Made by a program: the position numbers and the translations under genes | The notes under the pieces: model-generated | The model's database searches: none | What the model was told of the DNA's origin: nothing | Seen by the model: only the letters and a program-made list of their open reading frames with translations | Source of the DNA: Thermothelomyces thermophilus ATCC 42464 | Taxonomy: Eukaryota; Ascomycota; Sordariomycetes; Sordariales; Chaetomiaceae | Direction of reading: 5' to 3' | DNA: 64,000 nucleotides | Assembly: GCF_000226095.1 (NCBI RefSeq) | Contig: NC_016472.1 | Span: 4,402,001 to 4,466,000, forward strand | Shown: piece by piece, positions 1 through 64,000 of the stretch | How the letters are laid out: every line of letters begins with the position of its first letter | How positions within the stretch are numbered: position 1 is the stretch's first letter

Positions 1-266
1 AATATCCCCCCTCTTTCCCCCCAATGAGATAGTTCATCCCTAGCGGCTGGCTCAATGAACTCATTGAACCGCGAAGCCTATTGTTCTCGCCGTTGTTGCA
101 TTATCTGCGACGTCCCCCAGCTGTCGCAGAGCCAATGGAATGGCCGCTACCTTCAATCCACAATTCGGACTTTGCGATCCCATCTTGCTAAGGGGACGCA
201 CCGTCCAGTCCTGGTCACTGTCCAGTCCAGCCCAACTTCCACCCGGGACGCCGAAGTCATCGTTGC

Positions 267-3200
267 TCATGGCTTGACTGACCACAATTCTCGCGACCTG
301 TAGCGGCGGTGTTAGCTCGAACTTTTCGACGGACTGGTGAGCAAACACGTACCATCCCAATTCCCTGATTTTCTTCGAATTTGTCTGCGATCCTTTCTTG
401 TCGCTCGTCCAAATCGCCAGTGCTTTGCTACATGAAGCGAAGGCCTCAACAAGTTCCTTCATTCTGCCACATCTCAGAAACTCCTTGGCCACATCTGAGT
501 CCTTCTCGGCAATCACGGCCGCGAGCTCCATGCATTCCAGGAGATTGTCCCGGGAAAGAGATGTGCCGGCGAAATGCAAGCAGCTGATATAGGCCAGCAC
601 TGTCTCGGGAATATATGCCTCGCGGAGTTCTTGAAAGTCCTTGTCCGCTAATGCCACACGATTAGCCAGGGATGTCTCAAGAGGAAGGGGACCCCATCGA
701 ACCACGTACCTTCGTTCGAGACCAGCAGCCAATTCTTCAGGACCGGTTGCATGCATGCCTTCGCTGACCGAACCTCTTGGCCGGTGTGCTGCCACATCTC
801 GCGGGACGTACTGTTTTCCCTGGAGCCGGATTCGTCAGCGGATGATTCGCAAAGAGATGCGGTGTGGAAATCGTACTCCCTGCTGAGTCCAGCCAACGAC
901 GACAGAGTCTCCATCGAGTCCAGAGCGCGTACGAGACACTCGAGCTCCCAGACATTCCGCACAAGCGTGATGAGCCTGTCCTTGCTCAGTTGACATGTCT
1001 CCAAAAACTCGGCCGGAAAGTCACTGTTGGCAAACTCCTCAAACCAGCCAGGACCGGGATCCTCGCTCGCGTCCCTCACGTGAATGGGCGACTTAGCCAG
1101 AATGATCTCCCGTCCGGGCACCCGTTCGCTGAAGGCGCGTGCGGCGCGTAGCCGTGTCCGCTCTGCAACTGATTAGCATGCTTCTCATGGCAGGGCTTGA
1201 ACAGGCATTTCGACGTACTCAGCAGATATTTGTAAATCCGGATGGCATAGTTGCATGTTTCCACGAACTGGCCGGGAACGAGCATGAGCCACTCCATAGC
1301 GCGGATGATCAGGTCGTCCTCCTGGTCAACGAACTCGGCGTCTTCCCCAAAGAAATCTGGTTTCACGAGCCGACCATACTTGAGAGTCGCTGGTCCATCC
1401 TCGAGGATCTTGAACCGCCCCTTGGCCTCACAACGTAGCGTCTTGTCCTGAACGTCATCTAAGTAGATTTCTGGTTGACGCTTCACAAACTCGGCCAGGT
1501 CGAGTCCGAGCTTCCTCATGATTGTAAGCTGGTGCCCCCGGGCGTCGTTGTCAACAATATGAATAAGATTCCGACTCAGCGTCTCGTACAGCCGGGCGCC
1601 GTAAAGTTTAGAGCAATATAGGGGGATCAGTTCCTCCAGGTTGGCAAGGCGGAGGTAGCTGATGTACGCCGCAATGATGTTCTCTTGTGCCCGGTGCCGG
1701 ATCTGCAGCGCACCTTTCTCCTCGGCGAAGCCGGCGAGACGGTCGAGGGTGGAGATGATGATGAGAACGTGAGCCAAGACCCGGAGGCCATGGTGATCCG
1801 CCAGGTCAAAGAACTTGTCTTGACAGAAAGTCTCCAGCGTAGGGAGAGGCACCTCATGAATCAGTCTCGACTTTTGCTTCTGGTTTGCGTGCCTCGAGAG
1901 CACGATACCTTGGTGAAACAAGTGCCGGTCGACATCGTTTGCCACGATGGCGCCCTGCAGCGCCTTTGAGGCACGCAGCGCCTCTTTCCTGGTTCTTGAA
2001 TCTGCCTCCAGAGAAGCGATGAGACGTTTGCTAACCGTCATCGGATCGCTGTGGTGGAGCACTGCGTTGAAGGAGGGAAATTGCTCGGCAGCTTTGGCGG
2101 CAGCAACCCCGCCGTGCTTGGCAAGGTACATGTCGAACTGTGTCCTGAGGAGTGCGTTGTAATGTGCAAATAGGAAGTCATCCCAGGACTTGCACACCTT
2201 CTCCACACTAGCAATGTCGCCGGCCAGTAACCCGTAGACCGCCCTGTCGTACTCGCCTGTTCCCCCGTCTCTGGAAGCGGCAAAGCACATACGCCTCCAC
2301 AGCACCAGTGAGCTCGGCTCAAAATCCGGCTGCTCCTCGTCCTCTGGATTGGAAAGCGGCAGGGGGGCGATTGATGCAGCCCTCCACAGCTCTGTCCTTT
2401 CCGCGCACCACTCCCTAATCTCAGACATGGAGCAACCCCGGCGAAGCATCTCGAAGCAACCAAGCCAGATAGCGCGCTCAAAGAACTCGTCCTGGGGCTC
2501 TAGCTTGCGGCCCTGCCGGGTAACAGCGTCCGGATCTAGTTGGGTGACCAGTGTATTGGAGCCAAGATGTGCTTGGGCGGCAGCGGGGTCATGGGGATCC
2601 AACACCCCCTGGTAGCCGTTGACGCTTTTCTGCAGCTTGATTTTATGGCGAGTATGAAGCCAGCCATGAGCCAGGATGTCGCCTCTATCAGCGTTCTGCT
2701 GCAGCTCGCTGACAACCTCGTCGATAGGCGGTCCGTAGCTCGCGCCGCTCTGGAGCCACTCCAAAACAACCTTTCTTTCTCGCGCAACCGAGTCGGAAAT
2801 CAGGAATTCGTTCCACCACTGCCTACGACTCCTTGTCGAGACGTCGTCCACATTCCTTGGTTGCAACGCGGCCTGATCGCGGTATCGTAAAGGAAGGATC
2901 CGCCGGAGAAGGTCCCAGGTCTGCGCCTCCTCCTCCACACGGCGCAACTCTTCAGAAGGGAGCGAATTGTTGCCATTGTCGACTTCATCAATGTCCATAT
3001 CCGTCGAACCGCCCCTCTGCCAGCTTCCTCCCCGCACCGATCGCTCCCGTGGCTGGCGCTCGCGTAATCGGTCGGCCCTCCTGCGAGTGTATGTGTAGTA
3101 AGAGTCGACGAGCCGGAAGACTTGAGCGCGCTTTTCGGCTGCAGACCCTGCCGAACCGGTGTTGTAACGGTCGAGCTGGGCGGCAAAATAGTCGACCTCC

Positions 3201-3406
3201 TCACCTGCCCGAATGGCGCTCTCCTGGTATGTGGTCTCGAGGTCCGCAATCTCATCGTTCAGTGGCCCTGTTTAGCATGTCAGAAAACCGCGCAGGGCTT
3301 CATGTCGACAATTCAGAAAAATATCCGGCTGACCTTCCAGTTGAGCTGGGCTTCCTGAGCTGGCGCGAGAGCTCTCGGACGCGGGATAGTCCTTGAAAAG
3401 CAACAT
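267..3406 (-). CDS. NUP84: Nucleoporin Nup84/Nup107, Y-complex scaffold of the nuclear pore
   Basis: Five exons on the minus strand: 3406-3334, 3267-1219, 1162-710, 647-353 and 297-267, giving about 966 aa. The introns have GTACGT or GTCAGC donors and three show GCTAAT/GCTAAC branch sites. They restore one frame ending in SRELWSVKP. The protein is almost entirely alpha-helical, with no signal peptide or membrane segment. The segments around WWNEFLISDSVARERKVVLE and the C-terminal block EYDFHTASL to NSKKIRELGW match my memory of fungal Nup84/Nup107. In the family this subunit sits in the stem of the Y complex that coats the pore membrane and is needed for mRNA export and pore assembly. The start is the first ATG of the frame, followed by MLLFKDYPASESS. 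The family call rests on sequence recognition and length; no catalytic motif exists to test it. Confidence 0.88.
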
Positions 3407-4149
3407 CAGCAATGATTGATCGCCTATGCAGGGTCGACCGGAAAAGAGGTACTAACAAATGCCGGTGCCATATCGGCTAGTCGAGATGGTGGACAAGATA
3501 TGGACTCGCAATGTATGTATGTTAGGCGTTGGATTGTTCGTTGCCCCGGAGGCCTGGAGAAGGGCCGAGTGGAGCACTGCGATCGGCCGCTTCTCTATCG
3601 CATCCTGTGACGACGGATTGTGATGCTTCCAATTGCCACGAATCAGGCCCGCGGCGCTTCCAGGGTTGTTGTTTGCGGCCGGAATCGCAGCTGGCCTTTC
3701 GGCGAATCTCGTCACTAGTCCTGGTCACAGTCCCGAGCAACGCGGTCGCGTAGTGGAGGTGCAGCTCAAAAATTCGGGCAGGTATCCCGAGAACCCAAGA
3801 GCTGCAGGCAGCTGGCAACCTTAATCCGTGCAGAGCACCCATTGAAGCACGAGCCACCCAAAGGCTATGTGGGTCCGAAATGCCCCACCAGCGGCTCCCT
3901 GCGTTGAAAAGTCGTCGAGAAGCCCCAAAAAAACGATTTCTTTTTCTTTCTTCTGCACAATGTCCATGGCATTCATATTAGAGTCTCGGAGCAAGCCCTT
4001 CATTGCTTGCTCAGGCCCTCGTGGCCTCTCGCGCGCTCAATGATAGCCTAGAGGAAATATGCACCCTCCTCTCCGGTTACCTAACGCCTTTTGGGGCCGT
4101 TTAGGTGGACATATTTGGACGAGTGATACATTCCCAATTCCCTTGCCGT
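3407..4149. other. Intergenic: Nup84 promoter side and Cmc4 3' side
   Basis: Both flanking genes are on the minus strand, so this holds the Nup84 5' region and the Cmc4 3' region. An A-rich run lies near 3920-3945. I see no further gene here. Confidence 0.5.
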
Positions 4150-4590
4150 CTACTGAATACCCTTTCTCCTCTGCTCCATTTTCAACCGCAAGAGGTCTGG
4201 TTTTGGACAGCTAGCAGTCACTGCCTTTTCGCCATTCCTTTCGTAGAACACCTGGCAGCACTCGTAAAGAGCATCGACGAATCTGGCACACTTGGCCTCG
4301 TTGTAGGCGTTTCTCGTTAAGCAGTCTTGGGACGATAGTGAGCAGGTGTAATCACCCGGGGATCTGACGAGAGAAACCACATGACATACCTTGAATCGCA
4401 CACTACAAAGGGCGTGCCATCTCATGTCAGTATGTGAACCACTGAAATTCGAGTAGCTGAACGAACCGCTCTTGGATGGCAAGGAGGATTGCTACGAAGA
4501 TCTTGGTCAAGCCCCTATAGAGAGCAAGAAGCGTGTCAGTCTTGTGGCCTCCATTAAAGGACCAGATGATGCATCTGTAACACTAACCAT
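4150..4590 (-). CDS. CMC4: Cmc4-like twin-CX9C mitochondrial intermembrane-space protein
   Basis: Four coding exons: 4590-4588 (only the ATG), 4514-4467, 4402-4390 (13 nt) and 4325-4150, giving 79 aa. Introns of 73, 64 and 64 bp have GTTAGT, GTTCGT and GTATGT donors, with ACTGAC-type branch sites in the first two. The spliced protein begins MGLDQDLRSNPPCHPRACA. It carries two CX9C pairs: Cys12 of CHP to the Cys before LTRN, and the Cys after NEAK to the CC of ALYECC. This helix-Cys pattern is the Mia40-oxidised CHCH fold. In the family, Cmc4 is an imported intermembrane-space protein tied to respiratory-chain assembly; its exact role is poorly defined. No single reading frame covers the gene, so simple ORF calling would miss its N-terminal half. 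Assignment to Cmc4 rather than another CHCH protein is from overall similarity. Confidence 0.85.
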
Positions 4591-5723
4591 TGTGGTGAAT
4601 GAATGCTTGCTTGAGCGATGGGACGCACCAAACTGTCTTGCTTGTTCGAGTCTTTGTTCTCAGCACGAACTGGGATCAAGTTAGTCGAGCGGGAAGAGTT
4701 GCATCTCCACCGTTCCTAGGAAGCCAGGAACAAATGATGTCAGGGAGCCCGGAGAGGCCCAGGTGTGGGTTAGATCGCTTGCCAGATTGCCAGAGCAGCA
4801 GGGGCAGCTGGTCACTGCGAACACGACCTATCTCAATTCCGTGCCACCAACTAGGCAGAGATCGAAGGGCCTCCGCACTGTCCAGGTTGCCGGAAGGGTG
4901 GACTTGGTGCTCTTACATATCACCGAGCAATCTAGGAGCGCAGTGAATGGATAGCAGAATTTACAAAAGGTTTAATCCAATCGTGGTGTGTGCGGCGAGA
5001 CTGCGAGTCTGCCATCTCACGTTCAGCCCGTCTCTTCCTTTGATGCGCGGACGTTAACGCACCCTTTTTTGCATCACTACATATCTACAACGAGTGTGAG
5101 CATGAAACCTTGTAATCGCGATGCCTTGTAGGTAAGGTAAGTCTGCGGCTTCTTTTGGTACATTCCCAGTTGCCGCCCGGAACGGAATGCTGGAGGAAGA
5201 AGAAGCCTCTGGATTGCCCAGCCCGTGGGGACTTCGTTGAAACTAACCCCGCCACTGCTAGGTAACTACCGACCCCGCCGCGTTCTCTATATCAACCATC
5301 CATCCCGCAACAACGACCGACAGACGTGAAGTCGGAGTTCTCCAGAGGCCCGACCAAACAGCTCGCAGCAGGGATAGCAGCGCGCTTTCATATTTTTCTC
5401 TTTTTATTCGGAACAAACAAAAGAGGCGGGTTTCTTGAAACGTAGCACATAGGTGGCTCCTGCTGAGGTCAGTTCATCGCGGACTTTTTTTTATGCTCCC
5501 AGCCGACCAGCCCACTCCAAACTTCCAAGGTCTTCCCTTTGCGTACTACCACTGGCATCCGGCACTACTTGTACCCGCCTTCGTTCTTCGCGCATCGCGA
5601 CCAGGAGACTAACCGATCGATGCAACTTTCAGAGACCGCTGATCGCCGAAGCCTCAGAGATTCCCCTAGAGACAAGTCCAGTCGCGAGACCAAACCTTCC
5701 CTCCCCTCCCCCAAACAGCCGCG
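4591..5723. promoter_or_regulatory. Divergent promoter region between Cmc4 (-) and SUMO (+)
   Basis: About 1.1 kb between two start codons pointing away from each other. A TCTATAT stretch near 5285 and a pyrimidine-rich leader before 5724 suit the SUMO gene. I see no coding potential. Confidence 0.45.
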
Positions 5724-6115
5724 ATGGCCGACAATGCGGAGAACGGCAGCCCTCGGCCGCCCAACCCTGAGACGGTGCCAGCCCCGAGCGAGCACCTGAA
5801 CATCAAAGTGACCGACAACAACAACGAGGTCTTTTTCAAGATCAAGCGCACTACTAAGCTGGAGAAGCTTATGACGGCCTTCTGCGAGCGGCAAGGCAAG
5901 GCACCCGCCTCGGTCCGGTTCCTCTTTGAGGGCCAACGTGTGCAGCCGACAGACACACCCGACACTGTGAGTTCTGAGTCCTCCTAGTTCCCTCGAGATC
6001 CCCCCCCGGCGGCAAGGCGCAAGGGTGCTGACGTGAGCGCGCGCGGCGGGAATAGTTGGAGATGCAGGATGGTGACACCTTGGAGGTTCACCAGGAGCAA
6101 GTTGGCGGCTGCTGA
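5724..6115 (+). CDS. SMT3: SUMO (Smt3-type ubiquitin-like modifier)
   Basis: Two exons, 5724-5966 and 6056-6115, 100 aa; the 89-bp intron has GTGAGT, a GCTGACG branch site and AATAG. A short charged, proline-containing tail (residues 1-24) precedes the beta-grasp domain from HLNIKVTDNNNEVFFKIK. The domain holds the conserved FCERQGK and VRFLFEG blocks and ends in EVHQEQVGGC. The di-glycine is followed by a single Cys, so a Ulp1-type protease would need to remove only that residue before conjugation. The protein is joined to lysines in nuclear and cytoplasmic targets by the E1 Aos1-Uba2 and E2 Ubc9. Identity is clear from domain, length and C-terminus. Confidence 0.96.
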
Positions 6116-6282
6116 GCACACACAGTTTTATGGGGACATGGTGAAGGATCTAGCGGTCACTCGTTGATGCCGGGCGGTTGGCTTCGGGATTGGGATGGCG
6201 AAACAGGGATATCGGAGTTCTGCATTCAACCCAACGTGATGCCATACAGAAAACATGGAGGTTTTGGCGCTGGGTTCTCGCA

Positions 6283-6312
6283 TGCGTGCGTGCGTGTGTG
6301 TGTGCGCGCAGG
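6283..6312. repeat. GCGT/GT microsatellite
   Basis: A run of TGCG units passes into TG repeats and then GCGC. Such alternating purine-pyrimidine tracts are slippage-prone and can adopt Z-DNA. It lies in the SUMO 3' region. Confidence 0.8.
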
Positions 6313-6705
6313 AGGGAGAAGGAGGGTTGGGGCATCTTTTGGCGGTTAATCTGACACATTGGGAGAAAAAGGTCATCTAGAATTCTCCCTTTCGTTCTCT
6401 TGCCGACTCTCCCGCCCAACGCGGTTGTATCGTGATGATGAACTCGGCGCTCTCCTGTTTCGCGGGTCCCAACGCCAGAAAAAGTTACTCCACATTCGTC
6501 CCATGAACGGGTTGTAGGCTCTTGAGTGATGGAAATCCTCTCACGGCCGGTCCAGCGGGCACAAGCCTTGGTATGGAAACGCCAGCGAGATGGGCTCTCA
6601 TTGTGCGTAGACCAAAGGGCGCAGACACAATAAACTACATTTGAGCAAACTATAGCCATCATCTATGAAGCCCGCATGCAAAGCCAAAAGATGCATCAAC
6701 AATGC

Positions 6706-6754
6706 AATCATCGTCATCATCATCGTCGTCATCGTCGTCGTAGTCGTCGTCGGA
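6706..6754. repeat. ATC/GTC trinucleotide tract
   Basis: About 15 imperfect CAT and CGT/CGTAGT triplets lie just beyond the stop codon of the minus-strand LIM gene. On the plus strand they would read as poly-Ile/Val, which I regard as meaningless. Confidence 0.75.
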
Positions 6755-6781
6755 TATCACCCGCCGATCGATATCAGCTCC

Positions 6782-9472
6782 TTATGCTTTCAATTCCTTC
6801 TCCATGCACTTGGTACAGAGCACCACTGTCTCGCCCGGGGCACCACGACCTTCCATGGGGAAGATCTGGCCGTCGTCAAAGCTTCCGTTGCAGGTGGCAC
6901 AACGGAAACACTCATCGTGCCACTCGCCGCCCAGGGCACGAACGTACTGGCCGATGACGGCCGTCCGACACTTGCGGCACTTGGGCGCCCTCCTCTCGGT
7001 GCGCTTCGTCTGGCAGGACACGCACCACGCATAGCCGTCCTTTTCGATATGCGTCATGCCCTTTTCGAACGGTTCGCCGCACTCGGCGCAGAAGAAGTGG
7101 CCGAAGTGCCAGTGGGCACCCAAGGCTACCACGTGCTCGCCCATGATGGGCGTCTTGCAGTGCTTGCATCGGGGGGCAAACAGCTCGTGCCAGTCGAGAT
7201 GGCAGTAGAAGCGGAGGCGCTCGTCGCCGTCCTCAGCCATCGTCTGGCCAGGCTCCTCCGGGAGTATCTCGCCAGCGGCACGGCGGGCGATACGGTCGAG
7301 GCGCGCGGCGCGGTGGTTGTCGGGTTCGGGTGAGATCTCGAGCGCCTCGAGCGAGGTGCCACAAGCATAGCAGGTGAAGCACTGGGGGTGGAACCGCTCC
7401 GACATGCCGGCGAGCGACACGAAACGCCCCTCGATGACGTCTCCGCACTCGTGGCAGCGAGCAGTCGCCCGGCTACCAGCCGGCCGGGAAACGGGAGGCC
7501 AGGGTGCGCGAGGTCGCGCGGCCTGCCGGACGCGAGGAGCCCCGGATTGCGGGGTGGGAAGCGGGCGACGGGAGCTACCAGCCGTGTCTGCAGGAGCATC
7601 ATCCGGGGCCACAATCACGGGGATATTGGGGCCGCCAGAGCCGGCCCCCTCGGGCTCGACTACGATGGCAGGTGGGGACGGCGAGGAAGGGTCGCTGACC
7701 GCAATCGCGGGGACGGGTGGTCCCTCTACTTGAATGCTAGGCGGAGGGGGTTGTGAGCGGCGCGTCGGCGATGTCGACGTGGCCGCCGCCGAAGCCGCAC
7801 TACCGCCCCTAGCAGAGATAGCAGGGATCGTTTGCTCTTGCCTCTGCGACTGCTGCTGGCGGACCCCGCCCGGGACGAGGCACCCCGAGTGGTTGGGGCT
7901 CCCCCGCCCGGTTGTTGACTTTTCTGACTTTCCGTCAGTAGCCTCCTCTTGGGGCTTCCAATTCTTATCAAAGCTTACGATAGGTCTACCGGGACTATCG
8001 CTAACCGCTGAAGGGGTGGGGAGCTTGGGACTGCGGTCCTTAAGTTTCATACTCGTAGCCTGTATAATTTCTTCGCTGCGGATCTCCATCCCATGCTTGC
8101 GAGGCACGTCTTCACGCTGCGCTGCTTGAGCTGGAGCAGGAGGATTGATTGTGTAGTGAGGATTCCGCGACTGGCTCGGGGGATTCCGGTGTATCTCGTA
8201 TTTCGAGACCACCTTCTCAGGTGAAGAAGGAGGGGAAGCAGCCATCTTCAAGCCATCAGCTCCCCTGCGGGGGAACTGAAGCCTGTTCAGAGGTTCCTTT
8301 GGCTTTGGCCGCAGCGGATTGGCCAGGTCGTCGGATGAGGGAGCCCGGGGCGGATCCGAAGTCTCTTTATCTGGCTCTTCCCAGATCTGGTCGCCAGAGA
8401 AGGGCTCTTGGCAGTCGCCGCTCATGCTCCCTTTTTGCCTGCTTCTAGAGCGCCGTCCTGGAAGGGGACGGGGTCCGTTGGAGGATATGTCGCCTAACGA
8501 TTTAGCACTACCCGCTGGTGCCGCAGCGTCTTGCCCCGCGTTACTGCCAGGTTCGGTATTGGGTGGCTGGCGAGAAGAGGCAAATGAGGCCCGGCCGGAA
8601 GCCGGCTCAGGGCTGTCGGCCTCCGTGGAACTACCGGACACAGAGCGCGAGAGAGGATCCCGAGCAAGGTCAGTTGGCGCGACGTCGGCTCCATACCTCC
8701 CGAGACTAGCGGCGCGGGCATGGGCGTAGCTGTTCTTGCGCAGGTGTGGCCGGTATCTGTAGGGCGCACCAGGCTCCGGCAGCTTTCCCGGATTCTGGTG
8801 CCGCCATACCAATTCCGCCGCCTCATCCAGAGCCGCGTTGTAAATTCGCCGTTCTTCGTCGCTCTCGTCGTCCCCCCCTTTGCCTCGCCGGGACCGGTCT
8901 TTCAGATCCATCGCCTCCATGGCTCGGCGTAACGATGATGCCTCTTCCTTTTCCATCCATCTCTGGCCGCGCTCAATGTAGGTCGCACTAGGGACAACTT
9001 CTGATGGCTTCAAGGGCTGCACGGGACGGTCTCGGTAGTTATCCTTTCCGCGGGCGATAGGCGAGTGAGACGATATGCTGGGGGGGAGGGACGGGCGGCT
9101 GGCGGCTGGCGGAATGCTGCCGGCGTCTGACTGAGCTCGCTGGTGGGAGGAAATCTGAGGCAGGGAGGATACTGATGACGAAGGCCCTGCAACGGAGGAC
9201 CGGTCGCCGCTGGTAGTCAAGCCAGAAGCATCACGTTTAGAAGCCGGCGGGGGACGGGCGCCCGCAGGCCTGGCGATGCGGTTGTTGCGAAGGTCTGCAA
9301 GGTAGGCCGCTGCGAACTACGTCAGCAACAGGACAAGCCATCAGGCTTAGAGTTTCTCGGGAAGGGGTTCGGAGCCGTCCGTACCGAATTGTTCGCTCGA
9401 CATATAGGAAGGCGACGGCGGTGTCACCTTCCTGGGCGAGCTTCGCTCCTTGGCGCTGCCGCGGGCAAACAT
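6782..9472 (-). CDS. Triple-LIM-domain protein with long disordered N-terminus (paxillin/Pxl1-like)
   Basis: Two exons, 9472-9385 and 9309-6782, 871 aa; the 75-bp intron (GTACGG...TTCGCAG) joins SSEQF to AAYLADLRNNR. Residues 1-640 are low-complexity, rich in Ser, Pro, Arg and Gly. Three LIM zinc domains fill the last ~220 residues: CHECG...CFTCYACG (with a long insert before its second half), CKHC...FFCAECG and CRKC...CFRCATC, each with the usual Cys/His ligand spacing. The layout, disordered tail plus C-terminal LIM array, resembles fungal paxillin-like proteins, which in yeasts act at the cytokinetic ring or with Rho GTPases; that role here is inference. The start is the first ATG in the frame, since the open frame upstream of it has none. 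The conserved AAYLADLRNNR near the N-terminus supports this model. Confidence 0.85.
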
Positions 9473-11150
9473 GGAGGATCTTTTGGCGTCTGAAACAGGT
9501 GTGCGTGTTCTACAATGTGGTATGGGCGTTGAGATGGAGCAAGATCGGTGGCAGAGATTGGATGGTGTATAGGTTGGCGACAGCAACTTCGTCGGCCCGA
9601 TCGTAAGTCAATTTATGCAGCCTCGTGGAGACGTGTTTACAATCTGACTCTGTTTCACCAGGCAGTCAATGACGTTGCCAGGCAGATGGAGACGACCGCA
9701 CCCAAACATGGAACGGCGCCCCGGGGGGGGGGGGGGGTTGGAAAGGTGAGTCAAGCCGCTCGAGGCCAGTCTCGTCCGCTGGACGAGGTGGAAGATGGGC
9801 AGCTGCGAGTGCGGATTTGCGAGCTGCGATTGGACCACGCAGCAAGACAAACATGGGTTCCCACAGCGACCGGGCCAGCCACGCACCATCGTATGCGAAG
9901 CGCGCTGGAGCGCCAAGCCAAGGACGGAGACGGAAGCATGTGCAAGGTGGTACGTACCGACAGCTGAAGACATCCCGGCCCAATGAAACAGAGGGCAGAG
10001 AGGTCGGGTGCGCCGTACCAGGGAGGCGGGTCCTCGGGTCATCCACGCAAAGAGCAGGGATGCGAAACTGCATGTCTTTGATCGCGCCGCTGCTTTTCTG
10101 GTCGACGGGTGTTCTCTTCAACTGGCCTCCGGCCGGCCGTTTTCCCATCAAGCAGAGTCCGGGTTAGTAGTAGTGTATCGGTAGGCATCGCACATGGCTT
10201 ATCAGATGGCTTCTCCGTGTATGTTCGTGTACCCGCCCGGGATTAAGAATGTAAGGTACCTAAGGCACCTAACATAGGAACTTCGTCGAAGCTTACCAAC
10301 CAACAACAACACGGAACCAGAGCCTGTCAGGCGTGCCTGAGCCGATGGATCCCGTCCATCCGCCTGCCACGCCTGCCCAACATCCGCCACTAGATGCCGG
10401 TCTTCTTCTTCCCCGCATCAGTTGCACATCCCTCCATCAGTTGCACATCTCTCCGGCTGGCCCACATCGCGGCCTTTGCATCGTGAAAATCCAACTCCTT
10501 GCAGCAAGGACCCTCTGCCGAAAGTTATTTCCGAGCCTGGTCCGGCGCTACACCCCAGCTTATTCAGCGGTAACGTATATTTTAGGCATCGAATGGGAAG
10601 CCGACTACCCAAAAAAAAATGTCGAAAAGGTATGGAGGTCGAGAGAAGTTCATCTAAGCATTTCCAGTTTATTTTTTTGTTGAGGGCATGGGAAGCTTAG
10701 CTCCCTCGGTCGCTTCCCTGCCGGCTCGGTGCCTTTGATGCCGGGCACTCGGTTTTCGAGAACATGGGCCTAGGGATGGATCCCGGTCTTGTGTGCAGCG
10801 GCGTCCGAAGCGGGTGGGTTGCGGCCTGCACCGGCGGCTCCCGCTAAACCCAACTCGAGGCACAATGGAGGTTTGGATGGGTGGGGAGAGGCAGGGACGC
10901 TTGCCGCTTGCCGCTTCGTAACCACGGGGCCCATGTAAAAATATCTCCGAGCGAAGGGTTGTTTTCTTTGCAACACAAGGCAGACTCCCTTTTTTGATAT
11001 ATTAGCACAGGTTTTTGCGGCACTTCCTCCCGACCGTCATGGTTAGTGCTTACCTGTCGCCCTGTCGGTTTGTCTCCGTTGGCTATTCTACGTAGCACCG
11101 CCGGTCCCTCCCTATAGTCACATAACGGAACGAGCAGGGCACCTCCTCCT
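9473..11150. promoter_or_regulatory. 1.7-kb divergent region between the LIM gene (-) and the MFS gene (+)
   Basis: It serves as upstream region for both genes. It contains a long G run (9722-9735) and an A run (10611-10619). Overlapping open frames on both strands between 9600 and 10150 resemble no family I know, and I call none of them. Otherwise I see nothing definable. Confidence 0.4.
9722..9735. repeat. Poly-G homopolymer tract
   Basis: An uninterrupted G run in the LIM/MFS divergent region. It is liable to slippage and to assembly or sequencing error, and could form G-rich secondary structure. Confidence 0.85.
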
Positions 11151-13228
11151 ATGGGTACGCATCCGGCAACGGCCGATGAGCGGGCCATCTCAGGTTCGGC
11201 CCCTGAACCGGCATCGACCGTCTTCACGAACACCAAAGAGCACAGTGCCGCCCCCTTAGCCGAGGAGACAAGTGCCGGATCGGATGAGAGCCCAGGAGAG
11301 ACAGAGTCACCCGGAAAGGCCGAGTTCAAGGAAGGAGGTTATGGCTGGTTAGTACACCCTAGATACCACATGGAGCGGCACTCCGTGCTTGTACATGGAC
11401 ATGTACATGCACACGCAGATGACGACCACACACGCCCGCCTTCCTGCTGTGCCTGTGCTGATCATGATGGACAGGGTTGTCGTCCTCTCCGTCCTCTTAG
11501 TCAACGCTCATACCTGGGGGCTCAACTCGTCATATGCTGTCTTTCTCGCTTATTATCTGCGGTCGGGCTCCATTGAGGGTGCCTCCGCTCTTGGGTTTGC
11601 CTTTGTAGGCGGGCTGTCCATATCCATCGGTTCGTCCCCCCCCTTTTCTCCTTCTTTTCCCCTTCTCCCGGGGCCTCTTATTCAGAAAGGACTTGTTGCT
11701 GAGAGGTATTCGGGCAGCTTTGCTGGTGTCACCCATAGTGACTTGGTGCATTGGCCGGATCGGAACAGCCTCCACTCTCCGAATAGGTGTCGTGTTTGAG
11801 GCGTATGTGCTCGGTTTCCTGCCTCCTTATCCTCTTCCCACCCCCTTTTGGTGGCATTAAAAAAAAGCTGACCGGCAGATCGCTCCAGTGCGTCTTTTAT
11901 TGGAGCTTCATTTTCCACCCACCTATGGCACCTTGTCCTGAGCCAGGGCGTGTGCTTCGGTTTAGGGCTGGGTTTCAGCTTCACCGCCACGGTTGGCGTC
12001 GTCCCGCAGTGGTTCACTAAACGGCGTTCGTTTGCCAACTCGGTAGCCACCAGCGGCTCCGGCTTTGGCGGGCTCACGTACGCGCTGGCCACCAACGCCA
12101 TGATCTCCAACCTCGGCCTGGCCTGGGCATTCAGGATCCTGGCCATCTTGGCCTTTGTTGTGAACGGAGCCTGCAGCTTGACCCTGCGTGACCGGAACAA
12201 GGCGGTCGGTGCCATTCACACGCCCTTTGACAGGGCCCTCTTCAAACGCTTCGAGTTCTGTCTGTTTATCAGCTGGGGTCTCTTCAGTCTCCTGGGATAC
12301 GTCATCGTTGTTTTCTCCATTACGGATTACGCCCAGTCAGTGGGCTTTACGGCGAGCCAAGGTTCACTCGCAGCTGCGTTATTTAACCGTATGTCCCTCC
12401 TCATGCTTTGTGGAATACAACCAGCGGCCTCCTTTTCCCCTACTCCGTATCGTGCTCCATACTGACTTCTTTTGTCTCGGCTTCGATATTTAGTGTCCCA
12501 AGGTGTCGGGAGACCCCTTATAGGCTTGGCTAGTGACCGGCTCGGTAGAATCAATGTCGCTGGCATTGGTACTCTGATCGCCGGTCTAGCCGCCTTCTTC
12601 CTGTGGATCTTTGCTGGGAGTCACTTCGCCGGTCTCATCATCTACGTGCTCTCTGGCGCCTTTGCCGGCATCATCTGGCCCTGTGTTGCCCCCGTCGGGG
12701 CCGAAGTGGTTGGCCTGCAATTGTTACCCTCCGGTATGGAACTCCAATATCTAACTGCAACGCCGCCGACATGACTGACCAGGTACTGCAGCTTTGTCCA
12801 TCTACTGGCTTGTTTTGGTTCTGCCCGCAACCTTGTGCGTCACTGGAGCACCTCCCCCTTTTTTTCTCCCGCCGCCGGTAGCTAATGCTGGATAACAGTG
12901 CCGAAGTGATTGGCTTGAGTCTCAAGACCTCCGGCATGGATGCATATCTGAATGTCCAGGTTTTTACCGGATCCATGTATACCGCTTCCTTTATCTCCTG
13001 CAAGTTCCCCCTCTCATTGATTCTCCAGCCGTCGTCTTGCTAACAGTCTCAACAGTATGGCTCCTGAGAAGCTGGAAACTGCAGCAGTTGGCGCTGTTAG
13101 GGCTGGATAATGACCAAAAGGGCGAGGCAAAACAAGTCACCAGAACGGCTGGGGGAAGGCTGGACTCGCCGCAAACATCTGGAGTACAGGCCTATTTGCG
13201 CGGGATGGTTGTGGTTAAACGGGTGTAA
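11151..13228 (+). CDS. Major facilitator superfamily transporter, monocarboxylate-transporter-like (MCH type)
   Basis: Eight exons: 11151-11347, 11475-11629, 11718-11802, 11889-12388, 12494-12733, 12792-12834 (43 nt), 12899-12999 and 13056-13228, giving 497 aa. A hydrophilic N-terminus (~65 aa) runs into KEGGYGW, where the first membrane helix begins (VVVLSVLLVNAHTWGLNSSY). About 12 hydrophobic segments follow, with the MFS loop GRPLIGLASDRLGR between helices in the second half. In the family such proteins are plasma-membrane carriers; Mch relatives include a riboflavin importer and orphan members, so I assign no substrate. The last intron (13000-13055) has a GC donor (GCAAGT) with a CTAAC branch site. 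Only this choice gives FISLWLLRSWK, the expected final helix end. The 43-nt exon 6 restores PATFAEVIGL. Confidence 0.85.
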
Positions 13229-13447
13229 GACCGATGCGGGTTCATACGCCCGATCCTGGCCATTTGCAATATTGTATGTATTGAGCCTTGGATGCCAGGA
13301 GTTGCCATCTCATGGCGACCCGGAGAGAAGTGGAAAACAATAATAATGGTAGAGAATACCGAGCACCAACTTGTGTGCGATGAGAACATGGATATTGTGC
13401 CCCTCTCTGATCGGGAATCACGAGTGCCAACCGGGCTTGGAGGGCCG

Positions 13448-15938
13448 TCACCCATGTCGCGTCTGTGTGCTTGTCGAGAGCTCTATAGCCTTTGCCGCCG
13501 CCTCCTCAAAGTCATCGAACGCGTAAAGCGGCAAACCACTCTCCGCGATAAGCCTTTGTCCTTCCTCCTCGTTGGTTCCTCTGATGCGTACAACAACAGG
13601 GACATTGGGCGACAGCTCCCTGAACGCCATAATGATACCCGTGGCGATCATATCCCCGCGGGTCAACCCGCCAAAGATATTAACAAATATGACTCGGACT
13701 CTCGGGTCCCGCAGGATGATTTCAAAGCTCTTCTTGACCGTCTCAGAAGTAGCCTTGCCTCCCGTGTCAAGGAAGTTGGCCGCATGCCCCGAGAGTGCAT
13801 CGACTGTGTTCATGGCTAATCCCGCACCGTTGACCAGGGTGCCGACTGCCCCAGCTCCCTGGAGCTTGATATAGACGATGCCGTGCTTCTCAGCTTCGAT
13901 CTCTGATGGGTCTTCTTCGGCTATGTCCCGAAGTTTCTGCAAATCGGCCTGACGGCCGCTACTGCGGTAAGCAGCGTCATCAAAGCCGAAGCGCGCACCA
14001 ACAACTTTGACCTCACCCAAGCGCTCCACGATGTTCGTGGACATATAGAAGGCTTCCTTCTCAAAGAAGAGGGCTGCTAAGCTCTTGACAAGATGTCGGA
14101 GAGATTCCACGACGCTGTCCTTCTGGCTCAACTGCAAATGGCTTGCTATCCTGCCGATGACAAGTTTGTCGAGATCGGCTATGTGTCCGAAGGCATAACG
14201 CCTGATAGCGCCGTCCGGACTGCTATCCTCGGCGTCTGGCGAGGCAAGTATACACGGAGATCGCGTCGAGCGATCAATGCCAATGGCCAACAGTTTACGA
14301 GGACCAGAGCCCGAGTAGGCCCCGCAGTTGATCTTTCCGGTCTCTCGGAGCAGGTTCATACATTTGTCCTCGGAGACATAAAGATGCCTGTGCTGTTGTC
14401 GGTTCAAGCTCAGAGAGCCTTGCATCCTGCGCCGGGGTCTGCGAGTGGCTGTTGTAGCTGTATGGTACCGACGATGCTGGCCTCCGCCGGGAACACAACT
14501 ACTAAAGCCACCGCCCCTGGACGCGGGCTCAGGAACTGGGGCCCTAGGATCCAGTCTTGCCTTCAAAGCACCTCCAATCTTGGCTGGATGGTCGACCACA
14601 GTCGCCCCCGCAGCCTCAAGCGCCGCTATTTTCGCCTTCGCGTCCGGTTCCCCGGGGATAGTGAAGGCTCCGGCATAGCCCATGATGCGGCCGGCTGCCT
14701 CGGTAACACCAGCAACCAGGGCAACCACAGGCCCGAAGAAAGAGTTAGTCCCAACAAGTTCCCCTGGAAACCAGGGAAGATTTGGCTCACTTTGGCGACT
14801 CCGCCCGATTGCGGTATTCACGTATCCTGTAACGTGGTCAGTCAGAAGTGCACCTACTCCCCGACAGGCAGCGGGTGGAACGGACCAATCCGCAGCCTCT
14901 AATTCTCCGAAGCCCCCAATCTCACCGATGAGTGCGATACCATCCGTATCCGGGTCGTGCTCGAGCACAGTCAAGGCCTCTCGCAAATCGGTCCCCGGGA
15001 CAATATCACCACCTACACCTATGCACAAGCTCTGCCCAAGGCCCGCCCGCGTCGTCGAAGCCACGGCTTCATAGCTCAAGGTGCCGGACTTTGCGACGAT
15101 ACCGATCCTGCCAGGGGTAAAACAAGACAGCGGCTGAAAGCCTGAGAGAGAGGGTCAGTACCGGGTCAGGGCATTTTATTGCCTCGGTGCGGCGGACCTA
15201 TCCGACACTTTCCAACAGCGGAGATGATGCCGGGCGAGTTGGGACCGACGAGGCGGGACTTGGATTGCGACTTCAGCATAGAATGGATCTTAAAACGGTG
15301 TCAGAGCGGGCTTTGCCAGACGGCCTGTGATCGGCCACAGCGACCGTGCTTACTCGAAGCATATCATGGAGGGGAATGTGCTCGGCGACGGCCACGATGA
15401 GCGGAACCTCGGCTTCTACAGCCTCCTCGATCGCAGCTGCGGCTTGGTGAGCCGCCACGTAGATGGCCGTGGCGTCCGGCTTGAGCTGTTCCACCGCCTG
15501 TGGTCCGTGATATCAGCCCCGGGCCGGATCCGACGAGAAACAAAGGGCATCGCAAACCGATCGGACTGAGGGAAGCACAGGGAGGCCAAGATGCTCTCCA
15601 GTACGCCCCGGAGTTACGCCTCCCACAATACGAGTGCCCCAAGCAAGAGAGTCTTGGGCATTTGCTGTCGCCTTGATGCGGAGTCAGCAGCTGTCTCGTA
15701 GCTACGCAAAGAAGACTCGTCGTTGACAGGAGAAAGCGGGCGAATGCCGGACCTGCTTGCCAGTAAACCCCTGGAAAATGACTCGCGTGTGGCTTCCAAT
15801 CCGGAGATTTGGAAGCGTTTCCGAATAACTCCAAAGACGGGAAGTCGTCCATAGAGAGCGGCAACAACCACGGCGAAGTCCCGCCGTTATCGGGCCGGTT
15901 GGCGAACGGCGGAGAGACAGACGAAGGGCCCAATACAT
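13448..15938 (-). CDS. Fused alpha-beta succinyl-CoA-ligase-like protein, probably mitochondrial
   Basis: Five exons: 15938-15753, 15671-15558, 15497-15354, 15288-15198 and 15141-13448, about 742 aa. The N-terminus [13 protein letters not shown] is Arg-rich and looks like a mitochondrial presequence. Residues ~50-380 match the succinyl-CoA synthetase alpha subunit: CoA-binding [29 protein letters not shown] and [11 protein letters not shown], then the ligase-CoA region. A basic linker of ~45 residues ([17 protein letters not shown]) leads to a beta-like part from [12 protein letters not shown] to the C-terminal [17 protein letters not shown]. In normal alpha subunits the phospho-histidine lies in MGHAGA; here the same site reads MGYAGA (Tyr ~334, codon at 14675-14677). 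The beta part has reduced similarity in the ATP-grasp region. Known enzymes of this type link succinyl-CoA cleavage to nucleotide phosphorylation. With the histidine gone, this one is probably inactive in that reaction or altered in mechanism. Confidence 0.85.
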
Positions 15939-16373
15939 CCCGGACAGACTCGATAGCAACCCAGTTGAGGCCTTGTTTGGGTCGGCAGGGGTGAGACGAC
16001 GGTAGGATATGTACGGATTACACAGAAGAGAGATCTGCGAGTTCCCGTCAAGTTGTTGATGAGAGGCGTTTGCGGAAGCAGCAACATAATCCAAGGTGAT
16101 CAGCTTTCCAGGCTCCCCAGGTTGGCTACCAGAGGTTCCACCTCGGAAGGTACAGTACAGGTACCTATTCGCAGGAGGTGTGCTGTGGTGTGCAGTAGTG
16201 TACTCCGTACAGTAATATCATGGGGTAGGCGGTGGGGAAATGCGGTGGGGTACCTTATTCTGCCTGGGCTACTTGGTACACGTATTAGCGTACGGATTGA
16301 TGAGCAGTGTTGCTATACGGTATGCATATATGTATGTACAGTACCTGGGTAATATTACAAGTAGGCTACCTCT
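15939..16373. promoter_or_regulatory. Upstream region of the fused ligase-like gene
   Basis: It lies between two minus-strand genes. It is rich in GTAC-containing words (for example 16150-16215) and includes TACTCCGTAC at 16201-16210. No gene is seen. Confidence 0.4.
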
Positions 16374-16876
16374 CTACCACCTGAGTTCGCCTTTAACCCC
16401 TGTTTCGCCGATCTCGCTCTGCTTAGGCTGTTGGCTCTCTTCCTTAAATCCCAAGTTCTTGAAATCGTCCCTGGCCATGAGGTTGCTTGAGGCCACAAGT
16501 CAGTATGTGCGGAGTTTGCAACGGAATGAGACATGGTCCCCGGGTCACCCACCGATCCATCCGGCAGGCCAGGTACGACTTGGCTAACAGGCGACACTGT
16601 TCTTCGTTCACCCCTTTGACCTTTTTGATACAATCCAGGTAGGACATCATGACATGCTTGCACTCCCCTGGACTCCCAGCAGAGGTAAGTAGAGAGCCAC
16701 CTGGAAGAGGGGTACCGAACTTGCCGTCATGATCCAACGGGAAACTGCCCCTCTGTGGCCTTCAAATGCGGAGAAAGAGTTGTCAATAATGGTCATGGAA
16801 TGCACCTTTAGAACGCAGAGACCTACGGAACGGGCTTAGTCGATGGCAACGGACCGGGACTTCCAAATGTGCTCAT
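16374..16876 (-). CDS. COX19: Cox19, twin-CX9C cytochrome c oxidase assembly factor
   Basis: Four exons: 16876-16827, 16759-16725, 16667-16553 and 16485-16374, 103 aa. The protein starts [18 protein letters not shown] and holds FPLDHDGECKHVM, then two CX9C pairs ([15 protein letters not shown] and [15 protein letters not shown]), then [18 protein letters not shown], the hallmark Cox19 end. In yeast Cox19 is a soluble intermembrane-space and cytosolic protein that works with Cox11 in copper delivery to cytochrome oxidase. Intron 2 (16668-16724, 57 bp) uses a GC donor (GCAAGT). It is a multiple of three and free of stops, so unspliced message would insert 19 residues between DHDG and ECKH. The conserved junction is why I call it an intron. 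A short hydrophilic tail follows the family end. Confidence 0.93.
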
Positions 16877-17699
16877 CGCGGCTCAGCTAGATAGACTCTC
16901 GTGGAAGCGTCGCGGAACGGAGAGTTTTCGTGGGCTTGGGAAGTCGAGCAATTATTGGTCTAAGAATGCTTTCTCCGACGCAAAGACCGTAGTGTATCAC
17001 CTGACTTGGAGATTGCTCCGAAGGGACTGACGATGCTGAAGTTTGCGAGATACGGTGTATATGTGCACGGATATGGCTACCGTTCTCGGGCTGATCGAGC
17101 GGTAGGCAGAGGGCCCGATGACTGATTCTCTTTTAGACGCAGAAGCTGATGTTCCATGCCCTCTTCTGGCTCGACAGGACTAGATGGATTGACTGGGTCT
17201 GTGGGTCTGGAAGCCTCTCGCTCTGATTCCACTTCACGAAGTATGGAAGACCTAGTGTAGCCTTAGGCGACAAATTCTAGTGTGGGGCAGCCTTTGAGGC
17301 GCGTTATGCATTGAGCGCTGCAAATTGATCTATGCGCAGACGGTTTGTCTGTACCCTTTCCCGGGGTTCCATCCACCGCAAACCCAGAACAGCCAAGGCC
17401 CGAACTGCCCCAGTTTAATCCGCAGCGAGATTCAAGTTTTGTCGAGCTTTCCATTCGAAACCGCCGAAACGGACGCATCTTGTTCAGTCGTTAGTTCCTT
17501 CGTCCGAAGCCAGGACCAGGCGTCGGCTTCCCCTTCTCGCTCCCGGCCGGTCCTCCTCTGTTTCTTGCGCCGCCTTACCTGTGACGGAATCCCTATAGAG
17601 TCTCCCTCCAACCGATCCCTTGGCGCATCCCTCGCCCCTGCCTTCGATCATCGCCTTCGCTAACACTCGAGGCCGTTTGCGAAAGCCACGACCGCTGCC
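16877..17699. promoter_or_regulatory. Divergent promoter region between Cox19 (-) and Vps1 (+)
   Basis: About 0.8 kb separates two start codons pointing apart. The part before 17700 is pyrimidine-rich, as in many fungal leaders. No gene is seen. Confidence 0.45.
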
Positions 17700-20326
17700 A
17701 TGGCTGCGCTCGGCGACGATCTACTGGGGACCGTCAACAAGCTGCAGGACCTCGTCTTCAACACCATCGGCAATGATTCCCTGGATCTTCCGCAAATTGT
17801 ATGCCCAGCTGCGTCCATTGCTTCGCCTTGTTTAATGGATTTGCGCTTTGCTCACATGATCCTGTTGCTCTGCAGGTTGTAGTCGGGTCCCAATCCGCGG
17901 GCAAGTCCTCCGTTCTCGAGAACATCGTTGGCCGAGACTTTCTTCCGCGCGGCAGCGGCATCGTTACTCGGAGGCCCCTCATCTTGCAACTCATCAACGT
18001 GCCCAAGGATGATGCTGAAGACGACGGCAATGTCGGCTATCGGAACCCTACCCAGGCTGGTCGAAATGAGTGGGCTGAGTTCCACCACATCCCCAACCGG
18101 CGATTCAACGACTTTGGCGATGTCAAGAGGGAGATTGAGAACGAGACTGCGAGAGTTGCGGGGAACAACAAGGGCATTAATCGTCAGCCCATCAACCTCA
18201 AGATTTTCTCGCCACATGTTCTAAACCTCACCCTCGTTGACTTACCGGGTCTCACGAAGGTCAGTTCACTAGCGTCGTTTGGCACTTGACAGTCCATGGC
18301 GGTCTAACCAGTGCGCTGTAGGTTCCCATTGGAGATCAACCGACGGATATCGAGAAGCAGACGCGCAATCTCATTTCCGAGTACATCGCGAAGCCTAACA
18401 GTATTATCCTAGCCGTTTCGCCCGCGAATGTCGACATCGTCAACTCGGAGGCCCTGAAGCTCGCCCGGCATGTCGATCCTCTGGGACGGAGGACGATCGG
18501 CGTGCTTACCAAGGTGGACTTGATGGACCACGGCACAAACGCGCTCGACATCCTATCAGGGCGCGTGTATCCCCTGAAGCTGGGCTGGATTGGAGTGGTC
18601 AACCGGTCACAGCAGGATATCCAGGGCAACAAGCCCATGGATGAGGCCCTCAAGTCCGAAGCCGAGTTTTTCAAGCATCATCCGGCGTATCGGAACATTG
18701 CCAATCGCTGCGGCACGCAATTCCTGGCCAAGACACTCAACACCACATTAATGGCTCACATTCGCGACCGTCTTCCGGATATCAAGGCTCGGTTGAACAC
18801 CCTCATGGGACAAACCCAACAGGAGCTTGCCAGCTACGGAGACATGCATTTCAGTGGGAAAGAGCATCGTGGCTCGCTTATCTTGCAACTCATGACCCGT
18901 TTTGCCACTGCCTTCATATCATCCATTGACGGCACCTCCACTGATATCTCGACAAAGGAACTTTGTGGTGGTGCTCGCATCTATTACATCTTCAACTCTG
19001 TTTTCGGAAGTTCACTGGAGTCGATTGACCCTACTTCGAACCTGTCTGCGGAAGATATCCGGACCGCGATTCGCAACTCGACAGGCCCGCGACCGAGTCT
19101 GTTCGTTCCCGAAATGGCGTTCGATCTGCTGGTGAAGCCGCAGATCAAGCTCTTGGAAGTCCCAAGCCAACGATGCGTCGAGCTGGTGTACGAGGAGCTC
19201 ATCAAGATCTGCCACACTTGCGGCTCCACCGAGCTCTCGCGGTTCCCTAGATTGCAAGCTAAACTCATCGAGGTTGTCTCGGACCTACTCCGAGAGCGGC
19301 TCGGCCCGGCGTCTGGGTACGTTGAGTCGCTCATAGCAATCCAGCGGGCATATATCAACACCAATCATCCCAACTTTCTCGGCGCTGCCGCCGCCATGAG
19401 CCACGTCGTCAGCAGTAGGCAGGAGCGGGAGAGGAAGCGCCTGATTCAAGAGGAGCGTGAGCGGCGAGAGCGCAGGAGAATGAAGGAACTGGGTGCGAAT
19501 GGTACGGACACCCCGGCCGACGAAGAAGAAGAGACCGCCGCAACGGAGAAGACGGAGAGCATAGCGGTACGGAAAGCGCCCGCCAAGGGCCCCCGTAGTC
19601 TCTCACCGGCGGTTCGCGACACAGCCCACGGCGGCATCGCTGCTGCTCTCAATGGTGGCCGGTCTTCATCTCCTTCCCGGTTCAACGGGCAGGGTCTCGG
19701 CAACGCCAAGGACTCATTCCTTAACTACTTTTTCGGCAAAGATGGTGCCATCGCGTCTGGTGCCACGCCACCGAATGCAAGCACGTCCCGCCACGTGAGC
19801 AACTCCGTAGAGCCGACATTCAGCCAAAGCATCAGGCGGCCGGAGGAGAAAGCTCTCCGATCTCCTGTTCAGTCCGTCCGGGCTGACGACGCACTCGATT
19901 TTGCAGGAGGCTCTAAAGGAACCGATCTGGTAAGTCGATTACTGCGTAGCGCCCTCCATATCCGAATTGAAAGAACAGTGAAATGAATGGGATGCTAACT
20001 GTTCGCGCAAACAGACGAACCATGGCGAGCCTGCCATGACTGAGCGAGAGGCGATGGAGACGGAGCTTATCCGGGCGTTGATCAGCTCCTACTTCAACAT
20101 CGTCCGGGAGAGCATCGCGGATCAGGTGCCCAAGGCCATTATGCACCTCCTGGTCAATCACTGCAAGGATGTCGTCCAGAACAGGCTCGTCAGCGAATTG
20201 TACAAGGAGAGCCTCTTCGAGGAGCTTCTGTACGAAGACGATACGGTGAAGAAGGAGCGTGAAAAGTGCGAGAAACTGCTCCAGACGTACCGGGAAGCGG
20301 CAAAGATCATTGGCGAGGTCGTGTAG
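17700..20326 (+). CDS. VPS1: Dynamin-like GTPase Vps1
   Basis: Four exons: 17700-17798, 17876-18259, 18322-19929 and 20015-20326, 800 aa. The GTPase domain has the P-loop GSQSAGKSS (residues ~37-45), the switch Thr in VTRRP, DLPGLTK and the base-contacting TKVDLMD (~224). The middle/stalk region follows. A charged and Ser/Pro-rich insert replaces a PH domain (from [20 protein letters not shown] to about residue 690). The GTPase effector domain lies in the last exon ([20 protein letters not shown] to GEVV). Vps1 oligomerises on membranes and drives fission in vacuolar and endosomal traffic and in peroxisome division. It is longer than yeast Vps1 (~700 aa), mainly in the insert. The start at the first ATG gives [20 protein letters not shown], which fits the family. 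Introns are typical, for example GTAAGT donor and GCTAACTG branch in the last. Confidence 0.96.
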
Positions 20327-21534
20327 GCTCCCGTGATCTTCCAAGACTCTGGCAACGGCAAACCGGGCTTGTGACTCCTTGAGAGTGCTGTATGTTTCAA
20401 AGAAGATTATCCTGCAGCCCCGTGTTGTGCGGACTGCATGGACTGGGTGGCGATGTATGCTGTTGGTGTTGGGTCGTTGGGTTCCATGGATGTTTTAGAA
20501 GAAGTCGGCTCTTCCGGGCTCGGGGGGCCGGGCTACGCTTTGTATAACACGAGAGACCATGGCTAGACGCGTGGGAGGGCCGACTGACTCCGATACTGTC
20601 TCGCCCCGAGGCCGGGTAGGGCAATCTCTGCTTCGAGCTTCCTCTTCCCCTCAACCTAATCTGTATGTACGTCGTTTGTAGGCGAAGTTGCTCCCAAGAG
20701 TCATTAGCATCTAAGAAACATTCATTTACAATGCTTTCTCTTGCCAAACGTGTTTCGCGAAACAGGCATGTTCACGTCAAGGTGATGTATGTCGGTACCT
20801 ACTCGGGACCATGAACCATTTCAGTGACGACTCGCGAACTTATTCTTCCCCGAGGTTTCCTCTGCTTGCTTACATAATGTGTGAGCCTCATCCCGATCCG
20901 GAGGCGCTTGGCATGCTCCACCAGCCTCAAAAGAGCCGCTGTGTTTCCCATTTTGAACTTCATTGGAAAGCGACCTTCAAGGTGCGCTCTTCCTGGGAGC
21001 GTCCCCATCCCTTCACGCGCCCTCGTTGTCGACACCCCGCAACCTCACCCTACTCGATTCGGCCTGAATGCCTGACGGGCTTTTTCAGGGCGTTATTTTT
21101 GGGATCAATTTCAATTCCTTGGGGCTGCTCGTCTCGCCTCGTGGCTGCAGGCGAATTTGCGTCAAGGACCCCTAAGGACCCCTCGGGATCCCTGGTGGAT
21201 CTTGATCGTCCCGCGGCGCTGTTGAGGTACTGCATCGCCGGCGGTCCAAATCATTCTGCAGACATTTTTTCTTCCTGTATTGGCACTGAGCGCTCGACAT
21301 AGGTCGAGTGCCATTTCGGCTCCTATACTATACACGCGCATAGGAGCTTTCTCCATCGGGCAATGGTCCATCCTGGGCCGTTTACTCTCGCTCTTTCCTC
21401 CACCGACAAGTGTTGTCCATCTTTTCCTTCCCTTGGCGCAGCTGCTACACTGCTCAGTAGGCTGAAGCCGCTGCTCTCTTGCCGCTTTCCTCTGTTTTCT
21501 ATTTGTATCAAGCACTTTGCCGCTTCCCGGCGTG
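20327..21534. promoter_or_regulatory. Vps1 3' region and upstream region of the F-box gene
   Basis: About 1.2 kb between two plus-strand genes. The section 21370-21490 is pyrimidine-rich and probably 5' leader of the gene at 21535. No other gene is seen. Confidence 0.4.
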
Positions 21535-24500
21535 ATGATTGAGAACAAGCCTCGGGGCCGCCCACGGGATGGCGGTACTATAGGGGTTGGGAGCAACTGC
21601 GCCGCCAGCAGCCCGGAGGCGGCGCCAATGTCTGTCGACAAGCCGGATGCGGCGGGCCATTTGCCCATCGGTGAACATGGGGCAACAGACGGCCCGACTG
21701 CGCTTGGAAGAAAGCGCAAGTCGCCCGATGACGACGCGAGTCCAGGCAGTGGGAAGACGTCAGGTTTCCGCTCGGAGCATGTCGAGAAGAAGATAAAGCT
21801 GGCCGATGTCCACGCAGAGCAGTCTTCCCGATTATGGCCCGTAGCCAGCAGCCCCCTGAGCCGAGACAGGTCTCTCTTGCCCCCGGAGATCTGGCACCAT
21901 GTCTTCACCTTTTGCCCGCCCAAGACGCTTGGCAATCTTCTTGCTGTCAACAAGCTCTTCAACTTCTACCTTGATCCCTCGTCATCGTTTAAAAAAGAGC
22001 CGCATCCCTCTGCATCGTTAGGCGCACTCGGCCGTCTGGAGCCCAATGCCATCTGGCAAGCGTCGCGAAGACTGTTCTGGCCACAGTTGCCGGCCCCCCT
22101 ACGGTCAAAAACCGAGCTTGAGATGTGGCGGCTTGCATGTTCCCCTAGGTGCCAAGTTTGTGGCAAGCTTCCCGCTCAAGGCTCGGCTTCCCGTAACCCT
22201 CGCAGTCCTGGTCCCTGTGCCGACGGCGTGGCCGCCATCTGGGCCTTTGGCATTCGCACGTGCGCAGCCTGTCTCCTGAAAGGCTCGGAAAAGGTGCGTA
22301 AAGAACCTGTCCGATGACGGAGGAGTGAGGACAATCGTCATCTAATGGCATGCTAGGAGGTTGACCTGGAGATATCGCCCTCCATCCCCTCGGCGATTGT
22401 CCCTGCGCTCCCCTTCGTTTTCCTCACGCAAGAGCGCAGTGTTTTGTCGCCGACTACGCTCGAGTCCAGTCAGCCACCGGGAGATATGCAGCTCACAAAA
22501 CTGTTTTCAAAGGCAGACGTCGAAGCCCTATTGAAGGAATTCCTGCAAGTCAAAGACATGGGCCAAGGAACCGTTGCCGAATGGCTCAAGGGTCTCCCGG
22601 GAAGAGGCGCCAGCTTACAGCACGAGGCAACGAAATGGGAGAAGTGGGAACTGTCCGGAGGTGTCGTGAGGATGTGCTCGCTGCTGTATCCGGGGTACGA
22701 ATCAAAGACCACAAGCCGGTCTTCCCTGAAGTCATCGATCAATCCCGCCATTACCTCGACGTCAGCGCACGGTCGCCACGAACGAACCGCCGAGGAAGCT
22801 GCAGAGCTCAAGGCGGCCAGGAGGGCAGAGATCGAGCGACGATGTTTGCTTCTATCCCCGCCGCTAACCGCCGACGTCCTCCGCCACATCCCCTCATTTC
22901 AAGCCGCCACTCAGATCGTTGCCGACTTGACTGATGACGCATGGGAGCGTCTTAAACCGCGATTGCTAGCTCAGCGAGCAGAAGCAGAAAAAAACCTGGA
23001 GGCTGAGCGCGTAGCCGGGCTCAAGGACGGGCAGCAGACCCGGGAACAATCGAAGCTCCAGGCCACGCTGGCGGCGGATAAGGAGGCTCGAGACCGGGTC
23101 GACAAGGAGTGGGAGGACGTGCAAGCTCCACTGCGTGTGAAAATCGCCGGCTATGCAGACGAAGTCTTGCGCGAGAAATGGGGAAAGGGCAAGAAGGTGA
23201 CCAGAGAGAACTGCTCAAGGTTTGCGGTCGACTCGCTCTTATATGTCCGGGAGCGATTCTACGCCGACATCGCCAAGGACGTGGCGGAGGCGAAGGCTGC
23301 CGGGAAGACACCTACTCCCGACCCTCCCAATGGACCTTTCACGCAGAAATTGACGCTGGAAAACATGAAGTGGATCTTTGACACGAAGTTCAAACCCCAC
23401 ACCGAGCCTCTACGCAAAGAGCTGTTCTATTGTAACGGATGCGAGGGGAACTACAAGGCATTCGGCTTTGAGGGCGTCATACAACACTATGCGGCAAAGC
23501 ATACCAGTGCCCTCAGTCTGGGGAGCATTGTTGTGTACTGGAGGGCCGAATGGCCAGAGCATCCGCCGTTCTGCGCAGCACCCCGGTCAGCAAAACCTGC
23601 CTCAACCCGGCACACCCCAGGCGGCTTCGCCGTCAACGGAGGCGTCCCTCCCCCGGTCCAGTACGGTTACGCTCCATCGGCAGCCGTCCCAATGGCACCA
23701 CCCCCCCCTTATCCGCCTCCCATGGGTTACGGATACACTCCCCCACCGTACAACGTTCACTACCCGCAACCGCCGCCGCCGCCGCCTCCTTATCAGCCAC
23801 CACCTACGGCTCCTCCTCCATTTGTACCACCGCCCGACTACGAGCCAGCACCATCGCCTTATATACCCCCGCCCGCGCCCTATTCGGCGTTTCAGCCTCC
23901 GGCTATCACGTATACTACTCCGGTTGCTGAGCCAGTTTCTCCAGGTTTCGTACCTACTCAAGGCGGACAGTACGGTTACCTGCATGAACCGTATCCAGCA
24001 CATAACGCAGCAACCCAGTACACTTCGCACCAGCCCTCGCCTTACCCCAGTCTCTATCAAACCAAAGTGGATGACATTGCCCGCAATGCTCGCGACGTAT
24101 GGCGAACGTTGGGCGATATCCGAGATCTCCCTGGGGACATAAGGGTGTTCACGACCATCCACCATTTGGTGAAGAGATTCCAGTCTCGATTCTACGAAAC
24201 CCCGCCGCTATCCATGTTTATCGATGCTCTCTCTAACAACAGAGAGATGCGTCCGGTCCGCAATGTCAATGGCCTGGCTTGCCGGGCTTGCCGCCTAGGG
24301 CTCGGCAATGCAGCTTCGGCGGAGGAGGGTCGGAAAGAATTCTCGCTACCCCAGCTGTCGAACCACTTCCAATCCAAGCACATTGAGCCACTGCAGAGGT
24401 CACAGGCGGGAGGCGGAACCCTGAATTGGGTGACCGACATGGTCCTAGTATCCGATCTTGCCGCTCTCCCAGGCATCATCTCCTCGGCTAACGAGCCCCA

Positions 24501-25908
24501 GAAAGCCCTGATCTCGGCCGCATTCCCCGCCGCATTCGAAACGCGGCATGTCGCCGCCACTGGAAAGTCCTATTCTCCGCAAACCCGTCAGCACAAGGAG
24601 GTTCTTCTGAAGAAGACTCCCACCGATGCACCGGATACCTGCGATGGATCTCAGGCAGACAGCGGCGTCATCTGTCGTTCCAGTATTCCAGGGTCTATGA
24701 AAGCTACCACTCCCGCCGATCGCCGTTCCTCCGGCAAGTCACCTCACAGCACAATGCCGAGTGCTCCTCCAGAGGACGACCGGTCAGCGCACAGTGGTGT
24801 TGGTCGGCAATTTTCGCATAGCTCTGGACATAATCTCGGGCCGAGCAGGTTCGACGATCGGAAGAGGACGAGTAGCAAGTCGAAACGCGGAGAATCACAG
24901 GGCAGGTCATTCTCTAGCGACCGGGAGCCCGAGATGGCGTACCGGGAGGATGAAGAGACAAAGAAGCCCAAAGACGAAGATGGGCACACTGTGCGTCCTG
25001 CCGGCCGAGCCAGCACCCCTCCACCAGGCTTGAACTCCACAAGGCCCGAGAAACCAGGGATGGATGTTGGGCTTCAGGATCAGAGATGGCTTGAGCAGGA
25101 AACAAGGGCGTCGCGGCGACCCGATGACAGATACCCGCCCCCTTCATCGAACGAAAGGGGAAAGCCCAGCATCACGGCAGCGCTAGACTCATACCTTGAA
25201 AGAATCCAGTCGCCGCAGGCACAAACACAATATGGGACACCGGATGCTGCACTGTACAGGGACTACCGTGGTTCGGAAGAGGATCGAAACCCTCGGCCAG
25301 GTCCGAGGGCGCATGATCGATATGGTCGCAGGGATGTTGGGACGAGATCTCCGCCACCCGCTGGCAGATTTAGAAGTGCTAATGAGGGACAGGCTGGCCC
25401 CTTGTATAGAGGCCGGCCGGTGGCGGTTGAGGAGAGGCAAGAGGACGCGTACAGCCCTCGACGAGCTGAACCGAGCTTCGTCGAACCATTACCGCGCCAT
25501 GCCGAAGCAGAGCGTTTCGCCTTGCCGGCTCATCCGCCCAATGAACACATCCGGGATAGGGCGGCTCCAGAAGTCGATCATCACCGGTACCGCGAGGATG
25601 TGCGCATGCATCCAAGAGCGGCGGTTGAGACATACGAAATCGTGCATGTCATTGACGAACACGGTGAGTATTACATTCGGCGGCCGGCCCGACGCGACCC
25701 AGATCCGCGATACGTGTACGAGGAGCGAAGGGTCCGCCACGGCCCCGATCACTATCCTCCTCCTCCTCCTCCTCGTGAGCCAGTCTACGTTCCTACGCAC
25801 CGGCCGAGCTTGGCCCGGTTCAGTGCGGCGCCAAGTATTCGACCGGGTGACCAGCGGGTTGACCCGGCGTACTGGGAGGAATATGACCCCCGATTCCCAG
25901 CTGGTTGA
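21535..25908 (+). CDS. Large F-box-like protein with Cys/His zinc-binding clusters and proline-rich linker
   Basis: Two exons, 21535-22293 and 22357-25908, 1436 aa. The N-terminus MIENKPRGRPRDGG holds an AT-hook-like GRP core, followed by a lysine-rich stretch. An F-box-like motif spans ~105-140 (LLPPEIWHHVFTFCPP). A Cys cluster (CQVCGK ... RTCAACL) follows at ~205-248. Two further CxxC...HxxxxH clusters lie near residues 612 (CNGCEGNYKAFGFEGVIQHYAAKH region) and 896 (CRACRLG ... LSNHFQSKH). Residues ~680-820 are proline/tyrosine-rich. The last third is a charged, Arg/Ser/Pro-rich disordered tail. F-box proteins usually recruit substrates to SCF ubiquitin ligases. This architecture is familiar from uncharacterised fungal proteins and suggests a nuclear regulator, but no function is established. 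The intron (GTGCGT ... CTAATGGCATGCTAG) joins GSEK to EVDLEI. Confidence 0.8.
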
Positions 25909-27379
25909 AGGGGCCTCCCTCAGTGCAGCGACAGTCTTCTCCTCGCCAGCACACTGCTCGATTAGCCGACCGAGTCATTTCCTCCGAAGGATTTTGAGTT
26001 CTTAGCAGCCAGGTACTGCGTATACCCATCCGGGTTGTGATCTACAACTACGCCGTGTGATCTTATCCTTATGATCAAACAGAAGAGGAAGGAGAAGAAA
26101 GGCGAGACGGAGCGAAGAAAAGAAAACAAAAAGGAGCTTAATGAGGAGGCGAATAAGCGAACGGTTGCGGATTTAGATCCATTTACGGATTTGTATATTC
26201 TCGACATATCAACGGCGGCGATGTGCAGGACCCCGGGCACCGTGAAAAAAAAATTGCCGTTACTCTTTTAGCCATCGGATCCGGGTGAGGTAGCCACCTT
26301 GCCTATATGTACTAGTAGGAACGTAGTGTTGTAGTGTAGTGCTCAAGGTTCGGACAAGCTTCTGGGCTCTCTCGGCACTCCGCACACTTAGCCGGCTTCT
26401 GGGGAGCTCTGGAAGGGTTTCCCTTTCTCGACTGTAGGATTTATGCCTGCATGACCCCCGGGTTTTCCGGACGGAGAGGCAGCGGGTGAATGAAGACGGG
26501 GCGTGGGTGGTGGTGAGCAGGGTTGGTCGCCCGCCCGGCTTGAGCCTCTGGTCCCTCAGAGCCGCGCTTCTAACAAGCTCTACATGGGGCCACGACAATC
26601 CTCCCATCCACCCGTGAATAATAATGATATGTGTGCCTGCTCGAGTGGCCGTGGCCGCCGCAGGTCGCTCCCCTGGGCGGCCAGTCGAGCCCGCCAATCC
26701 TGCAGGTCCACCCAGCCGCGGGGGCGTAGGGCTACCAATCACGTAGGGGCTCCCCCTGAAACACGAAACACGCCAGGGGCAATGGTGGGCTGTCTGTCGC
26801 GGCTCCACCCCGCCCGGGACCAATCCGACACTTGGCACCGTCGTACAATACATCGATGATCAGTCGGCGGCTTTGGATAAGCAGTTATGGTGAGAGACTG
26901 TGAGACTGAGACTGAGGAAGGGAGGCCTTGGATGAATCCAGCAACTTTCCTCGGAGAAAGGGGAAGGGGGGGCCTCAGGGATGACCGCGTCGCCGTTGCC
27001 TGCGTGTCGTATAATATCCGTATGGCATGCCTCGAGACCTTTTCTGAGTGCGATACAACTTCACGTTTTTCTTCTCTGCATCCTTTAGCTTTTCATTTTT
27101 TTTTATTTTTTGGCCCTCTCGTGCCTTTGTCTGAGTCCTCTTTCTTTCTGCCTTCGCCGTACGTACCTTCCGTGTAAGCCGGATTTATATTTTAGTCCTG
27201 GTTGATCCAGCGCTTTTTCCAACTCCTCGCAGTCACCACCACCACCACCACCACCACCACCACCACCACACACCACAAGCATAGAGAGATCCGGCGTCAA
27301 GTGAGACGAGACCTCTTGCAGGCTACTTGCTCTATCCCTGCGTCAATCACTGCCATCAAGCAACACACAAATCGTAGCC
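25909..27379. promoter_or_regulatory. 3' region of the F-box gene and upstream region of the secreted-protein gene
   Basis: About 1.5 kb. TTTATATTTT near 27184 could be a TATA-type element about 195 bp before the next ATG. A CAC microsatellite follows (listed). Open frames at 26260-26860 on both strands resemble nothing I know. Confidence 0.4.
27234..27270. repeat. (CAC)n microsatellite in a probable 5' leader
   Basis: About 12 near-perfect CAC units lie some 110 bp before the ATG at 27380. If transcribed they would form an unstructured CA-rich leader. Confidence 0.9.
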
Positions 27380-28176
27380 ATGCGTGCTCAGACTCTGTCG
27401 GGCCCCCTCCTCCTCCTCCTCTTCGGCAGCCTCGCCAGTGCCTGCCCCTTGGCCGCGAGGCAATCCGCCACGGAAGTAGCCAGCGCTTCCGACCCCGGCC
27501 CGACGGATTCCGGAACGACGGGCGACGGGCCCAAGGCCGACATGGTCGCTATCATCAAAACTGTCTTGCCGACGTCGGACTCGTGCGCGGGCGCCGAGTT
27601 CCCGGACGAGTGCAGGACCGCCGAGCAGGCGGCGCCCTACGTCTCCAAGGCGTGCGCCGACCTGAGCGACGGCGAGTGCGCCGCCACCCTTGCCGTGATG
27701 GGCTACGAGAGCGCCGACTTCAAATACAAGCACAACCTCGGCAACAATCCGGGTCAGGGCACCGCAAACATGATGAGCCCCGAAGTGAGCTTCTTCTTTC
27801 CCGTGTTCCCTATTTCTGGCCTGCTGTTTTATATATATATACATATATATATGTATATTTTTTTTCGTGCACGCGGAAAAAGCTAATCCGTACTTCTTTC
27901 TTGCAGAACGTCCTTGCCTATGCCACGGACCTCTTTGGTGCGGACAAGGTCGCCGGCAAGACGCCCAACGAGGTCCTCGCCATGGTTACGCCCGACGAGA
28001 CCAACTTTGGCTCGGCGGCCTGGCACCTGAAAACCAAGTGCCCTAGCCTACGGGATGCTCTCAAGACCGGTACCGACGCCGCCTGGGAGAGCTACATGAA
28101 TGAATGCATCATGGGCGACAAGAATCCCAAGCGGCTGGAGTACTGGAATAGGGCTAAAAATGCGTTCGGTCTTTGA
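27380..28176 (+). CDS. Small secreted protein of unknown function
   Basis: Two exons, 27380-27784 and 27907-28176, 224 aa. A clear signal peptide (MRAQTLSGPLLLLLFGSLASA) is followed by CPLAARQ, whose AAR could mark a further processing step, and a Ser/Thr/Gly-rich spacer to ~residue 50. The mature part contains about six Cys residues (SCAGAEF, DECRT, KACAD, GECAA, TKCPS, NECIM), enough for three disulfides, plus GQGTANMMSPENVLAYA. I recognise this as a type of conserved small fungal secreted protein but cannot name a family or activity. An extracellular or effector-like role is only a guess. The 122-bp intron contains a TA-rich dinucleotide tract. It lies convergent to a secreted amylase; no shared function is shown. 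Confidence 0.8.
27829..27871. repeat. TA dinucleotide tract inside an intron
   Basis: Alternating TA/TATACATATATATGTATA followed by a T run lies within the single intron of the secreted-protein gene, upstream of its TTGCAG acceptor. The T run may serve as polypyrimidine tract. Confidence 0.8.
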
Positions 28177-28585
28177 ACTTTGCAGGCCAAAGGAAGCTGG
28201 TCTTCTTTGCGCTCTGTTTTCTCTCTCTTACCTTTCCCCCGTCTTTTCCTCCTGTCCTTGGGGACGCAGGCTGCGGCAAGTGTTAGAACAATTTCCCATC
28301 TTAGATTTTTTTTCACCATCATGGTATTTATGGGTGTCTCTATAGACGGGTAGTTGTTGTTACATTGGTAGCTGGGATCGTCATCCCTTGAGAAATGCAA
28401 TGCTTGACATTTACGGCAGCGGCTGCCCGCTGTCTCTTCGCACTAGGTGTTCGATACCGCATTTTATCCAACCCCCCCTTTTCCTATCTCTCTCCCTCGC
28501 TCCTCCCCTTTCCAACAACCTAATCCCAGCCGCCCCCTTTAAGAAGGACATCCCAAAGGTCACCCCAGTCACCCCAGTCACCCCA
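28177..28585. other. Convergent 3' region between secreted-protein and amylase genes
   Basis: About 0.4 kb with T- and C-rich stretches and a short tandem CACCCCAGT repeat near 28560-28585, just beyond the amylase stop. No gene is seen. Confidence 0.5.
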
Positions 28586-31442
28586 TCATCTCCAGGTGCT
28601 GCTCACAGTTGCGGTCGCGCAGGGGACATTGTAGGTGCGATTTGGATCCGCCTCCCAAGTCACCGTCCCGGACTGGCTCACCTTGATGTACTTGTACTCA
28701 ATCGCTGTCCCGGGGGCAAGCCGGACGACGACAGACCACAGCGGATTGCTCGATGTGTATCGCGACGCGTCGAGTGTGACTGCGCTGGCAGGGTTCCAGT
28801 TGCCGAGTTCGGGAACGTTGCCGACGCTACCACAGCTCCGAATTAGGTTTTCTGAAAGGAGAGAAAGATATATAAAAAGAAACAAGACTGCGCGGGCCAA
28901 GTGCTCCTCCTCCCAAAATGCATCAACTTACACCTTGACCGTCTCCCCCCACACGGTGGTCACCAGTTCGTTGAAGGTGATGTCGACGGCAGACAGGGTG
29001 CAAGCGGGGCCGCCTAAATCATCATGTTCAGTCGCTGCCTCCGGCTCCTCTTGTCCAACCTCCCCGCGGCGAGAGTCGACGCGGCACTCTTACCTGCGGA
29101 GGTTGTCGGCACCGGCGTTGCTCCAGGGGTCGTGGTGACCCCGGTATCCGAGTCCTGGCAGAGGTCGCTGCCGGCGAGACGAGGTTTGGGATACAGCACG
29201 CGCGGGAGCCCGTCGGCCAGGGTCACGGTGAGGCCGCCGTTCGAGTCTGTGGTATAGGCGGTGCAGCTCAGGACGTCGACGAGCGCCTGGTTCGCCTCGA
29301 AGCCCGTGGCAGACGAAGCCAGAGTGACGGACGCCGAGGATGATGCCCCAACGTTAGTGAATATGCTCACGACCTGGTACCCGGCGTTGCCCTTGCGCAT
29401 GGCGATGGTGTGGCTATCCGAGTAGATGGATTTGCTCTTGTAGGAGAGATAGTCCTTGTCCTGTGCTATGGCTCGTGCCCGAATCTGATTGAGTTTGGTG
29501 ATCCATTGGTAGAACTCCGAGCTCGTCGAATAGCCGGAAGTCCAGAGCGCCTCGCGGTTCGAAGGGGTTCCGGAGCCCGCGTAGTACTGCTCCTGCCCTT
29601 GGTAAATGATCGGGATGCCTGCCACGAATGGTCAGCCTCCCCCCACGTTATAGGACAAGGAAAAGGCTTTATAAAGCATGACGCGGCCGTTTACTTACCG
29701 TCTTTGAGCATCGTAAAGGCGATCGCCTGCGCGTCAAAGCGTCCCGCTCACGTTAGTAAGCCCCCTATCTCCGAGACGAAAACGAATCGCCTCTGAATCT
29801 GTAACGAGTGCTCACATTTTTTGCAAGTGCCTAGCCGAGGGGGAGGATTGTCAGCATAGGGCGGAAGGGGCGGAGTTTAAGGGAAGGGACCTATCCACCA
29901 ACCTTATCCTTGGTGAAAGACGGGAATCTCTCCACGTCGTGGTTCTCCAGAAAAGAGCCGTACAGGCTGAGGTCTCGTGCAGTATTCTGCAGATTGTTGA
30001 GACCAGAAACAAGCTCGCTAATACTCCCGCTGGTGGACTGGAATGCTCTGAGTACCCAATAGTAACTGCACCGCGCAAAGTCAGAAAATTGGATAAAGGC
30101 GAGTCGTGGAAGAGCTGCTCCTTCTCACCTAGGATAGTCGAGCACTCCGTCGAAATAGTCCTGGTAAGGAGCCACGTATGCGGGGTCTCCGTGGAAGACT
30201 TCGCCCAGGAGATAGACACCCGCTGCGTCTGAGAAACCGGGCCAGAAGGACGTCTCGACGTGTTTTGCGCTATCAACTCGAAGGCCGTCACTGCAAACGC
30301 CGGGGAGTGTGAGTTGTGCTCGGGGAAGAGCCAGTCTGGAGGTCTACTCGGGGGTTCACTTACACGGAATAGTTAGAGACCAGCTGGGCCACCCAATCGT
30401 TCCAGATGCGTCGCACGTTATCGCTATCATCATGACCTGTCAGGGGGAAACATTGCTCCGTGGCCATGCCTGGGGGAAGGAACACTCACTCCTCGGTGCG
30501 CAGATCCGGTAAGCTGGGATACGTGAGCCTCGAGGTCCACAAGAGGGATACAATCACATAGATCCTGGCCCAGCATACCTGACAATGTCGCTGCCTTGCC
30601 AACACCTAGAGCCGTGTGTGTCAGCAGTCGCCCTTGGGGCGGGAGCGGGTAGAGTCTGGCCGGGCGTACGCACACTTCGACAGACGTCTGATTGTCGTAG
30701 TTGATGGAGCAATACGGGTGATAATACGATGACTGCGGATGCCGCTAATCAGCCGACTGCCGTCCCTCCCTCTTGCTCGTGTCGCATGATGCGAGATCGA
30801 GAGGTAGCGAGATATTTACCGAGGAGAAGGGGTTAAACTGGCTGTAGTCGACGCATGTACCGCAACCCATGTACGCCATGTGGTTCGTGACGATGTCGAC
30901 CATGAGATACTGGAACAAAGACGCGGATCAGCAAATTACCGGGGGACCGGGCAGTATCGCACATTCACGCTCACCATGCCCCTGGAGTGCAGCTCTCTAG
31001 ACAGCTCCACTAGGTCGTCGGCAGTTCCGAAGGCCGGGTTGACCGCCCAAATGTCCTGCGCCCAGTAGCCGTGGTAGGACGACCTGGGGTTTTCGTAGGT
31101 AAGCAAGATCATCGGCGAATCGCGACGGTGCTGGTGAGCTCACCCGTCCTTAGAGTTGCCATCGATCTGCTTCACGACCGGGGAGATCCACACGGCCGTG
31201 AACCCCATCCCTTGGATGTAGTCGAGCTTGGATATCAGTCCTTTCCACGTGCCCCCACAGTAAGCCTGATCGGCCGTGTTGCAGGGCGCCGTCGTTGAGA
31301 GGTCGGTCCGGGCGAATCTGTCGGTGACGACCTGGTAGATGGACTGCTTCCGCCACTCGGCGGCGGGAAGCGCAGAAACCCCGGGGCCCCCCAGGAGAGA
31401 CCCTGCTAGGAGGCAGAGGAGGGCGTGGCCAAGGCCAGACAT
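28586..31442 (-). CDS. Secreted alpha-amylase (GH13) with C-terminal CBM20 starch-binding domain
   Basis: Fourteen exons: 31442-31144, 31083-30975, 30909-30820, 30732-30674, 30605-30579, 30513-30490, 30423-30364, 30290-30129, 30065-29903, 29830-29816, 29726-29699, 29618-29094, 29013-28932 and 28835-28586, summing to 630 aa. A signal peptide ([18 protein letters not shown]...) precedes [17 protein letters not shown]. Catalytic residues are Asp229 in GLRVDSAKH, Glu253 in LLGEVF and Asp320 in ENHD. Their spacing (24 and 67) equals that of Aspergillus Taka-amylase (206, 230, 297). A Thr/Pro linker ([12 protein letters not shown]) leads to CBM20 ([11 protein letters not shown] ... VPELGNWNP ... 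WEADPNRTY). It would hydrolyse internal alpha-1,4 bonds of raw starch outside the cell. The acceptor before exon 14 (TTCGGAG) is weak and the least sure junction. Four exons are 15-28 nt long. Confidence 0.93.
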
Positions 31443-31510
31443 CTTCTCGAGGCGTTGGCAGGTCCCACCTGGTGATGTGATCTGGTACGTTTAGGGATCG
31501 CAGCGTACCT

Positions 31511-31517
31511 CTTTTAT
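31511..31517 (-). promoter_or_regulatory. TATA-like element (ATAAAAG) of the amylase gene
   Basis: Read on the minus strand, CATAAAAG lies about 70 bp before the amylase ATG at 31442, a usual distance for a fungal TATA box with a short leader. Confidence 0.55.
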
Positions 31518-31664
31518 GAGGTGAGAGGAGACGTCACAAGAAACCCGCGGCACTTTCCGGAGCTGGCGCACTCGAGATCGAGGCCCCTTTTCTCAAAGGG
31601 GAGCACCAGGCCTTCATATAGCGATCTTTGGCACCTCGGATCCCTAGGGAGCCGCAGAAGCGAA

Positions 31665-31678
31665 CCGTCGAGGCGCCG
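31665..31678 (-). promoter_or_regulatory. CGGN8CGG site, possible AmyR binding site
   Basis: CCG-N8-CCG on the plus strand, i.e. CGG-N8-CGG on the amylase strand, lies about 220 bp before its ATG. In Aspergillus the starch regulator AmyR binds CGGN8CGG upstream of amylase genes. One match in GC-rich DNA can be chance. Confidence 0.4.
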
Positions 31679-32376
31679 CCGCTCACGCCGCAGCTCATGC
31701 CGCAAGGTCCAAGACGCCAATCGACCGAGATGGACAGGAGGAAGTCGAGTTGAGACCGCAGCTCTTTGCTCGAATCGGCCCGTCCGAGCTCATACCCGGT
31801 GTTCCCTGGACAGGCCGAGTAGCAGCGAACGTACCCCCGGGGTAGCAGGTAACACGGGGGGTTTCCGAAACAGGCAACGCGATCCCGAAGACCGCGCCGG
31901 CGATCCCCCGCTTCACTCCATGCTCGGGTGCGCTTGCACGCAACTGCCGCCCGGGGCCCCGCAGAGCCGCACTCGGTGGTATAGTACAAAAGGGCCGAAT
32001 GCGCTTGCGAGGTATTCTAACCAAGGCATTGGAGCAACCCGCAGCGCAGTCTCAGACCGCGGCATTGTGGCTCACGTGGGAAACCCTGTACATACAGTCC
32101 TTTTCTCTCCGAATAGAACTGTAGCTGGCATTCTGAAACGGCTGCCTCCTTCAATTATTCACTGCTAGAAATGAGTGAGAATGGGGGTTGTAGAGTACTT
32201 CGATACACATAAGTGGGGATCAACCGTTGACATACCACCGAATTCTATCCGAACCCCTTCTGTTTGCTCGTGACCACCCCCATCGTTTCCCTCGGGTACC
32301 ACCCACACAACCCTATGCCCGATTACCCAGTATGTAAACTTCCTTTTTCAAGCCCCGTCCATCAGACGATGGCACT

Positions 32377-35258
32377 TCAGCTCGACCCCGTCAAATCCAA
32401 GCCATATGGAAATTGAGCACCATCCTGTGGCGCTTGTTGCTGCGAGAACTCGGGGTTTCCAGGAAAGAATTGCAGGGACTCGCCGCCCCAATTTACGCTC
32501 TGAGTAAAGTTCTCAAACGATTCCTGAACATAGCGAGTTAGCTGGAGGAGCAGAAACAGCGAGAATCAGGGAAGGCGGATCCATTCCAGGAACTACCTAC
32601 CCAATCGAAATTGGTCGAAAAATCCAGGTTATTATTCGCCATGTTATCAAACATGGTCAGTGGTGAATGCGCGCTGTCAAAGCCGAGCATGGGGTTGGAG
32701 AAGTTTGTTGGGGCGGCACTTCCCATCCCCATACTTGTGCTCGGGCCGTTTTCAGCCCCCCCGCCCGCATTCGCTCCGTTCAGGCCCAAGTTAAGGTCTC
32801 CGTACGATTTGTTCACGGAGGACTGAGCCCCGCTGAATGTGTTTGCCAGTCCTGGCCCCGACCCACCGGAAAGCATGCCTCGCGTCGTGGCCTCGAGCTG
32901 CCCCGGTAGCAGGTCACCCGAGTCGCCAGTCCTAAGCGGCCCCGAGCTGGATGATAACCCCATCGGGCTCGCAGGCCCGTCCGCACCTCCAAGGCGTTTG
33001 ATTTTGTTGAGCATGATATCAAGGATATTGGACGCTTTAAACGCGTCGACTGAGGTATCGGACAATTCCTTCCAGATATCCCTCGTCAGCTCGAGCCTGT
33101 CGATCATTTCCTGGCGCTGCTCTCTGGACCAGAAGTACAAGCTTTGGGCGTCCTGCTGTCCCGCCGGCCCCTGGCCCGCGTTGTCAAAGTGCAGATCAAG
33201 TACGATGACCATGGCGGGGAGGAGGAAGTCCTTCGTCGCAACTGATGTGAAGAACCACTTGACTGGATGGAGAAGCCCGCCGGGCTGCGATTCCCGGTGG
33301 AGCGTCGCCAAAATTCGCAGAGTCTCTAACGACGCTTCGATGGCACTCCGACGCGAGTGGGCATATCGGGGGTTGTGCCTCGCTCGTGGCATGTACTTCC
33401 TGTGGAGCAGGCACATGATTTTGAGGTAGAGAATTTCTAGGTGGAACCTGGCCATGATCAACGTCAGCGGAGCGTCGCAGCCTTCGAGCGGCTGCATCCG
33501 TAGGTGAGGCGGAAGTCCAGCCTTGAAGTCGCGCAACTTGGCATCGAATCGGAGAATCTCGTCATAATGGACCGGGCTCTTGACCCGGCCCGTAGCCTGC
33601 AGGATGGTGCCGAGCAGATCACACAGTTTGACCTTCTGGACCATATAGCTGACAGGTGTGGGCTCAGTGTTAGGTCTCGAAGGCGGGAGCACTTTCGTAT
33701 CCGGACCGAACTCTTCGTCGTAAATGTTGTGGGGTAGCTCGGTGTCGCAGTCGTGCTCGGATATCATGCTCGGGAGCGATACCTGATGCGAGAGAATGAT
33801 ATCCATCATTCTCACCAAAGCCCAGGTCCTGCGTCTCATCTCCTGCGTGAATAGTGAGAAAACAAGCCTCAACAGATAGAACCTCAGAGGAGACATGGAT
33901 TGTGGGACTTTGAGCCATGGGATGAACATACCGCTTCAAAGGGTGTGAGGGTGGAAAACCACTTGCCGTCACGGTGATAGCCCATCCGTAGGGCGACCCG
34001 TACCACCATAGCACTGATGATCCACAAGCTCAAGTCGGCATCCCATCGAGAGGAATACTCGCAGAAACCATACAGCATCATGGCCTCCACCGTATGCTGT
34101 GTCGGTTTGGTATAGTCCCCCGCGACCAAACACTGAACCGTCCTTAACCGATACTCATCTGCCAGCTCAAGCGCCCGGCCCTTCCACTCAGGGGGCTCAT
34201 CTCCAACCTTGTGGTAACTTATCAGAGCCAGGCACATGACCGCATACAGCAACGCCAACCACATGATTGACGTCTTTGATGGATCTTGCCAGTGGTCTCG
34301 AAGCTGTTGCCAAAACGTTGGAGCGTGGAGGATGTTGACAGCGTTATCCATCGAGCTAAAGTACCTCGAGCATAACGCTATGATCTTCGACTTGGGTGGC
34401 AACTCTGCCCGGAGTTCGACCTCGGTTGCCGGTGTGGCACCCATTAGCAGGGTGGGCGGCTGCTTGGCTGTCGGGGGTTTTGCCAGCTTGATTCTCTCGT
34501 AGCTGGTCTCTAGATCCTTTTTATGGCTCGCGAAATAGTTCTTGACCTCGGCTATGTCAAGCAGAATGGTGTGCCAGTGTTCCTCCCCGAGATACACGTG
34601 CTTTGACCGAGCCGGATCCATCTTCAAGACTCCTAAGGATTTCGCAAGTCCGTCGTCAACATCGCTTTCATCGTCCCCCTGCACTTCGCCGTCATCATCG
34701 TGGCCTTCGGCTTTGGCTCGTAAGGAGCTGCTGTCCGCAGTAGAAGGCGAGCCGTTTGAGGCAGCGCCGCCAGACGATGTGGAAGAGCCACCAGGCAACG
34801 ATGATGCGTCGATGTTGGCACCCCCGTGCATCAAGGAGAGGACTAATCCCTCCAGCCGGTTGATGCGGTTCTGCATATCATCAGGAGTCGGTTCCCCTTG
34901 GCCCTGGTTCTTCCTGCGGGATACGGGGGTGGCATATGAGCACGAGAGGGTGCCGGCTCCCTCGCGCTTAGTGCAGTTGCCACATGGGTGTGACCTGTCG
35001 CACTTCCTGGGCCCCAAGTTAGTCTTATGGTATTAATGTCCGACACAATCCTGATCCAACTGCTTACAATCTGGACATATGGTTAGCTGGCTCAACAATG
35101 ACTGGCGGCGCGGAAACATGCTTAAAAACAGCTCACTTTCTTGTTCGACAAGGGTAACAGCTGAGAGGTACTCTGTTCCTCTTGCGCACCACCCGGAACT
35201 GCTCTTCGGGTGACCGGCTGGTGGTCAAGGCCGTGGCTGAGGGCGGTGTGGGCGTCAT
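32377..35258 (-). CDS. Zn2Cys6 fungal-specific transcription factor
   Basis: Five exons: 35258-35137, 35070-35068 (3 nt), 35006-33932, 33842-32601 and 32523-32377, 862 aa. The zinc cluster at residues 34-62 reads CYPCRTRKLKCDRSHPCGNC then TKREGAGTLSC, the canonical C-x2-C-x6-C-x5-C-x2-C-x9-C. A probable coiled coil follows (MQNRINRLEGLVLSLM). The middle homology (Fungal_trans) domain includes RMGYHRDGKWFSTLTPFEAEMRRRTWALV, split by intron 33843-33931. The C-terminal 150 residues are Gly/Ser/Asn-rich with FDNMANNNLDFSTNFDW, possibly an activation region. It should bind CGG-type DNA sites in the nucleus. Its target is unknown; it lies directly upstream of and in the same direction as the amylase gene, but does not look like AmyR to me. 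The 3-nt exon rests on the x6 spacing and two good introns. Confidence 0.9.
35068..35070 (-). other. 3-nt internal microexon of the Zn2Cys6 gene
   Basis: ATT lies between an acceptor (ATGTCCAG) and a donor (GTAAGC). The introns on either side, 66 and 61 bp, have branch sites GCTAACC and GACTAACT. Splicing as AA|ATT|G gives Lys-Leu and the canonical six residues between Cys2 and Cys3. Skipping it leaves five. Confidence 0.75.
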
Positions 35259-36766
35259 GTTTTGCGCGCTGCTTGCTGCCGTAAATTGGCCGATCAAACG
35301 AGTCTCGAATCTATCACAACCACCTGTCCCAACAGCGCGTTCCTTGGCTCCCCTTAACTTTGGCCCTCTTCTGTAAGCTCAAGCTCCTTGGAAGGACTCA
35401 AAGCCGAAGCGCGAGAATCGAGCAGCCGACGCGGCTGCTATCAGGAGCTATCAGAACGCCTGGCTGAATTACACTGGGTTCTCCTGCTCGCCTAAGCCCA
35501 CACTGATTGATGACGGCTGAGGGACCTTGCACCCAGCGTGAATACGACTCCCAAGAGACGTAGAGATTCGGGCGTCGATGCGGCGCAAGTGTGCTCACTC
35601 GAGAGCTTTACATTGATTTCCGTCGAACCGCGGCTGGTTCGATGGGCTGATGGAAAGCGCAAAAAAAATTCAGGCTTGGGTATATAATGAGGCGAGGCTT
35701 AATCGGTAGCGTTAAGATTGGGATTCACTCCGTCGAGGCGTAGGCTATCCGTGCAACTCGCGCAAGCGGGCCTGCCGGTTGATGGAAGAAACGAAATGAA
35801 AATATGCAAGGACGGCGTTCGCGATCAAACCGATTCGCTCATGGAAAAGATGAACGATCAACTAGGACTGAGGATGGGGGCGATGATGTTCGGCGGTGGG
35901 AGCCTGGATCACTAGTGGGGCAACATTCATGCAAGGCCCCTGCGGGGTCGCAGCGGTTGGGGTCGCCCTGACGCAAACGGAAGATTGGGCAAGAAGGAGG
36001 CCCGTCTTGCCTCTGCTACGCTTTGCCACGCACCTCCAGAAACCTAAAAGGTGCTCCGCTAATTACCGGTTGGATACCTACTATAGGCCGAACCTTAAAA
36101 AGAGAGAAACTGATGCTGTGCGCAACGGAGTCCAACCTACGAATGATGCAATCAGACTCGAATGTCTAGGCTCCTCGACACCGTTTTATAGACTTTGTTA
36201 AGTCCGTACGGAGTACATACACACAGACTCCAGAGTGCTAAGGACGAATCATATTCTCCGCATATCGAGCTACTCGCAGTATATGTTTCTGCACAACAAT
36301 GGTACAGGTGGAAAGAAACTTCGCCTCAACCAGTTCCACGTACTTCATCAGGATCCGACGTTTGTCACAAGGTCGGCCAGCGATAAAGGGCCTGCCCGTC
36401 CTGTGGTTGGTTGGAGCATCGAGAAAACAAATTGTGGCGCAGCTTATTAAGCTCTGGTCCATGCTACCAAAAGGTAAGCCACATGAGTCACACGGTGTAT
36501 GTACCTCCATTCCCCTCATTCGACGTAACAGCTCGAACCACAATGTGCCCAGTGCAGTGGAATCTCACCACTCTTCCCCCCCTTCCCGTCCATTACGCCC
36601 AATCGTGAAGCGGCCCAGACTCGATGGATTCCAGGGAAACAATGCCGCCTCGATTGCAGGGCTCGCTTCGTGGAAAACACTTCTTGTGGTGACGGGGTGC
36701 CATAGTGGACCACCGAGAGAGAAGTCGCGATGCTACACGATGGGCTGGCAGCAGGCGATAGACTGT
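35259..36766. promoter_or_regulatory. Upstream region of the Zn2Cys6 gene and 3' region of Grx3/4
   Basis: About 1.5 kb. TATATAA at 35681-35687 is a TATA-like word but lies ~420 bp from the regulator start. GTCCGTACGGAGTAC at 36202-36216 is a near-palindrome of a word scattered over the window. No gene is seen. Confidence 0.4.
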
Positions 36767-37611
36767 TCAAGATGCCGCAACGGAGCCATCGCCATTTGCC
36801 TTGACACTGTACGGCTTCAAGAAGTCGGGGTTGCTTTCCAGTTCCTCTTTGACCTGTCCAGATGTTAGTACACTCATGGATAGGGCCCAACCGGTCAAGG
36901 GGGGTTGAAACGCACAATGTCAAGGCCGCCAACCAATTCACCATTCACCCATAGCTGCGGGTACGTCGGCCAGTCGGCGAACTCCTTCAGCCCTTGCCGC
37001 ACCTCATCGTCGGCCAGAATGTTGAAGAAGCCGTACTTGACAGCATTGTCGCGCAGGATCCCCACCATTTGTCGCGAGAAGCCACACTTCGGTTCACTAG
37101 GGGTCCCCTTCATGAATAGCATTACGGGCGCCGCCTTGACCAGTTCACCGAGACGCTTGAAAAGCTCTTGTTTCTTCTTTTCCGGATCCTCCTCCGTTGT
37201 GACCTCTGCCTCGTTGTTCGCGGCCGACGTGGCCGAGCCGTTGTGGGCCGCCGTCGCTGCCCCCGTCTTGCTTGCGTGACTCTCGATGGCGTTCCGGACC
37301 TTGACGGCGCTGCTGCCGCTAACCGTCTCAAGCACCTCTCCATTCCGAATGAGAACGAGAAACGGAACGGCTGTCACGTTGTAGGCCTCGCTTATATCAG
37401 ACAACTCCTCTGCATTGATCTTTACCCACGACGTCGACGGCGGCTCGGTAAGGGGGTATTCACTGGCCAAGGTCGAAAGCACAGTGGCCATCTGGGCACA
37501 CGGTGCCGCCCATGGCGCGTGAAATGAAACGATCAACAGCGTGGATGGCGGCAACGAGGATACATGTTTCTCCCAGGCCTCCACGCTGGTAATTTCCTCG
37601 ATTTTGGACAT
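36767..37611 (-). CDS. GRX4: Monothiol CGFS glutaredoxin with N-terminal thioredoxin-like domain (Grx3/Grx4)
   Basis: Two exons, 37611-36916 and 36853-36767, 260 aa. Residues 1-115 form a thioredoxin-like domain whose active site reads WAAPC (34-38), with one Cys only, as in Grx3/4. A charged Ala/Glu-rich linker (~120-150) follows. The glutaredoxin domain holds PVMLFMKGTPSEPKCGFS (CGFS at 176-179), WPTYPQLWVNGELVGGLDI and, after the 62-bp intron (GTGCGT...GGACAG), VKEELESNPDFLKPY. In fungi these proteins bind a bridging 2Fe-2S cluster with glutathione and act in cytosolic/nuclear iron sensing and cluster trafficking with BolA proteins. The start MSKIEEITSVEAW is the family start. The frame stays open for 73 codons upstream without an ATG. 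Confidence 0.94.
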
Positions 37612-38775
37612 GGCCGAAGGTTCGGTAAGGGGAGAGCGGACCGGAGCGGACCAGAACGACGAAAGCGGCTGGGAACGCGGGATTGGGTTCGCTATGGCAA
37701 ATGACTGTCCTGCTGGTGTTGAGTATGCCGTAGAACTGAGCGGTACGTTTCTTCTGATGAGCTGTCGGATGCTTTCTCTCGCGATAGTTAACGATTTCTC
37801 TCTGTTCGAGTGACCACGCCACTGGTTCAATGCGTTGCCCCACCGTCAACTTTGCCAGCCGATTGCGGATTTAGTCCTGGAAGGCTGATGACCCCGCATC
37901 CTCCAGACACAATCCGCCATTGGCCGAAGACGCGTTGCGTCATTTGATGGCCTCGTCCACACATCTTTCGCGCACCTTGAAGAGTACGGATTTCTACTTG
38001 ACGGCGATAGCATAACAAGGCAAATCTCTGAAAAGAACCTTGATTACTCATCCTCCCATCTTGGACCATAGTATTGTATTTCTCAACTTCCGACTAAACC
38101 GAGGTGTTTCCCATTTTACTTCTAGAAGGAGGTGCACGCCTCTGTCCCAATGAACTTGAAGACTTCACTGCCAGAACAGTAATCACACATTCTCGCATCT
38201 ACAATAGATCCGAATGTTACTTCGTGTCATAATGTATCGCAGTCGACTCGCTGAAAGGGACGCGACGTGCATGTGAAACGCCAACTTGACTGGCGGACTG
38301 GCCCAATTGTGGAGCACTCACTGTTTCAGCTAGGCAAGGGCTTCTTGCTCCAGGTACACATCCCAGGCCACGTTGCCACTTGTTCCAGGCTCTCCCAGCG
38401 CCCAAGTTTGTGACTTGATGGGTCGGTACGTGCGTAGTGCACTCCATGTCCGTTGGATGCGCTGGCGGGTGCGCTGTAATTCGTATTCCGTTCAGTGGTA
38501 ATTACATTAGGTATATATAGCTCTATACGGAATAGTCTCAGTGAGGAGGCTTGCGACGCTCTATGCCCGACTTAAATCCTGGCAGATCTGCGAACAGCTC
38601 AATTTCTCTGCGTGGCCAAGACCTTGGCATTCAACGTCGTCCAATTCACTACTCCAGCGACACCAGACGACCTATAACGAGGACCCATACGGAGGTACCT
38701 TCCAAGCATACACCGCACGCCGAAGAGCTTTGATATTGCACAGAGCCCGAACCTTTCTAAACTGTCGGCTCAGCA
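37612..38775. promoter_or_regulatory. Divergent promoter region between Grx3/4 (-) and the CYSTM gene (+)
   Basis: About 1.2 kb. TATATATAG at 38512-38520 suits the plus-strand gene starting at 38776 if its leader is long. No other gene is seen. Confidence 0.45.
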
Positions 38776-39177
38776 ATGTCTGCCCAAGAATATTACCAAC
38801 AAGGCCCGGCACCCAACGGCTACGGCGGCCAGGCGCAGTACCCGCAGTCGTACCCTCAGCAGTACCCTCAGCAATACCCTCAACAGCCGCAGCCTGTAAG
38901 TACACTTCCCATGGCCCCGAGTTTACTCGCCGACTCCTTTCGATGTTGACATCGGCCGTTCCATTGATCGCAGGTATATGGTGGCCCGCCACCCCAGCAG
39001 GGCTATTATCCCCCCCCAGGTCAAATGCAGTACCAGGAGCAGCCGCGTCAGCACAGGAGTGGCGGCGGCGACAGTTGTCTCAAGGGCTGTTTAGCCGCGC
39101 TATGTTGTTGCTTCGTTTGCGAGGAGGGATGTGAATGCTGTGCGGACTGCTGCGAGTGTTGTCTGGAGTTCTGCTGA
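38776..39177 (+). CDS. CYSTM-type cysteine-rich tail protein
   Basis: Two exons, 38776-38895 and 38974-39177, 107 aa, joined through a GTAAGT...GATCGCAG intron at QQPQP|VYGG. The N-terminal 70 residues are rich in Gln, Pro, Tyr and Gly, with a repeated YPQQ unit. The last ~35 residues are SCLKGCLAALCCCFVCEEGC and then a stretch with eight more Cys ending in LEFC at the stop. This is the layout of CYSTM proteins: a short, disordered, proline-rich head and a C-terminal Cys-rich hydrophobic module thought to insert in or lie on membranes, often linked to stress tolerance. Function here is unknown. Start choice follows the first ATG in frame with the repeats. Neither exon shows up as a long ORF, so it is easy to miss. 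Confidence 0.88.
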
Positions 39178-39914
39178 ATACACCCAAGAGTCTCTCCACG
39201 GCGAAGAAGGTTCTGCGGAGGCTGTCGATCGGGGACCGCCGCCTCCATACCGACCGACCCATGTATGTACGTTGAACATGGAGGCGCCTTAGATGGGCAC
39301 TTTTCAGTTACCTATCAAGGTCTCTTTGTAGTTAATACCTACCGGGTAGGTAAAGAAATGTCAAACTCGAGAGTTCTCTTATAAACTGGGAGAAGCCTGC
39401 CTTGTGATACCAGAAAGTGTCCGACTCTGCCACAGGGTACTTGTAATGTGCTTCCTCCATCAGACAAGCCTAGCGGGTTCGCTCTCGCAACTTGGGGTGG
39501 TGCTACAAATAAACTTTTATTGGTAATTCTTGGCCGACATTAGGCGACAATCCGGTGCACGCGTACTCTGTAGGTAAGGTACTTACAAGAATGCTACAAG
39601 ATAGCACAATGGAACCTGGCACTTGGAAGACAGCGCCAGGCGCTACCTGGTTACTCGTCGGATTGGGGCTGTGGCGCCAAGGCCTGCCAAGAGTTTGCGA
39701 GCTCCTCCTCCTGCACAGCCTGCTCTCCCCCCCCAACCCCACCAACCCATCTTTGACGTCTACCTGCTGAACGGAAGCTCCCTCCAACTTCCCAGTTCTT
39801 GGCCACCTCCAAAGAAGCTGCTGGATCGCAAAGGCAACCACCAGCTCCCCTTCGGTTTCCTACTTCGTTGCTTAAATCTTCCTGAAGCGGTCGAGCTCCG
39901 ACCGCTCGAAAACA
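39178..39914. promoter_or_regulatory. CYSTM 3' region and Abp1 upstream region
   Basis: About 0.7 kb with TAGGTAAGGTAC-like words near 39340 and 39570 and a pyrimidine-rich leader before 39915. No gene is seen. Confidence 0.4.
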
Positions 39915-42494
39915 ATGGCGTCGCTGAACCTTTCAACAAACGGTCCCTCAATCAAGAGCAGCTACTCAAGCGTCATCAATGGACCCGCCCTCTCCTCAAC
40001 CTCTCCGACCGCGGCGCGCTGGGCCCTCTTCACAGTGCAGGCGCCGCTAGTGAGCGCCTTCCAAAACACGGGAGCAAAGGAAAGCGTCCTGAAGGTTGAG
40101 AGCACTGGCGGTGAGTGACACGACGGGATGCAGACCCACGACTCCAAGCCCGCCGCTGCAGGCGGCCCCCGGTCGCTGATGAGTTTCCTTCCGTGGTTGC
40201 GTTGCGTCCAGCTAACTCGGTCACTTTGCGCAGATGGCGAGCTTGCCAACCTCGTCGAGGAGTTCAGCGAAGGCCGTATTCAGTTCGCTTTCGTTCGAGT
40301 CAAAGACCCAAACTCGGGTCTCCCCAAGAATGTGCTGATCGCCTGGTGCGGCGGAGGCGTCCCTGAGCGCACCAAGGGTTACTTTACGAGCCACACTGCT
40401 GCCGTATCTAAGGTCTTGCACGGCTACCATGTCCAGATTACAGCGCGCTCCGAGGCTGATCTCGTCCCGGAGGACATCGTGCAAAAGGTGGCGGATGCAT
40501 CGGGTGCCAAATACTCGTCGGGAACATCCACACCAGCCCCGTCGGCGCCGCCCCCGGTTTCCAAAAAGCCCGTCTTCACACCGACAACATCCGGGTCTGG
40601 GAGCTCTTACAACCCGCTCGTCGCTGCGCGCACTCAGAGACCGGTGAACACTGACGATGATGGCTGGGGCGCGGACGCACCACCGGTTACACGTACCGAA
40701 TTAGAGAAGGTCGAACCTGCCTACAAGCCGACGAAGGTAGATATCGCAAGCCTCAGAAAAAACAAGGACGACTCTCGGTTCGATACGCCCTCGAGACAAG
40801 ATGACCGTCCGAGCGACATCGTGAAGGGGGGTTACCAACCCGTGGGCAAGGTTGATATTGCTGCGCTTAGGGCACAGGCGAAGCAGGATGATAAGCCTAC
40901 CGTCGTGAAGGGCGCTTATGAGCCCGTAGGCAAGGTCGACATCGCTGCCCTCCGAGCGAGATCGCAGCGTCCGGCCGAGGAGGAGGAGTCGGCGCCGGCG
41001 CCAAAGAGCCTTGCCGAGCGGAGCGCCGCCTTCACATCGTCAGAACGTCTCACAGAACTGCCGAAGCCCAAAGTCGCAAAGAAGTTCGGTGCCACGCCCT
41101 TCACTGGCACCAAGGCTCCAACTCCCGTGGGGCTCGGCTTTGGCTCGCCATCAGCCCCTCCGCCGCCACCCGTCGGCTCCGCCAGCCGGACGTTTGCTGA
41201 TCAGGGAGGCAAGACTCCAGCTCAGATATGGGCCGAAAAGAAGGGCAAGCAGGCCGGTGTGGCTGTCGGCTCGCCATCTCCGCCCGTCACTACACCGATC
41301 GCCGCCCAGAAGAGTGGCAGCGAGTGGAAGAGCGGCTACACCGGTAAAAGCTGGGCACCGGTACAAACCACCAACTTCGGCCGAGGCGGTGTGGAGAAGC
41401 AAAAGACGGGAGAAACAGAACGGTCTGAACCAGAGGTGCAGCAACCCGTCACGACGGGCAGCGGTGGTGTTTCTGCACTGCGTGACAAGTTTAGGGACGC
41501 GGCGCCTATGGGCATCCCAACCCGCTCTGTTCCGGATGCTGCGGCTGGGTCAGAGAACGAGCCGGCCCCGCCGCCCCCGCCCATGGAAAGTCGGCCTGCT
41601 GGTGGCTTTGCTCTGCCCGGGTTACCCTCCAGACCTGCAGCCCGGAATCAGGAAGAAGAGGAGGAGGCGGAGGTGGCACCGTCTATCCCGTCACGCAACT
41701 ACGAGGAGCGTGAACCGTTGCCGGTTCGTGTTGCGATGCCGGTTCCCCGCAGTGCCGCACCCGAGATTGAGTCCGCGGCTGAGAGTCTCCCTTCCCGTCC
41801 TATTCCGGTTCCGCCGGAGGTGCCCAAGGAGGAAGAGCTCCCGGCCGACTCTGAGACGCACAACCCTCGAGCGGCCGCCGCAGCCGTGGCCGGTGTCACC
41901 GCTGCAGCCGCGGCTGGCGCGGCGGTAGCGCACGCAGCAGATGACACCGCGCCAAGCAAGGCCGACGCGACCAGTGGTGGCAAGAGGGCTTTGGTTCAAT
42001 ATGACTACGAGAAGGCAGAAGACAACGAGATTGAGCTCCGGGAGGGCGAATACGTGACTAACATCGAGATGGTGCATGACGATTGGTGGATGGGCACCAA
42101 TTCTCGAGGCGAGAGCGGTCTGTTCCCCAGCAATTACGTCGAAATCATTGACGAAGAAGAGGGAGCCGCCGCTGCGCAACCGGCCGCCCCTGCGCCGGCC
42201 GCCCCTGCGCCGGCAGCGCAACAGGAGGAGCCTCCAGCTGCGACATCCGGTCCGACGGCGACAGCTCAATTCGACTACGAAGCTGCAGAAGATAACGGTA
42301 CGCAGTCCCTCGGTTATCCCTGCGTTGAACATGACATCAAATGGGCGGCACTGACATATTATGTTGCAGAACTGAGCTTTCCTGAGGGCGCATTGATCAC
42401 CGACTTAGACTTCCCCTCCGAAGATTGGTGGTTTGGTCACTACAATGGTGCTTCTGGCTTGTTCCCTGCCAATTATGTCCAGCTTAACTCCTAG
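39915..42494 (+). CDS. ABP1: Actin-binding protein Abp1/drebrin-like (ADF-H domain plus two SH3 domains)
   Basis: Three exons, 39915-40110, 40234-42297 and 42370-42494, 794 aa. The ADF-H domain (~1-140) opens MASLNLSTNGPSIKSSYSSV and includes FVRVKDPNSGLPKNVLIAWCG. The middle carries three Y-x-P-(x)-(G)KVDIA(A/S)LR repeats (40720-40960) and long Pro/Ala/Glu-rich stretches with SH3-ligand-like SLPSRP motifs. Two SH3 domains follow: ALVQYDYEKAEDNEIELREG...GLFPSNYVEI (~651-705) and ATAQFDYEAAEDNELSFPEG...GLFPANYVQL (~742-793). Abp1 binds F-actin at endocytic patches and recruits Arp2/3 regulators and Ark/Prk kinases. Intron 2 cuts the second SH3 domain in its RT loop. It is 72 bp, in frame and free of stops. 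One SH3 is typical of yeast Abp1; two occur in many filamentous fungi. Confidence 0.94.
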
Positions 42495-43141
42495 GCTAGG
42501 AAGGATGAACTTGCCATGCGCAGGATATTCTCCTGGGAGAAATAAAATGGGACAGCGCGCGAGGTTGTAGTTTGGAGGAGGTGTGGTTTTCGTCAAACGT
42601 TATATTCAGGGGTCCAAGGTCGGGGTAACGGAGCATTGTCTCTGCTCACGGGCCTACTGCTCGCCTTTGGTAAGCGGGGACTCTCGGCCAGATGTTAGCA
42701 CTCCATCCACTTCACAGCTGTTAAGGGTTGTCGTTCAGCCTAAGGTGAAGCTGGTGGCTGATGAGCTGATCCCGGCGGTATGACAAAAACTCACTCTAGA
42801 ATACTTTCCATGGTAGTAGAGACGTGCAGTATTCGTTCTCCGCTATGGTTACTCTTGGTTAGTTTTGCCACGTGCTAAGAGCTGGTCCCAAGACGGGTAC
42901 GGATTATATACATTATTAGTAGTAGACTGCTTGTGAGCCGAGCCACTCTTCTACTTTCTACTGCGCTCCAACTCGGCCAACCAGCCCCACCTCTGGTGCA
43001 ACAGGTATGCTCATGATTCAACCATGGCCAGAACGTCGAATATAGTACTTGAACGATCAAGATTGTATCGTGCAGTCAACCGCGAAGCCTGCAGGACCTC
43101 GGGCGAGGAGAGGATTTTTACGGCATAGGCAGATACCTACA
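42495..43141. promoter_or_regulatory. Abp1 3' region and Vps37 upstream region
   Basis: About 0.65 kb. No gene, repeat or clear promoter element is seen. Confidence 0.4.
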
Positions 43142-43983
43142 ATGTACGAGCACACCCCGCCTGCGCCGCCGCCAAAACCGCCCGGAACCCGTGACGTGAG
43201 CCGGATGGGCACGCCAACCAGCGGGTCGGTACCGCGTCCTCCACCACTCCCCGAGGCCAGCACGACTGGGTCGAGTAATCCCGGGCTCTCCTCGAGTAGT
43301 AATATCGAGCACCACCACGGGTTGACACCGGAGGATGTCGCGGATCCCGGCGACAAGTGGCTCCCCAAGTTCTTGCAGGACAAATCGTACGTGCTTGCGA
43401 ATCAGTGACGTTGCCTAGCAGCTGCCTCTTCCCCTCCCTCTTCCGTTCTCTCGGGCAGATGGCTGACGTGCGGACACACAGCAAGCAAGACCTGGCCGAT
43501 ATCCTCTCGGACCCGGCGCTGCTTTCGGCGTTGACGCACTCGCCGCAGACGATCCACCCGTCACTGCGGTCGTCACACGATGCCCTCCGGGCGGCGCTGA
43601 GCGAAAACATGGAACTGGCAGCCCAGCTGCTGGACCTTGAAGCGCGCCTTGCACACCAGCGGTCGGCCGCCCAGGCGCAACTCCTGGCGACGCACGTGCT
43701 GGAGCGCCAGTGGCGCGCCAAGCAGGGCGACATGGACCACGCCCTCGCGCCGTTCGCGCCCGCGAGCCTGTACCAGCGCCTAGCGCAGGGCGTGGCCGAG
43801 CAAGAAGGCGTGTGCCATGCGCTCGAGGAGAGTTTCCTCGAGGGTGAAGGGGACCGCGCCCTTGCGAACGAGCGCGAGGTTGGCGACTGGGTTAAACGGT
43901 ATCGGGAGGCAAAGAAGCTGTACTACCTGCGCCAAGAGAGGAAGGAGAGGTGGGACGAGGGACGTGTGGGCGGATGGCGTTGA
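43142..43983 (+). CDS. VPS37: ESCRT-I subunit Vps37 (Mod(r) domain)
   Basis: Two exons, 43142-43386 and 43482-43983, 248 aa. The N-terminal ~75 residues are Pro/Ser-rich (MYEHTPPAPPPKPPG), followed by DKWLPKFLQDKS. The helical Mod(r) domain runs from KQDLADILSDPALLSALTHS through LLDLEARLAHQRSAAQAQLL to VKRYREAKKLYYLRQERKERW. The intron has a GTACGT donor, CTGAC branch site and ACACACAG acceptor. Choosing this acceptor rather than the nearer GGGCAG keeps frame and gives DKS-KQDLADIL, the usual fungal join. Vps37 is the stalk partner of Vps23 and Vps28 in ESCRT-I, which sorts ubiquitinated cargo at endosomes. Confidence 0.88.
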
Positions 43984-44428
43984 GGGTGACTGCTTTCGGG
44001 GAAGGGCGGACAAGAGAGAGTCTGAGCACATCGCGGGGCCGGGTGCTGGCTACCGCCAGAGAACCTTTGGCAACGAGCGGGAGGCCCAAGGATAGGGCAA
44101 AAGCACATGTCATATCTGCCACGGTTGACCCGCCGTCGACGAGACGGCAAGCAGTCGTTATATATCGAGCGAGGACGGGATCCGGTCTACAGAGTAATAT
44201 AGGTATCTATCTCACTGACCCTCGCGGAACCGCGGAGAAACACAGGCGCGCACGCACTTCCCTTGGTCGGGACACACCAGCAATGCTTTGACCTCTCCTA
44301 ACATTTGGCTGAAAAGGCCTCACAGCAAACACGGCGCGGGAAGGTTGGGTGTCACGATTTTGCCGGGCGAACGCCGAGGGCCGGTGACAGCTCTCGGTGA
44401 CCAGAAGGGGTATATAAACTGTTGGCAT
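43984..44428. other. Convergent 3' region between Vps37 and the unknown gene
   Basis: About 0.45 kb. TATATAA at 44411-44417 lies on the plus strand, though no plus-strand gene starts nearby. Nothing else is seen. Confidence 0.45.
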
Positions 44429-45563
44429 CTATAGAATACTGAACGGGCTTCTCTTCATCTCTGGGCTGCGAGGGCTCATGGGAAGGGCAAACAAGTCTTC
44501 CTCGTTCGCATCGTCTCCTTCACAAACCTTGGCCGGGGGTGCCGGTGCCACTCCGGCCCCCACGACAGCATCTAGTGAGGCGACTCCGCCTTGGCCCAAG
44601 CCTGGGGCCGTCGAGACGCTCGTAGCCGGCGGCGAAAGCGATGTGATTGAAGGCGGCGCTCGAGGGGCGCTCTTTGCCACTATCGGAATCCCGAGTTAGC
44701 GACAGGCTTGCGCCGTCGTCCTAGGTCCAAGTGCATCAACAGAGCGGGCGGGACGGGGAATACAAAAAAAAAGAGGGACCGCGCATTAACATACCTTGGC
44801 TAGCAGCGGCCAGTTCCGCCGGGCTCGTAGCGAGCTTGAGCCCTTTAAGCTTCTCCCCCAGCCTTCCGCCTACCGGGCTCCTCGGGCTTGCTGGGACGGC
44901 GGAGCTTTGCGGAAGGTGAAGCTTCGTCGGTTGCGGCATGTCCGGGTCAGGTACAAGCCCAAAATGGTCGATAATCCATTGCCGCTCCTGGATGGCCATC
45001 TCAAGCCCCACGCTCTCGCCATTCGTCCTCATCTCCGCCGCAATCTCGGCCTGTAGCTCCGCCAGACGCCTCTTGGCCCATATCGTATGCAGCACGCCGC
45101 GCCGGCCGGCATCTTGCTGGCTCGTCAGCTCGGCCGGAAAGATGGCGGGCATCGGCTTGGTGCGCAGGATGTTGCCGGTTCCGTCAGTGGCGGTCGTGCT
45201 CTTTCCTCGGCGTTTAATCTCGACGAGCGGCGGGATCGGGGCACCGGGAGGGAGGAGGAAGTACACGCGGCGCAGATTGCTGTCGGCTTCCGGGTCAACA
45301 TCTCGAACCGGTAGCACCGCTCCCTTGCCCTCCCACGTCACTTCCCAATCGCTGCTTTCGCCCGTTTGGTCTGCGCTGCCGTCTACTTCGGGAGCCGTGT
45401 CCTCCCATTCGACCATAAGAATCTTAGTTCCCTCATTGCGCTTGTCGGTTTCAAACTCGAAGCGCGAGCGAGCCAGGCAGGAAGATGGGGAGGTTGGAGT
45501 CTCGATCACGTCCAGATGCTCGGGCTGCTCGGGCACAGGCGACTGCTTGCCGGAAACAGCCAT
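44429..45563 (-). CDS. Conserved-looking fungal protein of unknown function
   Basis: Two exons, 45563-44795 and 44679-44429, 339 aa. The 115-bp intron (GTATGT...GCTAAC...CCGATAG) joins AAASQ to VAKSAPRAPP. Residues 30-230 look folded: FEFETDKRNEGTKILMVEW, VRRVYFLLPPGAPIPPLVEI-like strands, and a helix HTIWAKRRLAELQAEIAAEM followed by QERQWIIDHFGL. The C-terminal ~110 residues are Ala/Pro/Ser-rich and end in LFALPMSPRSPEMKRSPFSI, whose SP sites look like kinase targets. There is no signal peptide or membrane segment. I do not recognise a named domain and propose no function. The start ATG lies directly at MAVSGKQSPVPEQ. Confidence 0.8.
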
Positions 45564-47010
45564 GGCGTACCGGGGGAGGAATTAATGGACCCGAACTCTA
45601 AGCGGCAGCGCCAGCAACGAGAGAGAGCGGTGACAGGCTGGGCTGCCTTTGCCGGGAACCTTCCAAATTCCCTCTCAGTTTGATTTTCCTTCTCTTCCCC
45701 CCTTCCTTGTTTGCCCTATCTGTCACGGCTGGCGCCAAAGCAAGGGAGTCGAGTGGATTAGTGCAAGAGTCAGCTGCCGTCTCTCACCACTGGATCTGTC
45801 TTAAGCCACAGGTTGTGCGTGGCGTATGGGCGCGCAAGGACCCGTGGTCTTCGGGATTTGGGGCCGGGCACCGAGCTATGCTGGTGATCGTGTCGGACGA
45901 TGTAAGATAGGGTGAGCACGCGGCCTTGCCGCCTCTCGCAGACGAGACAGCGCTCTATGAGAGATGGCCGTCGTCGAAGCGGCAGAAGTCCAGGTGCCAG
46001 GTCAAATATGACACGCAGCACTGGCCCAGGCCGGCTGAAACGACGATCGAAACGGCAAGGGTGCGAAAAGATTCTCGTAATTCCGATCCAGGAAAAAAAT
46101 AAATACGACACAGAAACCAATCTTCGAGGGATCGGGGTCGATGGAAGTGTTTTGAGAACCGATGCCCGTTGACTCGATAGATCAATTTGGTTGGTTTGTC
46201 ACAAAAGGAGTTGGTCAAGAAGCGTTGAAGAAATGGTGAACGGTCCCGAACAACCCCGCGAAGATTGAGGTCGCCCCGGGGTCTTTTCCAGCTTCCCGTC
46301 CTTCCCCACACGGGCCAGCCACTATGTGCCTACCTACCTTATGTGTGTACATTCACTAAGATAATATCGTTGCCTACCTTCCTTAGTGTAGGCACGACCA
46401 GTTCCTGGGAGTCAAGCATTGCCATTCGAGAGCATGGACTAGTAAACCACGAGCTCTGGCGCCCGTGACTGGCGCGCAGGAGCAGGGAACGAACCCTACA
46501 CTGTACACTACGACAGAGGCATGGGCGGTGCGGAAATGGGAACTAACTCACTGACTATCCAATGCATCGCACCGATTGGGAACGTTCGAGGAGGGACTGT
46601 CTTGGCTCCTGATGCAGCACGCGCCGCCGATGCGATCGGCGCTTTCGGCAACCTTCCACAGACCTGGCACGGGCTTCTGCCACTATGTTTGATGGATTTT
46701 GCTGCGCCTGCAAGCAGCAGCGAGCGGCAAGCCATACGAGAGTCGTCATCGCCGTGACAATCCAGCACATAATGGGAGGGAAGTTAGTTCTATCATCGTC
46801 GAGAAGTTGAGGTGACTTGCGCAAACGTCCATTCGTACCTTAGGGACTCGGTGAACTAAGTAAGCGGGGATTCAGGCCCCAATGAGGGGCATCCTGCTCC
46901 CCTGACCACCAGTAAGCTACTATTTCTTTCTACAAATATAGGTAGGTACCCACCCGGCCAGTATAAATTATCAGTATACGGAGTATGTGTGTACGGATTA
47001 CATATGTATG
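45564..47010. other. Gene-poor DNA left of the transposon remnant
   Basis: About 1.4 kb, starting with the upstream region of the gene ending at 45563. Past 46300 it becomes richer in A+T and in TAGGTA/GTAC words. A nested inverted repeat at 46326-46395 is listed separately. No gene is seen. Confidence 0.45.
46326..46395. repeat. Nested short inverted repeat
   Basis: GTGCCTAC (46326-46333) pairs with GTAGGCAC (46388-46395), and inside it CACTAAG (46354-46360) pairs with CTTAGTG (46382-46388). It could fold as a cruciform or be a trace of a small foldback element. Confidence 0.5.
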
Positions 47011-47012
47011 TA

Positions 47013-47040
47013 CAGTGGGGTCAGAAAAGTGTTTGCCCAC
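47013..47040 (+). repeat. Left terminal inverted repeat of the Tc1/mariner remnant
   Basis: It matches 47944-47971 in reverse complement over 28 bases and is preceded by TA. Confidence 0.95.
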
Positions 47041-47943
47041 CCACTTTTTCCACCCTCCAACTTCAAAGATATACAGAACACGCAAAACAGGGCCAAACTG
47101 CCACCAAATTGATATTACAACTACGGCTATTTCAGTACTTGATTAGGCCACCTTGTGATTGAGCCAAAAGATCTATCCTTTTCCCTATACCTATAGTCAA
47201 ATTGACCAGGAATTCAATAGGTATTTGGCTTCAGACTTCCTACAGTACTGTAGCCATCTAAGCTACCGTCTTAATCTAATGCCGCCTTCCAGAGATTCTT
47301 ATCTTTATCTAGTGCCAGATATTTTCAATTGGACTAAGGTCTAGGCTCTATAGTGGCCACTAGAGTAGCCGAAACTTGGCGAACCTTGGTAGCCCTCTTC
47401 AACAGTTGAACAAACCTCCTGTGGTGATATATTACCCTATCCTCTTGTAATTATGCCCCGGGGCCATATATTGACCTTATCTTGTTATAAAAAGAAAGGA
47501 AGTATAGTATAAAGATCTGGTCGGTATATTCGAGTCGGTTTAACTAGGTACCCTAGTATAAGTAATTTAAGGGTATCTATTTGATTAGTTCTTATATACT
47601 ATAGAAGGTACTAGACAGCTCGGTCATCTAACTTACAAGGTCTTCCAGATCTGGGCTTTGATTGGAACGGCTTGTCGGCTCCATTGGTAAGGTTGCGTTT
47701 AACTTTTGACATAGTATAGTTGATAGTCTGTTTCGATAAGCTGGCACGGGCTGTACTTTCAATCTAGCTAAATGGAGGCCGTAAATTAGGGATCTTTAGG
47801 ATTCTGTAAGTTCCTGGCGAGTAGTCTTTAGTCTGGGAGCCATTTTATAGTATTGAAGAGGAGGTTGAAGATGGAAAAGTCGGCGTAGCCGTCGTTGAAG
47901 TTGAAGAGGGGTAGTGATTTGGAAGTGGATTACCAGGGTTGAA

Positions 47944-47971
47944 GTGGGCAAACACTTTTCTGACCCCACTG
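47944..47971 (-). repeat. Right terminal inverted repeat of the Tc1/mariner remnant
   Basis: It is the reverse complement of 47013-47040 and is followed by TA. Confidence 0.95.
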
Positions 47972-47973
47972 TA

Positions 47974-50900
47974 CGTACGGACTACATACGCAGGATTTCG
48001 TACCCTACCAGAGACTAGCGTAATAGAACAGCCCCTGCCCCGGTGCCAAAAATAGGACATGGCCAAGAGTGCCTTTGGCGTCTTCGCGTTTTTTTCCTTA
48101 GCGCTCGTGGCTGACGGATACCTACGCAGTAGTAGTGAGTATTCAACAATGACCTGGGGGGTTATGGCTCAATCATGATCGGACAGTTCTGTCTGCATTC
48201 AACTTGGGAAATGACGTTGGGATCATAGAAGGTACAGTTTTCCGGCACGAAAGCATAGGCCCTACGGATTACTCCGTACATTCTGAGCTCTGCCCCCTTT
48301 ATCGGAACGAGCATGGAGCATCGCCCAACTCAGCTACCAACTCTGTTCGGCACACCGATAGATAATCCGTATTTCGCACATACCTACCTGAGAAGCGTCT
48401 GCGACACAAACCCCCCCTTCTTTTCACACCCTTTCCGCGAGTCGTCTATGGATGTCTTCCCCAGTCATGGCCATGGCGTATGTACAGCCCTCGACACCCG
48501 CTCCAGATTTCACAGCGTCTGCTACCTCTAGCCAGGGACTGCCAGGTCGAAGCGAAACAAGGTGTGGCCCACCAAGCCTGCTACACTCAACTGGCAACTG
48601 CGCGGTGGCTTTTTGTCTTGTAAGGTCCAACTGGCGGAGGCGTGTAAGTCACTTCGACAATCTCTCTTCTGGGCTGGCTAGCCAAGTTCGCGTCACGCTC
48701 ATGACGGTCCTGCGAAGAAGACGTATCCTCGGGATCCCTTTACCGCGTCGCCAATGAAATAGCAAGCAACCATCCATGCACTGCTAATCGGTTGGTATTT
48801 CCTTTGCGGGGCAAGATAGGTATCGGGGCTGTCAGCGGCAATTTCTTTGTGCTCATGAAACTGGCTGCAGGGTGGAAATTGTCCTGGTCTCGGATCCTCT
48901 AGCCTTGATAGCAAGGCATGCCATCACTTTCATTCCGCGCTGCATCCAGCAGGCAGGAAACGACAGTCGCTGTACTCTCGTAAGCCGTACTGTCGTTCAG
49001 TATCGGACAGTGTTGTTCGGAAAGGTTCTTCGTATCCAGCACTTTACGCCTAGTAAACCGAAGCTGGACGATCGGGCTTTCTTCGAACCGAGGGTCGAAC
49101 TCGAGGACACTTGGCTTGGCTGCTCGTTCGGGAGCCTGCCGCGCGGTCAATGAGAATGTCTTTTTCCTGTTGCCCAGGAACCTTGCGATAGGTATCGTGC
49201 TATCCCTTCGACGAGATAGTCGGATGTGACTAGAACAATTGGAAGGTCCGGCGGCCTTCCCGCGAGCCGACATCATGTTGGTCAACCGAACGGTGTGTTG
49301 GCATCCTAAGATCGTCTCACATTTCGATCGAATAAAGAGGTTACAGGTGTGATTTGGACTTGTACGGTAGTGAATGAACCCGACATGACAAAGATTGGCA
49401 CGGAGTCGGCTCGGGAAGTGCCCGTTTTTGAACGATGCCGCAGCCGTCAGGCGGCCGAGTCTGGTCGGAAGATGAAGATCCGGTGGTACCGAGCGCCAAG
49501 CTGCTCGTTCTTATGTCGGTGGGTAGCTTACACTGCGAAGTGCGGAGGAATCCGTACGTACAGTAGTTAAAGTACGGAGGTACGGAGAACGACGGCTCCG
49601 CCCAATCACTCGGTTGCCCAGAAGGGAAGGGAGCAGAAAACGGCAGCAGAAAAGCCGCAAACAGCTCAGGTCGCCGTGACTTCCCCCAGTTAGGCACGGG
49701 CGGCTAAATTGCGGCTCAAAACGGTACCGTTACGAAGGACCTTCCGCGCGTTTCGCTGAAAGCGGCCCGATAGGAGGAGGATGGCTTTACCGTTAAGAGG
49801 GACCTTCCATCTTGCCCCGTGACTTTGATTGACTCGTTAGATTCAAATGGTTGGGCTCTTGTCTCCGTCCCAGCACGACCGGGCAAACGACACCATGCCG
49901 CTGCTCCTACATCCCAGCATCTGTCGCAATATGGATTTCAGATCGTTCGGGGCCGTACTAGCCACGGGTTTCGTACATGCCAATGGGAAGTTATTAAGGT
50001 GCACTGTAAGGGTTACGGAAGACACGTTGTCCCTCGAGTGGTGTAGTGGACCTGTTTGCTGGCGTGCCACCACCTGCAATCTCCACATGGCGCGGCTGCA
50101 TCTCCCGTCACTCGAACCGATGGTTCGCTCGTTCCAGACAGAGCAGCAAAGATCGGCACGCCACAACGAACAGGAATGCTGTCTGCTTCAAGTGCACTCG
50201 GATGACCGACGGAGAAGGACGGGACAACGGGCCTGGAAGGAAAGTGGCCATTAGCAAATGTGAATCAGACCAAAGGCATTGCTTTTTTGGAGGGACGCGG
50301 GTACGAGACAGGAGAGATTGCACCGTCATTGCGTCGCGCTCGGCCCGCTGCTTCTGCTAAGTAGCATCATTTTCGTGATAATCATCGCCGTGCAGAGCGA
50401 AACAGAACGCCCGCCCGCGGCGGGTCGCGACATCGGTCGCAAGCCGACCTTACGGCGGCGGCGGCGGCTTTCGAACGTACTACGGTGTATGTATCAGAGT
50501 ATAGCGAGCTCCCGTGTAGCAGTGTGCCACCCTCCCTTGGGCACTGCAAACGGCTCTGCACTTCGTTAAAGGTTGGATGGTGGGAACGTCCGCCATATTC
50601 GGCGATTTTGGATCCTTGCTATTGGCCACGGCTAAATTGCGACGTGCCCCTCAAGCCTGCAGCCAAGCCAGCCTGCACGGGGTTGTGAAACTCACGGTCG
50701 GTAGGAGCTGTTAAGGGAACCTCTTGCTCGCCGCGATGGAAGGCGGCCTCTCGCGCAGCAAATCTGGACCGAGGAAGGCCCGATCTATCTGCGCTCAACT
50801 TGGGGCGAGTCTTCCTCTGATGCTCGACTGCCCGCCCCCATACCCCCGCATAAGTGGGAAACAGGGCACTGAACAGGCCCGATTGGGACACGCTCCATGA

Positions 50901-52139
50901 AACGGTCTCTGCGCCTTAGTGTATGAGTGGTTCAGGGACCCCTGGACAGAAAACCCTGTCTGGTTTGCGTGAGCGAAGAGATAGCAGGGTACAAGGCGCC
51001 CTCCGCAATTTACCCCACAAACGCTAGGTACTCGGTTCGCAGGCCGTCGGGCGCGGGCGCCCTGCTGGGCTCGCTCCTGGGTGGCTCTGGGTGGCCCGGC
51101 TCCAAAGTCTCTCCACTATTACGCCGGCCAAACCGCCGGGGCCCATCGCAGGCCATCGCACATTCGAACCGTCTGCTGCGGGAGAACCGCTGCCAACTTC
51201 ACACGTTTTCCACGGTTCGGCTCCATCCCGACCCTCCTGGCACCTACAGCGCTACTCTCGGGTCCTCTACTAGTTCCCCGGTGAAGCATTGATTTTTGGG
51301 CCGCATTCAGAGCTTCTTGTTAATTTCGGGCATTGTGGTGCGACTGGAGTCCACTCTCGCCTCTTTCTCCAGGTTGTGCTCGTGCGTGCCCGGTTCCCTT
51401 GCCCACACAACTCCCCACTCTTCCAAAACGGGGTCGCCCATCGCAGTCCTCCGCGCCGATCCGTCTCGACCTTCTGTCATTGCCGTGCTCACGACAGGTC
51501 CTTCCTCCGACATCGTGTTTTCACGGCTCTCGATCTCGACCGAGCCCAAGGCGCCGTTCCGCAGATCTCGGTACCGCAGCTCTCGCCGCGCCGTCCCCGA
51601 TTCGTTTGTCTTGCCGACGACCATCTGTCTCCGTCCTTCTATCGCTTCTGGGCCAGGACGACAATCCGCCCGGCCGCGATTTGCGAACCCGCCCCGCCGC
51701 CCGCTAGCCCACTGCAGTCGCTCGTTATCGCCGTGCTCTTCCCCAGACGGGTGTTCCACGCTTGGCCATCCATTTTAAACGCGCCAGCGGGAGAGGCGGG
51801 TTTGTGCATCACGTCTCGCTCTCCCTTTCCTTTGGCCAAGCCCTGCCGGCAACTCCTGGTGCTGTTTGCCCGAGCTTCCTCCTCCCTGCCGCCGCCGACC
51901 GGTCCAGCGTACCGCGTCCTGTTTCAGCCCATCGTCGCAAGGAAAATGCTCCCACCATGATTGAGCTCCAGACATCGTTTGCTACGAAGAAGAATTCGAC
52001 CCTGCACTTCTCGGCGGCCCATTCACGGTAGAGCTCGGCGAGACCTTCTGCGCACATCCGTATGCTCCTTGTTGCCCTTCGGGGTGTCCACTTCGGCTCT
52101 GGCTAAACGGCTGCTTTTGCCGACCCAAAGCCAGCGACC
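47974..52139. other. 4.2-kb gene-poor stretch and upstream region of the second F-box gene
   Basis: No open frame here matches a family I know, and I found no pair of exons that splice into one. TACGGAGTA-like words occur at 48270-48279 and 49572-49587. From about 51290 to 52139 the plus strand is pyrimidine-rich, as expected for a long leader of the gene at 52140. I looked for tRNA and 5S genes by eye and saw none. Confidence 0.4.
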
Positions 52140-53769
52140 ATGGAGCCTCTACACATGACGGAGTTCGGTTCCGACCGATACCTCCAGAAGTTCAATCAGT
52201 CACAGGCGAATTCCGCTCCATCGACATCTTCCGTCCCCAATCTTCCTCAGTCCCAGTTCATCTTGCCTCTTCGCGGGTCAAGCCTGTCCGAAGCCGAGGC
52301 GGCAGCAAACAAGGCCGGCGATCAGAAACGCGCAGAGAAAAGAAGTTTTTCGTTTCTCAGGAATAAATTCCATGTCAAGAGTCCAGCGGCTGCCGCTACC
52401 GCAGGCAGCGCCGAGCATCAGGAGCAACGGCCTCCGTCGACGCACTCCGCGACTGGCCGGAAAAGGTGAGTGCTAGTTCATTCTTGGGCGCCTGCTCAGA
52501 CTGACCCTGTTTTCCAGTGTCCCTTTCGATCAGCTTTTCGTTTCCCTCCCGAACGAGTTGCAAATTGAGATTATTGCGTCGCTCCCGCTCTCGGACGTGT
52601 TAAATCTGCGGTTAGCATCAAGATCCCTCCATGCCCTTGTATCACTGAACGAGACCCCGATCACTCGTTATCACCTCGAGCACCATGTCCCGGCATATGC
52701 CAAGCGCCTTTACCCGCCCCCCGAGGGGACACCTCTGAACCTTCATTACCTATGCGGCCTCTGGCATCGGTTACACGTCGCTGCGAAGTTGTCGTACCTA
52801 ATCTGCGAGTGGGTGACGAAAGAAATGTTCTTTCGGAATACGGAGGAGAAGAGGCGGCAATTTGCACCGCAGACAGAACGGATGCGACGTCGCTTGATAC
52901 CGATGGTCTTCACTGTTTTTCATTTCTTTGAAACATACCGAAAGCTGCACCTCAAGTACATTGTCGAGAACGGGTACGGGTTGCACAAAACACCTTATAC
53001 GGTCAACCCTATCGAGGCCGAAATCCTCAAGATGTACGACGATCGAACTCTCTTTCAAGTGCACGAAGTCTTCCCGCTGGTGATGGCGTCCTTCGACAGG
53101 CGTCTAAGGCCGCCTTCTTATGTCGGCAGGGTGGAGCGGTCTCTGAGGGGTTATCTCAGGGAAAAGCCGCCCGAGGAGGTGCATGTGGCCATTTTGTGTC
53201 TTGGAGGCTTGCGGGTGGTAGAGAGGATATGGGAGGTCAAGGGCTACAACGCAAGAAGGGCTGCTGTTGACGCCTGGTATGCCTCCATCACCAAGGACAT
53301 TGCCGAATCCTCGGAATCGAAAAAGCGCCGAGGAGTGCTGGGTCTCAAGCGCAAAAAGTCGTCGGCTGCTTTGGCCAAAATAGGCACGAACGACAATGGC
53401 ACTGATTCACGAGTCTCAACCATCGCCGGCAACGCCAAAGGGAAACAGCCGGAAAGTCTGGTGTTTTGTACCAGTATGTCAGCCGGCATGCCAATGGGGC
53501 CCCTGACCAAGGAGGAGTATAGGTTGCTTCTGCCCGACCTTCCCAGACTGCGAAAGATCTGGTCGGAAACGGCGGAGGCAATGATCCTTGACCGCAAGAT
53601 CGTCTCACGGCCGGCCGATATCCGACGAAGCAGTGCCCAGATATTTACCGACCTTATCAGCGAAAACATAGTTGAGGACGAGGATCAGTGGCTCTACGGC
53701 ACAACTGCCTCTGATTCGGTACGGCCGAATCTTGATGCGATCGAGGAGGACCCCTTGGAGTATCCCTGA
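52140..53769 (+). CDS. F-box protein of unknown target
   Basis: Two exons, 52140-52465 and 52518-53769, 525 aa; the 52-bp intron has GTGAGT, GACTGACC and TTCCAG. The N-terminal ~110 residues are Ser/Gln/Ala-rich with a basic patch (KRSFSFLRNKFHVKS). The F-box follows at ~112-150: FDQLFVSLPNELQIEIIASL and then LSDVLNLRLASRSLHALVS. The rest is mostly helical, with no WD40 or leucine-rich repeats that I can see, and a basic linker KKRRGVLGLKRKKSS near residue 340. F-box proteins bind Skp1 and present substrates to the SCF ubiquitin ligase; the substrate here is unknown. A second ATG five codons in (MTEFGSDRY) could also be used. Confidence 0.85.
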
Positions 53770-54935
53770 GTCATCATTACATTGTCGTTCATATCATCTT
53801 GGCACCCGGCTGTCTGGAGCGCGATGTTTGCATCCGTCGCATTCTTTCCACTCCCGACCCGTCAATCACCATCTTTTCCTGGATTTTGTGTTTCGGCTTT
53901 ATCGCGAGACCATGACTGTTGGTCGATAACCGAACTCCACCTTTCAAACGTCGAATCCGAATTCCTTCGCAAACTAAAAGGCATTTACAGGCGTTACGGC
54001 TTTTTTTATTTCTTTTTCTTTTGCTTCTCAGATGTGCGAATACTCGGGCCAGAGATCAGCATCGCTAGCCAGGTGTATTAGGATCAGCTATCGTTTCTCT
54101 CTCCTTGGTTGTATTCTACCGGACCATGCGGCCGGGAGACGGTCTACTTTTGTTCTGGTTGTCCTCTCATAGCGAGTGTACTGACATGTTTCGTCGCTTT
54201 GTCTCTCCTTTGTTTGCCTGGCTCTGGAGGCATGGTATTTTAAGGATAGGTCATGGAAAGGAGGGGTGAAGGGTAGCCGGGTCGGAAATGAATGGGGCGT
54301 GGTACGGGGAGCAGCTTCTTGAGGGCCTGTTTCTCAGAAAGGGTAGCTAGAGGACGCTGATAGATAACCAGAATACAATCGGGTCAGTCCCTCGTTTTCG
54401 GCCCTGGGCATGGATCGCTTTTCCTGTTCTTCACGGATCTGCCTCTTGAAAAGCACGAGTCACGTCCACACTTACCGCGCGTCCAAGGCTGTCGAGAGCT
54501 GAGTGCAGTTGCTCATTCCATGAGAAACTTCTATGGTTTGCCATGCGTAGTCAAGTGGTCCAGGCAGCTGATAGCCTTCTCTCCTGTCGGCATGTTCCAA
54601 CAGAGCCCGGCAAAAGTAACACACGGGACCGATTGAATGTACAGTACCTTTAAACGCAACACCATTCGAGATCCAGGCTGGGTTGGCCCGCACTTCAGCA
54701 ATCCAAGAGCACAGGTAAAAGGTTGGAGAACGAATGCAAACTAACCAAAGGCGAATGAAAATGAAAAAAGAAAAAAGGGAAGTCGGAAACATTGTTGAAA
54801 CATGATCACCAGTCCCAGACCTAACGAACTTTGCACCATATGACCCGTTTCCATCCTTTTATACTACCAGAGACGCCCCAACCTTTATAATGCCGCATGA
54901 ACATGATCATGATCGTGACGTGCCTCCTGTTGTTT
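53770..54935. other. Convergent 3' region between the F-box and AT-hook genes
   Basis: About 1.2 kb with T-rich stretches near 54000. A short minus-strand frame at 54472-54792 begins with a hydrophobic run but resembles nothing known, and I do not call it. Confidence 0.45.
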
Positions 54936-57900
54936 TCATCTCCGCCCAACTCCATAATAGCGTTCGTTGCTTCCCAGACCCGAAGTATCAAAAGAAGAGA
55001 GACCAGTGGCGGCAAAAGCAGAACCAGGATTGGAAGACGCCCGCACACTTGCTGTGCTGATGCCATAACTTGGGTTGTTCAATCCCATTGTCCCCTGCTG
55101 TCCAGTCGTGTCCAAGTGACCGGCATCAAACAAACCCCAGTCAGAAGAAGCATTTCCCGCGAACCCTTGCGTATTTGTCAAGTCCTGCACACTCTGCGGA
55201 GCTGGCTGGCCTGTACTTGCAGACCGGTGCTGCATTCCAGCACTGGCTGCACCGAATGGCGGTGATTGCTGTGGCAAGCCATGCGTACTTGCGGAACGAA
55301 ACGTGGTGGTAGTACCAGCCTGACCTCGTTGATCATACGAAGGATTGGCCAAATTTGAAGTCGAACTACGGTAAGTACCATTAGCCGCGCCGAAATTGTT
55401 GCTCATTGGTGTGCCGAACTGTGGTGACGGATGAGTGGTGTACGACGCTGTACCCGCTGAAGTAGCAGTCGCTATATGAGGCCGATAGCGCGGTTGTGAA
55501 CTGAGGCTTTGTTGCCCGCCTAGATACTGATGCTGACTACCTGTATATGGCAGCTGATTCGAAGTACACTGCGGCTGTTGTTGTTGTTGCTGCTGCTGCT
55601 GCTGCTGGTGTGATGTGTTTGCCGAATGATGAGAGGCCGAGGAGAGTTTTCTGTTTTGTGCGTGCTGTTGCCCTCCCAGAAGCTGATGTGGTTGCTGCTG
55701 CTGCGAATGTTGGTGCGTTTGATCACTCTGTGCGGAGACATAGCTATGCTGTTTCTGTTGGCGGTGTTGATGTTGCTGTTGGAGCTGGTGCTGGAGCTGC
55801 GAATTCGAAACGTTGTACTGGTTATATTGCCCCTGGGCTGCTCGCGCCTGCTGGTGTGAGACCAAGGGGGTGCTGTGTGCTTGACCTTTGGCTGGCTGAG
55901 GCTGTGAACTTAGCGGCCGATTATGACCCCCAGAGTCGCCCAGTTGATGCTGTGGTTGCTGGCCAGGCTTTCGTTGATGTGGCTGTGACAAAAGAGTGGT
56001 CATCGCCTGTGCCTGGTCCGCAGCGCCGTCCGACGCCAGTGACCGCTGCTCGATATCGACCTGTTGCCCGAACTGCGCCTGAAGCTGCGCCTCCAGACTC
56101 TCCATCGTAGGCGACTGCAACGCAAATTGGCCTTGACGGGCAGCCTGCATCGAAGCCGTAGCGTGATCTCCACTCAAGGTGGGAATCGACGCTGTCCCGG
56201 AGTTGCCTGCGATGACCTCTCTGGAAGCTTGCTCGGAGCTCGGATCCGGGACTGATTCGGAGAGACGAGGTTCACCCCGAGAGGAAGCAGTAACCCGACC
56301 GCTAACATGTGCAGCGGCCTCGTTCCCTTTCCCTGACGGCGGCCTGGCGTCTTTCCCTTTCCGTTGACGTTTCGGTGGAGGTTCGGGGGCCGCTGCTGGA
56401 AGTTGTGGTCCCTCATTATTTAATAATGGAGGTGTTGCATGCCCATTCAGGCTCGGCATGGAGGCATAGTTGCTGCTCTCGATCACGGGAAGCCCAGGAG
56501 CGGCCGTGTTCCCGTCCCCTCGGCTCTTCCTCTTTTGTCCCGGGCTTCTGGACGTCTTAGCCTGGGTTTGACTAGCCGTAAGAAGCGGCGAGAGTGTCAG
56601 GTTCTGAGTGTCTGGAGCTTGGTTTGCCCGCAGTACCTGATGCCCAGGTGCTTGGACTTGCAAAGCGGGAGCTGGGTTTCTCTGTTCAAGGTCACCCTCC
56701 CCCCTCTGTCGGTCCGGTGCTGTCACAGGTGGGCTTATTTGACCTTGGTCTTGCCCTTGTTGGTTGGATGGAGGACCACTCGCTAGACCGGTCCTTTTTT
56801 TAATGGACACTGGTGAACTCGAGTTCACCGCTGTGAACGATTGTGGCCCTGCTGAACCTGAGGGAACCTGGGCCGCTCGATCCAGTTGAGGTGCCTGAGA
56901 AGCCTGTGTAGTGAAACCGAATCCTTGGGCGAGCAAAGTTTCCGCCTGCGGTGTCGCCCCAAGGTTTGTCGTGCTATTCGCAGAGAGGCTTTTGGGCCGA
57001 TTCTTTGACCCTTTTGGACGACCCCTTTTCCTGGTGGTCGGAGTACCTCCAGTTGCCACGCCGCCAACGACGGATGTTTCCGGCAATGCGGTCCTAGCCG
57101 CGCCGGAGGTCTGGGTAGGTGTCATAGGGCCGACATTCAAACGCGAATCGCGAAGCTGAGACTGCGGATTAGCAGCCTGCGCGAGGAGCATCACATTGGC
57201 ATCGACTTCATCGGCGCCCTCCGCACCGCTGTCATTGATGTCGGCCCAGCTCTCATCTGCAACCCCGGAAGTCTGAGCTTGGTCCCCAGATGTTGAAGGT
57301 TTAGGTCCCTTTTTGACACCTTTATCCTTTCGTGCCTTGGTAGCCTTGCTGCCCTTTGGCCGACCGCGCTTGCGCTTCACCGGTGGCGGGTTATCGAGTT
57401 GTAAAGTGGGATCCAATGTCTGTTGACTATAATCGCCTCCCAGTTTGGGGAATATCTCTGCAATCCAGCCAACAAACAGGCTACCAGGGCCGTTCGCTTC
57501 TGCGCTTTCCGGAAAGCCGCCGGCTTCCGGGGGTGGTGCTCCGGGAATTCCCCCAAAGAAAGCCAACGCCTTGCATATCTGATCAACGACTAGCACAGGA
57601 TGCAAGCTCCGTAGCAAAGTCAGCAAGCGTGCCTGCTCTGATTTGGTCTCCTCAGGGCCCAGGGGGGTGCGACGCTGAACCCGCACGGGTGCTGGCGGAG
57701 CTGTTTGTGCAGGAACGAAGGGTTTGGCCACCGGTTCGTCTGGAAGATGGACGAACCGGCTTCTGCGGAGGGAGACATAGCCGTCCTCGAATGCACGCTT
57801 GGCGGCCAACTCGGTGCTCTCGCTTGTCCGCTTCGCCTCAGCATCACGGTCCATAGCCTCTGTCCTTCCCGCCACCTCTATCTGCATGACGCCAAAGTTA

Positions 57901-58121
57901 CCCTTGGAGCCGTCGGTTTTCCCTTTGAGCTTGCTGGGAACGGGGTTGCGGATTCGGCCATCTCGGTGCGGCCCGTTCAGCGAGTCTTGAAGGTTTGGCT
58001 CGAATGGAGGTACGGTTCCGGAGCTAGCGACGGGCACGAGGGCGGCCGCTGATGCTGAAGTACCCCCTGAGACATGCGCAGGCGCCGAGGCCTGGTTAGG
58101 TAACGAAGAGGTGGACGGCAT
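54936..58121 (-). CDS. AT-hook protein with long Gln-rich C-terminus, probable chromatin or transcription factor
   Basis: A single exon of 1061 aa from the ATG at 58121. Residues ~165-235 form the only well-ordered part (ARLLTLLRSLHPVLVVDQIC ... LFVGWIAEIFP). Two AT-hooks follow, VKRKRGRPKGSK (~255) and RKRGRPKGSKNRP (~368), each with the GRP core that sits in the minor groove of AT-rich DNA, and a third basic patch (KRQRKGKDARP) lies further on. The C-terminal 400 residues are dominated by Gln, Ser, His and Ala, including a run of about ten Gln encoded near 55570-55605. This suggests a nuclear, chromatin-linked protein, perhaps a remodeller subunit or coactivator, but I cannot name an orthologue. 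Gln tracts are encoded by mixed CAA and CAG codons. Confidence 0.85.
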   Translation of the reverse strand: MPSTSSLPNQASAPAHVSGGTSASAAALVPVASSGTVPPFEPNLQDSLNGPHRDGRIRNPVPSKLKGKTDGSKGNFGVMQIEVAGRTEAMDRDAEAKRTSESTELAAKRAFEDGYVSLRRSRFVHLPDEPVAKPFVPAQTAPPAPVRVQRRTPLGPEETKSEQARLLTLLRSLHPVLVVDQICKALAFFGGIPGAPPPEAGGFPESAEANGPGSLFVGWIAEIFPKLGGDYSQQTLDPTLQLDNPPPVKRKRGRPKGSKATKARKDKGVKKGPKPSTSGDQAQTSGVADESWADINDSGAEGADEVDANVMLLAQAANPQSQLRDSRLNVGPMTPTQTSGAARTALPETSVVGGVATGGTPTTRKRGRPKGSKNRPKSLSANSTTNLGATPQAETLLAQGFGFTTQASQAPQLDRAAQVPSGSAGPQSFTAVNSSSPVSIKKRTGLASGPPSNQQGQDQGQISPPVTAPDRQRGEGDLEQRNPAPALQVQAPGHQVLRANQAPDTQNLTLSPLLTASQTQAKTSRSPGQKRKSRGDGNTAAPGLPVIESSNYASMPSLNGHATPPLLNNEGPQLPAAAPEPPPKRQRKGKDARPPSGKGNEAAAHVSGRVTASSRGEPRLSESVPDPSSEQASREVIAGNSGTASIPTLSGDHATASMQAARQGQFALQSPTMESLEAQLQAQFGQQVDIEQRSLASDGAADQAQAMTTLLSQPHQRKPGQQPQHQLGDSGGHNRPLSSQPQPAKGQAHSTPLVSHQQARAAQGQYNQYNVSNSQLQHQLQQQHQHRQQKQHSYVSAQSDQTHQHSQQQQPHQLLGGQQHAQNRKLSSASHHSANTSHQQQQQQQQQQQPQCTSNQLPYTGSQHQYLGGQQSLSSQPRYRPHIATATSAGTASYTTHPSPQFGTPMSNNFGAANGTYRSSTSNLANPSYDQRGQAGTTTTFRSASTHGLPQQSPPFGAASAGMQHRSASTGQPAPQSVQDLTNTQGFAGNASSDWGLFDAGHLDTTGQQGTMGLNNPSYGISTASVRASSNPGSAFAATGLSSFDTSGLGSNERYYGVGRR
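55565..55615. repeat. CAG/CAA (poly-Gln) tract within the AT-hook gene
   Basis: On the minus strand, consecutive CAG then CAA codons give about ten Gln in a row inside a wider Gln/His-rich region (55560-55860). It is a likely site of length variation between strains. Confidence 0.85.
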
Positions 58122-59648
58122 TGGTTGTTCTCCAGGGGCAGCTGTGGAGAGGATTGTTGTAAGAGAACTTATGTGGCAATGCTAGGGTCGGCTATCAGCG
58201 ACATGCTCCCTACACAGAACGAGGGCCGTTTCACGGTTCACCTGCAATCGATATGGTTGTTCGTCCGGCGCTGCTATAACGGCCACGGCTTCGGCGCGGT
58301 ATCGCTTGTGGACGACTTGTTTGTTTGCTTAGCCCTCTAGGAGCCGATCGCTGCGTCGCGGCAGGCTTGCGATCAGGATGCAAACCCCATGTTCGAGAAA
58401 CGCTGGAGCAGAAAGTTCAGCGGAGTACTGAAGTGTCGATCGACAGCAAAACGCTTTGATGAACAAAAGTGGGAAACGAGTGTCGCGCGGGACTCCACTC
58501 ACGGAGTGAGGGATGTTGTACCACAGAAGAGCTCCCTCGAGGCAATCGGTTGACCAGAAGAGGCCGTAACTGCAGTTCGAGTATGCACTCGCCACAGGTA
58601 GAACTCAGTCGACTTTGGTCGCAGGTACAATGTAGAAAACATGAGACTCCGTCGCGAGAGGAGGTTGGATTCCTCGTGCAGTGAAACTCCGCTCGTTCAC
58701 AAACACGCGCAACGCGGGGATGGAGGCGGTGACGCAGCCGCGTCACGCGAAGTTAGACCAGCTGTCTTGAGGCAAGCCGTATAGTCGAGAGTATTCAGCA
58801 TATCGATTTGCGGTAGTGAAGTTACTAGTGTCGTTAGGGCATGTTGCTGCTGGAACTCTGATTATCATCAGTTAAGGGCCACGGAATCGGGCAAGGCGTC
58901 ACCAGGTGAATTGCTGGCGCATATTGGCGTGGGATTGTCAGAGAGTTGCGGCAAGGTACTCGCTTCCAAAACCCTGGTCAAGTACCTTCTGTTACGTCTC
59001 GTACGAGGTGAACGGGCTGGTGCCGAGCGAGGACAAGTACGGAACGTAAGATACTTGAGTTCTGACAGAGAAAGTTACCGTAAGGTAAGCGCTAGGTTAC
59101 CATGCGTAAGGTATTGGACGTATCGGCCTTCTGGACGGAGGTACGTCCGTATTCGGGCGGGTATCCGTAATGTAATGATAATCCAAGCCAGCCATATCTG
59201 TATTGGTATTGTTGGCTGGAGACGCAGCTTCCTTGACGGAACCCAGCCCACCTGCCCCACCTGCACCCATCAGGTCAAACACCAACAAGCAACAGCCCGT
59301 CTCCTTTTGTCGGGTACTTCCCATTCTGTGTCCATTGCCCGACACCGTTTCTCTGGTCAGAGCTGTCTTGTAGTCTCTCTTGCGCGCAAGCTTCTCCCTC
59401 CACCTTTCGATCCAAGACGCGGGTGGCACCAGCCATATCAGACGCAGCCTGCGACTTCAGCAGTGGCCGGCATAGTCGCGGTCCCATTGGAGCCGTTCCG
59501 GTCGCATCGCCAACGTCAACAAGTTGTTGCTGACTGTGTACTGCCGCGAGGCTGTATATCCAACTATTTGGAGACTGGAATCGAACATATTTCGCGCGCC
59601 CGGACACCAGAGCACCAACGGCATCGAAGTGTGCCACGAGATCCCATC
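58122..59648. promoter_or_regulatory. Divergent region between the AT-hook gene (-) and V-ATPase subunit C (+)
   Basis: About 1.5 kb. The part 58960-59170 is dense in GTAC and GGTA words, including ACGGAGGTACGTCCGT (59135-59150). An open frame leading into the Vma5 start is leader, not coding, since the family start is at 59649. Confidence 0.4.
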
Positions 59649-61000
59649 ATGCAGTCGACCCAATACCTCCTTGTTTCTCTACCTCTCCGGATCTTTGACG
59701 ATGACCCACTGGCAACCTTAACCGCAACAGTCGGGCGAGACAATGGCGAGACGTTGCCGTTTTCGATACCCTCGTTCAAGATTGGGACCCTTGATGCTCT
59801 CGTCCAACATGCAGACGAGCTCGCGAAGCTCAACGCTACTTGCGAAGCCGCCGTGGCCAAGGTGGCAGACTCGCTCAAAGGGATCCTTGATGGGGATGAA
59901 GACAAGACCGCACAGCAAAAGATGGTAAACGATAGTAAGCCTCTTTCTAGATTCAGTGGCTTGTTCACCGATCATGTTTCTAACTAACTTGCCACAGAGC
60001 CCACGGATCATTATCTACGCAACTTCCAGTGGAATAGACTCAGGTACCGAGCCGATCGGCCGCTTGGAGAGTTAATTGATAATCTGCAAAAGGAACTGCA
60101 AAACATCGACAATGATGTCAAAGCCAAGTTCAACCAATACAGCGGAATCAAAACCACACTTGCGACGTTGCAACGAAAGCAAACGTATGCTCGCAGAATC
60201 CCGCGTTTACTGATTCGATACCTAGAGGCGCTAACAAGTCGTATAACAGAGGGAATCTAGCAACCAAGTCACTGACGCCGATTGTCGATCCAAGCTTGCT
60301 GGTGCAGGACTCGGAGTACCTGGAGACGCACCTCATCGCGGTGCCGACAAATGCGCGAAAAGATTTTATCCGCAGTTACGAGACTCTCGCTCCTATGGTG
60401 GTGCCACGATCATCGATCCAAGTTGCCCAGGACGACGAATTCACGCTTTTTGCAGTCACGACCTTCAAAAAGACCAGTGCTGAATTCCTGCAGAAGTGTC
60501 GGGAACAGAAGTGGACACCTCGGCAGTACAAGTATGTCGAGGGAGGCAAGGAAGAGGAACAGCGCGAGCTCGACCGAGTCGCCCGGGAGGAGAAGAAGGT
60601 CTGGGGAGAAGCACTGAGGCTTGCCCGGACCGGGTGGAGCGAGACAGTGATGATTCTAGCGCACGTTATGACGTTACGTGTGTTCGTTGAGACCGTTTTG
60701 AGATATGGCCTGCCGTTGGAGTTTGTTTGCGTGCTTATCAAGGTAAGCGTTTTCAAGCCATCCATACTCCAGGTTCGTCGCTGACGCTAGTAACAGACAA
60801 CCCCAAAACATGCAAAGAAGGTGAAGGCAGCGCTGGACTCTGCCTACTCATACCTTGGCGGGAATGCTTTTGGGAGGGATAAGAAGGGACGAGTCACTAA
60901 GGACGATGCATCGTTGACCTCCGAGATGGCCGCTGTCGGATTGGGCACTGAAGGAAGTGAGTATACGGCATATGTGTACTATGAGATTGACCTCCCATAA
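59649..61000 (+). CDS. VMA5: V-type proton ATPase subunit C (Vma5)
   Basis: Four exons: 59649-59934, 59998-60184, 60250-60742 and 60797-61000, 389 aa. Start MQSTQYLLVSLPLRIFDDDP is the family start. Conserved blocks include FSIPSFKIGTLDALVQHADE, FQWNRLRYRADRPL, LVQDSEYLETHLIAVP, ETLAPMVVPRSS, LFAVTTFKK, VFVETVLRYGLPLEF and a C-terminus of EYTAYVYYEIDLP. Subunit C clamps the peripheral stalks to the V1 head of the vacuolar ATPase and is released when V1 and V0 separate. Introns of 63, 65 and 54 bp have GTAAGC or GTATGC donors and CTAAC/CTGAC branch sites. Length matches the family (~390). Its stop lies 225 bp from the stop of the convergent APS kinase gene. Confidence 0.96.
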
Positions 61001-61224
61001 AAGTGCCCACCCTAAACGGGGGGGATGCACCGGGAAAACCCCGTAGACAATGACGTTGAACCGTGGGCCGTCGGGAGGAAATGGCGTCGATATGTTTTCG
61101 GTGCTCTGGCGCAAACCCATTCCCGGCAGGCGGTAGACAGATTCCGTGCCTTCCCGCCACTACCTCGCAGCTTCCAAGACCAAGACCCTCGTAATGAATA
61201 ATCAAGCTAAGCTATAAGCGGCCC

Positions 61225-62074
61225 CTACCTAGTCTCCCGAGTCTGGGTAATCAAGCCCTTCTCTGCTAAATAATCGACGATCTTGCGCACACACTCTTCG
61301 ACGCTCAACAGATCAGTCCGAATTGTAATTTCGGGGGCCTCGGGCGCCTCGTAGGGGGCGGAGATGCCCGTGAAGTCCTTGATCTCGCCCGCTCGCGCCT
61401 TCTTGTACAGTCCCTTGGGGTCCCGCTTCTCAGCTACTTCCAGAGGAACGTCGACAAAAACCTCAATGAAGGGCAGGGGTTCGTCGCCCGGATGGGAAAC
61501 CTTCGCATGCAAGTCCCGCGCAATCTGTCGATCTGCGCGGTATGGCGAGATGAAGGATGTCAACGCGATCGTAGAAGAGTCGGCAAACAGCTTCGCGACC
61601 TGCTCAGTCCAGATCCGGACAGGTTAGCTGGCGGGAATGTGGAATGAAGGGCGGGGTGAAAGGAGACGTGGTGACTCTACCTCAGCAATACGGCGTATGT
61701 TCTCATTGCGGTCCTTTTCCGAGAATCCTAGGTCCTTGTTCAGTCCAAAGCGCACGTTGTCTCCGTCGAGCCGGTAGGCGGCCAGGCCGATATGGAGCAG
61801 GTGCTGCTCAAGAGCGGTTGCGACAGTCGATTTGCCCGACGCCGATAGGCCCGTGAACCACACGGTAAAGCCACGCTGCCCGCGCAGCTGGTTCCGCTCC
61901 TGCCGCGTGAGCGACGGGTGCCATGTGATATTGCTTTGCGGCTGTTCAGTGACATTCCAACCCAGGTTTCGGTGGTACGACGCTGGCTACCAAACAGAAA
62001 CCCGCATGGTAGCGGGGCGTGCCGCATCTCGGGACGACCCGGCAGCATCTTAGGGTAGGGACTCACGTAGCCAT
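61225..62074 (-). CDS. MET14: Adenylylsulfate (APS) kinase
   Basis: Three exons, 62074-62067 (8 nt), 61933-61681 and 61599-61225, 211 aa. Spliced, it starts [20 protein letters not shown]. It has the P-loop GLSASGKST (31-39), [13 protein letters not shown] with the APS-binding Asp/Arg/Asn, [30 protein letters not shown] and FIEVFVDVP with [18 protein letters not shown]. These are all signature APS kinase blocks. It phosphorylates APS to PAPS with ATP in sulfate assimilation, in the cytosol. The long first intron (133 bp, GTGAGT...CACTGAAC...GCAAAG) puts only eight coding bases in exon 1, so ORF callers tend to give a false GTG start upstream. The AAAG acceptor is slightly unusual, but the family N-terminus supports it. 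Confidence 0.95.
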
Positions 62075-62786
62075 TGTCTCTGGGACGGACGCCCGAGTCA
62101 AGCAAGCTTCTCCGGGGCTTTTTGCCGTCCACGCTGTTTTCTCTTTAATTATTTGCGCCGTAGGGGTAGAGAGGAGTGCCGGTTGCCGTTGACAAAGAGA
62201 AAACACACACGGCGAACCCGTCCGGCATACTATGTACCGACTTCTCTCGTCGCGGCCTCGAACTGGTGGGGGTGATAGTGGGGCAGTACCGATTGCGGCC
62301 CCGAAATCCGCTCGTCGCCGCCGCAGCCCTGAGCGATTTCGAGACATGATGACTGGACCTGCCTCCGATCCGGCGCGGAGCAAAGTCTGGAAAACCCCGC
62401 TTAATGCCCAGCTGCGGGTGTCCAATAGCTAGGCCAAGTTCTATTGTGCTCAACAGCATTTCAGCTCGACCCCCTTCAACTCCGCATTAGAACCAATCAT
62501 GTACCATCCTCTAAAACATGGTGAAGAACAAGGTCCGACGAGCCACCTTGGTACTTTTTCAGTCAACCTTCCCGTGCTATCATGATTAGGCCAGCGCATT
62601 GAATCACAGAAGCCTCATCCGTCGCAGCTTTAATGTCGACTCGTCTCTCTACTCTGGCCTTCCCTCCCCATCATCGTCTCGCAGTGTTTACCTTTGCTAG
62701 CGACGCCAGCTGAACGGAGGAGGTCGTGGAAGAGTTAATTACAAGACCAGCTGGTCACATGCAGGCTGTACGATATGTTTCCGAGT
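62075..62786. promoter_or_regulatory. Upstream region of APS kinase and 3' region of the thioesterase gene
   Basis: About 0.7 kb between two minus-strand genes. I see no gene and no clear CYS3/Met4-type palindrome by eye. Confidence 0.4.
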
Positions 62787-63819
62787 CTAGTTCACTGGAT
62801 ACACCTTTGCCATCATCTGGAAGGGCATCTCCGTCAGCGAAACCCATGCTTCTCAAGAAAGGTTGGGCGGATGGCTGTGTGGTTGGGGATGAGCAGGGTA
62901 CGCACCGACGCCTGTTTGGGCGAGACGTAAAGTGCGCTAGCCGTCGCCAGAACGGTTGGTTGTTGGTTTTCATCTTCCGGTAGGGTCTCGATCTGACCCT
63001 CGACCCATGCTTTCCTACCCTCTACCTTGATAGTTGTCGCCCGAAGCACAAGGTACTGATCAGCCATGGCGGGGGCCTTATAGTTGATCTCGAGCTTGGC
63101 CGTCATACCCACATTGTAGGGTAAGACGGGAAAGCAACACCTTGCCAGTCCCTCGTCCAGCATGGTAGCCAAGAATCCCCCGTGGATCACGCCCATGTGG
63201 CCGCAGAGATCCGTTCCCACGTGGGCGATCTGCACGTATCTCCTCCCCTCTCTATCTGTCCAGCTAAATGGCGGCGTGACCATCTTGCCCGGCCCAATAA
63301 GAGTGCCCCCGGTCAGGTTATGCTTGCGCCATGACGCCGGTATCTTCATGTGAGGGCGCGACTCGATCAAGTTCGGGTCCGCCCGAAGCGCCGCCGTAAG
63401 TGGGTGCGAGTTAATATAGTCCTCCTTGGCCTTCGCCTCGTCGTCCTGCGGAAGAAATGATTCCAGTGCGTCGGCATCGCTTGGAGGGGACAGGACTTCG
63501 ACTGCCGACTTGTAGGCTGGTGCCGCTGCCATGGCAAAGCCGAGCGTGGTAAAGAGGAGGACGCGACCGGTAATCGATGCAGCACGGCGTATCAAGGGGG
63601 TTGTGGTGGCCGTGGGAGAGGATGCACCTGGTTCAAAGGAGCGAGTGTAAGAATCCTAACCAAGCGCAGCACGGGGCGGAGGGTGTGGAGGGTGCAGCCA
63701 AGTTTACCAGCAGCAGTCGCGATGAACCGGGAGAAGGATGCCCGAGTGAGGCGATTGGGGGTCCGTAACGGGAGAGCCCAAGTCCAGCGGCTCGCGCTCG
63801 AAGGTAGTCTTGAAGACAT
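62787..63819 (-). CDS. Hotdog-fold (PaaI/4HBT-like) thioesterase, probably mitochondrial or membrane-anchored
   Basis: Three exons, 63819-63708, 63627-62906 and 62816-62787, 287 aa. The N-terminus MSSRLPSSASRWTWALPLRT is basic and Ser/Arg-rich, like a mitochondrial presequence, and is followed by a hydrophobic segment (RVLLFTTLGFAMAAA, ~residues 58-72). The catalytic core holds HVGTDLCGHMGVIHGGFLATMLDEGLA, the HGG-x4-6-D/E motif of the family, then CCFPVLPYNVGMTAKLEINYKAP. It should hydrolyse acyl-CoA thioesters; chain-length preference is unknown. The last exon codes only MMAKVYPVN. I chose it over read-through because it has a CTGAC branch site and CTTCCAG, and it gives the common fungal ending AKVYP. 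Unspliced reading would give an odd 21-residue tail instead. Confidence 0.87.
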
Positions 63820-64000
63820 ACTGGAGGCCGGCCCCCGAACCAGGCAGTTCGCGGGTCTATATAGAAAACGGGACGACGCCGGTTCTCGCGCTGTGGGTGG
63901 ATGTGCTCGCGAGCGATGCCGGCAGCCGAGGAAGCGGATCCACCAATTCTCTGGCCCCAGTCGACAGGACATCCACCGGGCACCAGGATGCCAATGACCG

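Follow-up and report, generated by a model that had tools for sequence, protein, structure and literature searches.

Regulators carrying a Zn2Cys6 cluster make up the most abundant class of fungal transcription factors, and the loss of the DNA-binding domain through annotation has been described at scale (PMC10141177). In Xlr2, a Fungal_trans regulator of the filamentous fungus Trichoderma virens, a tiny internal exon lies within the Zn2Cys6 cluster; this 20-nt exon, which encodes PCRRCE with two cysteines, is described as missed by annotation, required for the DNA-binding domain, supported by RNA-seq and dependent on glucose (PMC11121469). Likewise, the zinc-cluster region of the Fungal_trans protein I1CF81 of Rhizopus delemar is reported to be mispredicted automatically, manual gene prediction having placed there an exon coding for two amino acids (PMC10141177). 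For ACE3, an intron is implied between the second and third cysteines, and no tiny exon appears among the places listed (12 of 20) (PMC7412840). Micro-exon 8 of the Drosophila transcription factor gene homothorax is a 3-bp internal exon, generated when a 48-bp exon is spliced at an alternative 5′ site; it lies between domains and is documented by RT-PCR, RNA-seq and genetics (PMC7392893). At the sub-codon scale, the plant genes APC11 and VPS55 are reported to contain 1-nt microexons outside any zinc cluster that were missed in annotation and confirmed by RNA-seq and RT-PCR (PMC8831610). Among fungi, exons down to 6 bp are reported in Phanerochaete P450 genes (PMC1184071), and exon II of rtnA from the filamentous ascomycete Aspergillus niger, a 15-nt exon between short intervening sequences, adjoins a stwintron and is skipped at times, as demonstrated by cDNA (PMC6616335). 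Word searches of the open-access literature returned no 3-nt nuclear exon of any fungus among the matches listed, a negative result that is weak because of the open-access scope and the word-based searching.

Here we describe a gene within a 64,000-nt stretch of the Thermothelomyces thermophilus ATCC 42464 genome (NC_016472.1, positions 4,402,001 to 4,466,000; hereafter the window) that is predicted to contain an internal exon consisting of ATT only, located within a Zn2Cys6 cluster. Unlike the Xlr2 exon, this candidate exon is 3 nt long, contains no cysteine, could be skipped in frame and is predicted from the sequence. It is probably an extreme case of the known microexons; since very short exons have already been described, it is a striking example and not a new phenomenon. 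If RNA evidence bears it out, a fungus would have a 3-nt exon inside the motif that defines the commonest class of fungal transcription factors.

A four-intron gene model with a predicted 3-nt exon

The gene lies on the minus strand, and a model with four introns yields a regulator in which a Zn2Cys6 cluster and a Fungal_trans domain are combined, its length being about 862 residues. As judged from the sequence and its translation, coding exon 1 (35137..35258, −) extends from an ATG at 35258 to AGA AA, two bases into the codon for Lys41; it encodes residues 1–40, among them the zinc-cluster cysteines Cys34 and Cys37. Intron 1 (35071..35136, −; 66 nt) has the donor GTGAGC, a branch-like CTAAC and the acceptor TCCAG, its 3′ end reading CTAACCATATGTCCAG. 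The predicted internal microexon ATT (35068..35070, −; 3 nt) would complete Lys41 and begin Leu42. It is followed by intron 2 (35007..35067, −; 61 nt), whose donor is GTAAGC and whose branch-like CTAAC precedes the acceptor CCCAG, the intron ending in CTAACTTGGGGCCCAG. Exon 3 (33932..35006, −) starts with GAAGTGCGAC at 35006 and contains cysteines 44, 50, 53 and 64 as well as the first part of the Fungal_trans domain (PF04082). Intron 3 (33843..33931, −; 89 nt; GTATGT...CGCAG) precedes exon 4 (32601..33842, −), which codes for the remainder of Fungal_trans and the C-terminal region. Intron 4 (32524..32600, −; 77 nt) offers two in-frame acceptors, 32524 and 32542, at a distance of 18 nt; use of 32542 instead of 32524 adds LTRYVQ, resulting in 868 versus 862 residues.

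An earlier note on this DNA had proposed two complete GT-AG introns of 66 and 61 nt, each with a branch site and separated by ATT alone, and our analysis reproduced their coordinates, lengths and frames. Both introns match GTRAG / CTRAC / YAG, and the distance from the branch-like CTAAC to the acceptor is the same in the two. With consensus-matching sites on both sides, the predicted 3-nt exon would count as a microexon (internal, at most about 30 nt) if those sites are functional. The description of ATT as one codon's worth of bases holds for its length and its net effect of one residue, but not for its position, as ATT spans two codons: its A completes Lys41 (AA|A) and its TT opens Leu42 (TT|G). 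With ATT, the codons read AGA AAA TTG AAG TGC (R K L K C); without it, they read AGA AAG AAG TGC (R K K C), so that the frame is kept and only Leu42 is lost. Retention of intron 1 places a TGA right after Lys41 (41 residues), and retention of intron 2 alone places a TAA right after Leu42 (42 residues).

Downstream of the cluster, Pfam detected Fungal_trans (PF04082) on two open reading frames with 35 and 26 bits (cut-off 23), an arrangement found in the CeGAL family (Zn2C6 plus Fungal_trans). The two pieces flank intron 3 and adjoin in the profile (positions 2–145 and 145–229), thereby supporting the overall gene model.

ATT restores the spacing of the zinc cluster

Inclusion of ATT gives the spacing C34-x2-C37-x6-C44-x5-C50-x2-C53, whereas its omission leaves C-x2-C-x5-C in the first half. 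The motif quoted in PMC10141177 has a C-x2-C-x6-C first half and a C-x5-16-C-x2-C middle, both of which are present with ATT. Pfam aligned Zn_clus (PF00172) to residues 33–72 of this product with 33.3 bits, well over the gathering cut-off of 21. No Pfam family was reported at E≤1 for the N-terminus encoded without ATT, matches above about 0.1 being mostly filtered. The earlier proposal that C-x2-C-x6-C depends on ATT and that skipping yields C-x2-C-x5-C was borne out, with no Zn_clus match reported at E≤1 when ATT is left out.

In a comparison with solved structures, 20 distinct sequences matched at E≤1 with ATT, the best relative being the DNA-binding domain of yeast HAP1/CYP1 (PDB 1hwt, 37.2 bits), which has the common x6 spacing and a valine in place of Leu42. 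Without ATT, only 11 matched at E≤1, 2 of which are ribosomal S14 proteins; Gal4, Leu3, Lac9, Ppr1 and RSC3/RSC30 dropped out, and HAP1, at 31 bits, was retained with its valine facing a gap of one residue. Because the similarity to HAP1 persists at this level, a protein lacking Leu42 would still be recognisable as a HAP1-like cluster, and the loss is clear but not total. Leu42 presumably corresponds to Leu19 of Gal4. This Gal4 residue is said to interact with DNA (PMC5983003).

The second half of the cluster (34940–34984, −) has the spacing C53-x10-C64, which exceeds the x6-8 given for this loop in PMC10141177, although Pfam still aligns through it above the cut-off. Inspection by eye of the C53-x10-C64 loop spotted no intron. 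The cluster is therefore not textbook throughout, which takes a little force from any argument that assumes canonical spacing in every part, even though what ATT restores is the x6 position. A pattern scan of the window found no uninterrupted zinc cluster; it returned three first halves (+29095, +46700 and −35159) and one second half (−35005), and the two halves occur close together only in the microexon gene.

Only one consensus splice model gives the x6 spacing with the exon-1 cysteines

We enumerated all single introns with GT/GC-AG ends whose length was 35 nt or more, taking donors starting at 35190 and acceptors as far as the Cys44 codon TGC, and scored the products with a zinc-cluster pattern allowing a last loop of 6–12 residues (the actual loop is 10). 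The 186 combinations included six open ones and none that gave C-x2-C-x6-C, and the sole open single intron that keeps CYPC, 35136–35007, produces x5. Two-intron models amounted to 2410 combinations, 237 of them open; 13 gave x6, one gave x5 and 27 gave other spacings. Eleven of the 13 x6 models take the first two cysteines from intron sequence (CPDC). The other two use the CYPC of exon 1, one with the exon ATT and one with the exon CCA, and only the ATT model is GT-AG throughout. The CCA model was rejected for its GC donor, GCTAAC, which coincides with the intron 1 branch sequence; its first intron would be 46 nt long. A different acceptor supplying the leucine, which the earlier note had named as one outcome that would count against the exon, was found in none of the 186 single introns, ATT being the only fully GT-AG two-intron solution that uses CYPC. 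When any dinucleotides were allowed at the ends of single spans (donors 35150–35121, acceptors from 35030 to exon 3), 16 spans gave x6; the only one with an AG acceptor has a donor beginning with AGCTGT. An origin of introns 1 and 2 by duplication was discarded, their alignment being no better than that of shuffled sequences (306 of 1000 at least as good).

Chance expectation of the splice-site arrangement

To gauge how often such an arrangement arises by chance, the 130-nt stretch was shuffled 20,000 times with dinucleotide composition preserved, keeping its first 6 and last 18 nt. The strict and loose splice patterns were defined post hoc, the site being already known. The strict arrangement of branch, acceptor, 3 nt and donor was seen in 0 of the 20,000 shuffles and the loose one in 70, while the strict arrangement with an exon of any length from 1 to 15 nt was seen in 12. 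When all of the window is considered, the microexon site is the single strict match, whereas 100 shuffles contained 0.14 on average and never more than 1; the loose pattern occurs four times compared to 2.3. With 0.14 strict occurrences expected per shuffled window, the pattern itself could have arisen by chance alone, and stronger evidence than its rarity comes from the restoration by ATT of an independent protein motif. Given the post hoc patterns and this expectation, the argument rests on the conjunction of sites, frame, motif and Pfam score.

Intron lengths and RNA structure in the window

A crude intron finder returned two candidates in a first run. At thresholds 2, 4 and 6 it gave 12, 1 and 1 candidates, compared to 2, 0 and 0 in a reversed-sequence control, and at thresholds 0 and 1 it gave 27 and 20 compared to 7 and 3. 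At threshold 1 (control, three candidates), candidate lengths ranged from 52 to 156 nt, 5 of the 20 being at least 122 nt; only intron 4 was recovered out of the four introns of the microexon gene, and one candidate (+34092–34165) lies antisense within exon 3. Because the finder misses three of the four modelled introns and makes an antisense call, it supports a rough length range only. Its top candidate was 27785–27906 (+), a 122-nt GTGAGC...TTGCAG between coding-like stretches. RNA folding revealed no exceptional structure (z 0.15), 104 of 200 shuffled sequences folding as well or better.

Inclusion, retention or skipping of the predicted exon

ATT is probably a real 3-nt exon between two back-to-back introns, each recognised as a unit, and the usual mRNA probably includes it. 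Each short intron would be defined by its own donor, branch and acceptor, and the usual mature mRNA would then carry ATT and encode CYPCRTRKLKCD, the standard-spaced first half of the cluster. The earlier note had considered the exon too short for exon definition; this probably does not apply here, since ascomycete introns are described as short, with splice sites that pair across the intron (PMC6616335). Such intron-wise pairing suggests that a length of 3 nt is no barrier and makes constitutive inclusion of ATT the likeliest outcome, which is also what pairing of the nearest sites would favour. Splicing factors are unlikely to bind simultaneously to two sites that flank only 3 nt, so the introns are most likely excised one after another. 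Skipping would occur if the donor of intron 1 paired with the farther acceptor, removing 130 nt. We rate constitutive inclusion first, control of dosage by retention second and regulated skipping third; as retention and skipping are both compatible with a real exon, their likelihoods do not exclude the main explanation.

Retention bears on dosage because an immediate in-frame stop follows when either intron is kept, so that splicing efficiency could set the dose: incomplete removal of intron 1 or 2 would halt translation, and the level of the regulator would be set by splicing efficiency or transcript decay. In-frame stops are generally expected within introns, and those found here need not be regulatory; we regard such control as rather unlikely. 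Sugar-dependent retention of intron 1 has been described for Xlr2 in T. reesei (PMC11121469), and retention is reported for the A. nidulans Zn2Cys6 gene AN1569. The amount of DNA-binding protein would fall upon skipping or, with higher probability, upon retention. A regulated switch, in which conditions shift the balance between inclusion of ATT (active) and the 130-nt skip (Fungal_trans intact, zinc cluster broken, possibly a competitor or cofactor), seems unlikely. It would fit with skipping being in frame, with the silence of Pfam on Zn_clus without ATT, and with published examples: the glucose-dependent use of the zinc-cluster microexon in Trichoderma Xlr2 (PMC11121469) and the skipping of the 15-nt exon in A. 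niger rtnA (PMC6616335). However, the two introns each have a full set of splice elements, pairing between nearest sites would work towards inclusion, and the RNA structure is unremarkable. Unlikelier still would be a one-residue toggle, with inclusion giving an active regulator and skipping giving a protein one residue shorter that retains all its other domains but lacks a proper cluster; the same gene would then also encode an antagonist of its own product or a decoy that senses a ligand.

Removal of a single 130-nt intron would be the simplest gene model; it is in frame, its length falls within that of the candidate introns of the window, and the HAP1-like similarity survives the loss of Leu42. 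The product would be a regulator with an unusual C-x2-C-x5-C cluster or with no DNA binding. We consider this model very improbable, as Pfam reports no Zn_clus match for its product at E≤1 and it leaves unexplained a consensus branch, acceptor, 3 nt and donor inside the intron, an arrangement absent from all of the strict shuffles. Stwintrons are reported in Pezizomycotina (PMC6616335); in such a reading, the 130 nt would form a nested intron that is spliced out by two reactions and contains no exon. The list of single spans argues that a nested intron with the same outer sites would give the skipped x5 product; no exon would remain in a stwintron, and none of the 186 GT/GC-AG single spans gives the x6 product, the one AG-acceptor span that does having the AGCTGT donor mentioned above. 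This reading is therefore exceedingly improbable, and inclusion of ATT as an exon remains the preferred explanation.

Implications for annotation and neighbouring genes

A gene finder that misses ATT would deliver an in-frame model with a cluster one residue short and unreported by Pfam, and such proteins could consequently be filed as lacking a DNA-binding domain. The cysteine-spacing test, in which a two-intron model restores the motif and no one-intron model does, could be applied genome-wide. The locus would, moreover, offer a small natural experiment on how a spliceosome deals with an acceptor and a donor separated by 3 nt. We also looked for relatives in non-fungal collections: 8 and 5 pattern matches in viral contigs and 22 in genome contigs were not confirmed, and distant blastn found no match among plasmids.

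The upstream neighbour on the same strand (36895–37845, −) codes for a protein with thioredoxin and glutaredoxin domains according to Pfam, perhaps a monothiol glutaredoxin. Elsewhere in the window, an open reading frame of 1183 codons (22357–25908, +) contains DUF7892 (Pfam, 178.5 bits).
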